A stretch of 64,000 bases of DNA, from contig NZ_QGDU01000003.1 in NCBI RefSeq assembly GCF_003149045.1, positions 62,001 through 126,000 of the forward strand, in the 5' to 3' direction. Within the stretch, counting starts at the first letter, position 1. Each line of letters starts with the position of its first letter. Under the pieces are notes generated by a model, which worked only from the letters and a program-made list of their open reading frames with translations, made no database searches and was not told where the DNA came from. Of this stretch, positions 1 to 64,000 are shown piece after piece. The position numbers and the translations under genes were made by a program. The DNA comes from Fibrobacter sp. UWR4 (GTDB lineage: Bacteria > Fibrobacterota > Fibrobacteria > Fibrobacterales > Fibrobacteraceae).

Positions 1-1383
1 AAAACTATTGGCGCCGGTCAGAATCTACAGTATAAAATTCCACAAAGAGATATAGATAGCGAATCTATTGTTCAAATTGGTCGCAAACAAGATGTAAAAG
101 ATTTTGACGCGATTTACTTAGGTGATGTCACGAATGTCGTTACAAATATTAACGATGTAAAAAAAATCAGGATGAAGGAACTTCTTGAATTCCTATTTGA
201 AATCAAGTATCTTTACGAAAATAACGAAATTAGTCCCCGTGATTTGAATCAGCTTGTTCAGGCGGGCTTTAAAGCATATACGAATAAGAATGATTACAAT
301 GCACCAATGGAAGTCGTGAGACATTCTACAAGTGTAAGACGCAAAATAACTCGCGATGTCATCCAGGCTGTTGGAAGACTTTGTCGCACCAACAATAAAA
401 AAAAGGATATCTTCATTTACACAAATAACGCTCTGCTTGCAACATTGGATGTTGCGAGTGTACGAGTAGATTTGATGAATCCGGAATTAAAAAAACTTTT
501 TGAAATTGCGGCAAATTTTGCACAATCGCTTCCGGAAGAAAAATCTTTAGTAGAAAATGAAGCGAACCGTAAGTCTGAAAGTGCTAATTCCTACATTCAG
601 GGCATGCTGCGCCACGATTGGACTCTTAAAAGCATGCGTCTTTGGACAGAATTACGAGAATGCACACTTAGACATCCTACGGCACCAAGTAACTTGGCTG
701 AAAAAGATCATATCTTGGGCGACTACTATATTCAAAATTTTGAAAATAGATCCAATTACTATTATGCGCAGAAAGGCGATTTTTCAGGAATAATTGTCAA
801 TTTGTTTAAGGATCGTTCCGATTTTGAGAAGGGACTTGATGAAGAATACGCTCGAAATATTGGCCATGTGAGCGAAAAATCTGCAAGATTGCAGCAATTC
901 TTCTTATATAGTGGAATGAAGAAACATTTTGAAAAAATGCACTATGCCACGGAATTCGGAAAAGATGATTTAATTCTTTCTCCTGTTCTATTCAATAACA
1001 TTTATAAGGGTGCTCTTGGAGAAATCGCAGGAAGATTCATTCTTGAACAAGAATTGAATTTGACATTGAAGGAAATTGAAGATCCTGCAAATTTTGAATT
1101 TTTTGATTTTATGCTCATCGATGGGGTGTATGTAGATTTCAAACATTGGAAAAGAACGGTTGCAAAGAGTACAGAACGATTCCATTCTGAAATCGAAAAG
1201 AAGTTGAATACGATTGGAGCTAAAAAAGCTTATGTGATTAACATTATAAAAGAAGGCGAATCGGTAATATCGTCTGATAAAGATGGCAAAATCATAGAGA
1301 TTCCCTGGCTTATTGATGAGAAGGGGATGCCGAATGAATCTGCAATCAAGATGCTTATAGAAGAGGTCCACAATGGCAAATAA
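1..1383 (+). CDS. SF2 helicase C-terminal half fused to PD-(D/E)XK-like nuclease (5' end outside window)
   Basis: The frame is open from base 1, so the N-terminal helicase lobe lies upstream of the window. The first residues (TIGAGQNLQY) fit helicase motif V. QAVGRLCRT about 120 residues in fits motif VI, with its arginine finger. Near the C-terminus an acidic helix (GEIAG), a FFDF acidic residue and VDFKHWK are spaced like the E, D and D-x-K residues of a PD-(D/E)XK nuclease. The last 11 bases overlap the next gene, so the two are probably translated together. Helicase-nuclease fusions paired with a large unknown protein are common in phage-defence operons, but I cannot match this one to a named system. 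The helicase call is fairly safe and the nuclease call moderate. Confidence 0.6.
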   Translation, partial: KTIGAGQNLQYKIPQRDIDSESIVQIGRKQDVKDFDAIYLGDVTNVVTNINDVKKIRMKELLEFLFEIKYLYENNEISPRDLNQLVQAGFKAYTNKNDYNAPMEVVRHSTSVRRKITRDVIQAVGRLCRTNNKKKDIFIYTNNALLATLDVASVRVDLMNPELKKLFEIAANFAQSLPEEKSLVENEANRKSESANSYIQGMLRHDWTLKSMRLWTELRECTLRHPTAPSNLAEKDHILGDYYIQNFENRSNYYYAQKGDFSGIIVNLFKDRSDFEKGLDEEYARNIGHVSEKSARLQQFFLYSGMKKHFEKMHYATEFGKDDLILSPVLFNNIYKGALGEIAGRFILEQELNLTLKEIEDPANFEFFDFMLIDGVYVDFKHWKRTVAKSTERFHSEIEKKLNTIGAKKAYVINIIKEGESVISSDKDGKIIEIPWLIDEKGMPNESAIKMLIEEVHNGK

Positions 1384-3598
1384 TCTTGACGGAAATAAAT
1401 TTCCGATTTACACGAATAATATTAAGGTTGAAATTGACCGCAAGAAGGTAGATGAAAAATTTGTCGTGTACCAGATTGCAACAAAGGATCTCTTTTTGAA
1501 AGAGAATGTTTTAGACTTGCCTGCTGAACAATTTAAGGCACAATCCGTCGCATATTATCAAAAAACACGATGGTTTGCCATGTTTAATAAGGGTAATGTC
1601 AACTTTGACAAGTTTAAACAAGAAATTCAGGCAAAGGACGATTCTGCGGTCGCAAATGAGGTGGACCTTTTTTGTCAAGATGAAACCTCCAAAGAAGGAA
1701 TTAAGGATGTTGAACTTGCACAGTTGCTGGTGAATTCGCTTAAGAATCGTTCAAGCGATATATTTGCATATAACAACATTACTGGTAAATTGTATTATTC
1801 ACCTGTCATTAAACCAAATGCAAAAACAATTGAGTTTCTGAGAATCCGTTTTTTTACTGCTTTAAATTCAATTTTTTTGGAAGCCAATACAGAAACTTTT
1901 TCCGAAGTCAATGCTTTAAAAAAATACGGCAAACGAAATGTTGAACCGAAGTTCCTTTTTGATGAAGAAACTGGAGAATTTCGTCGAAAACTTCATGCTG
2001 ATTTAAAGAAAGGTCAATATTTCTTCGACCAGGGCGCTCTAAGTAAAAAGGGACCAAGAAAAAAGTTTTTGGATTTTTTGTCCAGAGATAACTATAGAAA
2101 GTCAAAGGCCGGAATTATTGCAACGTTCCTTGAAGATGTGAAAGAGAATCTTTCCGATTTCATCACTATTGAACAGATTCCATTTATGAATTATGAAAAT
2201 TGTGAACAGAAACGAATTAATTACGAAAACTATGATTATGGAACCTTTGTAAATAAGAATGGAATTTGTGTCGTAAATACAATTCCAAATAGAACCGATG
2301 CTAAGGAAATGCAATCGCGGATTGTGAATTTTTTGAAGTCTGAATATGGCGTGGAATCTGTTCCGGATAATCGTGAAAAAGGAAAATACATCATTGAAAT
2401 TATTCACGATAAAGAATCTGATGAGTATGCGACTGCAGAAGAGGCCGCTTCACTAAATCTTTTTAACGAGTTCAACAAGCCTCAAGATCAGCACAATCTT
2501 TTTTCTGAAAACGAAATTATTCAACATATCACGGTAGAAAACTCTGCTGAAAAGGTCAATTCCGATACACTAAAAGATGTAATGCGCAATATAGTGCAAG
2601 AACTCATTATTAAAGGCGATGTTGTTAATCGTCAGATTACACTTGTGAATTGGAATGAACCAAAGGAATGGACGTTTGTAAAATGTGGAAAAGGGAAATG
2701 GAATGAGGCAAAGCGGTGCAATAGTTTTCGCTATTATAAAATGAAAATTTGTACTGATGGAAAATTAAATTTTGATGTTTTTGACAACCGGGAATATCCG
2801 GAAAATGATGAGTGGAATGTATTGGATCGAATCTTTGGATATTACAACAAAGGCTTTAAGAACAAATCTTCGGGCATTGAATGTATCGTATACAACGACA
2901 TAAATAACATAAATGTCATCTATAAAACTAAGCAATTCACTTTGCTTGATGTTGAAGAAATTTTAAGGACGCTTTCGCTGTCTGATAGTGAAAATAAAAT
3001 TGATAAGAATCGTCTTGAAAATTATCTAGATGATTTTATTGAAATACATGAGAATTTGACTGATAAACAGCAGAATGAACTGAATGACCTAAGGAAAAAT
3101 ATTCATAACTCGTTTGATAAGGAACTCTCATACAAAGATGTCTTGAACATGTATGATTCAGAGGGAAAAAAACATTCGCTAATTAAGAAGAAAATTATAA
3201 GCGATTTTGTTTACTGGCTTTATGATGTTTCTTCTGAAGATGGAAACCCTGTTCTTTTGCACGGTCAAATGAAAAGCGGGGATAATCTCTATAAAAATTT
3301 CAATTCATTCCTTGGAATAAAGTCAATAACACTTGATGGTCAATTCAAGTATTTCGTTGGAAAGAAAAAGGAGGCGTTGCAGAGTAATCTTCCTACGTCC
3401 TGCGTTATTCGTGATGTGATTTCATGGAACAAGAACGGCGTAAATAAGGGAGGCCCAATATTCTTTAATGAACTTGAACATATGTTATCTGTGGAATTCG
3501 TGAGAAACGGACAATATACCGTCATACCATTCCCGATGAAGTACTTAAATGAATACGTTCGTTTTTGCGAAAAAGACGAAGACTTTGGGGAAGATTAA
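1373..3598 (+). CDS. Large protein of unknown family, partner of the helicase-nuclease
   Basis: This is a 741-residue soluble protein starting at an ATG inside the 3' end of the helicase gene (11-base overlap), which indicates tight co-expression. I do not recognise its family. It has no signal peptide or membrane segment and is rich in Lys, Asn and Glu. An acidic, low-complexity stretch lies near residues 340-390. The C-terminal third carries a conserved-looking block (VIRDVISWNKNGVNKGGPIF). An Argonaute/PIWI-like or effector role was considered but no catalytic signature is visible. AT-rich composition and position in a decayed accessory island fit a transferred defence operon. A good ribosome-binding site follows its stop codon, suggesting a third gene once followed. 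Confidence 0.6.
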   Translation: MANNLDGNKFPIYTNNIKVEIDRKKVDEKFVVYQIATKDLFLKENVLDLPAEQFKAQSVAYYQKTRWFAMFNKGNVNFDKFKQEIQAKDDSAVANEVDLFCQDETSKEGIKDVELAQLLVNSLKNRSSDIFAYNNITGKLYYSPVIKPNAKTIEFLRIRFFTALNSIFLEANTETFSEVNALKKYGKRNVEPKFLFDEETGEFRRKLHADLKKGQYFFDQGALSKKGPRKKFLDFLSRDNYRKSKAGIIATFLEDVKENLSDFITIEQIPFMNYENCEQKRINYENYDYGTFVNKNGICVVNTIPNRTDAKEMQSRIVNFLKSEYGVESVPDNREKGKYIIEIIHDKESDEYATAEEAASLNLFNEFNKPQDQHNLFSENEIIQHITVENSAEKVNSDTLKDVMRNIVQELIIKGDVVNRQITLVNWNEPKEWTFVKCGKGKWNEAKRCNSFRYYKMKICTDGKLNFDVFDNREYPENDEWNVLDRIFGYYNKGFKNKSSGIECIVYNDINNINVIYKTKQFTLLDVEEILRTLSLSDSENKIDKNRLENYLDDFIEIHENLTDKQQNELNDLRKNIHNSFDKELSYKDVLNMYDSEGKKHSLIKKKIISDFVYWLYDVSSEDGNPVLLHGQMKSGDNLYKNFNSFLGIKSITLDGQFKYFVGKKKEALQSNLPTSCVIRDVISWNKNGVNKGGPIFFNELEHMLSVEFVRNGQYTVIPFPMKYLNEYVRFCEKDEDFGED

Positions 3599-3600
3599 TA

Positions 3601-3763
3601 AGGAGGTTTATCTTGTTAGCAACCCATTTATATAAGCATTCCCAGAATTGTCGAATGCGAATCCCCGTCAATGGTTGCTGCGTTCGTTGCCGGAGGCGCC
3701 CGAAACGGCCTCACCTTCTGGAAAAATAAGGACCGGAAGGAATTGAAAAGCCTCGGAAAATGA
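3601..3763 (+). pseudogene. Orphan ribosome-binding site joined to a DUF4357 C-terminal remnant
   Basis: An AGGAGG at 3601 sits six bases before a TTG (3613) that opens only a 38-codon frame, so the gene this signal served seems to be gone. Frame 3653-3763 encodes 36 residues ending in FWKNKDRKELKSLGK. These are almost identical to the last residues of the intact DUF4357 gene that ends at 6431, and the homology continues about 30 bases past both stops. This is the tail of an older DUF4357 gene whose 5' part was replaced. Confidence 0.8.
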
Positions 3764-3828
3764 GTAACGCTTCAATCTATTGCCCCCGCCCGCTGAATAA
3801 CCTATTTTAACGCCTAGAGGAAAAATGT

Positions 3829-4548
3829 ATGACTGAATACAATTTCTATTGTGATGAAAGCTGCCATTTGGAACATGACAATAGCAATGTCATGGTTCTA
3901 GGGGGCGTGTGGTGTCCAAAGGAAAAACGGCACCAGATTAACGGACGAATAAAGGAAATAAAGATTCGCAACAATGTTCCTGAGCAAGCTGAACTGAAGT
4001 GGACAAAAGTCTCGCCTTCCAAAATTCAGGTCTATATAGACTTGATGGAGTATTTTTTTGATGAAACGGATTTACATTTTAGAGGGCTCTTGATTCCCGA
4101 CAAAAAGAAATTGAACCACCAAATGTTCAACCAGACTCATGATGAGTGGTATTACAAGATGTATTTTAGCATGTTGAAGGCCATGCTTGTTCCGACAGAT
4201 ACATACAATATTTTTATTGATATAAAGGATACGCATTCAGCGGAAAGGGCTAAAAAACTTTGGAGTGTGATTTCCAATTCAATGTATGATTTTTCAAAGA
4301 GAATTATTAAGCAGGTGAAACCTATAAGGTCTGATGAAGTTCAAATAATGCAAATTACAGATGTTTTAACAGGAGCCTTTGGCTATAACAATAGAGTTTT
4401 TGGTGATTCTGAAAAACGGAGTGTGGCCAAAAGGAGGATTATAGAGCTTATTCAAAAAAGATCAGGATATACTTTGCAAAAATCCACCCTCCTTCGTGAG
4501 GATAAGTTGAATTTGTTTGTGTGGAAATCTCGTAATGACCAGGAATAA
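3829..4548 (+). CDS. DUF3800 domain protein
   Basis: The 239-residue protein starts YNFYCDESCHLEHD, the typical DUF3800 opening with its conserved Asp-Glu. LGGVWCP and ELKWTKVSP follow, and IFIDIKDTHS and QIMQITDVLTGA in the second half. DUF3800 proteins have a predicted RNase H-like fold with these acidic residues at the presumed metal site, and they are frequent in defence islands and mobile elements. The exact substrate is unknown. The next gene starts inside its last codons, so the two form a translational unit. Start ATG at 3829 follows a GAGG-type signal (gaggaaaaatgt). Confidence 0.85.
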   Translation: MTEYNFYCDESCHLEHDNSNVMVLGGVWCPKEKRHQINGRIKEIKIRNNVPEQAELKWTKVSPSKIQVYIDLMEYFFDETDLHFRGLLIPDKKKLNHQMFNQTHDEWYYKMYFSMLKAMLVPTDTYNIFIDIKDTHSAERAKKLWSVISNSMYDFSKRIIKQVKPIRSDEVQIMQITDVLTGAFGYNNRVFGDSEKRSVAKRRIIELIQKRSGYTLQKSTLLREDKLNLFVWKSRNDQE

Positions 4549-5110
4549 TTGTTGGCTTCCTGAATTAAACGAGTTTCCGCAAACTTCGTTTACCGTTGCC
4601 TCGTATAAAGAATACGAAGCTTCCCTTTATTGTACCTACAAAAAAGATTTTTGGTCAAACGATTTGTTTTTTCAAGGTCTGAAAGTCCAAGTTCGGAAAT
4701 CTCCTATAATAGATGGCTACGAAGAGTCTTTTGTTCATTTCACATGCAAGAACTACGAGAACGTTCAAAATCGTGAACCCGATTTCAGACGCTGCGAACG
4801 TTTACACTGGATTCGAAAATTTATAGAGAATTATCAATGTAAGGCCCGTTGTGTCGAAAAATGCGATGGCATCAAGTATTGGGAAGAACCATACAAGTCA
4901 ACAAAGCGTTTTCATTTTCTGTTTGAAGAAGAGCGATTTCTGGTTGTTCTTGAAAAGCGAGAATACTATTGCTTATTGATTACAGCGTTTTATCTGGAAT
5001 ATGATCACTCTCTTCAAAAACAATTGAAGCATTACCGTATGTACAAAAAAGCAGAAGACGTTCCGTTTGGCGGAACGTCTCCAGAAACTCCTTCTACAAC
5101 TAGTAGATGA
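4535..5110 (+). CDS. Small protein coupled to DUF3800, possible RNase-toxin-like fold
   Basis: The best start is the ATG at 4535, overlapping the DUF3800 stop by 14 bases. A TTG further upstream would only extend into that gene. The 191-residue protein is unrecognised at family level. Its centre is rich in aromatic and basic residues with a pair of cysteines (CKARCVEKCDG). The segment FLVVLEKREYYCLLITAFYL resembles the terminal strands of BECR-type (Barnase/EndoU/ColicinE5/RelE) nucleases, which is inference from pattern only. Translational coupling suggests a two-component module with DUF3800, but which partner is toxin or antidote cannot be told. Confidence 0.5.
   Translation: MTRNNCWLPELNEFPQTSFTVASYKEYEASLYCTYKKDFWSNDLFFQGLKVQVRKSPIIDGYEESFVHFTCKNYENVQNREPDFRRCERLHWIRKFIENYQCKARCVEKCDGIKYWEEPYKSTKRFHFLFEEERFLVVLEKREYYCLLITAFYLEYDHSLQKQLKHYRMYKKAEDVPFGGTSPETPSTTSR
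5056..5080. other. Perfect 10-bp hairpin at the end of the small nuclease-like gene
   Basis: AGACGTTCCG (5056-5065) and CGGAACGTCT (5071-5080) are perfect inverted arms around a 5-base loop, inside the last codons of the gene at 4535-5110. No T-run follows, so it is not a standard terminator. It could protect the mRNA end or be a binding site. Confidence 0.6.
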
Positions 5111-5267
5111 GATAATGTAAATATAGGTTTGTGATGATTGTTTGTCAATAGGATTTTTAAATAAAAACATCAAGCAAGTAGACGATGTTTAAACAAGATT
5201 TAGGCAAAAATGGCGAAATTATGCAAAAATCGACATTTTATAGACGAAAATTTTGATTGGAGTCACC

Positions 5268-6431
5268 ATGCTTCTTACTTCCTCCGGCACATTCTGTTCC
5301 AAAGATCAGTTCAAGACCGAAGAAGAGGTCGAGAAGGTTGTCGTTGACAACTTCAAACTTCTCTTTGGCGACTATTCTATCTTGCTACCGAAAAGTTTGA
5401 TTCGGTCTTCTGGTGTGGTTCGGAAAAATACGGTGATGAATCGCGAGACGAAGAACAAGATTGCGGAACTTTGCATTGCAGAAATCGGAAAGCAGAAGGA
5501 GTTCTCAAAGCTTCTTGAATCAGACTTGAAAATCCAGCTAATCCATGTGCACGGTTTTGTCCAGAAGATTTTGGAAAAGGACCCAATTGTCTCTTTGCCG
5601 ATAGACTATTCCCCGAGCGATCTCGAAGAATGGGCGGAGTCATTGAAAGTCGATGTGCAGATTCAGCATATCGAGAAATACATGAACGGCAAGGGCGAGG
5701 TGCTTTACAACTTCCCTGATTTGGAGCTGACGCAAGAAAAGGAATCCTTGAAGACGACGGACAAGAGCAACGCTTTGTACGAGATTGTGAAGGCGGAACT
5801 TTTGAACGTGGGCGATGTCGTGCATTTCGATTACGGCCCGAAGGGTAAATCCAAGACGCATTTCGAAGGAAAAATCTGTTCCGACGGAATTGAGGTGGAC
5901 GGAATCGTTTCTTCGGCCAGCGTTTCTGCCTTGCGTTGCATCCAGCAAATCAGCCCGTCGCGCACAACGACGAACGGCTGGGTCACCTGGAAAACCGCCG
6001 ACGGAAAATTCCTCGAAGAAAAGTGGAACGCCCTGCTTAAAAAGAGTGACGACGCGGAACAACCATCGAGACCCAAAAAGCATAAAAAGAAATCTCGCAA
6101 GACATCGGCGGTGTCGCTTCCTGAAAATAGCGATAACGATATGTTGTATCACTTCGCGAAAGGCGGGGCGATTGTCGCTAAAGTCCGGCGTGTTGGCTCG
6201 CAGTTTGTTCTTCTTGCCGGCAGCAAACTTTCGCTGAAATATGACTTCCGTGGCTCGGGTTGGATGAACGTTAGAAAGAACGCTTCTGTTGGTGCTGATG
6301 GAACGCTTCGCGAGGATATCGAATGCGATTCCCCGTCAATGGCCGCTGCGTTCGTTGCTGGAGGCGCTCGAAACGGCCTTACCTTCTGGAAGAATAAGGA
6401 TAGAAAGGAATTGAAAAGTCTCGGAAAATAA
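5268..6431 (+). CDS. DUF4357 domain protein, N-terminal nuclease-like region shortened
   Basis: ATG 5268 is preceded by GGAG at a good distance; an upstream TTG at 5253 lacks one. The 387-residue protein ends with the DUF4357 signature SPSMAAAFVAGGARNG plus FWKNKD. Its start (FKTEEEVEKVVVDNFKLLF) resembles the first helix of NucS/PD-(D/E)XK-type modules that often precede DUF4357. The usual catalytic core strands are not evident, so the nuclease part may be reduced or inactive. A lysine-rich linker (KKHKKKSRK) lies around residue 272. A remnant of a sister copy lies at 3653-3763. DUF4357 proteins often accompany restriction systems; this one has none beside it. Confidence 0.75.
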   Translation: MLLTSSGTFCSKDQFKTEEEVEKVVVDNFKLLFGDYSILLPKSLIRSSGVVRKNTVMNRETKNKIAELCIAEIGKQKEFSKLLESDLKIQLIHVHGFVQKILEKDPIVSLPIDYSPSDLEEWAESLKVDVQIQHIEKYMNGKGEVLYNFPDLELTQEKESLKTTDKSNALYEIVKAELLNVGDVVHFDYGPKGKSKTHFEGKICSDGIEVDGIVSSASVSALRCIQQISPSRTTTNGWVTWKTADGKFLEEKWNALLKKSDDAEQPSRPKKHKKKSRKTSAVSLPENSDNDMLYHFAKGGAIVAKVRRVGSQFVLLAGSKLSLKYDFRGSGWMNVRKNASVGADGTLREDIECDSPSMAAAFVAGGARNGLTFWKNKDRKELKSLGK

Positions 6432-6630
6432 GTATCGCTTCAATCTATTGCCCCCGCTCGTCTAAATGGCAATTTTAAAGACGAACCTTAGACGAGCTTT
6501 AGACGAAAATTGGCGAAATTGAACGAAAAACGGCAAAATTTTAGACGAGAAAATGTTTTTTTTCGGAAAAACGCCGGTTTGACATTTTGTGACATCTGAT
6601 TGTGAGTATATTTAGGGCGAGAGGTCTTGC

Positions 6631-7743
6631 ATGAGTAGAAAAAGTGAAAACGGGCAAAAACAATCTTTAACCATTCTCGATAAGGATTATCTTGAATGGG
6701 TCAAACAGTTGTCATCAAGATATAAAAGCTATTTGATCAAGGCTTCTGTTCACATCAATTCGGAGCAGTTGAAATTTTATTATAGCGTTGGAAAGGACAT
6801 CTTCGAAAAGCAGATAGATAATAAGTATGGCACCAAATTTTATGCCGCTCTTAGCCGCGATTTAAGAAAGTTATTACCAGATGCGGAGGGGCTGACAGAA
6901 GGGAATTTGAGATATGCAAAGCGATTTTATCAGCTTTATTCGGATCCCAAGAAATTGTTTCCGCAAGTTGCGGAAGAATTGTATCCGCAAATATTTCCGC
7001 AAGTTGCGGAAGAATTGCCTAAAGTACCATGGGGCCACCATCGTTTGCTCATTGATAAATTCTCTGACAATCCGCCCAAAGCGCTTTTCTTTGTAGGGCA
7101 GATTGTTGAAAATGGGTGGAGCCGTTCTTCGCTTATGAATTGGATCGATTCAAATTTATATGAGCGACAGGGCAAGGCGATTACCAATTTTTCGAAGACA
7201 TTACCATCTCCAACTAGCGATCTTGCGAAAGAAATTACAAAGGACCCTTATAGTTTCGCTTTTGCCGGCGTAACAAAGGAGTATAACGAAAAACAGTTAA
7301 AGTCGGCTTTACTTTCCAATATCACAAATTTCTTGATAGAGCTGGGGTCTGGTTTTGCCTATGTGGGCAAGGAGTATAGGTTACAGGTCGGAAAAAAAGA
7401 AAAATTTATTGATTTGCTGTTCTATCACCTTTCTCTTAGATGTTATGTTGTTATCGAAGTCAAGATGGGTGAATTCGATTTTCAAGATGTGGGTCAATTA
7501 GGTGGATATGTTGTTTCCGCAAATCACATTTTAAAGCGTGAAGGGGATAACCCTACAATTGGTCTGCTTATTTGTAAGAGTAAAGATCGCTTGTTAGCCC
7601 AATATGCGTTGGAATCGAGCAACCAACCAATAGGTATTTCGGATTTTGAACTTGAAAAATTATATCCTGCAAAAGTTGAAGGCTTAATTCCGACAATCAA
7701 CGAATTGGAATCGGGGTTAATTGACAGACCTAAGGAAGGCTAA
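6631..7743 (+). CDS. yhcG: DUF1016/YhcG-family PD-(D/E)XK nuclease
   Basis: The 370-residue protein has the full YhcG layout. The N-terminal helical DUF1016_N part spans about residues 15-110 (SVGKDIFEKQ, TEGNLRYAKRFYQLY), with the conserved PWGHHRLLIDK at about 130-140. The C-terminal nuclease has KFIDLLFYH and VVIEVKMGEFDFQDVGQL, the D and E-x-K of a PD-(D/E)XK site. Such proteins sit next to restriction-modification genes and in accessory islands. Here the linker before PWGHH contains a duplicated FPQVAEEL written with two identical DNA palindromes. It is intact and probably monocistronic; the decayed regulator starts right at its stop. Confidence 0.88.
   Translation: MSRKSENGQKQSLTILDKDYLEWVKQLSSRYKSYLIKASVHINSEQLKFYYSVGKDIFEKQIDNKYGTKFYAALSRDLRKLLPDAEGLTEGNLRYAKRFYQLYSDPKKLFPQVAEELYPQIFPQVAEELPKVPWGHHRLLIDKFSDNPPKALFFVGQIVENGWSRSSLMNWIDSNLYERQGKAITNFSKTLPSPTSDLAKEITKDPYSFAFAGVTKEYNEKQLKSALLSNITNFLIELGSGFAYVGKEYRLQVGKKEKFIDLLFYHLSLRCYVVIEVKMGEFDFQDVGQLGGYVVSANHILKREGDNPTIGLLICKSKDRLLAQYALESSNQPIGISDFELEKLYPAKVEGLIPTINELESGLIDRPKEG
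6959..7011. repeat. Two copies of a 17-bp palindrome inside the DUF1016 gene
   Basis: TTCCGCAAGTTGCGGAA occurs at 6959-6975 and again at 6995-7011, each an 8-bp perfect dyad around one base. Both are read in frame as part of FPQVAEEL. They result from a short tandem duplication. Confidence 0.85.
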
Positions 7744-8427
7744 TGTCTCCTCGGCAACCACTCGCAACGCTGATTTGGCGGCCCTTAGTGAACTTGAAAA
7801 TCGCGGAAAAAACATCTCTTACGATGAACTTCCGTATCGTTCGCTCAAGGCGACCGATGCTGATATAGATTTTCTATGCAAGGTTTTTTCAAAACGTTCC
7901 AAACGAAAAATCACAAAGGCTGATTTGGAAAACTTGCACCTGCTTGCAGGTCGTTCGCATAACAAGGCGACGAACGTGTGGAGATTTCTTCGCCAGGCAC
8001 TCTTTACGGAACGCTGACTTTGGAAGAGGCCTTGAGTGGCCGCTCGTCCGTCCGTAACAAGACTCTTGCCCGCACTTTGGAAAAGGTTCATGTTCTCGAA
8101 GGATGGGGGTCTGGTTTCCAGCGAATTAATACGATGTGTCAGGAATACGGCGTAGCTCTCCCTGAATTCACCGAAATCGGAGACATGTTCCGAGTGAACT
8201 TTTATCGCCGACAGAATTCAGAAATCGGCGATAAATCGGCGATAAATTTCAAGAAAATGATTGTCGAATACCTTGCTGAACACGAAGAAGCCCGGTCTCA
8301 AGAAATTGCAGATGTTATTGGTTTGAAGATTTCTCGTACCAAGGACTATATCACAGAACTTGTAGAAGAAGGCAAAATTGTCTCCAACGGAGCGAACAAG
8401 AATAGGACATATTCTTTGAAAAAGTGA
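7743..8427 (+). pseudogene. Decayed AlbA_2/Schlafen-type DNA-binding regulator
   Basis: Two frames carry separate parts of one family. The first (to about 8017) has LSELENRGKNISYDELPYR followed by a short linker, which matches the N-terminal side of the conserved central region. The second (from 7978) has SPGTLYGTLTLEEALSGRSS, HVLEGWGSGFQRINTMCQEY and a C-terminal winged-helix segment. The part that normally joins them is deleted and the frames differ, so no working protein is made. The second frame still has a plausible HTH (QEIADVIGLKISRTKDYITE) but no good start of its own. The family normally acts as AAA/AlbA-type transcription regulators. Confidence 0.75.
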
Positions 8428-8441
8428 CTCCGATAATAACT

Positions 8442-8579
8442 ATGCAACCACTAAAACTTGAAGATCTCAACGCCCAGTTCGACAGCACCGTCCGCAGGTA
8501 TCGCGATGGTGGGCTTATCGCTTACCGCAACGCGCTCTATTTCATGAACGACATGCTGAATTGCATGTTGCAAATCTAG
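8442..8579 (+). CDS. Hypothetical 45-residue ORF
   Basis: ATG 8442 to TAG 8579 encodes a small protein (MQPLKLEDLNAQFDSTVRRY and on) with codon use like its neighbours but no strong ribosome-binding site. It lies directly after the decayed regulator and may itself be the start of a gene whose rest is lost. The following 8580-8758 holds no gene that I can see. Confidence 0.3.
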   Translation: MQPLKLEDLNAQFDSTVRRYRDGGLIAYRNALYFMNDMLNCMLQI

Positions 8580-8758
8580 CATTTGTTGCTGGTTTGGAGT
8601 GCTGGGCTACCCACGCACTTTCTTGAAGCCCCGGTTTAAATAGCCGTGGCAGGATGTGTTCTGTGTTTTGTGTCACTAAATTTCTAAAAAGATGTCTTTG
8701 GTGACAAAAAATCTCCAAAAAGTTTGCTGCGCATTCTAAATAGTTACATTTGAGAATC

Positions 8759-9475
8759 ATGTTCCGCGATTTGCAATCAAGAATCCTTCATCTGCCAGCA
8801 TCGAACCCTAGCGAAACAAACCCGCTGAGTGCAGATGTATACGCCATCCGCGGGGATACCGCCTGGTGGATTTTTGATGTTGGCGCCTGCGACGAGGCGG
8901 CGGATTTTGTGAACAACTTGCCTTGCGTTGGCGTAGCGCCGGGTGCCGCACCTCTCAAGAAAAATATCATCATTTCCCATTTCCATCGGGACCATTTCTT
9001 CAACCTTTCGCGGGTCTCCTTCGACAATCTTTATGTGGGACGCGAGACCTTCCGCCATTGCGACGAGAACATTCGCGCCCGCAGCGGCACTCAGGTTGTG
9101 GAATCGCCCTTGCAATTTGAAGACGGCCTGCGGTTTCGTATCGAGCCAATCCCCAGCAGTCACGCCAAAGGGTCGCTGATGCTCTCTGTAGGCGACGATA
9201 TACCCGATCGCGATTGTTGCGGCGAGCAGTCCCGTGGCGCTATCGCTTTCCTGGGAGATTCCACTTACCCGACGGTAAATCATAACGGTCCCGATTTTTA
9301 CAACTTGCAGCTACTCTACCAGCAGATTCAATTTCTGCGGAGCTGCCCGGCGCAACTCTACTATATGAGCCATCGGCGCCCTGTCCCGCGGGAAAAGGAA
9401 TCTGTCCTGCAGGTTCTAGTGGGCTATTACGCCCAGCGACAGCCCAACAAAAACCTGATTGAAGTGTCCCGCTAA
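8759..9475 (+). CDS. MBL-fold metallo-hydrolase
   Basis: The 238-residue protein starts at ATG 8759. It carries the metallo-beta-lactamase metal motif SHFHRDH (H-x-H-x-D-H) after two N-terminal strands (YAIRGDTAWWIFDVGA), a later conserved HAKGSL and FLGDSTYP, and a terminal MSHRRPV histidine. These are the ligands for a two-metal centre. The substrate is unknown; glyoxalase-II-like thioesters or phosphodiesters are both possible. It stands alone between the accessory island and the next gene. Confidence 0.85.
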   Translation: MFRDLQSRILHLPASNPSETNPLSADVYAIRGDTAWWIFDVGACDEAADFVNNLPCVGVAPGAAPLKKNIIISHFHRDHFFNLSRVSFDNLYVGRETFRHCDENIRARSGTQVVESPLQFEDGLRFRIEPIPSSHAKGSLMLSVGDDIPDRDCCGEQSRGAIAFLGDSTYPTVNHNGPDFYNLQLLYQQIQFLRSCPAQLYYMSHRRPVPREKESVLQVLVGYYAQRQPNKNLIEVSR

Positions 9476-9491
9476 AAAAATCAAAATTTCG

Positions 9492-9531
9492 TTTACAATT
9501 TACTGATTTCATACGATAAGTAAATTGTAAA
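9492..9531. promoter_or_regulatory. 13-bp inverted repeat upstream of the 9549 gene
   Basis: TTTACAATTTACT (9492-9504) and AGTAAATTGTAAA (9519-9531) form a perfect dyad with 14 bases between. It overlaps a possible promoter. A related TTTACAATTT with a flanking GTAAA arm lies at 24366-24385. It is either an operator or a leader hairpin. Confidence 0.5.
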
Positions 9532-9548
9532 ACAAAAAGAGGTTTTTT

Positions 9549-10085
9549 ATGGAAATCAAGAAGAACATGACTCTGGCAGCCGCATTTCGTTATAGGGGCA
9601 AGTTGAAAAAACTGATGAGTAGCATGGCGGGTATTGTTGCCAACAATCCCATCGCTGTTGAAGTCGATGAAGTGGATTTGCGCAATGAAGCGTTTGAAAC
9701 TAAATCTCTGGATGGGGACGTTGAATTGTTGATCCGTTTGCACGGATTGATGGAGACGGTAACCACAGCCGTAGACGTGGCTAACGATGGGGCCCATGCG
9801 CTGATCAACTCAATCAATCGTTGCAAGGATACGATTAAGTTGCTAGCAGATATTAGAAGTCGAATTGTTACCACACCGTTGGTTAAGAATGAATATGATT
9901 ATGAAGCTAGCAAGCATCAGAAAATCGAACTGGTGCCGTTGTACACTAAAAAGTGGGCCGATGAACTGAAGGCTGTAAAGCGTGAAATGAATACCATCGA
10001 GGAAACTCTCAATGAATACAACGCTAAGGCCATGGTCTCGTTTAGTGTGGATGAAGAATTAGACTTGCTGGTGGAATCAGCGTAG
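9549..10085 (+). CDS. Helical protein, possible DIP1984/septicolysin-like family
   Basis: The 178-residue, mostly helical protein has AAAFRYRGKLKKLMSSMA at the start. DLLVESA-type ends and HQKIELVPLYTKKWADELKA in the second half resemble the DIP1984 family layout. That family has no firm biochemical role despite the name septicolysin. AAAGAGG lies seven bases before the ATG. It has no signal peptide. The family call is from pattern memory and weak; the gene itself is convincing. Bases 10086-10544 downstream hold no gene: a short direct repeat (attgaaaaattg at 10251 and 10267) and the terminator at 10359. Confidence 0.65.
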   Translation: MEIKKNMTLAAAFRYRGKLKKLMSSMAGIVANNPIAVEVDEVDLRNEAFETKSLDGDVELLIRLHGLMETVTTAVDVANDGAHALINSINRCKDTIKLLADIRSRIVTTPLVKNEYDYEASKHQKIELVPLYTKKWADELKAVKREMNTIEETLNEYNAKAMVSFSVDEELDLLVESA

Positions 10086-10358
10086 TACAGTTTTGGCGAA
10101 AGCCGAAAAAAGCAAGGTGAGCCATACTTGCCAAGGCACTCAAATTTTAATAGATCTTCCGACTGGGAATCGAAAAAAAACTTACACTGCACCGCCACAA
10201 AAATGAGCAGATCGGAAATGCGGATACGAAAAACTCGAGTCCCACTGAAAATTGAAAAATTGGATCATTGAAAAATTGATTGTACGAGTTTGTAAAGGTT
10301 TGGCTCACCGAGATAGATAAAAGATTACAGCAGTCCAAGGATTTTATCTATTATGCGG

Positions 10359-10390
10359 CGGTTCCCGATTTTCGGGGGCCGTTTTTGTTT
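10359..10390 (+). terminator. Rho-independent terminator
   Basis: CGGTTCCCGA (10359-10368) pairs, with two G-U pairs, with TCGGGGGCCG (10372-10381). It is followed by TTTTTGTTT. Confidence 0.75.
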
Positions 10391-10544
10391 TGTGAGGGCG
10401 TTTTCCTGTCGCTTTTTGGGCGACCTCTGGGTTGATCGCATCGATTATATTATGTGACCGGAAACAATCTGGGCTCAATCCGAGCTTGCCCTGATTTTTA
10501 CAAATTGGCAGGTCGAGACGATATATATAAAAAAAGGAGTCATC

Positions 10545-11567
10545 ATGACAGAACAGGAAAAAGCAAAGAAGATGAAGGAAATTTTTCGCAAGGCCGCAAG
10601 CAATATGTGCTGGGGTGAAATGGAAAATGAAAAAACGGCCCAGGTAAAGGAATGCGCAGGGGAAGAATCTCATGGAAATAATCAGGCTTCCCCGAAACCC
10701 ACTCTGAAGAAGGAAACTTGCCTTCTGGGAGCTATTGCCGGCGATACCATCGGGGCACCTTATGAATTTGACTGTAACAACATCAAAACTACGGAATTCC
10801 CGCTGTTCAATCGTGCGTCATGCTGGACCGATGACAGCGTCATGACGGTGGCTGTGGCGGAAGCAGTAATGGCTGGATTCGCGGGCGGTCAACTTGCGGG
10901 CGACCACCCCGATGCTCGCAAACCTGACCCCGCCCTTACCGAAAAGGCTATGGTCGCTTCCATGCAAAAGTGGGGTCAGGATTATCCCTATGCAGGCTAC
11001 GGCAGCAATTTCCGTCACTGGCTGGTCGATAAAAATCCAAAACCCTACAACAGCTGGGGAAACGGTTCCGCCATGCGCGTGTCTGCGGTGGGCTGGGCCT
11101 ACGACACTTTGGAAGAAGTTGAAAAATTTGCTGAAATTTCTGCCCGCGTCACCCATAACCATCCCGAAGGAATCAAGGGCGCAAAGGCCGTCGCCGCCGC
11201 CATCTTCTTGGGGCGTGCAGGTAAGTCCAAGGAAGAAATCCTCGACTATGTGGAACGTACCTACGGATACCCCATCAGCAAGATGACCTGCGATAAAATT
11301 CGACCCACCTACCACATGGATGAATCCTGCCAGAATACGGTGCCTCAGGCCTTCTGCGCCTTCCGCGAGGGAAATTCATTTGAGGAGGTTGCCCGCCTGG
11401 CTGTTTCGTTGGGCGGCGACAGCGATACCCTTTGCTGTATCGCTTGCTCTATGGCAGAAGCCGTCTACGGCATCCCTGCAGAAATCCAGCAGGAGACCAT
11501 CAACCGCCTGGATGAACAGATGCTGAAAATGCTAATCCGGTTTCAGAAATTTGTGGCTAGCAAGTAA
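10545..11567 (+). CDS. ADP-ribosylglycohydrolase family protein
   Basis: The 340-residue protein removes ADP-ribose from modified targets (DraG/ARH family). LGAIAGDTIGAPYE and the first metal motif TDDSVM lie at about residues 60-100, and the second motif GGDSDTL near 290. Together they would bind two magnesium ions. NPKPYNSWGNGSAMRVS is also typical of the family. The first about 57 residues form a charged extension outside the domain. AAAAAGGAG precedes ATG 10545. No matching ADP-ribosyltransferase is visible nearby, so the target is unknown. Confidence 0.9.
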   Translation: MTEQEKAKKMKEIFRKAASNMCWGEMENEKTAQVKECAGEESHGNNQASPKPTLKKETCLLGAIAGDTIGAPYEFDCNNIKTTEFPLFNRASCWTDDSVMTVAVAEAVMAGFAGGQLAGDHPDARKPDPALTEKAMVASMQKWGQDYPYAGYGSNFRHWLVDKNPKPYNSWGNGSAMRVSAVGWAYDTLEEVEKFAEISARVTHNHPEGIKGAKAVAAAIFLGRAGKSKEEILDYVERTYGYPISKMTCDKIRPTYHMDESCQNTVPQAFCAFREGNSFEEVARLAVSLGGDSDTLCCIACSMAEAVYGIPAEIQQETINRLDEQMLKMLIRFQKFVASK

Positions 11568-11592
11568 GACGGAACCTTTCTATATTTGGGCC

Positions 11593-12588
11593 ATGCTTAA
11601 AGTAATCAGGGCGGTGACCCGTTTTCTTTCCACCTATACGTCTCTTTTTGTAATCGCCTGCGCGGTGGTTGCCTTCTTTGCTCCTGTCACTTTCGCCTGG
11701 GTTCGCGGCAATGTCTCTTCCGTGATTCTCGGCGTCATCATGCTGTCTATGGGATTGACCCTTCGCGTTGAAGATTTCAGGAACCTGGCGAAGCGCCCGC
11801 TGGATATTTGTGCTGGCGCCTTGGCTCAGTACACTATCATGCCGCTGGTTGCCCTGTGCCTTACGAAAGTTTTCGGACTGGATCCGTATCTCGCTGTAGG
11901 TATCATTCTGGTGGGCTGCTGCCCCGGTGGCGTCTCCAGTAATGTGATGAGCTACCTGGCAAAAGGCGATGTGGCTTTCTCCGTGGGAATGACGACCGTC
12001 AGCACCTTGCTCGCTCCCATCATGACTCCGCTGCTAGTCTTGTGGCTTGCGGACACCAGCATCAATGTGAATGCGGTGGGCATGTTCCTGAACATTCTCT
12101 ATGTGACCATCGGCCCCGTGATGATCGGTTTTCTCTGCAATTACTTTTTGGGGCATCGCGACGGATTCAAGGAACTGCAGGCCAACATGCCAAGCGTTAG
12201 TGTCATTGGACTTGCGCTTATTGTGGGTGGCGTTATCGTGACGGTTCGCCCTCATTTGCTGGCAAACGGTATAAGCCTGTTATTTTGGGTACTGGCGGTG
12301 GTGTTCTGCCACAATGCATTGGGCTATGTGCTGGGCTACAGCGTGGGACGCGTCCTCAAGTTCACCACCGCAAAAAAGCGCACCATCGCCATCGAAGTTG
12401 GCGTGCAGAATGCGGGCATGGCTACTGTGCTTGCGGCTGCCTTCTTTGCCAATCCCGAGAACATTGCTGCCAATTCCAACGCTGCCCTGTGTGTGGTTCC
12501 CTGCGCCATCAGCTGCGCCTATCATTCCATTAGCGGAACGGTTCTTGCCGGCATCTTTGCAAAACTGGACAAGAAAAAATCCAAATGA
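11593..12588 (+). CDS. Bile acid:sodium symporter (BASS) family transporter
   Basis: ATG 11593 is preferred: the frame is open to 11551 but that would overlap the glycohydrolase gene and add a polar leader before the first membrane helix. The 331-residue protein has about nine to ten hydrophobic segments. It has the family hallmarks VILGVIMLSMGLTL, VGCCPGGVSSNVMSYLAKGD (the helix-break region that binds sodium) and EVGVQNAGMATVLA. BASS proteins import organic anions such as bile acids or pantoate with sodium; the substrate here is unknown. It is very close to the glycohydrolase gene and probably co-transcribed. Confidence 0.9.
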   Translation: MLKVIRAVTRFLSTYTSLFVIACAVVAFFAPVTFAWVRGNVSSVILGVIMLSMGLTLRVEDFRNLAKRPLDICAGALAQYTIMPLVALCLTKVFGLDPYLAVGIILVGCCPGGVSSNVMSYLAKGDVAFSVGMTTVSTLLAPIMTPLLVLWLADTSINVNAVGMFLNILYVTIGPVMIGFLCNYFLGHRDGFKELQANMPSVSVIGLALIVGGVIVTVRPHLLANGISLLFWVLAVVFCHNALGYVLGYSVGRVLKFTTAKKRTIAIEVGVQNAGMATVLAAAFFANPENIAANSNAALCVVPCAISCAYHSISGTVLAGIFAKLDKKKSK

Positions 12589-12638
12589 TTTTTATAAAAA
12601 TTGCAGTGTGAAAATGCAATACTTATAGAATTATTAAA

Positions 12639-12664
12639 AAAGGCTCGCGAAAATGCGGGCCTTT
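12639..12664. terminator. Bidirectional terminator between two convergent transporter genes
   Basis: AAAGGCTCGC (12639-12648) pairs with GCGGGCCTTT (12655-12664). A/T runs on both sides let it serve the BASS gene and the convergent FNT gene. Confidence 0.75.
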
Positions 12665-12685
12665 CCTGTATAAAATTTAGGTTGT

Positions 12686-13369
12686 TTACTGAGCGTCTTT
12701 GTTGATGTTCACGCTGGCGTAGCAAACGGCGCATCCGCCTATAAGGTTGCCTACGGTAATCACCGCCAGTCGCAACAGGGTGCTGCCGATTTCTGCGGCG
12801 CCGCCAAAGGCCGCGACGTTCCCAGCGACGTTCCCGGCAACATTTCCGGCGACGCTCCCATTCGCGATTCCGCCAGTAATTTCCTTGATGATGGCGAAGG
12901 CGAAATAGAACATGTCGGCAATGCAGTGTTCAAAGCCACAAAGGATAAATCCCATGACGGGAAGCACTACAATCAGCGGGTTGCTGCAGCGCTTGTATCC
13001 TTCTACGGCGATGAACATGAGCATGCCGCAGAACACTCCCAGAATCAGAAGACTCAGCAGGTTGTCGTTATGCTTGATGGCCACCAGTGCGCTGGTACTA
13101 ATGGTAAGGCGGGTGGCCGCCACGGTGGCCGCGCCAAGGCAGGTGCCGATCAGGTTTCCAAGCCAGACCTTGCCCAGATACTTCAGGTAATCCAGGTTTC
13201 GGTTGGTAGAGAGGTAGCCCACCTTGCCGGTAAATAAGTCGAATTTCAGCAGGATGATGGTGTAAAGACCCAGGGAGAACAGGAACGTTCCTGCAATCTT
13301 GTTTTCGACGGAAAGGAAGCTCACGCATCCCACACTAATCATGAGGCCAGCAAAAATTGACTTAATCAT
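12686..13369 (-). CDS. Formate/nitrite transporter (FNT) family channel
   Basis: The 227-residue protein has six hydrophobic segments and FNT-like features: LFTGKVGYLSTN, WLGNLIGTCLGA, a FCGMLMFIAVEGYKR stretch and GFEHCIADMFYF, which contains the central pore histidine. Near residues 168-182 a threefold VAGN repeat makes an unusual loop before the last helix, likely a small tandem duplication. FNT channels export or import formate, nitrite or hydrosulfide; formate export would suit a fermenting gut bacterium. Confidence 0.88.
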   Translation of the reverse strand: MIKSIFAGLMISVGCVSFLSVENKIAGTFLFSLGLYTIILLKFDLFTGKVGYLSTNRNLDYLKYLGKVWLGNLIGTCLGAATVAATRLTISTSALVAIKHNDNLLSLLILGVFCGMLMFIAVEGYKRCSNPLIVVLPVMGFILCGFEHCIADMFYFAFAIIKEITGGIANGSVAGNVAGNVAGNVAAFGGAAEIGSTLLRLAVITVGNLIGGCAVCYASVNINKDAQ

Positions 13370-13387
13370 AATCTAAAGTTACAAAAT

Positions 13388-13422
13388 AAAAGCGCTTGCG
13401 ATTTTGCCGCAAGCGCTTTTTT
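13388..13422 (-). terminator. Terminator after the GH43 gene
   Basis: AAAAGCGCTTGCG (13388-13400) and CGCAAGCGCTTTT (13408-13420) form a perfect 13-bp stem with T-rich ends in both directions. Confidence 0.85.
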
Positions 13423-13454
13423 GATGGATGTTTTAGAGAGAGAAAGTTTGTATG

Positions 13455-16274
13455 CTATTTCATCCGGATGTTTTTGCCCAAAATGTTGAAGTACCGTGTT
13501 CCGCGGGAACTTTCGTTACGCAGCTGGATGGAATTATTCTTTCTTTCCAACTTCCAGGAGTTTCCGCCTGTGATTCCCGAGTTAATCTGGTGGAGAACGT
13601 TCAATGTTCCAGACTCGGGTATGGAATCTCCGACTACGCTGTTAGTTGCAATTCGCAGCAGGTCCACGCCGCTCTTTTCGCAGGTGAATCCCAGGGACAT
13701 TTCGTTCTTGGAAGCGCCGGAGTTTACTGCCTGGTAGTTGTAACTCTTCCCGCTTTCGCCTGCGATGCTTGCGTTGTACGTCACCACGTCGCCCTTGCGG
13801 GAAACGTTCATGGCGATGTTTGCGTTACGCATGATGGACTTGAAGTCGTCCCAGTTCCAGTCGTACTTGAACTCCATGGTTCCTGCGTTATCCATGGCGT
13901 AGGCGTCGGCGCGGAGCAATGTGGTGGCGTTCCCTGCGGAAGAACGCATAACGTAGTTGTCCCAGTTTTCGGAGGCAGCCCCGTTGCCGTAATTCCTGAA
14001 ATTGAAAGTCACGTTGAAGTCCCCGTTTACCTTGTAGTCGGAACTCTTCAGGGCGTTAAAGCCTGCGTTATAGACGCCGCCTGCATCAAGGGTTCCCACG
14101 AAGATGCGGTCCGCCTGAGAGCCGTAGGCAATGCGGCTCACGTCCAGATAGGCAGCGTCTGCACCCAGGTAAATGTCGTAATTTCCCGAAGGTGCATTTG
14201 TGGCGGATACGCGATACACTAATTCATTGGCGCAGTTCTTGCCGGCGGCACCCGCAGTTCCCGAGGTGCAATTTGCGTCCTGCAGGAAGGCATAAACGTT
14301 AATGACGTTTCCGTCCTTCACAGCGCGGATCTTAACCTTGCCGTTCTTGAACATGGTCTTGAATTTTTCCCAGTCCGTGCCCCAGGAACCGTAGTATCCT
14401 ACGTTACTTCCGCTGAAGGTTTCCACAGAATAGGCGTCAGCCCGCAGGTACCAAGTGTTGTCGCCGTTCTTGAAGACGAGCACCCAGTTGTTCCAATTTT
14501 CTTTAGCTTCCGTATAGTTGGTAAAGTCAAATTCCGTAACGAAATTTCCAGAGACACTAACCTTGGCGAAATCGTCGTAGGCGTCCCAGGCTGTTTTCTT
14601 GCTCTTGTCGCCAACGGTCTTTGCTCCGCCGTAATACTTAGTCTCGTTAACGGTTTCCGTCTTGGGAACGCGATAACCCCACAGAGCGCGGGAACCGTTC
14701 TTGTTCATGGCGGAGAACGTTACGGTGGCCTTGCCTATATCGTTCTGCTGCTGCTCCAGAACAACGCCTTCGTAGGTGTTTCCGTTCATTTCGAAGGTGA
14801 TGTACTGACGGCCCTTGGCAAAATCGTATTTCCAGCTACCTGTATAAGCTCCCGTCACGGAACCGTCCGCATTGAGCTGCAGGTTCTTTTCTGTATTGAT
14901 GGGGAATTTGCCATCGGCCTGTGCGTAGGGATCGTGCATGATAATCTTGAAATCCCCTGCAATCTGGGATTCGTCAAACGCCGTTTTTGTCATGCCGAAG
15001 CCCACCTTGTATTCAAAAGGTGCAGCCACGATCCAGCCCATCTTATTGAAGTAAAGCTGGTGGGTTTCCACGTTGTGCCATGCAGTTCCGTTATCCATCT
15101 TGCGATGGTAAACCAGATACATGGAACCGTCTTCATCTCGAAGTAGAGAATTGTGGCCGTCCGCAATTTCTGCGCTACCGTCGGGCCAGAAACTCCACTT
15201 GTAGTTCTGGATAATGGGGAAGCCGTGGTCGGTTGTAAGCCCGTAGTTGTAAATATACCTGCTGAAAAGTGCGGAGGTGCCATCCACATCCACGTAGGGC
15301 CCTTTCACGTCCTTACTACGGAACACTCGCATGGAATATCCCCCGTCAGGACTGTAGAAACCGTAGCTGATAAACAGATAGTAGTAGCCGTTGCCATCTG
15401 CATCCTTGAAATACTGGATGTAGGATCCTTCGCCACTCACATAATAGCCGCCACCTACATGAATACCCATGTACTGGTCGCTGGTCATGGCGCTCTTGAA
15501 GGCGGCACCTTCCCATTTGGTTTCGTACTTGTAGCTGTAATCGCGAAGGCCGTTGGAATCATCTAGTTTCAGCAGGAAAAGTCCCCCGCTCCAGGATCCA
15601 TAAAGCATCCACAGGATGCCGTCTTCGTCGTAGAACACGTTAGGGTCGATAGCGCTGACTCCGTAGCCGCCGTCCCACTTGCCCAAATTGGTAGTGCCGT
15701 TGTTTGCCATGTAGTAACGGCTGTCAATAGTGGCGCTACCCGTCACCTTCTGGTAATCCAGATTGCCGGCCTTGCCTGCGGATTGTGTATCCATGCCGCC
15801 GTATACCACGGTGCCGGCGTATTCGTAGGGGCCTTCAATCTTATTGGAAGTGTGGAGGACAATGGAACTCATCCAGTCGTCGCCATTGATGGAGGTGTAA
15901 AGACACCACTTGCCCATCTTCTTGTTCCAGATGATGTCCGGGGCCCACATGTTACCCTTCACTGCATCGCTGGTTTTGTGGCCGGACCAGTCGGCGGCCG
16001 CCTTGAATGCATCCAAAAAGCTGGAGGTAGCCTTGCCGCCGGCGCTGAACTTGGGGGTAAATTCGGTCCAGTCCAGCATATTCTTGGAATAGGCCGCCCC
16101 ATTCATGGTCCCGAATATGTAGTAGAACTTATCGCGAGTCTTGCCCGCATCATTTTCCGGATAGGAATTGCCGGCGGCATCCTTATAGACGATGACTACC
16201 GACGGATCGTGAACAGCCACAGAGCTGGCAAGCGAAACACTTGCAGCTAGTGCTACAATTTTCAAAACACCCAT
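13455..16274 (-). CDS. Secreted GH43-family glycosidase with lipocalin-like and tandem C-terminal modules
   Basis: ATG 16274 is chosen because AAAAGG lies at proper distance and it begins a signal peptide (MGVLKIVALAASVSLASS). The GH43 five-bladed propeller shows its three acids: D23 in VHDPSV (base), D210 in AIDPNVF and E282 in SGEGSYIQYF (acid). A beta-sandwich or lipocalin-like domain follows (AGDFKIIMHDPYAQADGKF). Two related modules come next, each with VSGNF/VNGDF, ENW-NNWV/DNYV and LRADAY. A short C-terminus ends RYFNILGKNIRMK, resembling a T9SS-type sorting tail. It probably acts on arabinan or xylan side chains of plant cell wall outside the cell. Length 939 residues. The substrate is inferred. 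Confidence 0.85.
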   Translation of the reverse strand: MGVLKIVALAASVSLASSVAVHDPSVVIVYKDAAGNSYPENDAGKTRDKFYYIFGTMNGAAYSKNMLDWTEFTPKFSAGGKATSSFLDAFKAAADWSGHKTSDAVKGNMWAPDIIWNKKMGKWCLYTSINGDDWMSSIVLHTSNKIEGPYEYAGTVVYGGMDTQSAGKAGNLDYQKVTGSATIDSRYYMANNGTTNLGKWDGGYGVSAIDPNVFYDEDGILWMLYGSWSGGLFLLKLDDSNGLRDYSYKYETKWEGAAFKSAMTSDQYMGIHVGGGYYVSGEGSYIQYFKDADGNGYYYLFISYGFYSPDGGYSMRVFRSKDVKGPYVDVDGTSALFSRYIYNYGLTTDHGFPIIQNYKWSFWPDGSAEIADGHNSLLRDEDGSMYLVYHRKMDNGTAWHNVETHQLYFNKMGWIVAAPFEYKVGFGMTKTAFDESQIAGDFKIIMHDPYAQADGKFPINTEKNLQLNADGSVTGAYTGSWKYDFAKGRQYITFEMNGNTYEGVVLEQQQNDIGKATVTFSAMNKNGSRALWGYRVPKTETVNETKYYGGAKTVGDKSKKTAWDAYDDFAKVSVSGNFVTEFDFTNYTEAKENWNNWVLVFKNGDNTWYLRADAYSVETFSGSNVGYYGSWGTDWEKFKTMFKNGKVKIRAVKDGNVINVYAFLQDANCTSGTAGAAGKNCANELVYRVSATNAPSGNYDIYLGADAAYLDVSRIAYGSQADRIFVGTLDAGGVYNAGFNALKSSDYKVNGDFNVTFNFRNYGNGAASENWDNYVMRSSAGNATTLLRADAYAMDNAGTMEFKYDWNWDDFKSIMRNANIAMNVSRKGDVVTYNASIAGESGKSYNYQAVNSGASKNEMSLGFTCEKSGVDLLRIATNSVVGDSIPESGTLNVLHQINSGITGGNSWKLERKNNSIQLRNESSRGTRYFNILGKNIRMK

Positions 16275-16513
16275 AAACATCCTTTTTTTAGGGGTATACC
16301 AGCCCCTTTCCCGTAAAATTACCCTCATTTTTGTAAAAAAGGTCCTCTTGAAAGAAATGCTGTTGTTCCTGGACAACTTCGACTGTATCCATTTATCTTC
16401 TGTTGCTTTTTCCGAGGTAGTCGAACCCTCTGCTTTTGGAAAAACTGATTTTTTTGTGATTTTTGGTGGTTTTTTATATACATTGGGGTTGATAGTGTGT
16501 AGGAGATTCTTCT

Positions 16514-17593
16514 ATGAAAAAGATGGTTTTACTGTCCGCAATGACCCTTGCTGTTCTTTGTGGTTGTGACGATTCCAGTTCTTCTGTATCCCCGGATAAT
16601 AGCGGCTCTGCCGGTAATCCGTCTTATGATAATGTCGTAAAGAATTTTGATGACCTTCAGGTGTGTTCTGAAAAACGTGAAGGTCAAGAAATTTTCGTTT
16701 CGGACGAAAGTGAGATCTATAAGTGTGTAGATGGTTCCTGGACCGTCAAGGAAACTTCGCCCGACAAGCCTTCCAAGGATGATCCGGCGGAAGGATCAAA
16801 GGATGAAAAGTCTTCCAGTTCCTTTGCAAAATCCAGCTCCTCTGTAAAGTCTAGCAGTTCTATCGAATCTAGTTCCTCTGTTCACAGCAGTTCCTCGGTT
16901 GTTGGTGACGGCTACAAGGAATACAAATATGTATCTCCGTATACCACAGAAGCTGTAGGGACCCATCCTGCATATAAGACTACCATTTTGCAATGGAGAG
17001 ATGGTATCGAAGGTCGTGTTCAGACGGGTTCCGAAGAAGAATCTGCTGGTTATTGGTATGCTTTCAGTGATAACAACTCATTGGACAAGGGCAATTCCAA
17101 GGTTTTATTCCCGTCTGATGTTGAAGCTAACGAGTGGGGCAACTTCTTTGGGCCACTTGCTGAGACCTATGGAAGCATTAAGGCGAAGGCTGACATTGGC
17201 GACGCGTATGAAAAACCTTATGCAGGGGTAGGTTTTGACCTCTATAGTGAACATAGGGAGGGCGTGGATATCTCTGAACTCAAAGGTCTCTGCCTTGCAT
17301 ATTCCTCGACGGAAGACTTTGTTGTGGAACTGGTTTCTGAAAATGAAAAAACAGTGACGGGATATAACAATTATAAGGCTGTAATTTCCCAGAAGAGTGG
17401 TCTGACTACAGTTGATATCCCCTGGTCAAAATTTGTGCAGGAGTCAGATTTGGGTGTCGTTGTGAATTTGGAAGAAGCTTTAAAATCTATTTCTTCAATC
17501 AGAATTAAATTTACGTCGTCCGCTGAATTCACTATCTTTGGAATTGGCGAGTATGGAGCCTATAGCCCCTGTTGGCGTGTGGCTCCGGCTTAA
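16514..17593 (+). CDS. Lipoprotein with Ser-rich linker and carbohydrate-binding-like domain
   Basis: The signal peptide MKKMVLLSAMTLAVLCGC ends in a lipobox with Cys18, so the 359-residue protein is surface-anchored. A Ser-rich linker (about residues 95-130, SSSS blocks) separates a short N-terminal part from a globular domain beginning ILQWRDGIEGRVQTGSEEES. The pattern GxxGYWYAFSDN, VLFPSDVE, FFGPL, GVGFDLYSE and DISELKGLCLAYSS is shared with both domains of the next gene. It looks like a beta-sandwich carbohydrate-binding module of the CBM11/CIA30 kind. That is inference from fold pattern. Poly-Ser linkers are typical of Fibrobacter secreted proteins. Confidence 0.75.
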   Translation: MKKMVLLSAMTLAVLCGCDDSSSSVSPDNSGSAGNPSYDNVVKNFDDLQVCSEKREGQEIFVSDESEIYKCVDGSWTVKETSPDKPSKDDPAEGSKDEKSSSSFAKSSSSVKSSSSIESSSSVHSSSSVVGDGYKEYKYVSPYTTEAVGTHPAYKTTILQWRDGIEGRVQTGSEEESAGYWYAFSDNNSLDKGNSKVLFPSDVEANEWGNFFGPLAETYGSIKAKADIGDAYEKPYAGVGFDLYSEHREGVDISELKGLCLAYSSTEDFVVELVSENEKTVTGYNNYKAVISQKSGLTTVDIPWSKFVQESDLGVVVNLEEALKSISSIRIKFTSSAEFTIFGIGEYGAYSPCWRVAPA

Positions 17594-17619
17594 GTGATAA
17601 ATGATTAGGAGGTTAAATC

Positions 17620-19111
17620 GTGAATCATAAAATTCTTACTACGCTTGCGTCCACTGCGGTTTTCGCTTGTCTGTGGGCTTGTGGTGATTCCAATTCTACA
17701 AGTTCTGAACCCGTAAATAACGAATCGGAAAATAACGAGCCTGTAAATGTTCCGCTTCTCCCCATTTCCAACCTTTCTAAAGATCTCTGTGGAGATTTGT
17801 GGTGCGAAAGTGATGATGATGGGAAAATCGAAACAGGCTCCGATGAGGAAACTGCAGGCTATTGGTTCATGTTCTCCGATAGTATGGAACCTTACAAGGG
17901 AAATTCAGATATTAAGTTGAGTTACGATGTTGAAGCCGACAAAGATGATGGTGGCGAATATAGCCATTTCTTCTGCGGAGGAAACTTTTTCTGCGGTTCG
18001 GAATTGGATATAAAAAATTCAGGGGACGGCGACGCTTGGAGATGCCTATAGCAATCCGTTTGTTGGTATCGGTTTTAACCTCGTAAGTGAAGGGCGCGAA
18101 CCCATGGATATTTCCAGTTGGGAAGGCGTCTGCTTGGTTTATTCATCCACCGGAAAACTTGCGTTGGAACTGGCGCCGTCGGGAAGCCCGCTTGTTCTTG
18201 AAAGCAACAATTTCGGATATGAATTGCCGAAAACGAAGGACCTTTCTATGATTAACGTTCCATGGAGTGCGTTTGGTCTCTATGACGTAAGCAAGTCGCC
18301 TTCTACCGATACCCTTTGGACTGTTCAGAATGCGGCGGCCATTGAGTTGCGGTTCTACGAAAACAGCGATTTCTATGTGTATTCCATCGGCCGTTTGGGC
18401 TCTTGTGGTAACTCAGGGGCCGATGTGCCAAAGTCCAGCAGTTCTTCTATAAGCTCAAGTTCTTCTTCAAGTTCCTCTGTAAAACCTAGTTCCTCTGCGG
18501 AATCTACCGGGGAGCTCAAGGCATCTTTCCTCTGGAAGGGTGATGATACTGAAGGTCGTGTGATTACGGGTTCTCCAGAAGAATCTTCTGGCTACTGGTA
18601 TAGCTATGATGACAACGCTTGGCCTAATAATGGAGACTCCAAGATTGTGTTCCCGTCAGATGTGGTAGAAGATGAATTTGGAAATTTCTTCGGCCCCTTG
18701 AACGTAAAGTACGGCGGTATTAAGGCGGATATCCAAATCGGTCCCGCTTATGAATATGGCTTTGTCGGTTTTGGTTTCAATATCTGGAGTGAGAATCAGG
18801 AAGGTGTTGACATTACGAAGTGGGAAGGCATCTGCCTGACTTACTCCTCTACAGGCCCGTTCTACATCGAGTTGGGCCCGGAGGATGAGGCCTCCTACGA
18901 GTACATTAACTATAAGGCAACGGTCCCTGCATCAGAAACCGTTACCACCGTAAATGTTCCGTGGAAAATGTACCGTATACCATGGGGTTGCCCTGGCGAT
19001 TGCTCTGTGGAAGACGTTCTCGATAAGATTGCTCGAATCAAGTTAAGATTTGAAAATTCCAGTGATTTCTTGCTGAAGGAAATCGGAAGCCTTGACGCTT
19101 GCGGCAAGTAA
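17620..19111 (+). pseudogene. Two-domain paralogue of the preceding lipoprotein, frameshifted in an A6 tract
   Basis: GTG 17620 with AGGAGG seven bases before starts a lipoprotein signal (VFACLWACGDS). Frame one stops at 18051 in the middle of the first carbohydrate-binding-like domain; frame two continues it to 19111. Removing one A from the six-A run at 18012-18017 restores DIKIQ...LGDAYSNPFVGIGFNL in register with the neighbouring paralogues. A Ser linker and a second complete domain follow. It is either a real frameshift mutation, a slippage-controlled gene, or a sequencing error. The paralogue just upstream suggests tandem duplication. Confidence 0.8.
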
Positions 19112-19124
19112 TAAAAAAAACGAA

Positions 19125-19150
19125 CCCCACTCCTGCGAGTGGGGCTCTTT
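19125..19150 (+). terminator. Terminator after the lipoprotein pair
   Basis: CCCCACTC (19125-19132), loop CTGC, GAGTGGGG (19137-19144), then CTCTTTTT. Confidence 0.9.
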
Positions 19151-19694
19151 TTAAAATAAACCCTCAGTTATGATAACTGGTTCCCTGACGTTTGGGAAAG
19201 GGGTTCAAGGGGGCGAAGCCCCATTGTTCAAAATCAGGCATCCACGACACGGCAAAATACTCGAAGCTACTTTTTGTAAAAAGATAGCAGTGCCTTCGGA
19301 TTTCGTTTTTCCCACCTTTTTAAGCTTTGAAGCGCGGTCAAGCCGTGACAGGGAGCCGTGGGCCTAAACTGTACCATAAGAGCGACGAGCTTTAATAATA
19401 CTGTTAGATCGGGCATTGATCCGTGGGGATGCCTGGACGTAATATACCTAATTCGGGAACATAAAACAACCCAAAACCCGAGATAACTTTTTCTTACTCA
19501 TTCCAAAACGGAATAGATGCGGTGCTAAAGTCATGCCGAACCACGTCACCCTGAACTTGTTTCAGGGTCGGCTATCTCGTGCCAGAGCCTCGTTTTGCGT
19601 AAGCAACGTTTCGGCATCGGCTTGTTATTCAGGATGAAAAAGCTGATGCTGACCTTCGTCAGCATGACAAGCAGGACCATACGTCAGCATGACC
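19151..19694. other. Non-coding intergenic stretch with repeat-derived pieces
   Basis: No gene is supported here. It contains a GC-rich dyad (gggggcgaagcccc near 19210), the MITE-like element at 19530-19620 and a small hairpin ATGCTGAC/GTCAGCAT at 19646-19665 whose arm recurs at 19683. Confidence 0.6.
19530..19620 (+). repeat. MITE-like dispersed repeat, copy A
   Basis: This is a 91-bp element with terminal inverted repeats (ATGCCGAA near the left end, TTCGGCAT near the right) and an internal CCCTGAAC/GTTTCAGGG hairpin. A second copy, about 90% identical, lies in opposite orientation at 23370-23459. It has no coding capacity. Confidence 0.85.
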
Positions 19695-21560
19695 TTAAGC
19701 TTCTTCATCCTTGAAGGGGGTGATGAACTCTTCGCAGTAGGCTGCCACCTGTTCTCTCAGTTTGTTGCCGCGGACTTTGCCTAGTAGGAGTTCTATATCC
19801 TCCAGGGGCGCGGCCATGAAGGCTTCGGCGCTCTTGTACTTGCTGAGAATCTTAATGCGGGTCTCGTGACCTACGCCGGGCTGTTTCAGCCATTCCACTT
19901 CCAGGTCCTTCTTGCGTTTGCTACGCTGGTAGGTAATGGCGAAGCGGTGGGCTTCATCGCGGGCGTTCTGCAGTAATTTCAGGGCGGGGCTAGTACGCTG
20001 CAGCACGATGCTCTTGCGGTCATCGGGGAACACGATCTCTTCTAGACGTTTGGCCAGCCCGATGAGGGGCAGGTCCGTGTCGTGCCCCAGCTCCTTCAGG
20101 ATTTGCATGGTGGCGTCCACCTGGCCCTTACCGCCGTCACATACCCACAGGTCGGGCATGGGGGTCCCTTCGTCTTCCAGGCGGCGGATACGGCGGGTCA
20201 TGACTTCCCGCATGCTGGCGAAATCGTCAACGCCCTCCACCGTCTTGATAATGAACTTGCGGTAGTTTGCCTTGTCCGGCTTGCCGTTCTTGAACGCCAC
20301 GAGACTTGCCACGGTGTTCGTTCCCGACAGGTGGGAAATGTCCACACATTCAATCCGGAAGGGAGTCTTTTTCAGTCCCAACACTTTTTGCAGTTCAAAT
20401 ACGCTCTGGTTGATTTCACTATACTTCTGCACTTCCGCGCGCATTTCCACCAGGATCATGTCGGCGTTAGCGCCAGCCAATTTCAGGAAGCCTAACTTTT
20501 CCCCGCGCTGGGGAACGTTGAAGAAGACTTTCCGTCCGGCTTTTTCCGAAAGGGCGTCGCTGAGCAGTTCCGCATCTTCGGGCAGCGTCACGTCCGTTGC
20601 GATTTCCTTCGGGATAAATTCCGCCTCGGCGTACCAGGTCAAAATCATCTGACGGAAAATTTCAGTTTCGTCATCTTCCAGTTCGCATTTCAGACGGTAA
20701 TGTCTACGTCCTGTAAGTACGCCTGCGCGGTATTCCAGAATCACCGCGGCGGCCAGGCTGCCGTTCCTTCGCAGGGATACAATATCCAGGGACAGGTTGG
20801 GGTCGGACGTGTCCGTCTTGGCGTGAATGCCGGTGGACTGCAACGCCTGAATGGCGTCGCGTTTTTTAGCCGCTCCTTCGAAGTCCAAATTGGCGGCAGC
20901 CTCGTTCATCTCCTTCGTCCAGATATTGACGAGGTCGTCTCGCTTTCCTTCCAATAACAGGCGTGCCTGTAATACGTCCTTGTAATAATCTTCCTGGCTA
21001 ATGAGTCCAGCGCAGGGAGCCTTGCATCGACCGATATGGTAGTTCAGGCAAGGTCTCTGGGGCGATCGAGCCGGCAGATCCATGGTGCATTCACGAATTC
21101 CGAATAGCCTCGCCGCGATGTCCTTTAGTTTGTCCACATAACGTGAACTCATGAAAGGGCCGTAGTACTGGTTGCTGTCCTTCTTTACGGATCTTGTAAG
21201 GAATAGGCGAGGGAAGGGCTCACGAACGCTGAATGCCAGGTATGGAAAATGCTTGTCGTCTTTCAGCAGCACGTTGTATTTGGGTGTGTGCTTACGGATC
21301 AGGTTCGCTTCCAGGATCAAAGCTTCCGCTTCGGTTTCAGTAATGATCCATTCAATGTCGCGGATGTAAGGCAGCATAAGGGTTGCCGCACGGTGTCCCT
21401 GGTGGTCGCTACCGTCAAAGTAGCTGCGGACGCGGTTCTTCAGGACCTTTGCCTTGCCGATGTAGATGATCTTCCCGGCGGCATTTTTCATGATGTAAAC
21501 GCCGGGGCGGTCGGGCAGTTCGTCGATTCTGCGCTGGATATGTTCATTCACTGAAATCAT
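19695..21560 (-). CDS. uvrC: Excinuclease ABC subunit C
   Basis: The 621-residue UvrC cuts the damaged strand on both sides of a lesion in nucleotide excision repair. The N-terminal GIY-YIG domain is at residues 10-90 (PDRPGVYIMKN, GKIIYIGKAKVLKNRVRSYF). A UVR motif is near 200-235 (DDLVNIWTKEMNEAAANLDF). The RNase H-like C-terminal nuclease starts ECVDISHLSGTNTVASLV and includes VCDGGKGQ, and the helix-hairpin-helix is at the end. The length is normal for the family. It is divergently transcribed from the zapB-like gene. RBS GGAG lies before ATG 21560. Confidence 0.97.
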   Translation of the reverse strand: MISVNEHIQRRIDELPDRPGVYIMKNAAGKIIYIGKAKVLKNRVRSYFDGSDHQGHRAATLMLPYIRDIEWIITETEAEALILEANLIRKHTPKYNVLLKDDKHFPYLAFSVREPFPRLFLTRSVKKDSNQYYGPFMSSRYVDKLKDIAARLFGIRECTMDLPARSPQRPCLNYHIGRCKAPCAGLISQEDYYKDVLQARLLLEGKRDDLVNIWTKEMNEAAANLDFEGAAKKRDAIQALQSTGIHAKTDTSDPNLSLDIVSLRRNGSLAAAVILEYRAGVLTGRRHYRLKCELEDDETEIFRQMILTWYAEAEFIPKEIATDVTLPEDAELLSDALSEKAGRKVFFNVPQRGEKLGFLKLAGANADMILVEMRAEVQKYSEINQSVFELQKVLGLKKTPFRIECVDISHLSGTNTVASLVAFKNGKPDKANYRKFIIKTVEGVDDFASMREVMTRRIRRLEDEGTPMPDLWVCDGGKGQVDATMQILKELGHDTDLPLIGLAKRLEEIVFPDDRKSIVLQRTSPALKLLQNARDEAHRFAITYQRSKRKKDLEVEWLKQPGVGHETRIKILSKYKSAEAFMAAPLEDIELLLGKVRGNKLREQVAAYCEEFITPFKDEEA

Positions 21561-21676
21561 CGAACTCCAAAATAGAAAAAAGACGGTAACATTTAGGAAT
21601 TCGCTTATCGTCGTTCGCTTTTTATATTATCTTATAAGTGGATATTTTCAAAAGTATTTCAACTTATGGAGCAAAG

Positions 21677-22579
21677 ATGAATTTTGAAAACATGAATGCC
21701 CTTTCCCAGAAGATCGAGGCGGTCCTGGGAACGGTTCGCGTCCTCAAGGAGGAAAATGCGAAACTTCGGCAGCAGCTCGGCGTGGCACACGCAGAGGTCC
21801 AGGACAAGACCATGCTGCTGGAAACTGCAAATGCAAATTTGATGGATTGCAAGGCAGCTCTTGATGCCCGTGCCAACCAGGTTAACGCTCAGGAAGATTC
21901 CATCAGCGCCAAGCAGAGTGAAATTGATTCCCTGAACGGCGTGATTTCTGAAAAGAACGGCGTCATCGATTCACTCAACGGTCAGGTTGCCGAAAAGAAC
22001 GGCGTCATCGATTCCCTCAACGGTCAGGTTTCCGAAAAGAACGGCGTTATCGATTCCCTCAACGGTCAGATTTCCGAAAAGAACGGCATCATTGATTCCC
22101 TCAACGGTCAGATTTCCGAAAAGAACGGCATCATCGATTCTCTCAACGGTCAGGTTTCCGAAAAGAACGGCATCATCGACTCTCTCAACGGTCAGATCAA
22201 CGACAAACTTGTTTCCCTTGCAAACATGGCGGAACAGGTCAATGCTCTCAAGAGCCAGATTGCCGTCAAGAACGATGAACTCGCTGCCAAACAGGAAGAA
22301 ATCAATTCCCTGAATGGCCAGGTGGAAGGTCTTCAGAATCAGACGCAGAACCAGGCGCACGAATTTGCGGAAGCGCAGGAACAGTTCAATAACCTTCTTT
22401 CCACCATCGAGAACGAACTGGGCGAAGCTCTCCCCGTCGCTCCCCTGGAAATCAAGGACGAAGAACCTCAGGAAGATTTGCCCACGGTCGAAGTTCATGG
22501 CGCAGACGAAAATGCTGAAAAGGACGAACAAAAGTCCTCTGCTGGTCAGGAGGGCCGGCAAACAAGTTTTTTCGACTAA
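21677..22579 (+). CDS. ZapB-like coiled-coil protein with 14-residue repeats
   Basis: The start is ATG 21677 with GGAG six bases before; a GTG at 21638 has no such signal. The 300-residue protein begins MNALSQKIEAVLGTVRVLKEENAKLRQ, which resembles short ZapB cell-division proteins. It then extends into a long coiled coil. Residues about 83-175 are six full and one partial copies of a 14-residue unit (IDSLNGQVSEKNGV), that is two heptads each. The tail is acidic. The ZapA-type gene follows 43 bases downstream, so the pair probably acts at the Z-ring. The role is inferred from context; the repeat is direct observation. Confidence 0.75.
   Translation: MNFENMNALSQKIEAVLGTVRVLKEENAKLRQQLGVAHAEVQDKTMLLETANANLMDCKAALDARANQVNAQEDSISAKQSEIDSLNGVISEKNGVIDSLNGQVAEKNGVIDSLNGQVSEKNGVIDSLNGQISEKNGIIDSLNGQISEKNGIIDSLNGQVSEKNGIIDSLNGQINDKLVSLANMAEQVNALKSQIAVKNDELAAKQEEINSLNGQVEGLQNQTQNQAHEFAEAQEQFNNLLSTIENELGEALPVAPLEIKDEEPQEDLPTVEVHGADENAEKDEQKSSAGQEGRQTSFFD
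21923..22198. repeat. 42-bp in-frame tandem repeat
   Basis: Six full copies and one partial copy of a 42-bp unit encode the 14-residue coiled-coil unit. Third-base differences between copies show that it is kept at the protein level. The repeat number may vary between strains. Confidence 0.9.
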
Positions 22580-22622
22580 ACTGGCTGATGGATGACGATC
22601 CATTCGGCGTAGGAAGTAAATA

Positions 22623-22952
22623 ATGGCAGAAATCGAACCTCTCAGATCAGTAAGTATCGACGTCGCACAGGAATGCATCCAGATTCGCACGGATTTGCCC
22701 GATGCGGAACTGAAGGAAATTGGCGACTTCATTGAAGCCCGTTTTGAACGTTCCTCGAAATTCCAGATGGATACCAAGAAGCGCCTGGCCCTGCTCGCCG
22801 TGGAGCTGACCTCCGAGATTTTCGAATTGCGCAAACAGCTTCGTCGTGCCAAGGTCTATTACGACACGATGGAAAAAGACGTCAAGAACCTTTCCCTTTT
22901 GCTGGACGAGGGCATTGCCCGTGCAAAGGCCGGAGTGGATGACGACATTTAG
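22623..22952 (+). CDS. zapA: ZapA-like cell division protein
   Basis: The 109-residue protein fits the ZapA layout: an N-terminal beta part (SVSIDVAQECIQIRTDLPDA) then a conserved DTKKRLALLAVELTSEIFEL helix and a long C-terminal coiled coil. ZapA bundles FtsZ filaments at the division site and can bind ZapB-type partners, one of which is encoded just upstream. A terminator follows at 22997, then an RNA-like transcription unit, reminiscent of the zapA-ssrS linkage seen in other bacteria. Confidence 0.8.
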   Translation: MAEIEPLRSVSIDVAQECIQIRTDLPDAELKEIGDFIEARFERSSKFQMDTKKRLALLAVELTSEIFELRKQLRRAKVYYDTMEKDVKNLSLLLDEGIARAKAGVDDDI

Positions 22953-22996
22953 CTAAATCGTCTAGCTAAAACGCTGGCTATTATAAAGACTACTGG

Positions 22997-23037
22997 AAAG
23001 GCGACTGCATACAAACTGCGGTCGCTCTTTCTTTTTT
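22997..23037 (+). terminator. Terminator after zapA
   Basis: GCGACTGC (23001-23008) pairs with GCGGTCGC (23018-23025). A flanking A/T extension and TCTTTCTTTTTT follow. Confidence 0.75.
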
Positions 23038-23067
23038 CTTACATTTGAAGTTTCTTGTAAAAAAGTA

Positions 23068-23096
23068 TTGACACTTTACTTTGTTTGTTTTAAATT
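23068..23096 (+). promoter_or_regulatory. Strong sigma70-type promoter with no ORF downstream
   Basis: TTGACA at 23068-23073, exactly 17 bases, then TAAATT at 23091-23096. Transcription should start near 23102. No ORF with a ribosome-binding site follows before the terminator at 23246. Confidence 0.65.
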
Positions 23097-23101
23097 TGGG
23101 C

Positions 23102-23282
23102 ACGAAATTTTTTTGTGGTATTCTAACACCATTGGGGGTGGGAGATTATTTCAAAAAAAGGATGCATGGAAAAGTGCTGTTTATTCATTTGTGTGTAAAC
23201 TGCGGTTTTTGATGACGTCTAAATTTCATAGATATACTCCTTGATAAAAAAGCAGCTGGGCTTCGGTTCAGTTGCTTTTTTT
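23102..23282 (+). ncRNA. Candidate structured RNA, possibly 6S-like
   Basis: This is a promoter-to-terminator unit of about 181 bases without a gene. GAAATTT (23104-23110) can pair with AAATTTC (23221-23227), closing a rod. An inner stem pairs AAAAGTGCTGTTTA (from about 23173) with TAAACTGCGGTTTT at 14 positions with two mismatches. It ends in a 16-bp terminator with a cUUCGg loop (23246-23282). Length, rod shape and position after zapA fit 6S RNA, the RNA polymerase regulator. The central bubble sequence cannot be confirmed by eye. Confidence 0.45.
23246..23282 (+). terminator. Terminator of the candidate RNA
   Basis: AAAAAAGCAGCTG and CAGTTGCTTTTTT form a long stem capped by a C(UUCG)G tetraloop, with a terminal T-run. 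Confidence 0.92.
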
Positions 23283-23310
23283 GACGCATACCTGTTCCGT
23301 TCGTAATAAA

Positions 23311-23344
23311 AAAAAGGCCCCGGCTTAAAAACCGGGGCCTTTTT
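23311..23344. terminator. Second strong terminator
   Basis: AAAAAGGCCCCGG (23311-23323) pairs with CCGGGGCCTTTTT (23332-23344). Its symmetry means it can also end leftward transcripts from the FISUMP gene. Confidence 0.9.
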
Positions 23345-23369
23345 AATGAAAGGCTCATGTGCGAGACTG

Positions 23370-23459
23370 CCGATGCCGAAACGTTGCTTACGCAGCAATG
23401 GCTCTGGTACGAGATAGCTGACCCTGAAACAAGTTCAGGGTGACGTGGTTCGGCATGAC
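23370..23459 (-). repeat. MITE-like dispersed repeat, copy B
   Basis: Reverse-complement copy of the element at 19530-19620, differing at about eight positions. The same terminal ATGCCGAA/TTCGGCAT arms are present. The two copies flank uvrC, zapB-like and zapA. Confidence 0.85.
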
Positions 23460-23467
23460 GTCAGGCT

Positions 23468-24361
23468 TTAGTTCTGGACGCAGCGGACGTTGTAGGCGCG
23501 TTCGCCGGTAGAGCCTGCCTGGAATTCGTGAGGGCTGTCTTCTCCGTAGTTCTTCACGCGGAAGGAGGAGTATTCCCCGTCTGCCTGGATCCAGATGTAG
23601 CCCTGTTCTTCCTTGAGTCCGTATTCGGTTATGGCGTCGTCAGCCAGCTTGAAGCGGCCTCCGACCTGCCACCATTCGTGTTTGACATCGGCGTCAAGAG
23701 CGGTGACTTCGGCTTCGGTGGGCAAACGCCAGCCATCCGGACATGCTCTAAGAGCGCCTGCGTAGCTGTAGAAGCCACCGTAGGTTGCGCACATGTCGTC
23801 ACCACCGGGGGCCTGGCAGAAATAGCCGCTCTTGGTTGCGTAATTGATGTTTTCTTCCATCCACATCTTGCCGGCGATGGTCTTGACCTTGTAGCTCTTC
23901 TGGTCGCGTTGGTCAATCATTTGGTTCCCACTGACCAGGGGAGGCGTGGGAATGGTGGAAGACATATTCACTTCGATAGTGGCCGCAGAGGACGTTGCCG
24001 TAGAGGTTGCGCTGTTTACCGTGGCGCTGCATTCTGCACTCCAACAGAATACACCCGTGCTGGAATAGGGCGCTACATAATCCTTGACCGGAGCCTCCAC
24101 ACGGACCGTATCCCTGATGAAGGTGGTATCACGGGTGCCCGTGTTCCCGGTATTGCCGCTGTTGCCGGTATCGTCGGTAACGTTGGTGTTCGGAGCGGAG
24201 GATGCCGAACTATTTACGCCTGCGTTGGTAGAACCTGCAGCGCTGGAAGTACCCACATTTGCCTGGTAGTCGTCGGAGCTAGGCTCGCTGATCGTCTCGG
24301 AACAGGCAGAAAACATGCTTACTACACCCAAAAATCCCAATAATGCAGTAATCTTTTTCAT
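23468..24361 (-). CDS. Fibrobacter major paralogous domain (FISUMP) lipoprotein
   Basis: A lipobox signal (LGVVSMFSAC) anchors a 297-residue protein. A Ser/Thr/Asn-rich stretch with a GNTGNTG run (residues 20-80) leads to the FISUMP domain. That domain has MIDQRDQKSYKVKTIAGKMW, MEENINYATK, CPDGWRLPTEAEV and the closing YNVRCVQN. Cysteines are placed for disulfides. The domain is greatly expanded in Fibrobacter and is thought to be extracellular; its ligand is unknown. Divergent from nuoA. Confidence 0.9.
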   Translation of the reverse strand: MKKITALLGFLGVVSMFSACSETISEPSSDDYQANVGTSSAAGSTNAGVNSSASSAPNTNVTDDTGNSGNTGNTGTRDTTFIRDTVRVEAPVKDYVAPYSSTGVFCWSAECSATVNSATSTATSSAATIEVNMSSTIPTPPLVSGNQMIDQRDQKSYKVKTIAGKMWMEENINYATKSGYFCQAPGGDDMCATYGGFYSYAGALRACPDGWRLPTEAEVTALDADVKHEWWQVGGRFKLADDAITEYGLKEEQGYIWIQADGEYSSFRVKNYGEDSPHEFQAGSTGERAYNVRCVQN

Positions 24362-24429
24362 ATGTGTAAATATAGTTTACAATTTTGCCTTGTATTAGAA
24401 AAAACTTTTTTACTATCTTTGAACCCACT

Positions 24430-24822
24430 ATGACGAACGTTGAAATTTTTGATACCACTTTTGCCATGACCATTCTGGTGGTCCTGGCTCTCGTTGTCCC
24501 CACCGTTCTGCTGCTGGCCAACTGGCTGCTCCACCCCGGTAAGATCAAGAATGCCGAAATCAAGGGTACCTCCTACGAATGCGGTATCGCCCATGTTTCC
24601 GGTACTTCCAACGAACGTTATCCTGTTAAGTATTATATGGTTGCTATGCTGTTCCTGGTGTTCGACCTGGAAGTGGCATTCCTCTATCCCTGGACCATCC
24701 AGTTCCTCGTAGGTGACTGGAGCCTCCTGTTCGTCCTCCTCGGATTCCTCGTGATCCTGGAAGCTGGCTATATCTACCTCATGAAGAAGGGCGTCCTCAA
24801 CTGGACTCGTGTCCAGGACTAA
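24430..24822 (+). CDS. nuoA: NADH-quinone oxidoreductase subunit A
   Basis: ATG 24430 is chosen; the frame is open to 24385 but the added residues are not hydrophobic. The 130-residue protein has three membrane helices, the conserved YECGIAHVSGTSNERYPVKYY loop carrying the quinone-site cysteine, and FLVFDLEVAFLYPW. NuoA is a membrane-arm subunit of complex I. nuoB normally follows at once, but here the next gene is on the other strand, so this copy stands alone and must work with nuo genes elsewhere. Confidence 0.93.
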   Translation: MTNVEIFDTTFAMTILVVLALVVPTVLLLANWLLHPGKIKNAEIKGTSYECGIAHVSGTSNERYPVKYYMVAMLFLVFDLEVAFLYPWTIQFLVGDWSLLFVLLGFLVILEAGYIYLMKKGVLNWTRVQD

Positions 24823-24863
24823 TCCTTCGGTAGACATCCAAAGATTATTCTATCTCAAAAATG

Positions 24864-24902
24864 GACGGTCGCAGGTTCTTTCCCGCGGCCGTCTCTTTTT
24901 TA
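24864..24902 (+). terminator. Terminator directly after nuoA
   Basis: GACGGTCGC (24864-24872) pairs with GCGGCCGTC (24885-24893), followed by TCTTTTTT. It shows that nuoA is transcribed as a single gene. Confidence 0.85.
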
Positions 24903-24913
24903 TTCATGATTTC

Positions 24914-25999
24914 TTAAAAGGCTTGTCTGATGTAGACTGTCATTCCCAGGTGGTCGAAGTCCACCCAGCTGAATTCGCCGCGGGCGTAGAGCTGTTCCTT
25001 TTTATTGAGAATCAGCATGCCGCCAAAACCTACGGAGCGGTGCCACTTGTTGCGCATCAGCTCGCTGAAGTGATCACCTGTCTTTCCGCCTTCGAAGAAG
25101 ATGTCTCCGGCCAGACGCCACCCCAGGTACTTGCGTAATTCAGCCTGCAGGATCATGGCCTGCCTATCCCTAAAGTACAGGCTCTCGACGCCTCGGAAAC
25201 GTTTTGTTCCATCGGGGCCCGCCAGCATGTCGAAGGGCACGTCGCCTCCGGAGCGCTGCCAGAGGGCGCCGACTGCCATGGAGGTTCCCCAGAACAGGTA
25301 CGTGTATCCGCGAAGGTCCAGCGTCTCCATGTCGAAGCTGTAGTCTCCCAGATGGTCGCTGTAGAACATCTGCTGCCATTGGGCCAGGAATCCGTGACGA
25401 GTCCAGTTGGTATTGTCCCGAGTGTCGAAGGCCAGCAGGTAGCCTGCACCGTTGCGCCAGCCCGAGTGGGCATCCGCGGGAGGTGTTACTTTATCTGTGC
25501 TTTTCCCGCCCTTGTTTTCGTCGGGGGAGTCGAACTTGATGTGGGAATGCTCGATGTGCAGCTCCGCGCCGTACTTGAACTGCTTGGGGACGCCGACCTT
25601 CGAGTCTATTTCCGCGCCGAAGTAAAACCTCTCACGGTCGAAATTGATGTATTCGTCAATATCCGGATTGTTGCCCATCCCGAAGTAGCTGGCAACCCAA
25701 TTCTGGTAGCGGAAATCCAGCCAGCCGCTTACCTGATCGTGATGCAGGTAGAAGTATGGCGTCAGCTGGAATTGGTACTGCCCGCGGGTTGAGCCTGAGG
25801 CCATGAAATCAATTTCGGGAACCTTCCCGTTCTGTTCGTCCGGCTTCAGGAAGACAATCGCCATGGCGCCATACTGAAGTTCCGTCTCCTCGCTATATCC
25901 AAGGACGGGCAGTGCCGTAAATCTCTGGAAGTCCTCGGTCCCGAAGGACTGGGACGCAACAGCGGCGGCAACAAGCAGGCTTTTGGAAAACGAGCGCAT
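24914..25999 (-). CDS. BamA/TamA-like outer-membrane beta-barrel protein
   Basis: The 361-residue protein has a signal peptide (MRSFSKSLLVAAAVASQSFG) and alternating amphipathic strands ending in a terminal phenylalanine (IRQAF), typical of outer-membrane barrels. RFRGVESLYFRDRQ contains the RGF-type motif of Omp85/surface-antigen domains that sits inside the barrel lumen. YFGMGNNPD and LAFDTRDN also occur in that family. No POTRA domains are present, so it is a barrel-only member. Its role in surface protein or lipid transport is inferred. Confidence 0.78.
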   Translation of the reverse strand: MRSFSKSLLVAAAVASQSFGTEDFQRFTALPVLGYSEETELQYGAMAIVFLKPDEQNGKVPEIDFMASGSTRGQYQFQLTPYFYLHHDQVSGWLDFRYQNWVASYFGMGNNPDIDEYINFDRERFYFGAEIDSKVGVPKQFKYGAELHIEHSHIKFDSPDENKGGKSTDKVTPPADAHSGWRNGAGYLLAFDTRDNTNWTRHGFLAQWQQMFYSDHLGDYSFDMETLDLRGYTYLFWGTSMAVGALWQRSGGDVPFDMLAGPDGTKRFRGVESLYFRDRQAMILQAELRKYLGWRLAGDIFFEGGKTGDHFSELMRNKWHRSVGFGGMLILNKKEQLYARGEFSWVDFDHLGMTVYIRQAF

Positions 26000-26147
26000 G
26001 ATTCCTTAATATAGTAATCAAAAAAACGCCTGCTTTTTGCAAGGCACAGGCTTGTGCCGACGAACTATTTGGGATATTTTGTTTGTACGGTAATTTGACA
26101 GGCGTTTCGGTAAAATTCTATCTTGTCCGTATCTAGAAGGAGTAGAT

Positions 26148-27365
26148 ATGGATTTCAAGAAACTTTTTGGCGCGGGCGTGGTCGCCTCCCTGGCCTTGAT
26201 GGCCGGCTGTGGAGATGATTCCTCCAGTGCGCCTCAGGAATCCGCAAGGGAGCCGGTTGTTGACACCCTTTATGTTTTTTCCAAGGATACTGTTGTCCTG
26301 AACAATGTGGATACCCTGGTCCTGAATCATGTGGACACGGTAGTGGTTCGCGATACGGTCGTTAACCTGGATACCCTGATCCTGAATAACAAGGACACGG
26401 TGGTGGTTCGCGATACCCTTATGGGCCTTAATGGTGAAAGCTGCTCGGCAGAAGATACCGTAAGCAATGCCGGGGTAACGGGCTACAACATTACCTGCGG
26501 CACCAAGCGCGTGGGTACCCTGTGGAACGGCAAGGACGGTCAGGATGGTCTAAACGGATCTTCCGCTTACGAGCAGGCTGTGGCTGCCGGCTATGTGGGT
26601 ACCGAAGAAGAATGGGAAACCACCATCGCCAAGCGCATTAACCAGGATCATTTCGTGGACTTCCGCGATGGTCACGAATACAGAACCGTGAAGGTTGGCG
26701 ATCAGGTTTGGATGGCAGAAAACCTGAACTACAGATACCTGCAGGAAACGGAAGACTTCGACTCCTCCAGCTTCTGCCTGAATGGTCTTCCCGAAAATTG
26801 CGACAAGTATGGCCGCCTGTATTTCTATTCCGCCGCGATTGATTCCGCCGGCGTGTTGGACGATGTTGAATACGTATGTGGCAACGGTCTCTCCTGCGAA
26901 GACGAAATGCCGGAAATGGTCAGAGGTATCTGCCCCGAAGGTTGGCACCTGCCGGATACTACGGAGTTCCGCCAGCTGGTGAACTTCGTGGATGCAAGCG
27001 ACAACCAGTTCAAGGATGTCGCCGGCCTCAAGTCCGCCTACGGCTGGATCTACAGGGAAACTCATATTGCAGGCCAGAAGGTCATCTACGGCGGTAACGG
27101 TACGGACATCTATGGCTACGAGGCATATCCCGCTGGTCACGGAAGCCTGGATCTTGGCGCTACCCTCAAGTACGAAAACGAAGGTACGGATGGCTTCTTC
27201 TGGACGTTCAATCCCGAAGTGGATGATCCGACCAAGGCCCATCAGGTTCGCTTTACCCAGTACTACGGCATCTTCGGGGCCATGGCCAAGAGCGACGCCG
27301 CTTCTATCCGTTGCGTCAAGGATCCCGTAAAGGTTCCTGGCGAAGATGACGAGGATGAAGAATAA
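26148..27365 (+). CDS. FISUMP-domain lipoprotein with Val-Asp-Thr repeats
   Basis: The signal and lipobox (ALMAGCGDDSSS) anchor a 405-residue protein. Residues 38-95 hold a repetitive linker in which VDTLVLN, VDTVVVRDTV and VNLDTLILN recur. A glycine-rich DGQDGLNGSSAYEQAVAAGY segment follows, then the FISUMP domain (YRTVKVGDQVWMAENLNYRY, CPEGWHLPDTTEFRQLVNF, SIRCVKD). It is a larger paralogue of the gene at 23468-24361. The acidic C-terminus (EDDEDEE) is unusual. It probably lies on the cell surface; function unknown. Confidence 0.9.
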   Translation: MDFKKLFGAGVVASLALMAGCGDDSSSAPQESAREPVVDTLYVFSKDTVVLNNVDTLVLNHVDTVVVRDTVVNLDTLILNNKDTVVVRDTLMGLNGESCSAEDTVSNAGVTGYNITCGTKRVGTLWNGKDGQDGLNGSSAYEQAVAAGYVGTEEEWETTIAKRINQDHFVDFRDGHEYRTVKVGDQVWMAENLNYRYLQETEDFDSSSFCLNGLPENCDKYGRLYFYSAAIDSAGVLDDVEYVCGNGLSCEDEMPEMVRGICPEGWHLPDTTEFRQLVNFVDASDNQFKDVAGLKSAYGWIYRETHIAGQKVIYGGNGTDIYGYEAYPAGHGSLDLGATLKYENEGTDGFFWTFNPEVDDPTKAHQVRFTQYYGIFGAMAKSDAASIRCVKDPVKVPGEDDEDEE

Positions 27366-27393
27366 CCCTCTGCCGTAAGAAAAATAAAACTAG

Positions 27394-27424
27394 ACGGGAG
27401 CCGCAAAAACGGTTCCCGTTTTCT
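27394..27424 (+). terminator. Terminator after the FISUMP gene
   Basis: ACGGGAGCCG (27394-27403) pairs with CGGTTCCCGT (27410-27419), then TTTCTGTTT. Confidence 0.88.
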
Positions 27425-27465
27425 GTTTAACAAGCTATATTTGCGGCGAGTACGGTGGTGTTTTT

Positions 27466-28047
27466 ATGAGTGATAACGTCAAGACTGGGATACTCGCTGT
27501 AGAGGACCCTTTCTATATCGAACAGAACATTGTTCCCATGAACGATAGAGGCATTTTCCGCCCCTATCCTCTGGAAGACGGTATCAACGCATTCCTGAAA
27601 CCGCTTGTAAAGAAGGAACGATTCGACAAGTACATTTCCTTCCAGTTTGACTATCAGAAAATTAGTGGCCGTATCGTCTACGAAAAGAAGGACTACAGCC
27701 ATCTGGTCTCTGCGTTCTCTGTCAAGTTCTTCCCTAAGGAAGACGAGTACGACGAAAATGACCTGCAGGAAGTATGCCGCCTGCTGTCCCTGAAACTTCA
27801 GGGATTGATCCAGGTGAAAATCTCCAACAAGAAGCTGATCAGTTTCATCAAGGGTGTGGAACTCAAGTCCAAGACTCCCAAGAAGCAGGACTTTACTTTC
27901 CACAAGCTTTTCGAACATGCCGCCAATACCGCCCAGGAATCCCTGCAGAAGTATATGGACGACCATTTTGATTTCTGGTTCGCCTGTGGCGAAAACGAAG
28001 CCGCAGAATGCAACGCAGTCTACGGCGACGCTGAACCAGAATACTAA
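27466..28047 (+). CDS. Hypothetical 193-residue protein
   Basis: Start ATG 27466. This is a soluble protein without signal or membrane segments. KKERFDKYISFQFDYQKISG and a Lys-rich middle (VELKSKTPKKQDFTFHKLF) are visible, then an acidic C-terminus (CGENEAAECNAVYGDAEPEY). I recognise no family. Codon use matches neighbours such as the FISUMP genes, so it is likely a resident gene. Bases 28048-28225 hold no gene. Confidence 0.6.
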   Translation: MSDNVKTGILAVEDPFYIEQNIVPMNDRGIFRPYPLEDGINAFLKPLVKKERFDKYISFQFDYQKISGRIVYEKKDYSHLVSAFSVKFFPKEDEYDENDLQEVCRLLSLKLQGLIQVKISNKKLISFIKGVELKSKTPKKQDFTFHKLFEHAANTAQESLQKYMDDHFDFWFACGENEAAECNAVYGDAEPEY

Positions 28048-28225
28048 CCTTCACGGGTGATGGAGTCCTGGTCGCTGTCATAGCGGCCGTTAAAAAAGGC
28101 TTCGTTAATGTTGCTGATGAACATGGACCAGTTTTACATCGGGAACGCTCTTCCAAATGAGAGAGAGTACCTGGGTGTTATCGTTTTGAGTTTACGAACA
28201 ATAAAGTCGATACGATATAGTGAGT

Positions 28226-29383
28226 ATGAAAGAACTGTTCCAGATCAAAGATTACATCAGAATTTCTTCTACAGACTATTTGGCTGAATTTAAGGATAAG
28301 CTTATCCATTTCGAGAAGCCCTCTCGTGATGTTAAGTATTGGTCTAGAAATTGCCATTCCCATGATGCCGATATTTTCCGAAAGTTTCTGGATGGAGTGA
28401 ACCTGCAGATTCATAGTAACGAGCTGACCGTGGAGCTGCCGAAGGAATTGGTGGGTCAAATTGATGATGCCGAGAAGATGGTCCAGTTCATTCCGCTCCC
28501 TCAAAAGATTCTGGATTGTTATAAAATAACCGTGCAGGTAGTCCCTGATTCCGTTCGTTGGAAAGCGGAAGGTCGCTGCATTAAAATCCAGTTTTCTACT
28601 CAGGTTTCCCTGGATAGCCCTATCACTCGTTTTGAAGAAAAGGAATTGAGGCGTGGTGTCTGGTGCTGTGCTACCAATGCCCTAAAAGTCGTCAGAGAGA
28701 TTATGCTGGACCCTGATAACGTGGAATATTTTTCCGCCGCTCATGACAGCTATCTTATCAGGAAGTCAATGGATGAATCGGTTCAGCGTCGAAAATTCTA
28801 TTTGATGTACCACGATTATGCTCGCCCGACTGAACGTGGCTTGGAATCTGTGGCAAAAAACTTTTCATCTGGGATTGTGTTTCCCGAGGAAATGGATTTC
28901 CCCTTAGGGGGTAAAGGTTATCGATTTGAAAAGCATCCGTACAGCTATTCTCCCTATGTCCGTTTTAGCGGCTACCGTATTGATGCCTACGGATCCTTTA
29001 AATCTGGTGAGGATGCCCGGCTTTATTTGCAGTCTCTGGAAGTTGCCTTGCGCATGAGTCTGGACGCTGTTGATGCCCATCAGGAAGGTCGGCTGGATTT
29101 GCAATTTGAAATTCACGAAGGAACTTTCACGTTTTTCGTCGATGAACGTGAATTGAAAACTTCCAAAATTGCGGAATTGAAAAAAGAACTTCGCTTCCGT
29201 GCAGAAAACATCCGGTCCATTCTTGAATTCCTGACAAAGGAACTGGAAGTCGAAAAGACTCCCGAGAAGAGTATGGAAGAAATACTTTTGGACTACATCT
29301 TCTATAAAATCTGGCTGGATCCGTTATCCTATACTGACGACTCGGTGGGTCCGTTCCGAAAATATGCGTTACAGCTGGTGTAA
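28226..29383 (+). CDS. Hypothetical 385-residue protein
   Basis: ATG 28226 is preferred over an upstream GTG at 28220. No family is recognised. The protein is soluble and mixed alpha/beta, with YCDG-free, aromatic-rich blocks such as GYRFEKHPYSYSPYVRFSGY in the middle and a charged helix (KIAELKKELRFRAENIRSIL) near the end. It has no signal peptide. A terminator follows at once, so it is the last gene of its transcript. Confidence 0.6.
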   Translation: MKELFQIKDYIRISSTDYLAEFKDKLIHFEKPSRDVKYWSRNCHSHDADIFRKFLDGVNLQIHSNELTVELPKELVGQIDDAEKMVQFIPLPQKILDCYKITVQVVPDSVRWKAEGRCIKIQFSTQVSLDSPITRFEEKELRRGVWCCATNALKVVREIMLDPDNVEYFSAAHDSYLIRKSMDESVQRRKFYLMYHDYARPTERGLESVAKNFSSGIVFPEEMDFPLGGKGYRFEKHPYSYSPYVRFSGYRIDAYGSFKSGEDARLYLQSLEVALRMSLDAVDAHQEGRLDLQFEIHEGTFTFFVDERELKTSKIAELKKELRFRAENIRSILEFLTKELEVEKTPEKSMEEILLDYIFYKIWLDPLSYTDDSVGPFRKYALQLV

Positions 29384-29388
29384 ACAGA

Positions 29389-29416
29389 AAAGGTCCCCTG
29401 AAAAGGGGGCCTTTGG
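29389..29416. terminator. Shared terminator between convergent genes
   Basis: AAAGGTCCCC (29389-29398) pairs with GGGGGCCTTT (29405-29414). It sits between two converging stops. The right arm region is also the start of the duplicated block seen again at 33451. Confidence 0.75.
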
Positions 29417-29421
29417 GGCTG

Positions 29422-30063
29422 TTATGCAGCCATGAGCATGGTCTGGATTTCGCCGGACAGCTGCTGCGGCAGCATATGAGATGTCCTTTTCAGAATGTTT
29501 CGGATTCCGACAGTGGTGTAGCCAGTCTGTCTGGCCACATCGTTAATGGGACTTTTAACCCCGCGGACCATAGCGTTATAGAACAGTCTGGCTACAGACC
29601 ATTCGGTAGAGTTCGGGTCCAGAGCTTCCAGCACTTTTTCGAGACTGTCCTTAAAATAGACCTGACTAGAATCTTCTGCGGGAGCTTCCAGAGATTCTGC
29701 CAGATCACCGTTATCGATGACATAGCGTTCACTGTGGGTAGCGTTATTTCTCTTCAGAGTCATGAATGCAAACCTGATTTTCGCATTAATGAATGTCATA
29801 ATGCTGGAGCCGGTGAAATCGTAGAGTTTCATAGCGTCGTATGCGGCCAGCACACCTTCGGACACACAGTCATCCTTCAGATCGTAACCCAGAGCGTAGT
29901 CGTAGCAGATTCTGTGGGCGTGGAATCTGGAGATTTTAGTGATTTCCTCCAGATGGTTAGTGATGAACTCTGCGCCGGCTTCCAGATTACCTTCCTGAAA
30001 CTTCTTAACCAGAGAGAGATCGGTGAGAGTCATCTTATCGTTCATGTTGTTCTTCTTAGCCAT
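29422..30063 (-). CDS. Sigma-70-like transcription factor (short)
   Basis: The 213-residue protein resembles a sigma factor. Region-2-like helices lie at residues 17-95 (LVKKFQEGNLEAGAEFI, DDCVSEGVLAAYDAMKLYDF, SIMTFINAKIRFAF). A middle acidic part carries NGDLAESLEAPAEDSS. A region-4-like HTH closes it (PINDVARQTGYTTVGIRNIL). It could direct RNA polymerase or act as a regulator; targets are unknown. RBS AGGAG lies just before ATG 30063. A second copy without the first about 67 residues lies at 33466-33905, cut by the prophage. Bases 30064-30481 have no gene; they hold ATCGAA direct repeats (30170-30235) and a weak hairpin near 30380. Confidence 0.65.
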   Translation of the reverse strand: MAKKNNMNDKMTLTDLSLVKKFQEGNLEAGAEFITNHLEEITKISRFHAHRICYDYALGYDLKDDCVSEGVLAAYDAMKLYDFTGSSIMTFINAKIRFAFMTLKRNNATHSERYVIDNGDLAESLEAPAEDSSQVYFKDSLEKVLEALDPNSTEWSVARLFYNAMVRGVKSPINDVARQTGYTTVGIRNILKRTSHMLPQQLSGEIQTMLMAA

Positions 30064-30481
30064 TGTGTTTTCTCCTATTTAAAAATCAGCAAAAAGTCGC
30101 GGGTGAAAAGTTTATCGTTTCGAGGAACGAAAAAGTAAAGTGGAAAAATGGGGCCGGCGAGAGTTCAAAAAATCGAAGGCCGGAAAATCGAAAGGGGCGA
30201 GGCGCGGAAACATCGAAAGGCCAGGGTTTCGATTTTTTAAAAACGTATGTATGGGAAATTTTTTTAGAAAATAGAGCGCGGGGCTATTTAATCATTCTGA
30301 TGAAATAAAAAATACATTTTTCAAGTGCTGGTCAGATGTCACAATATGACATTTTCAAAAGCGGCAACAGAGAGAAGAATAGGTTCCCTGAAAAGGGTTC
30401 CTATTATATATGAGTACCTAGATTTAAAAAGTATTACATTTATATATATAGATGCGATAAATAGGTAAAAGAGGAATCGCT

Positions 30482-32020
30482 ATGGCTTTTGAACCTAAAA
30501 CTGGATTGTCCAAATCTAAATACACCAACTTTTGCAAGTGTCCCAAGAATCTTTGGTTGAACACCTATCGTCCTGATCTGGCTGAAATTTCGGCGTCGGC
30601 GCAAAAACGTTTTGAAATCGGAAATCAGGTGGGTGACCTGGCCATGAAAATTTTCGGCGACTTCGTGGAAGTGACTACCTATGTTGACAATTCTCCGGAA
30701 AAAGGCCTTGACTATTCTGCCATGATCCAGAAGACCAAGGAATGCTTGGCTAATAATGTACAGAATATCTGCGAAGCATCTTTTAGTTATGAAGGTTGCT
30801 ACTGTGCCGTGGATATTTTGCGTAAGACAGAAATTGGCTACGAAATTTATGAAGTAAAAAGCTCCAGTGACAGTAAGGACGAAATGTCAAAGATGCAGTG
30901 CTATGCCCAGGACATTGCTCTGCAGAAATATGTTTTGGAACATTGCGGCATTCATGTGGTTGGAACCTATCTGGTTCGCATCAATCATGAATATGTTCTG
31001 GAAGGTGATCTTGACGTAAAGCGCCTTTTTAGTATTAAGGATATGTCCGAATACGTGGCCAGTGAATATGCGCACATTGAGGAAAATATCCAGAAAGCCC
31101 GCCAGACTCTTTCCTCCGAGACGGAACCACAGGTTCCTATCAGCAAAAGCTGCTCAAGCCCTTATGACTGCAATTTTTGGGGGTACTGTACAAGCCAAAT
31201 GCCCAAACCCTCGGTCCTTGATTTGTACGATGACCGCAGGGGAGTGCGTTGGCAGTGTATTCAGCAGGGAAGGTATGAGTTTTCTGAACTTAGGAATGAA
31301 CGCTTGAACGATGTCCAGCGCATGATTGTCGATTGTACTATTGAAAATCGGGAACATATTGACAAACATCAGCTTCAGGAATTTATAAGTGGGCTGACCT
31401 ATCCCTTGTATTTCTTTGATTTTGAATCAGTGCAGCCGACCGTTCCTGTGTTCCAGAATACCCGCCCTTATCAGCAGATTCCCTTCCAGTATTCGCTGCA
31501 TATCCAGAATGAACCTGGTGCAGCTCCTACTCATAAGGAATTTCTGGCGGAGTCCGGGGAAAATCCCTTGCGAAAGATTGCCGAAAGCATCTGTCGGGAT
31601 ATACCGAGGGATGCTTGCGTGGTGGCGTATAACATGAATTTTGAAAAGGCCCGCCTTAAGGAACTGGCCTCCATGTTCCCGGACCTGTCGGAACATTTGA
31701 TGAATATCCACGACCATATTAAGGATTTGCTGGAACCGTTCAAGAAGGGCTTTTGCTACATGCCTGCCATGAACAATTCCTTCTCCATCAAGTCGGTGCT
31801 GCCTGCCCTTTTCCCCAATGATCCGGAATTGGACTACCATAACCTTGACGGAGTCCACAATGGCGTGGAGGCTTCGGATATTTTCCTGAAAATCAAGGAT
31901 ATGAGTCCTGAAGACGCCGCCCGTACTAGGCAAAATCTCCTGGATTATTGTGGCCTAGATACTTTTGCCCTTGTAAAAGTACTAGACAAATTGTGGGAGA
32001 TTTCCGATAAGAGAGTATAA
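30482..32020 (+). CDS. DUF2779 family RecB-like nuclease
   Basis: The 512-residue protein opens GLSKSKYTNFCKCPKNLW, the Cys-containing start of RecB-like nucleases with an iron-sulfur cluster. Catalytic residues are visible in CYCAVDILRK and YEIYEVKSSS (D and E-x-K). CSSPYDCNFWGYC supplies further cysteines. The second half is a DUF2779 RNase H-like region (LYFFDFESVQPTVPVF, CVVAYNMNFEKARLKELA, LDYCGLDTFALVKVLDKL), resembling a DEDD exonuclease. It is probably a DNA repair or defence nuclease. RBS AGAGGA before ATG 30482. Confidence 0.88.
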   Translation: MAFEPKTGLSKSKYTNFCKCPKNLWLNTYRPDLAEISASAQKRFEIGNQVGDLAMKIFGDFVEVTTYVDNSPEKGLDYSAMIQKTKECLANNVQNICEASFSYEGCYCAVDILRKTEIGYEIYEVKSSSDSKDEMSKMQCYAQDIALQKYVLEHCGIHVVGTYLVRINHEYVLEGDLDVKRLFSIKDMSEYVASEYAHIEENIQKARQTLSSETEPQVPISKSCSSPYDCNFWGYCTSQMPKPSVLDLYDDRRGVRWQCIQQGRYEFSELRNERLNDVQRMIVDCTIENREHIDKHQLQEFISGLTYPLYFFDFESVQPTVPVFQNTRPYQQIPFQYSLHIQNEPGAAPTHKEFLAESGENPLRKIAESICRDIPRDACVVAYNMNFEKARLKELASMFPDLSEHLMNIHDHIKDLLEPFKKGFCYMPAMNNSFSIKSVLPALFPNDPELDYHNLDGVHNGVEASDIFLKIKDMSPEDAARTRQNLLDYCGLDTFALVKVLDKLWEISDKRV

Positions 32021-32105
32021 TCTCTTTGAGGGGCTAAGTTTCCGCAATATTGAAATTCAAATCCTTGGTCTAGGACAAGAATCTCGAGGTTTTAGGGCGC
32101 AAACA

Positions 32106-32240
32106 ATGATGCGAAGCTTTAATCTTGTAAATGAAAACAAGGGCGTTTTATGTGGCCAAACGGTTGATCATGCTCTAGCGCATTCTGATGGATATGTGCG
32201 TGTGGCTGTTGATTTTATACTGCGGCATCTAGAAAGCTAG
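32106..32240 (+). CDS. Possible 44-residue ORF or gene tail fragment
   Basis: The frame ending TAG 32240 stays open upstream to before 32004 without an ATG until 32106. It reads GLGQESRGFRAQTMMRSFNL and so on, like the C-terminal end of a larger protein. There is no ribosome-binding site. It is best seen as a remnant of a lost gene. Confidence 0.3.
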   Translation: MMRSFNLVNENKGVLCGQTVDHALAHSDGYVRVAVDFILRHLES

Positions 32241-32256
32241 AAGTGAAACTCTGTCA

Positions 32257-32287
32257 CCCCCGACCTGATCGGGGGGGGGGCTCTTTT
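32257..32287 (+). terminator. Hairpin with a G10 run
   Basis: CCCCCGA (32257-32263) pairs with TCGGGGG (32269-32275) inside a ten-G tract, followed by CTCTTTT. The homopolymer is error-prone in sequencing. Confidence 0.6.
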
Positions 32288-32437
32288 ATTCGGGGATAAA
32301 ATAAAGCAACGCATGTTCTAATATGCGCTGCAATGTAGAGATCGTGCTTGAGATCGGCAAGGTTAGAATATTTTGTTTGACATTTTATTATCTCCGTTAC
32401 GATAATAAGATGCTTTAAAACATTAGGAGATGAAATT

Positions 32438-32740
32438 ATGACCGAAGCGCAGTATAAAAGTGCAATCGCGACTGTTGGTAAGTGGGCTTTTTTGCAGGCC
32501 TACGAACTCGTGAAGAATTGGAATGGTGAAGACAAGCCGGGGCTTGTGCGACGTGTTTTCAATTTGGGACAAGACCGGGATGAAGCCTGGTCTCAAGCTC
32601 GAGTGAACGGCATTCTAAGAATCATTGATGGCGAAATGGACCGTAGGGCCCTGGAAGAAATTCGTGATTCCACATATGTGAACAATCAGCATCCTGAAGC
32701 TCACGATATGGCCGAAGCCTTGATTCAGAGATACTTTTAG
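32438..32740 (+). CDS. Hypothetical 100-residue protein
   Basis: The protein is small, helical and charged: SAIATVGKWAFLQAYELVKN and QARVNGILRIIDGEMDRRAL. TAGGAGATG signals lie just before ATG 32438. A promoter of the TTGACA type (32379, ttgacatttt) lies about 60 bases upstream. I recognise no family. It stands between a remnant and an aspartic-protease-like gene. Confidence 0.55.
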   Translation: MTEAQYKSAIATVGKWAFLQAYELVKNWNGEDKPGLVRRVFNLGQDRDEAWSQARVNGILRIIDGEMDRRALEEIRDSTYVNNQHPEAHDMAEALIQRYF

Positions 32741-32787
32741 TTATATAAGTTTATTTCATTGTAAGGATCAGTAGTTCCATACCTTCG

Positions 32788-33414
32788 TTATTGGCAGATC
32801 ACTCGTTGATTCCTGAAATCAATGAGGATCTTGAAATGGTTCAGGAGGGCTCCGCCCAGGACTCCTCCAATTCCTTGGAGTCCGTTACGAACGTGTTGCG
32901 GCGGCAGGCATAGCTCTGTGATGTAGGTTTTGCCTGCGAAAGTAACGGGGACGTTGTAGGCGGGGGATTCAAGGCGACCGAGCATGGGGTTGTAATCCTT
33001 GACGTAACGGGTGGGGCCTGCTGTCAAAATTTCAGGAGGAATCCAGGATTCGTCTACGTAGGAGTGGGGTGCTCCTGTGTCAAAAATGAAGACGTGTTCC
33101 TTGCCGTTGGCAGTCATTTCCATTCGGATCGAGTTGTTGATGAGACGGTAATTTACCGCGGTCCCCTCAAAGGCGATGGGGTTTGTATCTATGTAGAGCT
33201 TTTTCCCGGGCAGATCAATAAGGATATCGTAGTCGCACAGACGGGGATAACCACGAACTTCGGCAATAACATGGCCAACATTCTCGAAAACATTGGAGTT
33301 GATCATGTGTTTCGGGTATTCGGACAGGGGGCAACCTGTGTCCAGCAGAACTTTCCTGCCGTTTTCCACAAAAACAACATTTCCATTAGCGTCTAATAAA
33401 TCGTAAGTATTCAT
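32788..33414 (-). CDS. Retropepsin-like aspartic protease with two DTG motifs
   Basis: ATG 33414 has GAGG at a good distance; the frame extends ten codons more without such a signal. In 208 residues two catalytic-type motifs are visible: VLLDTGCPLS near residue 22 and VFIFDTGAPHSYVD near 108. Each is followed by hydrophobic strands, and GGVLGGALLNHF near 185 resembles the second hydrophobic-Gly loop. A single chain with both halves is like pepsin rather than the dimeric retropepsins. It has no signal peptide, so it likely acts in the cytoplasm. Substrate unknown. Confidence 0.75.
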   Translation of the reverse strand: MNTYDLLDANGNVVFVENGRKVLLDTGCPLSEYPKHMINSNVFENVGHVIAEVRGYPRLCDYDILIDLPGKKLYIDTNPIAFEGTAVNYRLINNSIRMEMTANGKEHVFIFDTGAPHSYVDESWIPPEILTAGPTRYVKDYNPMLGRLESPAYNVPVTFAGKTYITELCLPPQHVRNGLQGIGGVLGGALLNHFKILIDFRNQRVICQ

Positions 33415-33450
33415 AAATTGCCTCGCGTGGTACGAATCGCTCAAAAAATG

Positions 33451-33905
33451 GGGCCTTTGGGGCTGTTATGCAGCCATGAGCATGGTCTGGATTTCGCCGG
33501 ACAGCTGCTGCGGCAGCATATGAGATGTCCTTTTCAGAATGTTTCGGATTCCGACAGTGGTGTAGCCGGTCTGTTCCGCCACATAGTTAATGGGGCTTTT
33601 AACCCCGCGGACCATGGCGTTATAGAACAGTCTGGCTACAGACCATTCGGTAGAGTTCGGGTCCAGAGCTTCCAGCACTTTTTCGAGACTGTCCTTAAAA
33701 TAGACCTGACTAGAATCTTCTGCGGGAGCTTCCAGAGATTCTGCCAGATCACCGTTATCGATGACATAGCGTTCACTGTGGGTAGCGTTATTTCTCTTCA
33801 GAGTCATGAATGCAAACCTGATTTTCGCATTAATGAATGTCATAATGCTGGAGCCGGTGAAATCGTAGAGTTTCATAGCGTCGTATGCGGCCAGCACACC
33901 TTCGG
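33451..33905 (-). pseudogene. Second copy of the sigma-like gene, truncated at the prophage end
   Basis: The DNA is nearly identical to 29405-29863 for about 455 bases (few differences, e.g. NDVARQ becomes NYVAEQ). It then breaks abruptly after TTCGG at 33905. The coding part 33466-33905 lacks the first about 67 residues and has no start. The breakpoint coincides with the start of the phage-type end sequence, so the missing 5' part may lie beyond the right end of the prophage. Confidence 0.85.
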
Positions 33906-33921
33906 TATGCCAAAGCGGAAT

Positions 33922-34235
33922 AAATGAGAGAAAGAATCGTGAGGAAATGCTTTGGTAAATTGGCCTTTTTTGTTTGTTTTGGCCGTTTTTGCCTTGAAAT
34001 TTCTCTCATTTAGGTGGAAAATTATGTGCTGATGAATTTTGCCGTTTTTTCGCTAAATTTGCCGATTTGCGTTAAGACGTGCATTTTTCTCTCACGAAAT
34101 TGAAATTTACTGAAAAGCCCTTGAATGGGCTTTTTTTGTTTGTTTTAGGCGTTTTGAATGTCTGTTGAATTTAGGGGGTGAGGAAATTTCAAGAGGAACA
34201 CTTTTTTACTTGAATCGGTTTCGTGAGAGAAAATT
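33922..34235. repeat. Five related short motifs at the prophage left end (candidate transposase sites)
   Basis: AAATGAGAGAAA at 33922-33933 is repeated inverted at 34000-34011. TTTCGTGAGAGAAAA at 34219-34233 is repeated inverted at 34085-34099. GTGAGGAAAT occurs at 33939 and 34179. All share a GTGAG(A)GAAA core. Mu-type transposases bind several such sites near each end. Region 33906-34434 has no gene. Confidence 0.6.
34113..34137 (+). terminator. Terminator in the prophage left end
   Basis: AAAAGCCC (34113-34120), loop TTGAAT, GGGCTTTT (34127-34134), then more T. Confidence 0.85.
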
Positions 34236-34403
34236 TAATGTTAAAAAATCGCAGAAAACTTAACATAAAAGCCCGGGTTGAAACCTTGGCTTTGTTAATG
34301 TATATTTTGTGATAAGGACGAAATGTTGATTACAGAGTATTCTCTTTTTGGGAAGTAGACGTCCATTCGGTTTAGGCCGATCTCTGACACCATCAACAAA
34401 ATG

Positions 34404-34428
34404 GCCACGGGTGGAACCGTGGCTTTTC
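34404..34428. terminator. Terminator of the early phage operon
   Basis: GCCACGG (34404-34410) and CCGTGGC (34417-34423) lie just past the last leftward early gene (ends 34435). T-rich on the + side and moderately so on the - side. Confidence 0.65.
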
Positions 34429-34434
34429 TTATTG

Positions 34435-35217
34435 TTACTTGGTTTGAGTTTCTTTTTTTCGTTTGAGTAGCTGGCTGTATTCTTCGATGGTTGGAACCTG
34501 GAGTGTTCCTTTGCCGTATGGATTGGGTGATCTCATGTTTGGGCAGCCTGTTCCAAGGTTCTTTGATGTCTGGTATTTCTTGACCATTTCTTTTACTTCG
34601 AAGGCGTTGAAGGGATATTCAAAGCGTTCAAAGCCATAGAAGCTGAGGACGGTGCCGATGGCTGGGTCTTTAAATGTGAGGTCTTTTTTTTGCTTTGCCA
34701 GGTCTGCCGTTTTCTTGAGGAGCAAGGGCAGCAGGAGTTCTAGCTGGGCGGTTTCTTCGGTGTTCTGGGGTTTGCTTGCGCTGAAGTCCTTCCAGTTCCT
34801 GAGGGCTGCTTTCCAATCGGCCAGAGGAATGCCGTTCTTCATTTTCCAGCCGCTCATGGCATAGTAGTTGTAGAATCGCTTGGCGCAGTCTTCGGATCGT
34901 CCGATGCTCAGGGCGTATTCGATGGCTTCTGCTTCGCTTGAAGGCTTATTCCCGGAATTTGTGCGGGTGTTCTTGCCGCTTCTCTTGACACTTACCGCGC
35001 AGTAGTCGTCCTTGATGCCATCGGAGTCCTCTGAATGGCAGATGAAGGTGATCCTTACGGTGAGGCTTCGGCCTGTTTCCTTGCCGTTGTCCAGCTCGAA
35101 TAGGATGAGGCGGTCGCCTGTTGTGTAAAGGCGGTCCACCTTGTAGATTATAAAGGTAAGCTCGCCGTTTAGAAGGGCTTCAAATTCCCTTTTCTTGACT
35201 TTCAAGATGTGTTCCAT
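34435..35217 (-). CDS. DUF3850/ASCH-like domain fused to a replication-protein-type C-terminal motif
   Basis: The 260-residue protein opens HILKVKKREFEALLNGELTF and continues YTTGDRLILFE, the pattern of DUF3850 (ASCH/PUA superfamily, predicted RNA or nucleotide binding). After a linker, RFYNYYAMSGWKMKNGIPLADWKAALRNW matches in style the C-terminal tail of phage replication/DnaT-like proteins. The remainder is unrecognised and basic at the end. It is the last gene of the leftward early operon, next to another ASCH-type gene. Confidence 0.65.
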   Translation of the reverse strand: MEHILKVKKREFEALLNGELTFIIYKVDRLYTTGDRLILFELDNGKETGRSLTVRITFICHSEDSDGIKDDYCAVSVKRSGKNTRTNSGNKPSSEAEAIEYALSIGRSEDCAKRFYNYYAMSGWKMKNGIPLADWKAALRNWKDFSASKPQNTEETAQLELLLPLLLKKTADLAKQKKDLTFKDPAIGTVLSFYGFERFEYPFNAFEVKEMVKKYQTSKNLGTGCPNMRSPNPYGKGTLQVPTIEEYSQLLKRKKETQTK

Positions 35218-35222
35218 GGTGG

Positions 35223-35576
35223 TTATCTCCTGATATATTGCCAGGATTGAGGGGCCCTTTTTGCGTCAAAGTCTTTAAGGCGAAGGCTTTCGTCGAAGAT
35301 TTCCGCTTCTTCGATAAACCAGCCGTAAAGAGTTCCGTCGCCCTTGTATTCCTGGATTTTTTCAACGGAAAGGCAGGCGTATTCTGCCAGGTTGTCCGTA
35401 ATTTCGGTAAGTTCCCGAATGTCGCTTACGGTCATTTTGCCGGTAACGCTCTTTGTGTCGGTGTTGTACAGATAGACGGTTATTTCATCGTTCGTGGAGA
35501 CTGGAGCCGTCTTGCGAAGCTCGACGGTCTTTTCCCCGCTGAAGATCATGTCGGCATACTTGCCGTGAATGCTCAT
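35223..35576 (-). CDS. ASCH/PUA-like small protein
   Basis: The 117-residue protein starts MSIHGKYADMIFSGEKTVEL then RKTAP, the typical opening of ASCH domains (RNA-binding or modified-nucleoside binding). ITVYLYNTDTKSVTGKMTVSD matches the following strands. It lies five bases upstream of the DUF3850-like gene and after a terminator at 35615, so the two form a small separate unit or are read through. Confidence 0.75.
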   Translation of the reverse strand: MSIHGKYADMIFSGEKTVELRKTAPVSTNDEITVYLYNTDTKSVTGKMTVSDIRELTEITDNLAEYACLSVEKIQEYKGDGTLYGWFIEEAEIFDESLRLKDFDAKRAPQSWQYIRR

Positions 35577-35614
35577 GAGTATTTCTGCCGTAGTTTTTGC
35601 CTTTTCTTGTTAAA

Positions 35615-35636
35615 AAAGACCGCCTAAACGGTCTTT
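35615..35636 (-). terminator. Internal terminator of the early region
   Basis: AAAGACCG (35615-35622) pairs with CGGTCTTT (35629-35636); on the - strand it is followed by TTTAAC. It separates the ASCH genes from the upstream early operon. Confidence 0.75.
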
Positions 35637-35642
35637 GGATTG

Positions 35643-36095
35643 TCATAGTTTTTCGAGTAGAGATTTGACTATCTCGGTGAATATTTTATAGTAGTGGTGG
35701 TTATCTTGCTCCTTTGCACTCCGTTCTGCTCTTTCGAGGTGGATTGCAACAGACTTCGTGAAGTTTCTAAGAAGGTTGAGTTCCGTGTTGATCTCGGATA
35801 AACCTTTTTCTTTTTTCGGTAAAACAACATTGTACAGGTCAATGTACTTTTCGGCAAGGACTCTCTCCCAACGGGTCTTGTAAGCACCATCCTTGAGCAT
35901 TTGGGCCGCGTTCGATACCATTTGGCTGTGATCCTGCGCGAGTAGTCGTTTTTCCTTGTTGATGCGGTTGATTTGATCCTGCTCTGCCTGGGAAATTGCC
36001 GGGGTTATTGGGGTGGTGCCGTGAAGCTCCGCCTCAACCTCGGCAAAAATCTGATCCAAACGAGCTAATTCTTCATCAGATTTGATCTGTTTCAT
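35643..36095 (-). CDS. Hypothetical phage protein, 150 residues
   Basis: The protein is hydrophilic and mostly helical, with MKQIKSDEELARLDQIFAEV at the start and a long charged helix (NEL...HLERAERSAKEQ) at the end. No family recognised. It overlaps the preceding gene by 20 bases, so it belongs to the early operon. A terminator follows. Confidence 0.6.
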   Translation of the reverse strand: MKQIKSDEELARLDQIFAEVEAELHGTTPITPAISQAEQDQINRINKEKRLLAQDHSQMVSNAAQMLKDGAYKTRWERVLAEKYIDLYNVVLPKKEKGLSEINTELNLLRNFTKSVAIHLERAERSAKEQDNHHYYKIFTEIVKSLLEKL

Positions 36096-36501
36096 TTTCC
36101 CTGTTTTTCATTTCGTTGCAGTTGGCCTTGTAAAGCTCTGCGCCCAAGCGCTTGATTTCGTTTAGGTGATTGTCCTTTTCAATGAGGAGTCTGTTCACAT
36201 CGATAAGGTTCTTGTGGTTTTCCTCTTTCCATTGTTCGGCTTCCTGCTTGTAACGGATTGCGACTTCTTTCCAGTTTACACCGTCATCCTGGCACAAATC
36301 TTGCGGGGGGGGGGTAAAAATTTTCTGGAGTGTTTCAAAAGCGGATTTTGCCTTATGGAAAAGCTCGCTTTCATGGGCATTATTGAGCGCCATTCGTTCA
36401 TGCAGTTTCAGGGCGTAACGGATAAGAGTCTGTTCGAAGAGGGTGTGTCCTTCTTCCTTTGCCAGCTGCTTGAGCTTTTTTCTGTTGAGTTCAATATTCA
36501 T
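36076..36501 (-). CDS. Hypothetical phage protein, 141 residues
   Basis: The start MNIELNRKKLKQLAKEEGHT resembles the opening of the 95-residue gene at 43372-43659 (LKKLASEPGHT, both followed by FEQTLIRYALKLHERM or LEKQLIVYAQHLCQRI). The two share an N-terminal module. The rest is a coiled coil. Function unknown. Overlaps its neighbours on both sides. Confidence 0.65.
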   Translation of the reverse strand: MNIELNRKKLKQLAKEEGHTLFEQTLIRYALKLHERMALNNAHESELFHKAKSAFETLQKIFTPPPQDLCQDDGVNWKEVAIRYKQEAEQWKEENHKNLIDVNRLLIEKDNHLNEIKRLGAELYKANCNEMKNRENETDQI

Positions 36502-36698
36502 GGTTGTTTTCCTTTCCGTAGTTCACGGATCGTCTGTTTGAGTTGGAGTATGGTGTTGTGTTGCTGCTTACGGATGCTTTCGCTTTCGTTTAGCTTTCTC
36601 TGGAGGTTCCTAAACCCCGTTTTAAGGGTCTTGAAGCTTGCCGAAAGGTCTGTAAAAAGCCGCTTGTACTTCTGGATTTCTTCCTGGTAGTCGTTCAT
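36498..36698 (-). CDS. Small coiled-coil protein, 66 residues
   Basis: ATG 36698 starts MNDYQEEIQKYKRLFTDLSA. The frame is open upstream but would run into the amidase gene. It is almost entirely a basic coiled coil. Next to the endolysin and overlapping the next ORF; the role is unknown. Confidence 0.5.
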   Translation of the reverse strand: MNDYQEEIQKYKRLFTDLSASFKTLKTGFRNLQRKLNESESIRKQQHNTILQLKQTIRELRKGKQP

Positions 36699-36705
36699 GG
36701 AGAAC

Positions 36706-37242
36706 CTACAGAAGGGCGTTGACCTTGGCGGCGATGTCGAACATCCGTTCTTCAAGGTATTCGCCGGGGCATTCCTTGGCGGCGAACCACTTATGAAGCG
36801 TCATGTTCTGCTTGAGTTCACCGTCTTCGTCCACCTTGCCCATGAGTTTCTTGTCGTGGCTCCAGCGGAGTTTCTTGATGTAGTTCCTTTTGCAGATGTC
36901 GGCCACCAGGTAGATGAGGCTTGCGTAGGCTTCGTCGGTCACGGCGTAGGGTACCTTGGTGTCGCTTGCCACCTCGATGGTCACCGCCCTGTGATCATTG
37001 GCGGCGTTGGAGCTGCACCAGCTGCGGTCGGTTTCAGAGACATAGAGGCCGATGCGACCGTCGGGGCCGATACCGTAGTTGCTGGATGCCTTGCGACTCT
37101 TATCTGCAAAGAGCTTGCCCAGTGCTTCGACACTCGACTGACCCACCACGATGTGGATGGTGATCGTATCGATTTCGTGATTTCGCGGAGAGGTCCTGCT
37201 TGGGCTTATGTTGGTGTGTGATACCAGGGGACTGTTGGACAT
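36706..37242 (-). CDS. Phage N-acetylmuramoyl-L-alanine amidase (endolysin)
   Basis: ATG 37242 has GGAGG five bases before, so the long upstream extension is not real. In 178 residues the Amidase_2/PGRP fold is visible: ITIHIVVG (first zinc His), SSNYGIGPDGRIGLYVSETD, AVTIEVAS and LHKWFAAKECPGEYLEE (second His and Cys). It cuts the amide bond between muramic acid and peptide at lysis. Upstream lies a 39-residue membrane protein that could be the holin. Finding the endolysin within the early block is unlike phage Mu. Confidence 0.88.
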   Translation of the reverse strand: MSNSPLVSHTNISPSRTSPRNHEIDTITIHIVVGQSSVEALGKLFADKSRKASSNYGIGPDGRIGLYVSETDRSWCSSNAANDHRAVTIEVASDTKVPYAVTDEAYASLIYLVADICKRNYIKKLRWSHDKKLMGKVDEDGELKQNMTLHKWFAAKECPGEYLEERMFDIAAKVNALL

Positions 37243-37253
37243 TTGTTCCTCCA

Positions 37254-37373
37254 TTAGATTGTTAGCAGGAGATAGAGGGTCAGGACGATCATTCCAACAA
37301 AGGAAATGCAGTAAATGAACATCCAGGCCTTGATGAAAAAGTTCTGAATCTTTTGGCGCGTTTCCTTGGTCAT
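37254..37373 (-). CDS. 39-residue single-helix membrane protein (holin candidate)
   Basis: ATG 37373 overlaps the stop of the DUF1353 gene (ATGA). The protein has a charged start (MTKETRQKIQNFF) and one strong hydrophobic helix of about 23 residues ending LYLLLTI. It ends 11 bases before the endolysin start. Size and place fit a pinholin or holin, as inference. Confidence 0.6.
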   Translation of the reverse strand: MTKETRQKIQNFFIKAWMFIYCISFVGMIVLTLYLLLTI

Positions 37374-37879
37374 GCTGCGTATGCTGAAATGAGTCTTTTC
37401 CCGTTGAACCTCTTGATGGTTGCACCCTTGTTGTCAAGCCACTGCATCCTTACGAGGGTCTTGTTGTGGTTGTAAAGGTCGCCCTGATCGTCGTCGAGGT
37501 TGCTGTAGTGGGAGCCTGCAAAGAACTTGACGGAGTAGTAAACTGCGTTCCTCTTGACCTTGCCCATGCCTGCATTTTCAAGCATTTCAAGCAGGAGAAG
37601 GTCTGCGTATTTCTTGCTGAGGAATCCGTGGTAGTTTACATCGTGGATAAGCCAAGCCAGGGCGGTCTTCGTGTCGCCAATCTTCGGGATGAAGGGGTTC
37701 ACGATGGAGGGACCTGAACGGAAGTCAGTGAAGAATCCGGGCATGATGTCATAGACAAGAGTTCCGGGAATGTTCTTGGCCTGGATTTCGATGTGGAGCT
37801 TGTTCTTGATGCTGTAAAGCTCGGTGTTCTTGGTGTACTTTTCCCAGGTGGGGATGTCCGGGCGGTAATAAAGATTCAT
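37370..37879 (-). CDS. DUF1353 family phage protein
   Basis: ATG 37879 with AAAGGA in front. The 169-residue protein has GFFTDFRSGPSIVNPFIPK and ALAWLIHDVNYHG followed by KKYADLLLLEML, the DUF1353 pattern with its His-Asp. The family is common in phages near lysis genes; its role is unknown, and a peptidase-like activity has been guessed. Its leader carries the conserved hairpin at 37903-37964 that is also found before MuB. Confidence 0.75.
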   Translation of the reverse strand: MNLYYRPDIPTWEKYTKNTELYSIKNKLHIEIQAKNIPGTLVYDIMPGFFTDFRSGPSIVNPFIPKIGDTKTALAWLIHDVNYHGFLSKKYADLLLLEMLENAGMGKVKRNAVYYSVKFFAGSHYSNLDDDQGDLYNHNKTLVRMQWLDNKGATIKRFNGKRLISAYAA

Positions 37880-37902
37880 GGTTGTCCTTTGAAAAAGAAA
37901 TG

Positions 37903-37964
37903 GCCTCCGGCAGCGGTATATGTGTTGTGTGTTGTGTGGTGAAAGGAGAAATGCTGCCATCGGC
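37903..37964 (-). promoter_or_regulatory. Conserved leader hairpin, copy 1
   Basis: On the + strand GCC-TCC-GGCAGC (37903-37914) faces GCTGCC-ATC-GGC (37953-37964): 6-bp and 3-bp stems around a 3x3 internal loop, with GGTA and AAAT at the inner ends. The same element at 40425-40481 has GGAAGC/GCTTCC, a compensated change. Confidence 0.75.
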
Positions 37965-37980
37965 CCAGGGAGATTAGTTG

Positions 37981-38046
37981 AGGTGCAGGGGCTCGAACCC
38001 TGCCGTGCGCGTCCACTCTACCGCGCCGTGTCCACTGCAACCCCGA
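37981..38046 (-). other. tRNA-like D-arm plus T-arm element without anticodon arm
   Basis: On the - strand, GCGCG and CGCGC close a loop GTAGAGTGGA (D-arm-like). A perfect T-arm-like hairpin GCAGGG-TTCGAG-CCCCTGC follows. No acceptor stem and no anticodon arm exist. It lies between a small membrane gene and the conserved leader hairpin. Confidence 0.5.
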
Positions 38047-38051
38047 AAGAC

Positions 38052-38195
38052 CTAAAAGGTCACTGTTATAGAAAGGATTGCCGCCGCCACCCAGTAGATG
38101 ACCTTGCGGGCATCGTGGTCCACGATTCCATAGACCAGGGCCGCCAAAAGGTCAAGGATGATCAGCAGCAGGGGGAAAAGCTGGGATTTAGTCAC
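38052..38195 (-). CDS. 47-residue membrane protein
   Basis: GTG 38195 to TAG 38052 encodes two close hydrophobic helices (FPLLLIILDLLAALVYGIV and VIYWVAAAILSITVTF) joined by DHDAR. It is typical of small phage membrane proteins found between early genes. It is too short to assign; a holin or superinfection factor is possible. Confidence 0.6.
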   Translation of the reverse strand: MTKSQLFPLLLIILDLLAALVYGIVDHDARKVIYWVAAAILSITVTF

Positions 38196-38206
38196 TAGCC
38201 CTTCTC

Positions 38207-38380
38207 TCACTGGTTCGCAAGATCCTCGACGGCCTTCTGAGGGGTACTTCCTACTCCGCGAACAAGGGGCTTTCCCTGGTTCTGCTTGAGTACAACGGCA
38301 TAGCCAAAGCGAAAATCGGCTTCAAGAACAAGCTGGTCGCGAAAGAGGTCAAGGGTGCGGTAAGTTTCTGGATTAGGCAT
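38207..38380 (-). CDS. 57-residue hypothetical phage protein
   Basis: ATG 38380 overlaps the DUF3164 stop by eight bases. It reads MPNPETYRTLDLFRDQLVLE and ends GVGSTPQKAVEDLANQ, a compact alpha/beta pattern. Overlap and codon use support it as real. Function unknown. Confidence 0.6.
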   Translation of the reverse strand: MPNPETYRTLDLFRDQLVLEADFRFGYAVVLKQNQGKPLVRGVGSTPQKAVEDLANQ

Positions 38381-39023
38381 TCTTGTCCTCCTTTTCGATG
38401 TTCAGGGAAATGTCGTTGAAGTTGAGGACGATGTTTTCCCAGGCTTCGCCGGAGTCCTTTACTACCTTGCGCTTGAAGTTTATGGACTGCTTGGTGGACT
38501 TGACGATGATGGATTCCTTCAAGAGCTTCATTGCCTTCTTCCATTCGTTGTCGTCAATTTCGAGGTGCAGGAGCTTCAGGAGCATGGCGGTGTTGACGCG
38601 ACCCTGCTTATCCACGTTGAAGGCGTGAGTGATCACCTTGGAGAGGTTCTCGTCGATGCCGTTCAGACGGCCTGCGACCCACTTGTCCACGATGGTCTTG
38701 ACCATCTGCAGGCGTTCATCGAAGCCGATGTTGTCGTCAATGCGGCGCTCTACGCAGAGGCTCTTGTCGAAGTTCTGGAGAAGGATATTGCCCTTCCACT
38801 TTTCCTTGACCTTGTTTTCCTTTGCGAGTTCGTCAAGGTACTTGTCAATGGAGGCGACGATCTTCACCTTTTCGGTCGCCATCTTTTCGGAGAGCTTGAC
38901 AACGCTCTTGATGATGCTTTCTACAAGTGCGTCGCGCTTCTTGTCGATAGCGGGGATGTACTTATCGGGAACAGCCTGGCCGCGATCGTCGAGCCAATTT
39001 CCCTGGGAGTCTTTCTTTGCCAT
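38373..39023 (-). CDS. DUF3164 family phage protein
   Basis: The 216-residue protein begins KDSQGNWLDDRGQAVPDKYI and has FDKSLCVERRIDDNIGFDER and the late LLHLEIDDNEWKKAMKLLKES that mark DUF3164. The family is regularly found in the early operon of Mu-like phages beside GemA. Function unknown, probably DNA-related. Four bases downstream of gemA. Confidence 0.85.
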   Translation of the reverse strand: MAKKDSQGNWLDDRGQAVPDKYIPAIDKKRDALVESIIKSVVKLSEKMATEKVKIVASIDKYLDELAKENKVKEKWKGNILLQNFDKSLCVERRIDDNIGFDERLQMVKTIVDKWVAGRLNGIDENLSKVITHAFNVDKQGRVNTAMLLKLLHLEIDDNEWKKAMKLLKESIIVKSTKQSINFKRKVVKDSGEAWENIVLNFNDISLNIEKEDKNA

Positions 39024-39027
39024 AGTA

Positions 39028-39495
39028 TTACCTATCGGTTTGGGGTTTGTTCTTGTTGAATTGTTCTGGAGGGGTCGCCCCCATGGCCACCAGGGCCTTG
39101 ATTAGAGTCTTTGCGTCGGCCTTTCCTATCCACTGGATGCAGGACACTCCAGTGAGCCTTTCACAGAAGGCGTTCAGGGCCTTCTTGCGGGCCTCCGATG
39201 TTTCCGCCCTGGAGACTTTGGCCCACATGGCTTCTATTGCCCTGAGCTGCGCCGGTGTGGCCTTGTGCTTTGCCCGGTCGCTTAAGTCTGCAAAGCCTCG
39301 CGCCTTGCCTGCAACCTGCGAACGGAGAAGCCTTATGAGTGCTGCCCTGGTCTGTGGCGAAAGGTCCTTGGAACTCTTGACACCGTACCGGTCCATAAGC
39401 ATTGTCCTGTAGGCATCGTCATCCATACCGAGGAGCCTTGCGAGGCCGTGGATCTTCTTGAAGTCCTCGGCCCTCTTGTCTGCCGGGGTAGTCAT
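39028..39495 (-). CDS. gemA: GemA/gp16-like regulator (DUF1018)
   Basis: The 155-residue protein has KKIHGLARLLGMDDDAYRTM, SKDLSPQTRAALIRLL, ATPAQLRAIEAMWAKVS and a C-terminal CIQWIGKADAKTLIKAL. This is the order seen in Mu gp16/GemA, which affects host DNA topology genes. Its ATG overlaps the MuB stop. Family call firm; function by analogy. Confidence 0.85.
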   Translation of the reverse strand: MTTPADKRAEDFKKIHGLARLLGMDDDAYRTMLMDRYGVKSSKDLSPQTRAALIRLLRSQVAGKARGFADLSDRAKHKATPAQLRAIEAMWAKVSRAETSEARKKALNAFCERLTGVSCIQWIGKADAKTLIKALVAMGATPPEQFNKNKPQTDR

Positions 39496-40391
39496 TACTG
39501 GGCCACCACAAGCATCTGGGATGCTGCATCAAGGATTTCTGTATCGAGGGTGTCGCGGGCGTTGTTGCGCATTACCTCGGTACTCCAGAGCACAAGGTGG
39601 GAAAGCAGACGGAAGTTGCGACGGCAGAGCTTGGCGGCGTGTTCCACCACGTTGTCCTCGTACAGGCCGAAACGGCTTTCGATGTAGGCCTTGATATCGG
39701 CGTTATCCAGGAGCTTTGCACGGCAAGGGGCGGAAATGCGGGAGTTGAGCTGTGCGAAGTGCTGACGGTCGCCCTGCACGTTCTTTTCGAGGCGGGGCAT
39801 ACCACAGAGGGCAATGCCCACGCCCGCCTTGTCATGCACACGGCGGATAAGTTCCAGGGCACGGTAAGGCAGGTGTTCTGCTTCGTCAATGATGATCAGA
39901 CGACCGGAGTCCTTCAGCTTCTGGTTTACGCGGTTCAGCTTGTCGTGAAGGCTTCCGCGACCTTCAAGGGTAAGGATGTCGCAGAGTTCGTCAAAGAGCG
40001 CCTTGGCGGTATAGCCGTGATCCGCTTCCACCATGATGACGGAGGGATGGGCCTTAGCAAATGCCTTGAGGGCCGTGGTCTTGCCGCAACCCGCGTCACC
40101 GGTGAGCATTCCGCATACCTGGTGTGTCAGCACAAGGGAACAGAACTTGTGGATGGTCTTGTAGGTCTTGGTGGGGATGATGCCGTCCTTTTGGCGGCTG
40201 CGTTCGCGTTCCGCTTCCGTTGCCAGGAAGTCCTTGACCTTTGCGACGATTGCGTCCACGTCACCCGTGTAGGTGCCCTTCAGGAAGTAGCTGAGGGTCG
40301 CTGCGGAAATGCCAAGAGCCTTGGCCACCTTCGTCTGGCTTGCGCCGGTCTTTGCGATATATTCGTTGAGATTTTCAATAGTAGCTTCCAT
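39495..40391 (-). CDS. MuB-like AAA ATPase (transposition target selection)
   Basis: In 298 residues an N-terminal HTH (TKVAKALGISAATLSYFLKG) precedes an AAA core with Walker A GDAGCGKTT (98-106) and Walker B LIIIDEAEHL (164-173). The C-terminal helical part (ESRFGLYEDNVVEHAAKLCR) is typical. MuB forms filaments on target DNA and activates MuA. Its leader, about 95 bases from the preceding gene, carries the second conserved hairpin. Confidence 0.9.
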   Translation of the reverse strand: MEATIENLNEYIAKTGASQTKVAKALGISAATLSYFLKGTYTGDVDAIVAKVKDFLATEAERERSRQKDGIIPTKTYKTIHKFCSLVLTHQVCGMLTGDAGCGKTTALKAFAKAHPSVIMVEADHGYTAKALFDELCDILTLEGRGSLHDKLNRVNQKLKDSGRLIIIDEAEHLPYRALELIRRVHDKAGVGIALCGMPRLEKNVQGDRQHFAQLNSRISAPCRAKLLDNADIKAYIESRFGLYEDNVVEHAAKLCRRNFRLLSHLVLWSTEVMRNNARDTLDTEILDAASQMLVVAQ

Positions 40392-40424
40392 TCTATCCTC
40401 GATGGTTTCTGGTGTAAATGGTAA

Positions 40425-40481
40425 GCCTCCGGAAGCGGTAATGACAATGGCTACAAAGAAGGTTTAAATGCTTCCATCGGC
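40425..40481 (-). promoter_or_regulatory. Conserved leader hairpin, copy 2
   Basis: On the + strand GCC-TCC-GGAAGC (40425-40436) faces GCTTCC-ATC-GGC (40470-40481). The layout and internal loop are the same as at 37903-37964, with one compensated base pair. GCGGTA and AAATGC are conserved inside; the loop sequence is not. Confidence 0.75.
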
Positions 40482-40489
40482 TTGAAATT

Positions 40490-40684
40490 CTAAAGGTCTT
40501 TCAGGAGTTCCTTGATATCGTTCTTGACCCGATACCAGGTCCTTACTTCCGGGTTGTTCGGCCCTACAGGTACGACACCCTTGTTTTTGATAAGCATGAG
40601 CGCCATTTCGACGTGCCTCTTTTGCGTAGGTCCGGCTACAGCCCTGTAGATTCTCAGAAGTGTCGTACTATCAAACTGCTGCAT
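40490..40684 (-). CDS. 64-residue hypothetical protein between MuA and MuB genes
   Basis: The protein reads MQQFDSTTLLRIYRAVAGPT and ends RVKNDIKELLKDL. It is small and basic, and starts eight bases after the transposase stop. No family recognised. Position suggests a transposition accessory, as inference. Confidence 0.55.
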   Translation of the reverse strand: MQQFDSTTLLRIYRAVAGPTQKRHVEMALMLIKNKGVVPVGPNNPEVRTWYRVKNDIKELLKDL

Positions 40685-40692
40685 AAAGTAAC

Positions 40693-42642
40693 CTAACCGT
40701 TTGCAAGTTCATCCCAGAGATCGCTAGGTGCTTCTTCCTCGAAATCTTCACCCAGCATATTGATAAAGTCCGCATTGCCAACCAACTTGTCTGCCTTGAG
40801 AACAGATGAATCCTTGTCGTGGCGAGTAAGGTGTGTAGGCCCCTGCGGGATGAAGATGTCCTGCGGTCCAACGGCGGTGCGCATTGCCCCGATGTATTCC
40901 TCTGCCTGTTCCTTCGTCATTTCCGGGACAATCTCCTTGAGAAGATTTTCTTCGTGACGCTTGCGGGCGACACCTTCCGCGATCTGTGCCTTGCCGATGG
41001 CATCGTCATCCTTGACCATGGCACCCACGGCCTGCTGCAGCGTGCATTCGCCAATGAGCTTTCTCTGGCTATCGTATGCCCAGGCAACACGCATATCGTC
41101 AGGATCGTAGCGAAGCATGACTTCGCGGCCCTTCCACACCGGCATCCATTCGGCCCAGTACCAGGCATCCAAAGCGGCAATGTGGAAACCCATGTGGACA
41201 ATCTTCCCGGAAACAGTCCTGCTCGTGAGCAAAGACAAGGTCTCGCGGCTTACACGGCGCATAGGCTCGCGCTTTACAATGAGCTCGTTCCAGAGTTCGG
41301 AGCGGGTCTTACCCTCGTGAACCTTGCCCTGGCACGGAAGCCCGGGGAAAACCTCGCGGAGGTATCTGTCGGCAAGCTTTGCGAACTCGTCCCAGGTAAG
41401 GAAGTCGCCACTCTTGAGAACACCCTTCAAAGGCTCAGGCTTTTCGACTACGGTACCGCCCTTGAAGCTGTTGAACAGCCTATCAAAACCGTTTTTAATG
41501 ACCAAAAACTGGCGTTCAATGATCTTTGCACGGGCGTTCTTTACGATGGCGAAGTGCATCTTGATATCGAGACGGCTTGCCAGGGATTCCGTGTACTGTT
41601 CGTCTTCGACGATCTTGTGACCACGGCTCTGGCCGGAGAAATCCTTGTTTCGGTATTCGCGACCGTTATCCACGTAGATTTCTTCGGGCAGGCCATAGCG
41701 TTCAATGCCGTTGCGGATAGCGCGTAAGGTATTCTCGGTGCCCGGGCTTGTATGGTGCAGGCACCAGCCCATAGGCATATAGGTACGAAAATCCATGAAA
41801 AGGGTGATGTAGCAAGTGGCGGGCTTTTCCTGGCCGGGGACCTTCACGAAAACGTCCCATGTACGGGTATCGCCCACCCACACCTGGCCCGCGTTCATGT
41901 CTGAATAGTCGCGGTCAAGGTGGTAGCCCTTGTTGTCGTAGAACTTCTTTTTACCCTCGCGGGCAAAGTAAATCACATCCGGGGAAACTTCACGCTGGAG
42001 CCTGCGGGTAAAGGCGGACTTGCTCGGGAAATCCTTGTCTCCCTTCACTTCGCCGCGGTCAATAGCCATGCCAAGCGCAATCATGCGGGCGGAAAATACC
42101 GAGAGCTTGTTTGCAGTAAGGTATGCCTGTTTGAAGTCGTCGAACCAGCGGTCCTTCACGGTGCTGCCCATGATCTCGCGGTGGTTGATAAGGGCGATCT
42201 TGCCGAAGTCTGCTACGACGGAACGCTGGCGGTAGATACTCTGCACCGAAGTCTTCATGTCGGTGTGGCTCTGGTTCCAGCTCTCCACGAACCTTTCGAG
42301 CTCGCGCGTGCCCTGGATGCCCTCGCACTTTGACAAGATGACAGACCACTTGTCGAAATTCTTCTTGCTTCGACTTGTGGCGCGTTCATAGGCGCGGTTG
42401 GTGGACTCGATATCCTCCTGGGTAGGGGCCACTGCCTGCACCTCTTCCACCTCGGGAAGCGTCTCCAGGATATAGCGGTCGCAAGCCTCCTTCGGAAGGC
42501 TCCTGGCATTGATCTTGATCACCTTGCGGCCATTCTCCTCTTCCCACTTGTATTCCCAGAGAGAAAGCCTGTTGCGTACATGCCTCTCGGAAATCTTAAG
42601 GAGTTCGGAAACCTTAGACGTACTGATCCAAATCGGCTTCAT
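40693..42642 (-). CDS. Mu-type transposase (MuA)
   Basis: ATG 42642 (MKPIWISTSKVSELL) is taken; the frame extends 28 codons more but overlaps the previous gene. In 649 residues: an N-terminal HTH (residues 8-25), the DDE catalytic core with D258 (VWVGDTRTWD), D325 (YVDNGREYRN) and E376 (KIIERQF), and the C-terminal Mu beta-barrel (GRTVSGKI-like TSRTVSGKIVHMGFH). Spacings match Mu A. It cuts both phage ends and joins them to target DNA. Residues 620-649 end in an acidic tail that would contact MuB. Confidence 0.95.
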   Translation of the reverse strand: MKPIWISTSKVSELLKISERHVRNRLSLWEYKWEEENGRKVIKINARSLPKEACDRYILETLPEVEEVQAVAPTQEDIESTNRAYERATSRSKKNFDKWSVILSKCEGIQGTRELERFVESWNQSHTDMKTSVQSIYRQRSVVADFGKIALINHREIMGSTVKDRWFDDFKQAYLTANKLSVFSARMIALGMAIDRGEVKGDKDFPSKSAFTRRLQREVSPDVIYFAREGKKKFYDNKGYHLDRDYSDMNAGQVWVGDTRTWDVFVKVPGQEKPATCYITLFMDFRTYMPMGWCLHHTSPGTENTLRAIRNGIERYGLPEEIYVDNGREYRNKDFSGQSRGHKIVEDEQYTESLASRLDIKMHFAIVKNARAKIIERQFLVIKNGFDRLFNSFKGGTVVEKPEPLKGVLKSGDFLTWDEFAKLADRYLREVFPGLPCQGKVHEGKTRSELWNELIVKREPMRRVSRETLSLLTSRTVSGKIVHMGFHIAALDAWYWAEWMPVWKGREVMLRYDPDDMRVAWAYDSQRKLIGECTLQQAVGAMVKDDDAIGKAQIAEGVARKRHEENLLKEIVPEMTKEQAEEYIGAMRTAVGPQDIFIPQGPTHLTRHDKDSSVLKADKLVGNADFINMLGEDFEEEAPSDLWDELANG

Positions 42643-42646
42643 AAGA

Positions 42647-42844
42647 CTACCCGCGGACTGCACCGGTCTTGATAAGATGATTGAGCAGCGCACCGCTATG
42701 GATGCACTTTCCGCAGGTACGCACACCGTTCACGGTGACATGGGAGACACCGTCGCAGATGACGCAGCGGTAAACCTTGTCGCGGACAATCTTGTATGGA
42801 ATCACTTGTTCAGATTTGAGAAGAGTGGAATCAATCATGTTCAA
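42647..42844 (-). CDS. Small zinc-ribbon-like protein
   Basis: In 65 residues YRCVICDGVSHVTVNGVRTC and GKC place two CxxC pairs as in zinc ribbons. It stops five bases before the transposase start. Such proteins are frequent in phage early operons; partner unknown. Confidence 0.6.
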   Translation of the reverse strand: MNMIDSTLLKSEQVIPYKIVRDKVYRCVICDGVSHVTVNGVRTCGKCIHSGALLNHLIKTGAVRG

Positions 42845-42849
42845 GTTCC

Positions 42850-43391
42850 TTAGGCCATGGCCTTGATGATAAGGTTCAAGTGTTGCAGCTGGTTCGTGGC
42901 ATCGTCCAGCGCATTGTGTGCAGTCTCGGTTACGGCGGCTTGATGTCGCTGTAGATGGACTTCACGGTACGGAAGCAGCGTTCGTTCCAGAACTTCCAGG
43001 GCACATTCATGCCCGCCTTCCTGAACGCGTTCGCAAGAATCGGGATATCGAAGCTCGCGCCGTTGCTCCAGATGGTAAACTTGTCGGTGAAGTTGGTGGC
43101 AAGCCACATGGCGAAATCCTTAAGCACCGTATCGAGCCTGAGCGACTTCTTCTGACCATCGACAATAGCCATGCGGGCACCCTCGCCCTGGCGGAACCAC
43201 CACATCAAGGTGTCGGCATCCACCTGGCAGCCATAGTCCAGGGAGTCGGCAATCGCGATGTGCTCGTAGAAACTCTTGAGTTCGCCGCCCCGGTCATAGC
43301 CGCAGGCACCCACCGAAAGAATCACGCAGTCGCTAGAAGTGCCAAGGGTCTCGATATCCACCATTACGTTCTCAACAGCCTGGATTGACAT
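42850..43391 (-). pseudogene. DEDD-type 3'-5' exonuclease interrupted by a frameshift
   Basis: ATG 43391 follows GGAGG. The first frame has VMVDIETLGTSSDCVI (D-x-E), WWFRQGE and SNGASFDIPILANAF, typical of Rv2179c-like exonucleases, but stops at 42930 after SDIKPP. The next frame supplies VTETAHNALDDATNQLQHLN, which holds the missing final catalytic His-Asp, and ends at 42850. A -1 shift (or one missing base) at the CCGCCGTAA near 42935 joins them exactly. Mutation, sequencing error or programmed shift; no classical slippery site is visible. Confidence 0.8.
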
Positions 43392-43659
43392 TTGCATCCT
43401 CCATTTCGCGTTCGCCCTTGGGCGGAAGGCAGCTCTTTTCCAGATGCTTCAAGGTCTCGTCAACGATCCAGGGCATATTCTTGAGCATCTTCGCCTGGAT
43501 AGAGTAGAACAGGAACTTCGCTTCCACATTGTCCTTGTTGAGCTTGTGGATGCGCTGGCACAGATGCTGCGCATATACGATGAGCTGCTTTTCGAGAACC
43601 GTGTGACCAGGCTCGCTTGCAAGCTTCTTCAAGACATATTCATTCATGTTAAAGTTCAT
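43372..43659 (-). CDS. 95-residue hypothetical phage protein
   Basis: The start MNFNMNEYVLKKLASEPGHT plus LEKQLIVYAQHLCQRIHKL is shared in style with the gene at 36076-36501. It overlaps the exonuclease start by 20 bases. Function unknown. Confidence 0.65.
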   Translation of the reverse strand: MNFNMNEYVLKKLASEPGHTVLEKQLIVYAQHLCQRIHKLNKDNVEAKFLFYSIQAKMLKNMPWIVDETLKHLEKSCLPPKGEREMEDANVNPGC

Positions 43660-43663
43660 ATCC

Positions 43664-44401
43664 CTAGTCCTCCAGAGTTTCGAGTGCCTTGGCCACCAAA
43701 AACTTCACGAACTCCTTGTTGTTCGGGAAGGTGTGGCCCTGGTCGTAGAGACGCTTCTTGGCGGCGTTGATCTTGTCGGTAAGCGGACGCGGGAAGGACA
43801 CGCTCTGGAGATTGCAGGGGAACAGTTCCAGCTGCACGGGCTCCACACCTTCGGAAGGCTCCACCTGGGCGGGTTCCGCGGGCTTGTAGTCGATCTTGCG
43901 GCTCACCTTGTACTTGCCGGTCTTGCGGATGGAAGGGAGCACATCCTCAACCACCCACTTTTCGAAGCTGCGGGCTTCCGGCATGTGGGACCGCATGATG
44001 AGGCGGTAGAGGTCCGGTTCGGAAATGGCGATCATGCTCTGGGTGCCGCCGTTGGTCTTCACTGTGATCTTCTTGGCAAGCTCCTTGCCGTCTTCAAGTT
44101 CAGCGGTATCGTACACCTTGTTGCAGTGCTGCTTGATGACGGATGCGGTTCCCTTGGTGTAGCCAAGAATCTTCACCACATCGTCGGCCACGAACCAGAC
44201 ATTCTTGTTTTCGTCCACGCTCATGCGGATATCCTCGCCGTTGAACATGCGGTAACGGATGCGCAGGGCCTCGGCGGTATTCTGGTCAAGTTCTTCTTCC
44301 TTGACCTCCACCAGGGCGTTTTCGGTGGTGGAAGGGTGGACCAAATCGGTCCCCCCTTCGGTGGAAATTTCTTCTTCGATGTCGATAGGGGACTTAAGCA
44401 T
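43664..44401 (-). CDS. BRO-N domain antirepressor-like protein
   Basis: In 245 residues the Bro-N domain (about 45-150) is clear: NVWFVADDVVKILGYTKGTA, VKTNGGTQSMIAISEPDLYR and FEKWVVEDVLPSIRKTGKY. The C-terminal half is acidic then basic and unrecognised. Bro-N proteins act as antirepressors or DNA-binding regulators in phages. It overlaps the gene before it by eight bases. Confidence 0.85.
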   Translation of the reverse strand: MLKSPIDIEEEISTEGGTDLVHPSTTENALVEVKEEELDQNTAEALRIRYRMFNGEDIRMSVDENKNVWFVADDVVKILGYTKGTASVIKQHCNKVYDTAELEDGKELAKKITVKTNGGTQSMIAISEPDLYRLIMRSHMPEARSFEKWVVEDVLPSIRKTGKYKVSRKIDYKPAEPAQVEPSEGVEPVQLELFPCNLQSVSFPRPLTDKINAAKKRLYDQGHTFPNNKEFVKFLVAKALETLED

Positions 44402-44582
44402 TTTCTGTTTCCTTCTTGATGAGATTGAGTTCTTTAAGGATGGGTTCCAGCTGGAGGTTCTTGCGCCATCCGGTGGCCACTTCCCTTATATACTGGGCGC
44501 TGTAGGCCTTTCCGGCCCTTTTGGAGACTTCCTGAGCGGCAGCCGTCCATGAAATTTTCGTTACAGTAAGATTTGCTTCCAT
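44394..44582 (-). CDS. Small Ner-like first early gene
   Basis: The protein has 62 residues (WTAAAQEVSKRAGKAYSAQY, then IREVATGWR), helical and basic enough for a small HTH. It is the first gene of the leftward early operon, divergent from the repressor, the place where Mu has ner. Homology is not shown by sequence alone. Confidence 0.5.
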   Translation of the reverse strand: MEANLTVTKISWTAAAQEVSKRAGKAYSAQYIREVATGWRKNLQLEPILKELNLIKKETENA

Positions 44583-44609
44583 TTCGGTTCGCTATCCTTT
44601 TTATTAGTT

Positions 44610-44664
44610 TTTTGTAGTTGTGTTAATCACCACTACAAAACCAAAATTAATCAAAGATTAATCA
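44610..44664. promoter_or_regulatory. Candidate operator between repressor and early operon
   Basis: TTTTGTAGT (44610-44618) and ACTACAAAA (44632-44640) form a 9-bp dyad. Next to it TTAATCAA occurs twice (44647-44664). The same TTAATCAA pair recurs inside the repressor gene at 44887-44909. Confidence 0.6.
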
Positions 44665-44665
44665 A

Positions 44666-45187
44666 ATGTCAAGAGAAAATTCACAAAAGATTAATTTTTC
44701 TTCAGAAGATGTTCGTAAATTCGCCTCCGAACGTTATGGTACGTTGAAAAATTTCGCTAAAGCTATCGGCGTAAGTCAGCCAAATTTGACGCAAAGTCTA
44801 TCTGGGAAGAGACCTTTTGGAGCATCCTGGCGAGAAAGACTTGATGAAGTCGGTTTTTTTGAATGGTTGTCTCCAATTAACAAAGAATTAATCAAAGATG
44901 AATTAATCAATGTTGAAACAAAATTAAACATTGACATCGACGGAGCCATAGAGCTATCCAACACGCCAGCACCCCGCCTGGCGCAGCTCATGGGCGTAAG
45001 CGCCGCCATCCTCGACACCTGGCGCACAGGTGCTTCCACCCCCACGCTTGAACAGCTGGTCAACCTGTTCAACCTCACCGTCGCCCTGGGCCTATCCGCC
45101 CGCCACGCACCCCCGAAACCCCTGGATACAGCCGAACCCACCGACGAACCCACCGCGCCCATGCCCCCCGCCCAAGCCACCGCATAA
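44666..45187 (+). CDS. Prophage repressor with two HTH motifs
   Basis: The 173-residue protein has one HTH at about residues 30-55 (NFAKAIGVSQPNLTQSLSGK) and another at about 107-135 (RLAQLMGVSAAILDTWRTGA). A Pro/Ala/Thr-rich tail follows. It is divergent from the leftward early genes, as expected for the lysogeny repressor. No ribosome-binding site is visible before ATG 44666; the bases are the TTAATCAA repeat, so the message may be near-leaderless. The two halves differ strongly in GC content (AT-rich first, GC-rich second), which suggests a fusion. Confidence 0.8.
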   Translation: MSRENSQKINFSSEDVRKFASERYGTLKNFAKAIGVSQPNLTQSLSGKRPFGASWRERLDEVGFFEWLSPINKELIKDELINVETKLNIDIDGAIELSNTPAPRLAQLMGVSAAILDTWRTGASTPTLEQLVNLFNLTVALGLSARHAPPKPLDTAEPTDEPTAPMPPAQATA

Positions 45188-45220
45188 TCGGCAACATCAT
45201 CTACATCGAGAGGTAAGCCA

Positions 45221-45586
45221 ATGAAACGAGACATGGACCTGATCCGTGAAATTCTGCTTGACATTGAAAAAGTTCCTGCTGGTGGCTTTTGGGATGTAGA
45301 TGCGTTTGCCGTCAATCGTGACCGCAACGAAGTCCTTTACACTCTAAGGATAATGGAACAGCATTCCATGGTTAGCGAATGTACTTCCGAAACTATGGAC
45401 GGCCTGGATTTTGTCGGGAATGCGGTCTGCATTCTTCCGGCTGGCTACGACTTCCTTGATGCGAGCCGAAACAATACCGTGTGGAAAAAGTTCAAGGACA
45501 AGGTGAAGAACGAGGGTATTTCGTTTACCTTTTCTATAGCCATAAAGCTCCTTAAAAAATTAGCGGAAGAAAGTGTGCTTGGATGA
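45221..45586 (+). CDS. DUF2513 family protein
   Basis: The 121-residue protein opens MKRDMDLIREILLDIEKV, the DUF2513 signature, and has a winged-helix-like ALRIMEQHSMV-type middle (VLYTLRIMEQHSMVSE) and GYDFLDASRNNTVW. The family occurs in prophages and is thought to be a small winged-helix regulator. GAGG precedes its ATG. It follows the repressor on the same strand, so it is probably expressed in the lysogen. Confidence 0.85.
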   Translation: MKRDMDLIREILLDIEKVPAGGFWDVDAFAVNRDRNEVLYTLRIMEQHSMVSECTSETMDGLDFVGNAVCILPAGYDFLDASRNNTVWKKFKDKVKNEGISFTFSIAIKLLKKLAEESVLG

Positions 45587-45800
45587 TGTCGTAGAGCTTC
45601 ATTGCAGCAAGGACGATCACTGCGCAGTTCACGAAGAACATGAACAGGAATATCCGCATGAATGTTCCTTCGACTTTCTTGAAATCATCGGTTTCAAGTT
45701 TGCAGTCTTCCTTAAGGCTGCTCACCCATATTGCGGGCCATGTGAACTGAGCGGCCAGAAGGAGTATGATTTTTGATATGATGGAATTCTTTTTTTTCAT
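45552..45800 (-). CDS. Two-helix membrane protein, 82 residues
   Basis: Hydrophobic helices at about 7-26 (IISKIILLLAAQFTWPAIWV) and 48-70 (FMRIFLFMFFVNCAVIVLAA) with a charged loop. The stop overlaps the DUF2513 gene by 35 bases on the other strand. Holin or superinfection-exclusion roles are possible. Confidence 0.55.
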   Translation of the reverse strand: MKKKNSIISKIILLLAAQFTWPAIWVSSLKEDCKLETDDFKKVEGTFMRIFLFMFFVNCAVIVLAAMKLYDIIQAHFLPLIF

Positions 45801-45826
45801 TTTGATTTTTCCTTTTTTGAGGTTGT

Positions 45827-46516
45827 ATGCCTACTAAAGTTCAAGTCATATACGATACCGTCCACACCACCGTGTTCGACACCGTGAGGGTCGTTCTGGA
45901 TGCCTCGTTCACTCCGCAGCTCCTCCGCGACTCCCAGGAGTTCTACAGCAGCGCGTTCGGCGATTTGCTTACGGTGTTTGTATGGATTTCTGGAATATTC
46001 ACTTTTGCCGTTAGCGTTGTATTCGCCTACAAGATTTATGTTGAAAAAACTGCGATAAAGAAGGCTGTAAAAGAAGCTAACGAGAAAGCCGACGAAGAAA
46101 TCGAAAAAAGGCTTGACGCCCTTTCCAAGAACATTTTTAATTTGAGAGAATCCGTTTATACAAGTTTCTTTGCTCAGGCTAAACAAAGTGAATATGATTT
46201 CAAGGCAAGAGTCTCTTTGCTGACAATTATACTTTCCGACATAAGTCTTCACTTTGACAAGGTTTTCTTGGTACAAGCCTTTACGGCAATTGAAATTCTT
46301 TCCGAAATTATTGAAACTGCTGTGAATATGGGGACACCAGAGAAAATTGTTCACGCTATTCTGACCTATGTAGAAGCCATTGAAAAATTCACAAAAGAAA
46401 TTCAAGTTAGTACCAATGTGGAAGAGGCGAAAAAAGAATTAGACAATGCCAAAAGAACACTTGACGCTATTGAAAAAATCAAACCTGTTCTAATGAAATA
46501 TTGCAAACAGAATTAG
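45827..46516 (+). CDS. Membrane-anchored coiled-coil protein (moron candidate)
   Basis: In 229 residues a single membrane helix (about 44-68, FVWISGIFTFAVSVVFAYKI) is followed by a charged coiled coil (KEANEKADEEIEKRLDALSK) and a helical domain. No family recognised. It is on the + strand with the repressor group, AT-rich, and not part of the virion gene order, so it may be a lysogenic cargo gene. Confidence 0.6.
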   Translation: MPTKVQVIYDTVHTTVFDTVRVVLDASFTPQLLRDSQEFYSSAFGDLLTVFVWISGIFTFAVSVVFAYKIYVEKTAIKKAVKEANEKADEEIEKRLDALSKNIFNLRESVYTSFFAQAKQSEYDFKARVSLLTIILSDISLHFDKVFLVQAFTAIEILSEIIETAVNMGTPEKIVHAILTYVEAIEKFTKEIQVSTNVEEAKKELDNAKRTLDAIEKIKPVLMKYCKQN

Positions 46517-46618
46517 ACCGATTCCGAAGAGCATCATTAGCATCGGTAATGCATAAGTAACGTACCATGGAGATTCTGGGTCAATTTTAATTTCGTTCTG
46601 ACGAAAGAAAATGATCAT
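46490..46618 (-). CDS. 42-residue membrane protein
   Basis: ATG 46618 with AAAGGA in front; reads MIIFFRQNEIKIDPESPWYV and a hydrophobic end (YALPMLMMLFGIGLILFAIF). It overlaps the end of the + strand gene by 27 bases. Likely a small phage membrane protein. Confidence 0.5.
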   Translation of the reverse strand: MIIFFRQNEIKIDPESPWYVTYALPMLMMLFGIGLILFAIFH

Positions 46619-46641
46619 TGGGGTTCCTTTGTTTGTGCTTG

Positions 46642-46679
46642 TTGATTTTTGAATTATTTTGTGCTATATTTAGGGCACA
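46642..46679 (+). promoter_or_regulatory. Promoter and operator dyad of the Mor-like gene
   Basis: TTGATT (46642-46647), 17 bases, TATATT (46665-46670). TGTGC (46660-46664) and GCACA (46675-46679) flank the -10 box symmetrically, so a regulator could cover it. The predicted start near 46677 leaves only about five bases before the ATG. Confidence 0.6.
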
Positions 46680-46681
46680 GG

Positions 46682-46999
46682 ATGAGTAGCGTCTGGGATT
46701 CCCTTACAATTGATGACATGCCGAACGAGGATCTTAAATGGGTTGCCCGTACTATTTCCATTGATGTGGCAAAGCGCATCTGGAAGCGTTTCAGCGGCAA
46801 TCATGTAGCCTGCCCAGCCAGGATGAGCCCGGATGCAGTGCGCCGCTATATTCGCGAGAACTGCACCAAGAGCGTTCACCAGCTTGCGTTCGAGACAGGC
46901 GTAAGCGAACGCACAATATACCGCTATCTTAACTTCCGCGAGAAGCCCGCAGCGGTCGTCGCCCAAAAGAATATCCAGATAAGTCTGTTCGATCATTAG
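46682..46999 (+). CDS. Mor/C-like late transcription activator
   Basis: ATG 46682 is preferred over 46649, which would lie upstream of the -10 box. In 105 residues NEDLKWVARTISIDVAKRIW and the C-terminal HTH (SVHQLAFETGVSERTIYRYL) resemble the Mor/C family that switches on middle and late Mu genes. It is the only activator-like gene near the late blocks. The nearly leaderless message is unusual. Confidence 0.75.
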   Translation: MSSVWDSLTIDDMPNEDLKWVARTISIDVAKRIWKRFSGNHVACPARMSPDAVRRYIRENCTKSVHQLAFETGVSERTIYRYLNFREKPAAVVAQKNIQISLFDH

Positions 47000-47496
47000 C
47001 GCCCCAGCGTGTTCCCGGTGATGTGCATGACCATCATCTTTTCCATTGCCTGGATGTCTTCGTCCTGGAGGATCATATAGGGCCTTGCAGGGATGTCTGA
47101 ACCGGGGTGGTTTACCTTTTTCCTGAATATGCCTAGGAAGTGCAGGGCCTTTCGGTTCTTCGCCCTGATTTCGTGGGGCCTTGTCTTGCCGCCAAAGTGG
47201 AGAATGTGGGCGTATGGCAGCTTGCTTGTCATGATGGTGGTTCCGTCTTCGTCCACGGTGTAGTGGATTCCCTTCATGAGAGCGCCGGTTCCTATCAAGG
47301 TCTTGCCCTTGGTCTTCTTTGATTTTGTCCAGGCATTGGGGCGGCCTCCGTTGATAAAGTTCTGCCTTATGCTCTTTACTGCAAGGTTGCCGATGGCGGC
47401 AAGGACGGGCTTCGGGTCAATGGCCTTGTCGTGCATCTGCCTTACCAGTCGCTCGAAATTGCGTTTGTCTAGTCTTGCGTTGATGATTTCTGGCAT
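46996..47496 (-). CDS. Phage virion morphogenesis protein (gpG-like)
   Basis: In 166 residues FERLVRQMHDKAIDPKPVLA, FINGGRPNAWTKSKKTKGKT, LIGTGALMKGIHYTVDEDGT and YAHILHFGGK match the Mu gpG/HK97 gp10-like neck or tail-completion family. The ARPYMILQDED ending is also typical. It is the last gene of the leftward head block. Confidence 0.88.
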   Translation of the reverse strand: MPEIINARLDKRNFERLVRQMHDKAIDPKPVLAAIGNLAVKSIRQNFINGGRPNAWTKSKKTKGKTLIGTGALMKGIHYTVDEDGTTIMTSKLPYAHILHFGGKTRPHEIRAKNRKALHFLGIFRKKVNHPGSDIPARPYMILQDEDIQAMEKMMVMHITGNTLGR

Positions 47497-47500
47497 GGGG

Positions 47501-47529
47501 TTGATATTCCGCTTGAAAAGAGGTATATT
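47501..47529 (+). promoter_or_regulatory. Near-consensus promoter for the candidate immunity gene
   Basis: TTGATA (47501-47506), exactly 17 bases, TATATT (47524-47529), start expected near 47536. A GGGGAGAGG ribosome-binding site follows before ATG 47547. It drives a single short gene against the direction of the late genes. Confidence 0.7.
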
Positions 47530-47546
47530 ATGGGGAGAGGTTAAGT

Positions 47547-47774
47547 ATGATTGAAGTTGGTCCTGAAGTAAAAGAAAGACATTGTTTTTACAAAGAAAAG
47601 AAAAGCGATAAAATTTGGTGGGTTGATTTTTTTGATGAAATTGGCCGACTCGCAGTTTCGTTTGACAGAAAAACTATACTCAATCTTTTTACAGATTATC
47701 CTCATAAGTTCACTCCAGAACAAAAAGAATTGTTCGATAAAGAAAATCCTTACTGGGCAAGATTTTTAGGGTAG
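47547..47774 (+). CDS. 75-residue candidate immunity protein for the MuF toxin
   Basis: The protein is acidic, soluble and compact (KSDKIWWVDFFDEIGRLAVS, TDYPHKFTPEQKELFDKENP). It is AT-rich, on the opposite strand to the head genes, has its own promoter, and ends eight bases from the stop of the gp30/MuF toxin gene. Its base composition matches the toxin part rather than the head genes. These features fit an immunity gene expressed in the lysogen, but the link is inferred from context; no family is recognised with certainty. Confidence 0.65.
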   Translation: MIEVGPEVKERHCFYKEKKSDKIWWVDFFDEIGRLAVSFDRKTILNLFTDYPHKFTPEQKELFDKENPYWARFLG

Positions 47775-47781
47775 TAACCAG

Positions 47782-49218
47782 TTACTTTGGCACTTCTCTT
47801 TTTTGGTTTTTAGGATCAGTGTTTAAATAGCCTAGCAATTCCTTAAAATTCGGAGAGTCGCTTATTTTAGAGGTCTCTATTAAGACTTCTTTTTGAAGGA
47901 ACTTTTCTCCTTCGAGCTTACGAGTTTTGGTAGTTCTAAATCGCTTTTTAAGAACATTTACTGTTAATGGATGAAATCCATTTTCATCAATGTGTTTGCT
48001 CTGTGTTTCAAGGTATTCAAATTTCTTTCCCGTTTTCCTTATGATCGCGGCGTGTTCGCCACTTGTGTAGAAGTATTCTTTTCCTTCTTCAACATTCCGC
48101 AATAGTCTGTCCGCGATTTTAAAGCCGTTATAATCACATTCAACGAATCCTCCTGCTTCGGCTATTTTTTGACTTGTTGTATATTGACCAAATAACCACC
48201 TGCTGTCAGCGCCTCTAAAATCTCTGACATCATATCCACACTTGTTTCCGATATATGTTAGAGCCTGTGATGCGCAAGATCCAATCGTCAAATCATTTCC
48301 GCTTATTTTTTGAATAATTTCATCTTCTGAAAGTTGAGTGCTCATTATCGCTGGTTCTAAATACTCTACATTAAGTTTTTTGAACTTATCGATAATTTCT
48401 TGATAATTGTTTTGTCGCAGTGTTTTTTCGTCTTTCTGACCGCCCTTTGCTGACTCCCGGTCAATAACATCGGACGGTTCCTTATTCTTTGCTTCCGGGA
48501 ACTTGTCAAACAGCTTTGCCCTTTTCTCCTGGTACTGTTCGCCAAGTCGCTGGTTTTCAGCATCAGCGTCGCCTATGCTGTAGTCCCAGTTTTCGCCAAT
48601 GTTCGTGGTGTCGCTTGGTGATGTCGGGGCCTTGGTTTCTTTTTCCATTCCAGAGTCCATTTCGTACTTGCTGATGAACTCCTTTTGGCAAAGGCAGCCA
48701 AACCCGTTGGGCGGGCTGTGCTTTTCCCACCAAGGGTCGTTTACCGGGAGGACTGTTCCGTTCCATGCCTTGTGTTCCTCGCGGCTCCCAGGGAGCATCA
48801 TGCAGACATACTTTGCGTGCGTGAATACATCGGGCAAGGCTCTTGCCTGGCGTTCCTGCGCAGCTGCAGCAGCCGTGATGACATTAGTCTGGTAAATGAC
48901 CTTTGAACGCCAAGCTCCGTATTTGGGCCTCTGCATTTTTGCGTCGAAGCTAGGGTCGGATGCCCGCCATTTGCTTGCAATGTTGTAGAAATTGTCCCGG
49001 AAGTCCTGGAGGGTGTCGCCCTTTTCAATGGCCCTTTCAACGGCCTTTCGGAAATCAAGAAGGATGTCTGCACGCATCGCTCCTGCAACGGTGAAGGCAC
49101 GGGTGTGCATAGCGCCTTTCAGATCATTCCAGCGCTTTGTCGGAAGGTTGATTTTCTGCTTGATGTAGTCAACGGCTTCCTTGTATTCACCCTGCTTGAA
49201 ATCCAGTTCCTTAGCCAC
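47782..49218 (-). CDS. MuF/gp30 head morphogenesis protein with C-terminal papain-like toxin domain
   Basis: Residues 1-200 are the MuF head domain (YGAWRSKVIYQTNVITAAAA, GSREEHKAWNGTVLPVNDPW, PPNGFGCLCQKEF). From about residue 265 the sequence changes to an AT-rich C-terminal domain. Cys315 in TIGSCASQALTYIGNKCGYD, His389 in SGEHAAIIRK and the EYLETQS after it have the order of a papain-like toxin (MuF-C polymorphic toxin type). NGFHPLTVNVLKKRF closes the core. MuF proteins enter the host with the phage DNA, so the domain could act on the new host or on rivals. Catalytic assignment is inference. Confidence 0.8.
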   Translation of the reverse strand: MAKELDFKQGEYKEAVDYIKQKINLPTKRWNDLKGAMHTRAFTVAGAMRADILLDFRKAVERAIEKGDTLQDFRDNFYNIASKWRASDPSFDAKMQRPKYGAWRSKVIYQTNVITAAAAAQERQARALPDVFTHAKYVCMMLPGSREEHKAWNGTVLPVNDPWWEKHSPPNGFGCLCQKEFISKYEMDSGMEKETKAPTSPSDTTNIGENWDYSIGDADAENQRLGEQYQEKRAKLFDKFPEAKNKEPSDVIDRESAKGGQKDEKTLRQNNYQEIIDKFKKLNVEYLEPAIMSTQLSEDEIIQKISGNDLTIGSCASQALTYIGNKCGYDVRDFRGADSRWLFGQYTTSQKIAEAGGFVECDYNGFKIADRLLRNVEEGKEYFYTSGEHAAIIRKTGKKFEYLETQSKHIDENGFHPLTVNVLKKRFRTTKTRKLEGEKFLQKEVLIETSKISDSPNFKELLGYLNTDPKNQKREVPK

Positions 49219-50722
49219 TGATGATACCTGCTTTCTTTAAGATGGAGAAACGGCCCGCAAGGTCTGCGGCAATGAAGGCCTGTTCCATTTCCTTGGCTAT
49301 GTCTTCCATGGGCATTTCGGCATAGCAGTCGATAAGCTTGTCGCGAACTTCTTCAAGGCTCTTGGCGTTTGCTACCAGTTCGCGGATGGGCGCAAGGATA
49401 TCTACCTTGTCGCAGTTTTCGGCAAGCTGTTCTGCAAATGCGTTGGCCTGTTGGCGAAGCTCTGCGCTTGTGTTGCGGACTCCCGGTTTCTTAGGCTTTG
49501 GGGTGTGCTCTGCGAAGCTGCTTCCGGGTTCGTCTTCGGCCATGGTGAAATACTTGGAGTCGATACCGTAAGTGTCAACGATGTAGTCCTGGTTGAACCT
49601 TACGCCCAGTTCCTTGAGCGACTTGTCGCGTTCGATGCGGGATCCTTGCAGGTCTTCCGGGAGGATGATCTGCATCCAGGGAATGTCTTTTTCTGTGGGC
49701 CAGTTGATTGCATAAATCCAGCGGATGAGCTGGTTGATGCTGGACTCAATCATTGCGGCATCGTCCATGGCGAGGTTTTCTCGGACTTCATTGTGTACGG
49801 TGGCCATTGCCTGTGTGCCGCCGGAACTTGTCTGCTCGGTGGTGAGAGTTTCGCCAAGCCAGGCCTTGCTCATTTCGGAGTCTGCCCAGTGCACAAGTTC
49901 CATGTACGGGCTTCCTGCTGTCGCATGGGTTTCCAGGAGTTCCACGGTTCCAGTCTGCGGGATAACGGCTACGGCGTCGCGTACAAGGCCGCTGAGCATT
50001 TTCAGGAAGGTGGTTTGCTCTGTTTCGGTGGCGCTTGCGGGAACCTTGCCGATGGCCTTGGGCATTCCGAATTTTTCGGCATAGATCATGAAGAACTTGA
50101 GACCGCCCTTCTTGAAGGCCATTGGCCAGAAGCACTTGGAACAGACGGGTACGCCATAGGGGTTGCTTGCGGTGGGTCGGTTCCTTGTGACAAGGAACTT
50201 CATGTCGGGTACAATGGTTCGGTTGTTGTTCTTGTCCTGGAAGAGCAGCTTGCCTTCATCGTCGAACTTGAACCATTCCTGTTGGCGGTCCTTGATTGCT
50301 GTCGGCAGGATGAGCACGCCCATTTCGGTTTCCACGGTATTCCAGACGATTTCGTGGACTGCGTATCCGTAGCCGATGGCTTCGAGCATCTGTAAGATTG
50401 TGTTGCGGAGTTCCAGGTTCCAGAGGTGGTCCTCGATGACCTTTGCCTTCTTGGCGTCGCCCTTGCTTCCGTCGATTGTCCATGGACGGCTAGATATTGC
50501 GGCGAAGCGTTTCTGCTTGACCGCGTCGTGGTGGCCGTCGTTGTATTCACGGTACACCTTGATGTTTCCGCCCTGTTCCTTCAGGATTTTGTCGGGGTTT
50601 GGCAGATAGTCTTCGCTGGCTACGAATGTGGCTACCGCGCGGGTTGCAATTTCGGTTGCGAGGCGGAGCTGCTTGGCCCCGTTTTGGGTGTCGCTGGGCG
50701 TTTTTCTGTTCTTTTTGCTCAT
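49211..50722 (-). CDS. Portal protein (gp29, DUF935)
   Basis: In 503 residues: LPNPDKILKEQGGNIKVYRE, RFAAISSRPWTIDGS, MLEAIGYGYAVHEIVWN, FLVTRNRPTASNPYGVPVCS and GGTQAMATVHNEVRENLAM are the conserved order of DUF935 portals. It forms the dodecameric gate for DNA entry and exit. It overlaps the gp30 start by eight bases. The full length is as expected. Bases 50723-50854 hold no gene. Confidence 0.93.
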   Translation of the reverse strand: MSKKNRKTPSDTQNGAKQLRLATEIATRAVATFVASEDYLPNPDKILKEQGGNIKVYREYNDGHHDAVKQKRFAAISSRPWTIDGSKGDAKKAKVIEDHLWNLELRNTILQMLEAIGYGYAVHEIVWNTVETEMGVLILPTAIKDRQQEWFKFDDEGKLLFQDKNNNRTIVPDMKFLVTRNRPTASNPYGVPVCSKCFWPMAFKKGGLKFFMIYAEKFGMPKAIGKVPASATETEQTTFLKMLSGLVRDAVAVIPQTGTVELLETHATAGSPYMELVHWADSEMSKAWLGETLTTEQTSSGGTQAMATVHNEVRENLAMDDAAMIESSINQLIRWIYAINWPTEKDIPWMQIILPEDLQGSRIERDKSLKELGVRFNQDYIVDTYGIDSKYFTMAEDEPGSSFAEHTPKPKKPGVRNTSAELRQQANAFAEQLAENCDKVDILAPIRELVANAKSLEEVRDKLIDCYAEMPMEDIAKEMEQAFIAADLAGRFSILKKAGIISG

Positions 50723-50854
50723 ACAGTCCTCAGTGGTTTTCTAATCGCGTTGAAAAGCCGTTCAAACTCGTTGAAAAATGATTCTTTTTGGTTCGGTGTC
50801 CGTTTGCTTGTCTTTTGACAAAAACGGCTTAGACGGGCCTTTACGGGGCTTTTT

Positions 50855-52264
50855 CTAATACCCCCCGAAATTCATGGATTCGCGGCTGAACGGATTTGCG
50901 GTTTTGACGAATACCGGGCCGCCTTCGCCAGCCACTTTTGCGTGGTTGCAGAGTGCTGCCGCCCAGAAAAAGTCGCCATGGCCCTTGTCGGTGCTCTGCG
51001 CATCGTAGCGCACATTGCCGGATGGCGTGACTATCTTTCGGACGGAGTGGAATGATTCCAGCTGCTTGTCGTCTTCGCGTCCGTCAATGTCCGGGAATTT
51101 CGGATTCTTGGGGAGTACGATTTTCTGGTCTTCGAAAGCCCGCAAGAGTGTGAGCGCAAGGTCTGCCTTGACGGTGCCTGTAAACAGAACGCCTTCGACC
51201 TTTACGCTTCCGAACATTTCGATGGCTTCCTCGGTGTACTGGTCGCCGCATCCGGTGCGGTCGATGCAGGCGCGAACGAGGTTCGGTAGTGCCAGGTACC
51301 TGTAGAGTCTTTGTTTCAGGTAGCTCCATTTTCTGTTCTGTATGGCTTCCACGGCTCGTGTCACAAGGCGGTCGCCAAAGTCTTCCATGACGTAGATTAC
51401 GAAAAGGTGGCGGTGGCGTGCAACGTCGCAGCCCAGGTAGAGGTTCCCCTTTGCCTGTTCCAGGCCTAAGATTCCTTCCTGTTCGCAGCTGTGGATTAGG
51501 TCATAGCTGAGCATGGCCTTTGATTCGTCCTGCGGGTTACAGCAGTATTCCTCTTGCCAGATGGCTTCGGTCATACATCCGCGATGTTCGTTTTCGAGCC
51601 ATTCCTCGCGTTCCTTCTTGGTGAGCTTTCGCCCGCAAATTCTATCGGCGACACCTTCTTCTACGGCGAGCTGGATTGGTACTCGGTGGACGCTGTAGTT
51701 GATTTCCCCCTTTAGTACCTTCTGGATGAGCTGATAGAACAGGGAGTTTACACCGTTGTGCGTTGATAGGATTCTGATGGAGTAGCCCCACATGGCGGCA
51801 GGCTTTGCCGCTGCCCACATCTTCATGTCGTTGTCATGATGTGCAGCTTCGTCCCATACGATTTTACCGCCCTTGGAGCGGAATGCCTTCGGATTACTGG
51901 ATAGGACATAGATTTTCGAGCCGTTGTTGAACTCGATAACCTTGGATTTAATGCCCTTGTCCTCGTCGGCAAATTCGCATTCTTCCACTTCGCCGTTGTC
52001 AATTTCGGCCAAGAGCTTTGCCAATGCGTTGAGCTTTGTTATCCAGTTTTCGCAATAGTCGATGTATTCGCCCGCGGCGGTCATGTCGGCGGAAGAGAAA
52101 AACACTTTGAGTCCAGGCTGTTCGATGCAGTCAACCACATCTTCGAAGCTCTGGACCCATGTGCCACCGATGCGGCGGGACTTTTCGAAAATTTTAACCT
52201 TGCTCTTGTCGAGGAGCCAGCGTTTCTGGTAGGGGAAAAAGAGTTCTTCTAGCTCTTTGGACAT
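50855..52264 (-). CDS. Terminase large subunit (gp28-like)
   Basis: In 469 residues an ATPase with adenine motif FFPYQKRW, Walker A-type EKSRRIGGTW (27-36) and Walker B KIVWDEAAHH (134-143), then an RNase H-like nuclease (GNLYLGCDVARHRHLFVIYV, IDRTGCGDQYTE). It powers DNA packaging. It overlaps the small-subunit-like gene by 16 bases. Confidence 0.92.
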   Translation of the reverse strand: MSKELEELFFPYQKRWLLDKSKVKIFEKSRRIGGTWVQSFEDVVDCIEQPGLKVFFSSADMTAAGEYIDYCENWITKLNALAKLLAEIDNGEVEECEFADEDKGIKSKVIEFNNGSKIYVLSSNPKAFRSKGGKIVWDEAAHHDNDMKMWAAAKPAAMWGYSIRILSTHNGVNSLFYQLIQKVLKGEINYSVHRVPIQLAVEEGVADRICGRKLTKKEREEWLENEHRGCMTEAIWQEEYCCNPQDESKAMLSYDLIHSCEQEGILGLEQAKGNLYLGCDVARHRHLFVIYVMEDFGDRLVTRAVEAIQNRKWSYLKQRLYRYLALPNLVRACIDRTGCGDQYTEEAIEMFGSVKVEGVLFTGTVKADLALTLLRAFEDQKIVLPKNPKFPDIDGREDDKQLESFHSVRKIVTPSGNVRYDAQSTDKGHGDFFWAAALCNHAKVAGEGGPVFVKTANPFSRESMNFGGY

Positions 52265-52668
52265 AGGCCGAACATTTCCTTTGCTTTCTTGATGGCGATT
52301 TTCTGCCGTTCTTCGGGGGATGTTTCGCTCTTTTCCTTCTTGGGTGCCTTGGATTCGTATTCACGGCACTTTTCGGCTGCACTGATGAAGCGTTCCAGGT
52401 CTGCAACACGCTGGCTGGAAACGGGAACTCCGTTGAGTTCGTCCTGCTTGATTCTCCTGGTCTTGATTTCTACGATGTCGAAAAGACTGTGGTGGCAGTA
52501 GCTTTCGCTTGTGCCAAGGCGGGTTCGTTCCAGGTCCCATTCTCCCGCAGCCTTCCAGTTCTGGAGTGTGCGGGTAGAGACTTTAAGTTCGCGGCTGATT
52601 TCTGCGAGGGTGAGCTGATGGATTACGTACGGTTCCTTTGCCTTTGGCTCTACATCCTTCTTGCTCAT
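52249..52668 (-). CDS. Terminase small subunit-like HTH protein (DUF1804/gp27 type)
   Basis: In 139 residues an HTH (TLAEISRELKVSTRTLQNWK) lies at the start and a long helical middle, then a basic tail (PEERQKIAIKKAKEMF). It is directly before the large subunit and overlaps it, so it likely recognises phage DNA for packaging. Confidence 0.75.
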   Translation of the reverse strand: MSKKDVEPKAKEPYVIHQLTLAEISRELKVSTRTLQNWKAAGEWDLERTRLGTSESYCHHSLFDIVEIKTRRIKQDELNGVPVSSQRVADLERFISAAEKCREYESKAPKKEKSETSPEERQKIAIKKAKEMFGLCPKS

Positions 52669-52892
52669 TGGTTCCTCCCGGAGTGTTCGATGCAGCAGGC
52701 CCTGATTGCTTCCATGGCGTGCTTCTGGTCGTCGCTGTACTTTTGCAGCAGCGCTTCCCAGCGCACCTGGTCATTGGCAGCGTTCTTTTCCCACTTTGTG
52801 TTTTCGTTCGAATAAAAGACCATTAGCATGAGCGCAAAGATGATGCCCACGCCAAACTGTTTCATGGCCTCTTTCCAGAAATTCTTGTCCAT
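52665..52892 (-). CDS. 75-residue membrane protein at the late divergent point
   Basis: One hydrophobic helix (residues 14-27, VGIIFALMLMVFYS) is followed by a charged helical stretch and C-terminal cysteines (AIRACCIEHSG). Resembles small BhlA/holin- or spanin-like phage proteins. First gene of the leftward late block. Confidence 0.55.
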   Translation of the reverse strand: MDKNFWKEAMKQFGVGIIFALMLMVFYSNENTKWEKNAANDQVRWEALLQKYSDDQKHAMEAIRACCIEHSGRNQ

Positions 52893-52936
52893 ATAGTACC
52901 TCCGCCCAAACTTAATGAAAGACCTCTGACAAAGGA

Positions 52937-52951
52937 CATGACAGTGTCATG
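52937..52951. promoter_or_regulatory. Perfect dyad between the divergent late blocks
   Basis: CATGACAGTGTCATG is a 7-bp dyad around one base, midway between the two late gene starts. It is a candidate site for the Mor-like activator. Confidence 0.45.
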
Positions 52952-52985
52952 ACCTAAGTCGGTGTGGTTCTCGTAGATTTGGGGC

Positions 52986-54344
52986 ATGAACAAGAAGAAA
53001 CTGAAATCTGATGAATTGCAGAGCTGCTGGATTGAAGCTTTCAAGACCGGCGAAGTGACCGACATGGCTGGCAATGTCCACAACTTTTCGGAGAGCGATC
53101 TTGAAGAGCTGAACGAGGGTATTCACAACCAGGTCAAGGGTGGTTACCAGCCGCCCATGGTCAAGGGCCACCCGAATGTCGATGATCCGCGCGTTGCAAG
53201 CATTGTCGATAGTCGTGTATCTGACAAGGATGGCGGCAAGGTGCTTGAAGTCAAGGTTGACGATGTTGACAGTAATTTTGCCGAAGAGGCGAAGGCTGGC
53301 AACTACAAGTACGTTTCTGCAGCCATCTACAAGAGCCTTAAGAAGGGTTTGCGACATCTTGGCGCTCTCGGGGCTGTAGCACCGGCCATGAAGGGAATGG
53401 CCCCCATCTGCTTTGGCGAGGGAAACTTTGCCGAAATTGACCAGGGGGAATCCGAGCAGGACGTGTGCGTTTTTGCCGAGTCCTACTCCTGGGACCGCCT
53501 GGTGCCGCGTTCCGTTTTTGAACGCCTTGTGTATAAGCTTTCCAGCCTTGCAGGGCTTTTTCGCTCCCAGCGCGAACTTTTGATTGAACAGAAGAGTATC
53601 GAGGAAGCTGACAAGATTTACCCGGAAAGCCTTATCAAGGATTTGGAAAGTATTCCGGACACTTTGCGTGATGATGATTCCTGGCCGAAGCAGAATCCGC
53701 CAGCACCTCCCGCAGAGTCTGCATCGAACTTTGCTGCTGAAAACCCGAATGGTGAACCTGCCGTAGAAGGCACTGACAACGGTGCCACGGCAGGGGAACC
53801 TTCGGACAACGAAACTACCGGTCACGAACGCTCAGGCGGTGGTGATCCGAAGCCTACAACTCCCTCCCCGAGCGAACCGACTTCTAGTGGTGTAGGAGAA
53901 GGTAATTCCGACGAGACGGAGCGGCTTCGCGACGAGAATGCGTCGCTCAAGGCAGAAGTTGAATCTCTTAGGGCAGACAAGCTTGCTGCCAAGAGAACCG
54001 CTGCCAGCGCCGCGTTCTCCGAGACTTTGGATGCCGCCATTGCCGATGGACGCTGCAACCAGGATTTGAAGAACACTTTTATGAAGGTCTTCGGAATGGT
54101 ACAGTCTGTGCCTGTGGATGGTGACGGTTGCTTTGGCGAAGGCGAAGAACGCGTGAACCCTGTAGATGTTTTGAGCAATGCCGTGAAGGCCTTGCCCAAG
54201 ATCGTCGCTCTTGGGGAGTCCGTAATGTTCGCAGAAAAGCCTACCGTAACGGCATCTCAGCGTATTAGCCAGTACATGGCAGAACAGGAGTCGAAGGGCC
54301 GTAAGCTGACTTACGCCCAGGCCGCCTCTGAAATCTTTCACTAA
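52986..54344 (+). CDS. Phage protease/scaffold (Mu I-like)
   Basis: In 452 residues the protease part (1-150) has PPMVKGHPNVDDPRVASIVD and YKYVSAAIYKSLKKG plus RHLGALGAVAPAMKGM, typical of Mu gpI serine proteases. The middle is a Pro/Glu/Gly-rich linker. The C-terminal part (LRDENASLKAEVESLRADKL and on) is a coiled coil as in scaffolds. It makes and then degrades the capsid scaffold. First gene of the rightward late block. Confidence 0.88.
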   Translation: MNKKKLKSDELQSCWIEAFKTGEVTDMAGNVHNFSESDLEELNEGIHNQVKGGYQPPMVKGHPNVDDPRVASIVDSRVSDKDGGKVLEVKVDDVDSNFAEEAKAGNYKYVSAAIYKSLKKGLRHLGALGAVAPAMKGMAPICFGEGNFAEIDQGESEQDVCVFAESYSWDRLVPRSVFERLVYKLSSLAGLFRSQRELLIEQKSIEEADKIYPESLIKDLESIPDTLRDDDSWPKQNPPAPPAESASNFAAENPNGEPAVEGTDNGATAGEPSDNETTGHERSGGGDPKPTTPSPSEPTSSGVGEGNSDETERLRDENASLKAEVESLRADKLAAKRTAASAAFSETLDAAIADGRCNQDLKNTFMKVFGMVQSVPVDGDGCFGEGEERVNPVDVLSNAVKALPKIVALGESVMFAEKPTVTASQRISQYMAEQESKGRKLTYAQAASEIFH

Positions 54345-54356
54345 CAAGGAGTTCCC

Positions 54357-54725
54357 ATGAAGGGTAACATTCTCAACTTCACTGCAGAAAATGCAGTCCC
54401 CGCCTTCCGCTTTGCCACTGTAGGCTCTGCGGATGGTAACGTAAAACTTGCTGCAGCCGGTAATGCCGTTATTGGCGTATCTACCGATGTCGATACCGAT
54501 GTAGGCCATCCTTGCGATGTGCAGCTCGACGGCATTGCCCGCGTCGAAGCAGGCGGCGCTGTTACTTACGGCGGCATGATTGGTGCTGGCGAAAACGGCA
54601 AGGCAGTTGCTGTTGCATCCGGCGAAGCTATCGGCATGGCTCTTGATAGCGGTGTCGCTGGTGACGTAATCCGCGTACTCATCGTGCGTTCCTATGTGGC
54701 CCCGGCTGCTTCCCAGGAAACTTAA
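54357..54725 (+). CDS. DUF2190-type capsid decoration protein
   Basis: In 122 residues repeated small-residue strands (AGNAVIGVSTDVDTDVGHPC, DVQLDGIARVEAGGAVTYG, ESGVAG-type DSGVAGDVIRVLIV) match capsid cement proteins of the DUF2190 kind. It sits between protease and major capsid genes. Confidence 0.82.
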   Translation: MKGNILNFTAENAVPAFRFATVGSADGNVKLAAAGNAVIGVSTDVDTDVGHPCDVQLDGIARVEAGGAVTYGGMIGAGENGKAVAVASGEAIGMALDSGVAGDVIRVLIVRSYVAPAASQET

Positions 54726-54743
54726 ACCAAAGGACAAAAAAAC

Positions 54744-55826
54744 ATGAAGAAGATGACTAAAATCGCTCTCGTGCTTATTTCTCTTGTGTGTGCCGTTTGC
54801 GCTTTTGCTGGCACCGACACACTTACCGCCTGCGGCGTTCCGCAGATCGTTTGCGACCTCTTTGGCGCATCTTCCGGTGCCTTGACCGCTGGTACCATGC
54901 TGTTCCCTGTTACTGAACAGCAGACCGGTATCGTCATTGCCTACCAGAACAAGAAGATGATCGCCGATGAAGTGATGCCTATTGACAAACTCGAAGGCAA
55001 GGAGCTTTCCTTCAAGTATTTCAAGCGAACCCTTGGTGATGCCTTTACCGTGCCCGATACCAAGGTGGGCCGTGCATCTGAACCGAACCTTATCCACCTA
55101 TCCGGTGAAGAAGTTGCCGACTTCGTTGTTGCCCATGGTCTTGAAGACTTGATTCCCAAGGAAGACCTGGAACGCGTTGTCGATATGTCCCGTTATTCCA
55201 ACACTCGCCTTGAATACATGATGAATCTCTTGCTTCTTGGCCGTGAAAAGGAAGTTGCCGATATTGTGCAGAATGCCAGCAATTACGGCACCGGCTGTAG
55301 CCATACCTACGAAAATGCCGAAGGTATGGGCGCTACTGGCTTCGATATCGTGGCAACCATCATGGAATACCTTGAAAAGCCGTTTGCCCGCCCGAACATC
55401 CTTGGTATGGGTGCAGCTGCTTATCACAAGCTCCGCATGGACCCGAATGTGCTCAAGGCTATCTACCCGACCAGCAACGGTTCCGGCGTGGCTACCCGTC
55501 AGCAGCTCTGCGAACTCTTCGAAGTGGATAAGATCATCGTTGGCGAAAGCCGCGTGAACACCACCAAGAATTCCAAGACTCCGACCCTTGAACGCTGCTG
55601 GGGTTCCAACATCTGGGGTCATTACCAGGAACCGCTTTCCAGCCTCAAGGAAGGTATTGCCTGGGGTATTACCGCCCAGGTTGGCGACCGCATTGTCGAA
55701 GTCATCGACAAGCCTGAAAAGGGCCTTAAGGGTAGCGAACTGGTCAAGGTTGGCTTCTACCAGAAGCCGGTCGTAACCGCAAAGGATGCAGGCTTCCTGC
55801 TCAAGAACGTGGTCAAGACTGCCTAA
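54744..55826 (+). CDS. Major capsid protein with a signal-peptide-like N-terminus
   Basis: In 360 residues the capsid core is plain: NKKMIADEVMPIDKLEGKEL, YNTRLEYMMNLL-type SRYSNTRLEYMMNLLLLGRE, ERCWGSNIWGHYQEP. The first 22 residues (MKKMTKIALVLISLVCAVCA) look exactly like a secretion signal ending in AFA-G. This is not expected for a capsid protein. AAAGGA precedes ATG 54744, and the next ATG is far inside, so the extension seems real. It may be removed by the phage protease. Confidence 0.85.
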   Translation: MKKMTKIALVLISLVCAVCAFAGTDTLTACGVPQIVCDLFGASSGALTAGTMLFPVTEQQTGIVIAYQNKKMIADEVMPIDKLEGKELSFKYFKRTLGDAFTVPDTKVGRASEPNLIHLSGEEVADFVVAHGLEDLIPKEDLERVVDMSRYSNTRLEYMMNLLLLGREKEVADIVQNASNYGTGCSHTYENAEGMGATGFDIVATIMEYLEKPFARPNILGMGAAAYHKLRMDPNVLKAIYPTSNGSGVATRQQLCELFEVDKIIVGESRVNTTKNSKTPTLERCWGSNIWGHYQEPLSSLKEGIAWGITAQVGDRIVEVIDKPEKGLKGSELVKVGFYQKPVVTAKDAGFLLKNVVKTA

Positions 55827-55835
55827 GGGTAAAAA

Positions 55836-56276
55836 ATGAACTATTGCACGCTAGAGGACATTAGGGGCCATGTGCCGGATGCTCGTTTGGTAGAAGTGAC
55901 GGATGACCTCACACCAAACGCCGATGGGGAAATCAAGCAGGATATCGTGGGAAAGGCCATCGAGGAAAGTTCCACCCTGATTGATGCCTACATTGGAAAA
56001 CGCTACAGGCTTCCACTTCCTAGTGTCCCTAGCGTGCTCCGTTCTGTTTGCGTTGACTTGAGTATCTACAATCTCTACGAAAGAATTACGGAAATGAACA
56101 TTTCCGAAGGGATGAAGCTCAGGTATAACAATGCTATCGCTCTGTTGAAGCGAATTGCCGATGGCGAAGCATCCATTGGCCTGGAAGATGGTAATAAGGC
56201 TGAAGAAGCCGGATTTAAGGTTATGGGTACCAATACGCCCGCCATGTTTACTCTTGAATCCATGAGTTCCTTATGA
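55836..56276 (+). CDS. DUF1320 neck protein (gp36-like)
   Basis: In 146 residues MNYCTLEDIRGHVPD, EESSTLIDAYIGKRYRLPLP and RSVCVDLSIYNLYERITEMN are the DUF1320 pattern of Mu gp36. It is a head-tail connector. Overlaps the next gene by four bases. Confidence 0.9.
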   Translation: MNYCTLEDIRGHVPDARLVEVTDDLTPNADGEIKQDIVGKAIEESSTLIDAYIGKRYRLPLPSVPSVLRSVCVDLSIYNLYERITEMNISEGMKLRYNNAIALLKRIADGEASIGLEDGNKAEEAGFKVMGTNTPAMFTLESMSSL

Positions 56277-56794
56277 CCAATTCCGATATCGAAATAAAGA
56301 TTCTTGAACTTTTTTGTTCTGACAAGACGGGTCCTTTCAAGGCTGTAGATGTTCAAAGGATTCTGCCCGCTCTTGTGCGCCCTGGCATGGCTGTAGCCGT
56401 CATGTCCGGCGAATACGAGGTTCCGGATAATTCCGGGATCATCAAGGAGACTGCAAAGGTTGTCGTTTCCGTTGTTGTCAAGAATGTGGCTACCGAAAGC
56501 GAACGCAGAAAGACTATGCACCCTGCGGTAAGCTATGTGGTGCGAAAGCTGCACAATAACGACCTTGGCCTGGACATTGAACCTCTTGAAGCCAAAGGCT
56601 GGCGTGAGGTTACCGATGAAAATTACTTGTCCGAAGGCGTGATGGTGTGCGAAATTGACTTTAGAACGAGCATCGATGTTCATACCGAAGAATCCGAAAA
56701 GGAATATCGCGTGCTTGAATCCATCATGAGCAGCTTCACGGAAGGTGAAGAAACTGTTCTTGAAGGTGAAGTGGATTTTAACAAAATGGGGTAA
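56273..56794 (+). CDS. DUF1834 (gp37-like) phage protein
   Basis: The 173-residue mixed alpha/beta protein has VSVVVKNVATESERR and YVVRKLHNNDLGLDIEPLEA plus WREVTDENYLSEGVMVCEID. It takes the place and size of Mu gp37, a neck or tail completion protein. ATG overlaps the DUF1320 stop. Confidence 0.78.
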   Translation: MTNSDIEIKILELFCSDKTGPFKAVDVQRILPALVRPGMAVAVMSGEYEVPDNSGIIKETAKVVVSVVVKNVATESERRKTMHPAVSYVVRKLHNNDLGLDIEPLEAKGWREVTDENYLSEGVMVCEIDFRTSIDVHTEESEKEYRVLESIMSSFTEGEETVLEGEVDFNKMG

Positions 56795-56797
56795 ACC

Positions 56798-58231
56798 ATG
56801 ACGATCAAAACCAATATCCCGGAAACCAAGATTCCGGGTTCCTACACCGAGTACAACTACTACGCAGGCCCTAACGGCCTCCCGGCAAACGTCCAGAAGA
56901 TTCTTCTGATTGGTGACGTGTCGGAAGAAGGCTCGCTCGAAGCGAACAAGCCTACTGCAGTATATACTGAGGTGGAAGCCTTGAACCTTGCCGGTGCAGG
57001 CTCCGTGCTGCATCAGATGTACCAGGCGGCAAAGAATGCCTGGAAGTATGCCCAGATTACCCTGCTTCGCCATAGCGCGGTTGCTGGCAGCAAGGCCCTC
57101 TGGAAGATTGCCGTCGAAAATCCTGAAGGCAAGGACGGTGCAACCGCTGCAGGTTCTGTAAGCGTTTTCTACAACAAGAGCCGCGTCTCTGTGGGTGTCG
57201 CCGTTGGTGATTCTGCAGAAACTGTCGCCGCAAACCTCGTTCTTGCCGTGAATGCTGACACTTCCGCGCCGTTTGTCGCGTCTGCTGACGAAGGCGAAGT
57301 CACCCTTACCGCCAAGAGCAACGGTGCCTACATTTCTGCCGCGAAGGGTGGTGTGAAGGTTTCCGTTTCCACCAAGGGTACAGACATTGCCGTTGGTGAA
57401 CCTGACCTTACCGCTGGCGTTGGCGAAGTGGATATCAAGTCTGCTCTCAAGGCAGCTTTCCCGGAACGCTACCACCTTATTGCCTTGCCTGTGTGCGATG
57501 CCGATAACTTGACCCTGCTCAAGGATCATCTTATGGATGCAGCCGCCCCGCTTGAACAGCGTGGCCAGCGCGGTATTGCCGCCGTCGTGGTGGACGGTGT
57601 GAATGCCGCCACCTCCATTGCGAAGGCCAAGAACTGTGAACGCCTCCATATTGCAGCCGTGAAGAACTCCATTCCGTCTGCCGCCTGGGAAATTTCTGCT
57701 GCTCTTGCCGCTGTATTTGCAAGCAACTCCCAGCCGAATGTTCCCATGAACGATGCTCCTATTTCCGGTCTTGGCATCCCTGATACCAATGACAAGTGGA
57801 GCGGCGAAGAACAGGACGGTCTTTTGAACGGTGGTGTGATTCCCCTGATCGAAGAAGAAAGCACCCTCTGCATCGTGCGTGCTGTGACCACTTGCAGCAT
57901 GAAGAATGGTGTCCGATTTGAAAAGCTGGTCGATACTGGCGTTATCGCGACTCTTGACTACTTCCGTGATTCCATCCTTGCAATGCACAAGATCAAGTAC
58001 AAGAACCAGGTTATCCACGAACTTCTCCCGGATGCCCTCAACGAAGACAATATCGCGACCGCTCGCCAGCTTGAAAAGGCTCAGCTGCTCCGCTTTATTG
58101 ATCGTTACGAATCTGCTTTCCGTGTGGAAGAATCTACCGACATTCCGGGCCGTCTGATCTGCCAGATTCCTGCCCCTGTCGTTCCTGGTCTCAACCAGAT
58201 TTACTCCACCATTGACCTTTATCTCAACTAG
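56798..58231 (+). CDS. Contractile tail sheath protein
   Basis: In 477 residues IPGSYTEYNYYAGPNGLPAN at the start, LKAAFPERYHLIALPVCDAD in the middle, and the C-terminal TTCSMKNGVRFEKLVDTGVI plus LDYFRDSILAMHKIKYKN are conserved in Mu L-like sheaths. It shows that the phage is a myovirus. A variable beta domain at about 110-200 is an insert. Confidence 0.92.
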   Translation: MTIKTNIPETKIPGSYTEYNYYAGPNGLPANVQKILLIGDVSEEGSLEANKPTAVYTEVEALNLAGAGSVLHQMYQAAKNAWKYAQITLLRHSAVAGSKALWKIAVENPEGKDGATAAGSVSVFYNKSRVSVGVAVGDSAETVAANLVLAVNADTSAPFVASADEGEVTLTAKSNGAYISAAKGGVKVSVSTKGTDIAVGEPDLTAGVGEVDIKSALKAAFPERYHLIALPVCDADNLTLLKDHLMDAAAPLEQRGQRGIAAVVVDGVNAATSIAKAKNCERLHIAAVKNSIPSAAWEISAALAAVFASNSQPNVPMNDAPISGLGIPDTNDKWSGEEQDGLLNGGVIPLIEEESTLCIVRAVTTCSMKNGVRFEKLVDTGVIATLDYFRDSILAMHKIKYKNQVIHELLPDALNEDNIATARQLEKAQLLRFIDRYESAFRVEESTDIPGRLICQIPAPVVPGLNQIYSTIDLYLN

Positions 58232-58241
58232 GAGCTGATAT

Positions 58242-58604
58242 ATGGCTAAAATCTCCCATTGCACCGTTCTTGTCAACGGCAAAAAGTACACCGGCATTTC
58301 GAAATTCAAGGAAAAGGAAGTCGAATTTAAGGCAGAAGTCGATACCATGGATGGGACTTCCGTGGTTGATATTCCGAGGAAGCACGGCTTTGAAATGACC
58401 TACATTCCGGATAAGGGTGCCGACCTTGACGTGTTTTCTGCCGAATTTGACGGAAACGCAACCGTCATCGTTCAGTATACTGGCGGCAAGAAGGTGACTT
58501 ATACCGGGTGTAGCCTTTTGAAGGAAACTCCGAATGAACTTGACGGCAAGACCGCCAAGGAATATGCCCTTGACTTCCACGCCGAAGATCGTAAGGACAG
58601 CTGA
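58242..58604 (+). CDS. Tail tube protein (Mu M-like)
   Basis: In 120 residues VLVNGKKYTGISKFKEKEVE and FEMTYIPDKGADLDVFSAEF match small tail tube proteins of Mu-like phages. Follows the sheath gene by ten bases; its stop overlaps the next start. Confidence 0.85.
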   Translation: MAKISHCTVLVNGKKYTGISKFKEKEVEFKAEVDTMDGTSVVDIPRKHGFEMTYIPDKGADLDVFSAEFDGNATVIVQYTGGKKVTYTGCSLLKETPNELDGKTAKEYALDFHAEDRKDS

Positions 58605-59146
58605 TGAACGAATTTGTGAAGAACATTCGCGAAGCTTCCGACGAAAGCGCCGATGAAATCATTGAGCAGATCAAGGCGTCCCATAAGGTGAGCCGTGTCA
58701 TTGGGTGGCCGGGTCATGAGGATATCAAGGTCGAAATGCGTCTCTTGAACATGTCTGAATGCCGCCAGGCCAAAATTGACAATCAGCTGGAGTTCAAGAA
58801 GGCTGGCATTGAACTTTCTGTCGCCAACCTTGCCGATTATAGGGAAGGGGAAGTAGTCCATGGCTTGTGGCGCGCTTGCTACAATCCTGCTACAGGTGAA
58901 AGGATTTTCCGTAATGCAGAAGACTTGCGTAAATCTTGCACCCCCGAAGAATTGCTGTACCTCTCTGGAGAGTTCAATGGTTTTGTTGAGGAACAGGACC
59001 CGAATATCAACAAGTTGAGCGATGAAGACTTTGAATCTTTGAAGGAACTGCTAAAAAAAACGCCGGACCAGATTCAATTGAAAGTCACAAACTTGCCTTT
59101 AGCCTGGAGGCTTCTGCATACTTTGGTTGCCCAGCAACCCAAATAA
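58604..59146 (+). CDS. Tail assembly chaperone, zero-frame product
   Basis: The 180-residue helical, acidic protein lies between tube and tape measure, the place of tail assembly chaperones (gpG-like). IIEQIKASHKVSRVIGWPGH and MRLLNMSECRQAKIDNQLEF are visible. At residues 151-152 it crosses an A-AAA-AAA slippery run. Without slippage translation ends LVAQQPK at 59146. Confidence 0.8.
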   Translation: MNEFVKNIREASDESADEIIEQIKASHKVSRVIGWPGHEDIKVEMRLLNMSECRQAKIDNQLEFKKAGIELSVANLADYREGEVVHGLWRACYNPATGERIFRNAEDLRKSCTPEELLYLSGEFNGFVEEQDPNINKLSDEDFESLKELLKKTPDQIQLKVTNLPLAWRLLHTLVAQQPK

Positions 59147-59247
59147 CCGATGCCCAGTGGCTCCTGGTCTTTGCGCTTAAGGGGCTTCTGGGCAAATCTA
59201 CCACACCTAAGGACGACGGGGACTTCGCCATTGTCGACAACAAGTGA
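58604..59247 (+). CDS. Tail assembly chaperone, -1 frameshift product (gpGT-like)
   Basis: A -1 shift at 59053-59059 continues for 62 codons to TGA 59247, giving 214 residues. The added part (LEASAYFGCPATQITDAQWL and LVFALKGLLGKSTTPKDDGD) is a well-formed helix with codon use like a real gene, and the -1 frame is open for its whole length. It overlaps the start of the tape measure gene, as in many tailed phages. Confidence 0.8.
59053..59059 (+). promoter_or_regulatory. -1 ribosomal frameshift site
   Basis: Zero-frame codons CTA AAA AAA ACG give the ideal heptamer A-AAA-AAA. After slipping, reading continues AAC GCC GGA. No stop occurs in the new frame for 186 bases. Confidence 0.85.
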
Positions 59248-61258
59248 ACTTACACTAAGGATTGGGGCAGACCCAGCCAAGCTTCAGAATGGCCTTTCCA
59301 GGTCAACTAAGGCTGTGGATAATTTTGCCACAAGGGCCAAGGCGAGCATTAGCAGGCTTGGCGGTGCAATAAACGGTGTTGCCGACAAGCTGGTGACCCC
59401 GTTCAATTCGCTCCTGCTTGGTGGTGGTATCGGTATGGCCATGAAGAACGTGGGAGACCTTTCTCAGTCCCTCATGTACTATGGAATGGCAGCGAAAAAG
59501 AGCGACGCGGACACAAGGGCGTTCCGCGAATCGCTTCACAATATGGCCGTGCAGACTGGTGTTGACGCAAACACCATTCTCGCGGGCGTTTCTCGCATCG
59601 GTGAAATTACCGGTGATTTTGACTTTTCTGAACAAATGGGAGCAACCCTGGCAAAGGCGGCTAAGGCTTCTGGCGCTTCTGTTGAAGAACTTGCAAGTGT
59701 TGCTTCATCCATGAAGGTTTCTATGGGTTGGGGCGCGGAACAGATTTCACAGGCGTTCAATTCCCTCATTATCCAGGGTGACCAAGGTTCATATACCCTT
59801 CAAAAGTTTGCTGGAGAAGGTAAGGCCTTGCTCGCCGCCTCTTCTTCTTTTGGCATTAAGTCTGCTGATCAGTTTGCAAATTTTGGCGCATACCTTCAGG
59901 TAATGAACGCCCAGATCAAGAGCGAAGCTGAACTTACTACATCGGTTTCTTCCCTGTTTAGCGAACTGATTGCCAAGGCTAAAGACCTTAAAAAGATCGG
60001 CGTAAAGGTTTTCGACAAGAATGGCGAACTGAACGATTTTGATGTGATCATGCACCAGCTCATGGAAAAGACCGATGGAAACATCAAAAAACTCGGTCCG
60101 ATGTTTGGTGCGTCATCTATCAAGGCTTTGCAGCCTGTTATGGCTGAATACAAAAATGGTTGGAAAACTCTTGATGCCATTACTAAAAGTGGCCAGGAAG
60201 GAATGACCAATACAAGCGCCCTTGATGAACGCTTCAAGAAGACTGCAAACGATTTTAATACGAATGTCGAAAAGATGAAGGCCGTGGCTGTACAGTTTGC
60301 CGATGTCAACCTTGCAGGCCCTGTCCAGAAGCTTTCCGATGTGCTTAAATACCTATCTGATCATCAGGGTTTGGTAACGGCTGGATTCAAGGCCATGACC
60401 GTTGCAGCCCTCGCTCTTGGTGCTGTGAAACTTGGTGGCCTGGTAAACCAGGTTAGAGCTTTTGGTGCCGAAATGAAGGGTCTTTGGACCGGCAAGGGGA
60501 CAAAGGGTGGCTCCGATGCTGTAGGCGGTGCGGTAAGTGCCGCCGCAGTCCAGAAGGTGTTTGTGGTCAATATGGGCCAGGGTGGCATGGGTAACCCCAA
60601 CTACTACATGGACGATGACGACGTTCCGGCAAGGAATGCCGCGAATACAAAGCAGGTAGTGGCAAACACCAGGGAACAGGGGCGCTTTGGCAGGGCCCTT
60701 TCCGGGGCAAGGTCTGGCCTTAACAAGCTTGGCGGCTCCGCTCTTGGCATGGGTGCCTTGACGGCTGCAACAGGCTGGGCTGTAGGTAAAATCTATGAAT
60801 TTGGCGACGCTTGCGTGGAGTTGTACAACACCAACAAAGAAATGAAGGCAAAACGCGATGAAATCCAGGCTCAGGGCAACAAGACCATAGAAGATAAATA
60901 TGGCTATGAAGCCGCCTACTGGGCTAAACAGAAGGATATCGCCTTCAATGCCATGCAAGATGAACTGAACAGCCTTTTTTATGTCAATGAAGCGAAGGTG
61001 AACAGACTCCAGAAAGAAATGGATGCCGCATCCGAAAAGATGAAGGAAGCTGTGAAAAAGAACAAGGAACGCAAGGAGACCGTAGTCGATAACAAGACTT
61101 ACATGGAAATGCTTGCGCCTAAAATCGAACTTCCGCCGCAAAATCAAAGTTTCAACATCAACATCATCGGTGGCGAAAAGGCTGTTGTAGAAACATCTGG
61201 TAAGGGCGTAAAGCCGCCTACCGTCAAGGTGAAGAACACTCCAAGTTTGGGTAAATGA
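59231..61258 (+). CDS. Tail tape measure protein
   Basis: TTG 59231 (then STTSELTLRIGADPAKLQNG) is preferred to ATG 59150, because the 27 codons before lie in the overlap with the frameshift product and are not conserved-looking. About 675 residues: TP901-type core with AKKSDADTRAFRESLHNMAV, VDANTILAGVSRIGEITGDF and EELASVASSMKVSMGWGAEQ, a hydrophobic stretch near 400-420 and a coiled coil (MQDELNSLFYVNEAKVNRLQ) near the end. It sets tail length and may enter the host membrane. Confidence 0.9.
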   Translation: MSTTSELTLRIGADPAKLQNGLSRSTKAVDNFATRAKASISRLGGAINGVADKLVTPFNSLLLGGGIGMAMKNVGDLSQSLMYYGMAAKKSDADTRAFRESLHNMAVQTGVDANTILAGVSRIGEITGDFDFSEQMGATLAKAAKASGASVEELASVASSMKVSMGWGAEQISQAFNSLIIQGDQGSYTLQKFAGEGKALLAASSSFGIKSADQFANFGAYLQVMNAQIKSEAELTTSVSSLFSELIAKAKDLKKIGVKVFDKNGELNDFDVIMHQLMEKTDGNIKKLGPMFGASSIKALQPVMAEYKNGWKTLDAITKSGQEGMTNTSALDERFKKTANDFNTNVEKMKAVAVQFADVNLAGPVQKLSDVLKYLSDHQGLVTAGFKAMTVAALALGAVKLGGLVNQVRAFGAEMKGLWTGKGTKGGSDAVGGAVSAAAVQKVFVVNMGQGGMGNPNYYMDDDDVPARNAANTKQVVANTREQGRFGRALSGARSGLNKLGGSALGMGALTAATGWAVGKIYEFGDACVELYNTNKEMKAKRDEIQAQGNKTIEDKYGYEAAYWAKQKDIAFNAMQDELNSLFYVNEAKVNRLQKEMDAASEKMKEAVKKNKERKETVVDNKTYMEMLAPKIELPPQNQSFNINIIGGEKAVVETSGKGVKPPTVKVKNTPSLGK

Positions 61259-62529
61259 TGGCAGAAGGCGTTGAATCTACACTCGGTCCTTGGACTTTAA
61301 GTCTCGTATCTATAGGGGATGACATTAGTCATACCCTTTCCGAAACTACATATCCGTATAAAAACGGTGCCGATATCGAGGATATGGGCGTTGATCCTGA
61401 GACGTTCAAGTTTTCCTGTGTCATCAAGAATAAGGACTACGAGGACAATTTTGTCCAGATAAGAAACTGGTTCTTGTCCTATTTTCCAAGCCCTATTGAG
61501 CTCGTGCACCCTGAACACGGCGTTGTTGAAGGATATCCACGAAACGCATCTTTTAGCGAAGATCGCCGTAGAAAGTTTGCAGAGTTCACTTTTGAGTTCG
61601 TTGTAGCGGGAATCCAGCCGGAAACCCAAAACTACACGGACCCTTACGAATCCAACCTCGAAGAGGCTACCGCCTGCAATGAAGAAGCCATGGCCGCTAT
61701 TGCGGAATCCATGCAGCAGGCTGGAGTTCCCGACGTGGAAGGCGAAGACTGGTCGCTTCTTGACAAGTGGGGCGAGCTTGGCGATGCCGCCAGGGCTTTT
61801 GCATCCGCAGTCAATCAAGGCCTTGGGCAGGTTCTTGGCGTTATCGAAAGCGTCAAGGCCCCTCTTGATGCCATTAGCGCCACTATTGATTACCTTGATA
61901 CGCTTTCCGGAACCCTTACAAGAGCTTTCCAGGAATGCTTGGATTCTTTCACTGGTCTTGCAAGGCGAATTGATGATCATACCAGCTCAAAGGCTTCCAT
62001 AAGTACCTTGGTTACCAGCGCTACCGAAATGCTTGGCAATGTAGCCGGTATGCCAGCAACCGTTTATGGGTGCTTTGCCACGCTCGCAGCTGCTACAATA
62101 TCTACAGAAGCGGGAAGACTCATTTCTGAGGATGAAAAGCGCCTTGGCGAAAGCATGGCCCGCGAAAATGTCGTTGTCGATGATGTGGAAGGCCGTAGCC
62201 TTAGCAAGCCTAGCGCCCCTGTTCTTGTGTCCCCGCAGGATATGGAAGACTCTCTTGCCATGGCTCGCGAGTTCGTCCAGAAGGTTCTTCCGGTGTCTTC
62301 TAGCCCCGACCGCCTCAAGAAACAGGTTGCAACATTATCCGAAGCTGTACTCCGCATCAAGATGGAGTACATGACAACAAAGAAAATTGAGGTGACTCAC
62401 GAAACCCCGCTCCACAAGATCGCTGTTGATAACGGGCTATCTTACCAGGCTGCAGAAAGACTGTGCGCCTTAAACAATGTCAAGAATCCAACATTCATGA
62501 TTGGGGAGGTACTTGTCTATGAATCGTGA
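61255..62529 (+). CDS. Tail/DNA-circularization-type protein (Mu N-like) with C-terminal LysM-like motif
   Basis: In 424 residues an N-terminal DNA_circ-type domain (TLSETTYPYKNGADIEDMGV, PIELVHPEHGVVEGYPRNAS, RRRKFAEFTFEFVVAG), a helical middle and a C-terminal LysM-like stretch (LHKIAVDNGLSYQAAERLCA, then LNNVKNP). Family members are baseplate or tail hub parts rather than DNA enzymes. ATG overlaps the tape-measure stop. Confidence 0.85.
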   Translation: MMAEGVESTLGPWTLSLVSIGDDISHTLSETTYPYKNGADIEDMGVDPETFKFSCVIKNKDYEDNFVQIRNWFLSYFPSPIELVHPEHGVVEGYPRNASFSEDRRRKFAEFTFEFVVAGIQPETQNYTDPYESNLEEATACNEEAMAAIAESMQQAGVPDVEGEDWSLLDKWGELGDAARAFASAVNQGLGQVLGVIESVKAPLDAISATIDYLDTLSGTLTRAFQECLDSFTGLARRIDDHTSSKASISTLVTSATEMLGNVAGMPATVYGCFATLAAATISTEAGRLISEDEKRLGESMARENVVVDDVEGRSLSKPSAPVLVSPQDMEDSLAMAREFVQKVLPVSSSPDRLKKQVATLSEAVLRIKMEYMTTKKIEVTHETPLHKIAVDNGLSYQAAERLCALNNVKNPTFMIGEVLVYES

Positions 62530-63517
62530 TGAAGTGCTTCTCACCGTCAAGAATGCTAGGGTTGACAAGTTCATCAGCTACAGCATTGAAGCTGACCTGT
62601 TCTCCCCGGAAGGTTCATTTTCCTTTGAATGCGACAGTCAATACGACATTAACGAGGGCGATCTCTGTGAAATCTACGTGAATCGTGTTGTTGTGCTTAC
62701 TGGAATTGTCCTTACTACCAGGAGAACTCTTTCCAAGCAGGGAGGCCCCCGATTCAGTGTCGAGGGTAAGTCCACGGCCTGGCTTTTGTCCAACACAAGC
62801 GTTACCAAATTTGGGGCATTGCCCAAGACTTTGCCTGGTTTGGCAGAAAAACTTGTCCGGGATATTCCGTTTATCAGCAAGAAGGATTTCGTGTATAATT
62901 CCGGGGCTTCCAAGGATAGAATTAAGCGGCAATATGTCGAGGTCTCTCCCGGGGATTCCGTATTCGATGTGATCAAGAAAGCGGCCAATTCCCAGGGCTA
63001 CTTGTTCTGGGTTTCTCCGGAGGGCCAGTTCGTTTTTGACAAGCCTTTGGCCCGTGGTTCCGCCAATTTCCATATCCACGCCTTTGAAGATGTGTCCGAA
63101 ATGGACTATATCGAGGGTTCTGTAACAAAGTCTATTGAAAACGGCCATTCCGAAATAAGAATTGTCGGGGAATCCCAATCCGATAACGATATCAAGTACA
63201 CGAAATGTACCGTGCAAAACGGCGATTATCCCTTCAAGATGCCCCTTGTCGCCAACTGGAACGAGAACGAAGGCCCTGCCAAAAAGACGGCTGAGTTGCA
63301 ACTTGCTACCGAAAAGGCCCAGGCTATCCAGCTGGAATATACCGTTGCAGGGCATTCCCAGAACGGAAACAACTGGACCATCAATCAGTTCTGCGATGTG
63401 CAGGATGATTTCAATGGGGCAAATGACAATTACCTGATCGTGTCCAGGACATTCACCCTTTCCCGCCAGGAAGGAAAAAGGACCCGCCTTACGCTCCAGC
63501 CCGGAGGTGTTATATGA
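62519..63517 (+). CDS. Baseplate hub protein (Mu P/gpD-like)
   Basis: ATG 62519 overlaps the stop before it; GGGGAGG lies upstream. In 332 residues VLLTVKNARVDKFISYSIEA, QYDINEGDLCEIYVNRVVVL, SPGDSVFDVIKKAANSQGYL and YLIVSRTFTLSRQEGKRTRL match the Mu gpP/late control D family that forms the central hub under the spike. Confidence 0.88.
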   Translation: MNRDEVLLTVKNARVDKFISYSIEADLFSPEGSFSFECDSQYDINEGDLCEIYVNRVVVLTGIVLTTRRTLSKQGGPRFSVEGKSTAWLLSNTSVTKFGALPKTLPGLAEKLVRDIPFISKKDFVYNSGASKDRIKRQYVEVSPGDSVFDVIKKAANSQGYLFWVSPEGQFVFDKPLARGSANFHIHAFEDVSEMDYIEGSVTKSIENGHSEIRIVGESQSDNDIKYTKCTVQNGDYPFKMPLVANWNENEGPAKKTAELQLATEKAQAIQLEYTVAGHSQNGNNWTINQFCDVQDDFNGANDNYLIVSRTFTLSRQEGKRTRLTLQPGGVI

Positions 63518-63975
63518 TGAAATTCTTTACAAGCATTGTTGAAAGCTGCAAGGATGTTGCCGGAAAACTCCGAAACCTCACGGCAAAAGCCAATGACATT
63601 GAATTTGAAGACCGTCAGCTGATGCAGCAATTCGGTTTTATCAGCATTCCTCGCAAAGGTGACCGCGTGCTGTTGCTTCAATTTGGCAATGTGGTTATTG
63701 CCGTTGCGTCCGATAGTGCCGATAGGCCTGCCGTCAACGAAGGCGAAACAGCCCTTTACAGGGAAAAGGAACATTACATCATCCTTAAGGACGATGGAAC
63801 CATAGCTATCAAGGCAAGCGGTGGCGTTGACATCGATGGCGACCTTCGCGTAACAGGTGATGTCCAGGATAAGTCTGGAACCCTGGACCGTTTGCGTCAG
63901 AACTACAACAAGCACACCCATGTTGGCAACCTTGGTGCGCCTACTTCACCTACAACCGATGCTCAGGATATGTAA
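63514..63975 (+). CDS. Baseplate spike-type protein (Mu gp45-like)
   Basis: In 153 residues an OB-like start (MQQFGFISIPRKGDRVLLLQ, FGNVVIAVASDS) leads to beta-helix strands (YIILKDDGTIAIKASGGVDI) and a KHTHVGNLGAPTSPT tip with H-x-H, the iron-binding motif of phage spikes. It pierces the host envelope. Confidence 0.88.
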   Translation: MMKFFTSIVESCKDVAGKLRNLTAKANDIEFEDRQLMQQFGFISIPRKGDRVLLLQFGNVVIAVASDSADRPAVNEGETALYREKEHYIILKDDGTIAIKASGGVDIDGDLRVTGDVQDKSGTLDRLRQNYNKHTHVGNLGAPTSPTTDAQDM

Positions 63976-64000
63976 TGCTAGACCTTGATACTTTAAGTAA
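63975..64000 (+). CDS. Start of next baseplate gene (gp46-like), cut by window end
   Basis: ATG 63975 overlaps the stop before it (TAATG). Only MLDLDTLS is visible. By Mu order gp46, a GPW/gp25-like baseplate protein, is expected. Confidence 0.45.

Follow-up and report, generated by a model that had tools for sequence, protein, structure and literature searches.

RNase III cleaves the early mRNA of phage T7 at hairpins that lie between cistrons and contain internal loops, and hairpins at the 5′ end stabilise bacterial mRNAs. HK022 put and lambda nut are small RNA hairpins of phage early operons, both acting in cis. ROOL and GOLLD RNAs, which are several hundred nucleotides long and are represented in Rfam, often lie near tRNAs. 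The nearest published parallel known to the element reported here is the ESAS of cluster K mycobacteriophages, which has 17 bp arms separated by a 4–13 bp spacer and is linked to a 13-bp SAS that lies at the start codon; according to its authors, the observed departures do not support RNA pairing (PMC3203893).

The window, that is, the whole 64,000-nt stretch of Fibrobacter sp. UWR4 DNA analysed here, contains two copies of a hairpin in an operon transcribed from the minus strand. Each copy occupies an intercistronic gap, one (40392–40489) between a small ORF and the gene for a MuB-like transposition ATPase, the other (37880–38051) between a small ORF and a DUF1353 gene. The features are as follows.

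40490..40684, minus strand: small ORF with no assigned function, its stop codon 8 nt before the MuB hairpin
40425..40481, minus strand: MuB hairpin, with outer stem 40481–40479/40427–40425
40478–40476 and 40430–40428, minus strand: internal loop of the MuB hairpin, GAU opposite GGA
40475–40470/40436–40431 and 40469–40437, minus strand: inner stem and loop of the MuB hairpin
39495..40391, minus strand: MuB-like transposition ATPase gene (AAA_22, TniB), with 33 nt between hairpin and start codon
37982..38042, minus strand: tRNA-like sequence just upstream of the DUF1353 hairpin, folding into an acceptor-type stem and a T-arm with no D-arm
37903..37964, minus strand: DUF1353 hairpin, with outer stem 37964–37962/37905–37903
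37961–37959 and 37908–37906, minus strand: internal loop of the DUF1353 hairpin, GAU opposite GGA
37958–37953/37914–37909 and 37952–37915, minus strand: inner stem and loop of the DUF1353 hairpin
37370..37879, minus strand: DUF1353 gene, with 23 nt between hairpin and start codon

In the RNA sense, the 57-nt MuB-leader copy runs from 40481 to 40425 as GCC-GAU-GGAAGC-(33 nt)-GCUUCC-GGA-GGC, and the 62-nt DUF1353-leader copy from 37964 to 37903 as GCC-GAU-GGCAGC-(38 nt)-GCUGCC-GGA-GGC. On the minus (coding) strand the two share the form GCC-GAU-GGnAGC-A…ACC-GCUnCC-GGA-GGC. The first-pass annotation is borne out in where the two copies lie, in the two-sided replacement of C-G by A-U in the stem, in the 3x3 internal loop and in how long the loops are, and the transcript sense is that of the minus strand. 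The tRNA-like sequence before the DUF1353 hairpin receives no tRNA call from ARAGORN; its position parallels the tRNA–hairpin order found in other phages. An ATG at 37960, inside the 5′ arm of the same hairpin, lies upstream of the DUF1353 gene and in frame with it, so that an N-terminal extension starting in this GAUGG is possible. A start codon within GAUGG is rejected as the purpose of the motif, as no Shine-Dalgarno (SD) sequence accompanies it and the MuB copy opens an ORF of just eight codons.

A strict pattern search of the whole genome (3.6 Mb) finds exactly two copies, those in the window, and the reversed control pattern has no match in the same search, which excludes a chance origin. 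RNAfold places the hairpin in the minimum free energy structure of both window copies. The z-score is −2.56 for the DUF1353 copy and −0.85 for the MuB copy, only the former being clearly below shuffles; folding energy alone would therefore not have decided the matter, and the relatives are decisive.

These relatives were collected by a MuB protein search and were hence unselected for the hairpin. MuB homologues at 76–100% identity, from about a dozen Fibrobacter genomes and from IMG/VR contigs, have the hairpin directly upstream of MuB. The exception in this identity range is L027, where the hairpin, the small gene upstream of it and the intergenic gap are all missing. At more distant MuB loci (L017, L028 and beyond), the element is absent from the upstream stretch examined. 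Across 15 distinct MuB-linked copies, 135 of 135 cells are paired and 7 are doubly changed, against 1.9 in shuffles, and no uncompensated pair occurs in these 15 sequences. The inner stems of L015 (GGGAGC/GCUCCC), L010 (GGGGGC/GCUCCC) and L026 (GGGGGC/GCCCCC) enclose an identical loop, so the replacement of A-U by G-C is visible with its G·U intermediate, a clear compensatory path. Compensated changes in unselected copies identify the hairpin as a structured cis-RNA element, and it is near certain that the structure is under selection, as the first-pass annotation had argued from the two window copies. The covariance-model search proposed there does yield more copies in Fibrobacter prophages, and of the two outcomes named there as speaking against a selected structure, an absence of further copies and uncompensated changes in homologous prophages, neither is seen.

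The suggestion that the hairpin coordinates two parts of the operon finds no such backing. The DUF1353-leader copy is confined to near-identical phages (L019, L021, L064 and L065 carry near-identical copies), and most Mu-like relatives have the MuB copy alone. L027 has no element at all, and elsewhere the element stands beside unrelated genes and tRNAs.

The hairpin is not limited to Mu-like phages. Scanning viral contigs with the pattern gives intergenic copies in L067 (22 kb), L078 (54 kb), L085/L104 (20–28 kb) and L107 (36 kb), and in two jumbo-size rumen phage contigs, L115 (268 kb) and L116 (242 kb). In the latter two, a similar ORF end precedes the element, and the loop and stem differ, with the stem changes compensated. 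Matches in L066, L069, L075, L079, L095, L105, L110 and similar contigs were discarded on context, and an exact-pattern scan of genome contigs gave, among the matches listed, apparent chance matches within coding sequence. As pattern-scan matches are chosen for matching arms, they are weaker evidence of covariation than the MuB set. Covariance model R1 finds further copies in Fibrobacter genomes with the outer stem altered on both sides, carrying CCC/GGG or CAC/GUG in place of GCC/GGC, variants unreachable by the first pattern. Model R2, built after a second pattern, comprises 30 sequences (alignment A2). Here 270 of 270 cells are paired, 45 of them doubly changed versus 14.9 in shuffles, and the covariation score is 0.460, slid controls reaching no more than 0.102. 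RNAalifold recovers the same pairs from the alignment, plus one U·G.

The consensus consists of a variable outer stem of at least 3 bp and an inner stem in which GGnnGY pairs with GCnnCC. Between them, RAU stands opposite GGA in all 30 sequences (27 GAU, 3 AAU), and GGAG is invariant in the 3′ arm. Counting the internal loop, the helix is 9–17 bp long, and the whole element measures 51 to 99 bp. RAU and GGA could form two sheared purine pairs (tandem sheared G·A) followed by a U·G wobble. In a kink-turn, tandem sheared G·A adjoins a bulge of 3 nt; despite the possible tandem G·A this motif is rejected here, since 30 of 30 sequences of A2 have a symmetric, bulge-free loop (3x3, or 2x2 plus U·G). 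The terminal loop is about 27–75 nt long and poor in G (11.5%), and CCCU is enriched in it (20 of 35 loops versus 5.6 in shuffles, the copies not being independent). Of the inner GGTA/AAAT that the first-pass annotation described as kept, other copies widely retain just two parts, the A that follows the 5′ arm (29/30) and the (U)ACC that leads into the 3′ arm (ACC in 18/30).

Copies were oriented by reference to tRNAs, known genes and RBS–ATG pairs. A2 has five non-Watson-Crick cells, each of which is G·U when read on the coding strand and would be A·C on the opposite one, and of the 30 sequences 25 fold with a better z-score in the sense orientation. Both observations indicate that the selected molecule is most likely the coding-strand transcript.

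The hairpin mostly starts 3–19 nt past a stop codon, a tRNA 3′ end or another stem, with looser spacing in L078 and L012 (69 and 26 nt, respectively, by ORF scan). In single-hairpin leaders it ends 22–42 nt before the start codon. The spacing has no evident helical periodicity. At about ten loci the hairpin follows a tRNA (Thr, Met, Ser, Ile and others) and opens a hairpin array, in which the next hairpin comes a few nucleotides after the element and, in tRNA arrays, the start codon lies about 300 nt away. Module B of these arrays is a long-loop version of the hairpin element, GCACGAUGG…CCGGAGUGC. Module C is a stem of variable sequence with a 12-nt loop close to UGAACCAACGAU. Module D is about 110 nt long and is followed by the start codons of various genes. 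Module C is present in L085, L268, L279, L281, L283, L285, L290, L291, L293 and L295, and Rfam reports nothing for it in the loci scanned. In L115, L116, L078 and the MuB leaders, the element is alone with no tRNA directly before it.

Several further features accompany the arrays. Post-tRNA arrays of differing hairpins stand ahead of various early genes in L267, L268, L270, L279 and L291, and also occupy L290 (reverse complement 3245–3620), L293 (943–1310) and L261 (1501–1900); the order and content of modules vary between phages. Phage tRNAs with unusual A34 anticodons (AGU Thr, AAU Ile) are predicted at L261 1427–1497, L085 4237–4307 and L266 2288–2357. In L262, L263, L264 and L266, other near-perfect stems of ~10 bp with long CA-rich loops directly precede the element.

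Among 111 Fibrobacteraceae genomes, 20 carry the element in 1–4 copies each, representing 2 of 11 genera. The phylum set outside Fibrobacteraceae contains no further copies, and none is found in 295 Bacteroidales genomes by a search without a positive control of its own. Its link to phages rests on MuB, DUF1353 and the IMG/VR counterparts, and a prophage location is putative for some of the genome copies. Rfam 15 has no match in window positions 36500–42500 up to E 5, and at the gathering score it returns only tRNA in 16 element-bearing loci. There is no similar sequence among named phages, and no report of the hairpin element was found in the open-access literature. Together, the hairpin copies constitute a well-supported RNA family absent from Rfam. 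The host genus is an important rumen cellulose degrader whose phages are little studied, and the tRNA–hairpin arrays suggest that much of the seemingly empty intergenic sequence in these phages is structured RNA.

A role as a binding, processing or attenuation element, as first proposed, is possible. Otherwise different phages share the element, yet among the genomes searched it occurs only in Fibrobacteraceae, which suggests a host factor. The tight 5′ spacing and the sharing across phages of one host genus point to a processing or stability signal. We therefore favour, at a probability of roughly 0.35, a cis-acting intercistronic processing or stability element that is read by a Fibrobacter host factor. 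In this proposal, an RNase or RNA-binding protein of the host would recognise the G·A-interrupted helix, and the polycistronic transcript would be processed or protected at the junction. The 3′ end of the upstream gene or tRNA would be freed, the downstream message would gain a hairpin-protected 5′ end, and the loop would merely have to stay single-stranded. The G-poor loop fits this proposal, and the T7 sites and stabilising 5′ hairpins offer precedents, but as a standard RNase III site the helix would be short, ACC and CCCU in the loop, although conserved, are left unaccounted for, and one MuB relative, L027, does without the element.

A less likely role is in translation, the hairpin being bound by a regulatory protein or forming a ribosome standby structure that sets downstream initiation. 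The 22–42 nt to the start codon in single-hairpin leaders and the invariant GGAG would suit such a role, but the hairpin lies upstream of the SD sequence rather than covering it, and no start codon is within some 300 nt in tRNA arrays. Complementarity between loop and SD is at the shuffle level (4.41 versus 4.35, 17 leaders), and an SD-sequestering leader is rejected on this basis. It is unlikely that the hairpin belongs to a larger, possibly trans-acting ncRNA system in which tRNA or tRNA-like units release hairpin modules as decoys or regulators. The tRNA–hairpin–hairpin arrays, with separately conserved modules in differing orders, and the tRNA-like sequence before the DUF1353 copy speak for such a system, whereas the solitary elements that have no tRNA directly before them speak against it.

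A transcription signal, either a leaky terminator or attenuator or an antitermination site such as put/nut, is more doubtful still. Many copies have a U-rich stretch at most 10 nt downstream (U9 in L107, U6 in L078) and lie just past stop codons; however, the U tract is stem-adjacent in few copies, the loops are very long, and neither window copy receives a terminator-like call. An intrinsic terminator, which would have a GC-rich stem, a short loop and a directly following U tract, is rejected on these grounds, and a switch through pairing of the loop with the 3′ arm is marginal at most (mutually exclusive pairing 3.70 versus 3.44 in shuffles, best shuffle 3.77). A DNA-level operator, promoter or recombination site is very improbable: its inverted arms would flank a variable spacer and a few loops are promoter-like, but the half sites are asymmetric in the middle (GAT versus TCC) and yet fixed, one phage carries two different stem sequences, element length is far from constant, compensated pairs already disfavour it, the one-sided changes preserve pairing solely as coding-strand G·U, and a general promoter in the loop is not clearly above chance (3 loops score at least 9 versus 1.2 expected). 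Some loops may carry a promoter, that of L267 (1501–1559) alone having a perfect 12/12 TTGACA-N16-TATAAT.

Beyond the processing or stability reading of the single hairpin, Fibrobacter phages from Mu-like to jumbo (the host of the jumbo phages being putative) may share a toolkit of at least three small RNA modules, this hairpin among them, that have been reshuffled among tRNAs and gene starts and are recognised by a host factor specific to Fibrobacter. The odds are against this broader idea; if true, the toolkit would be a previously undescribed post-transcriptional system. The sharing of the element among different phages, with the small internal loop as its invariant part, makes it a ready bait for the protein that reads it.

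Like the RNase III sites of T7, the element is a hairpin that lies between genes of a phage operon and has an internal loop, but its helix is shorter and its loop much longer, and cleavage is putative here. It resembles put and nut as a small cis-acting RNA hairpin of phage early operons; those sites lie near the transcript start and have small fixed loops, whereas the present hairpin is found mid-operon and after tRNAs. ROOL and GOLLD (PMC12286853) are likewise structured RNAs of rumen and other phages, and differ from the hairpin, which has no Rfam match. With ESAS (PMC3203893) the element shares its specificity to phages, its inverted repeats around a spacer of varying length, its place ahead of some early-type genes in larger-than-usual gaps, and its absence from the host genome. 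An ESAS-like DNA operator, with arms diverging without RNA pairing, is disfavoured by the arms that stay paired in the A2 and MuB sets. In contrast to ESAS (PMC3203893), our hairpin has a long spacer and an internal loop, and keeps its pairing through covariation.
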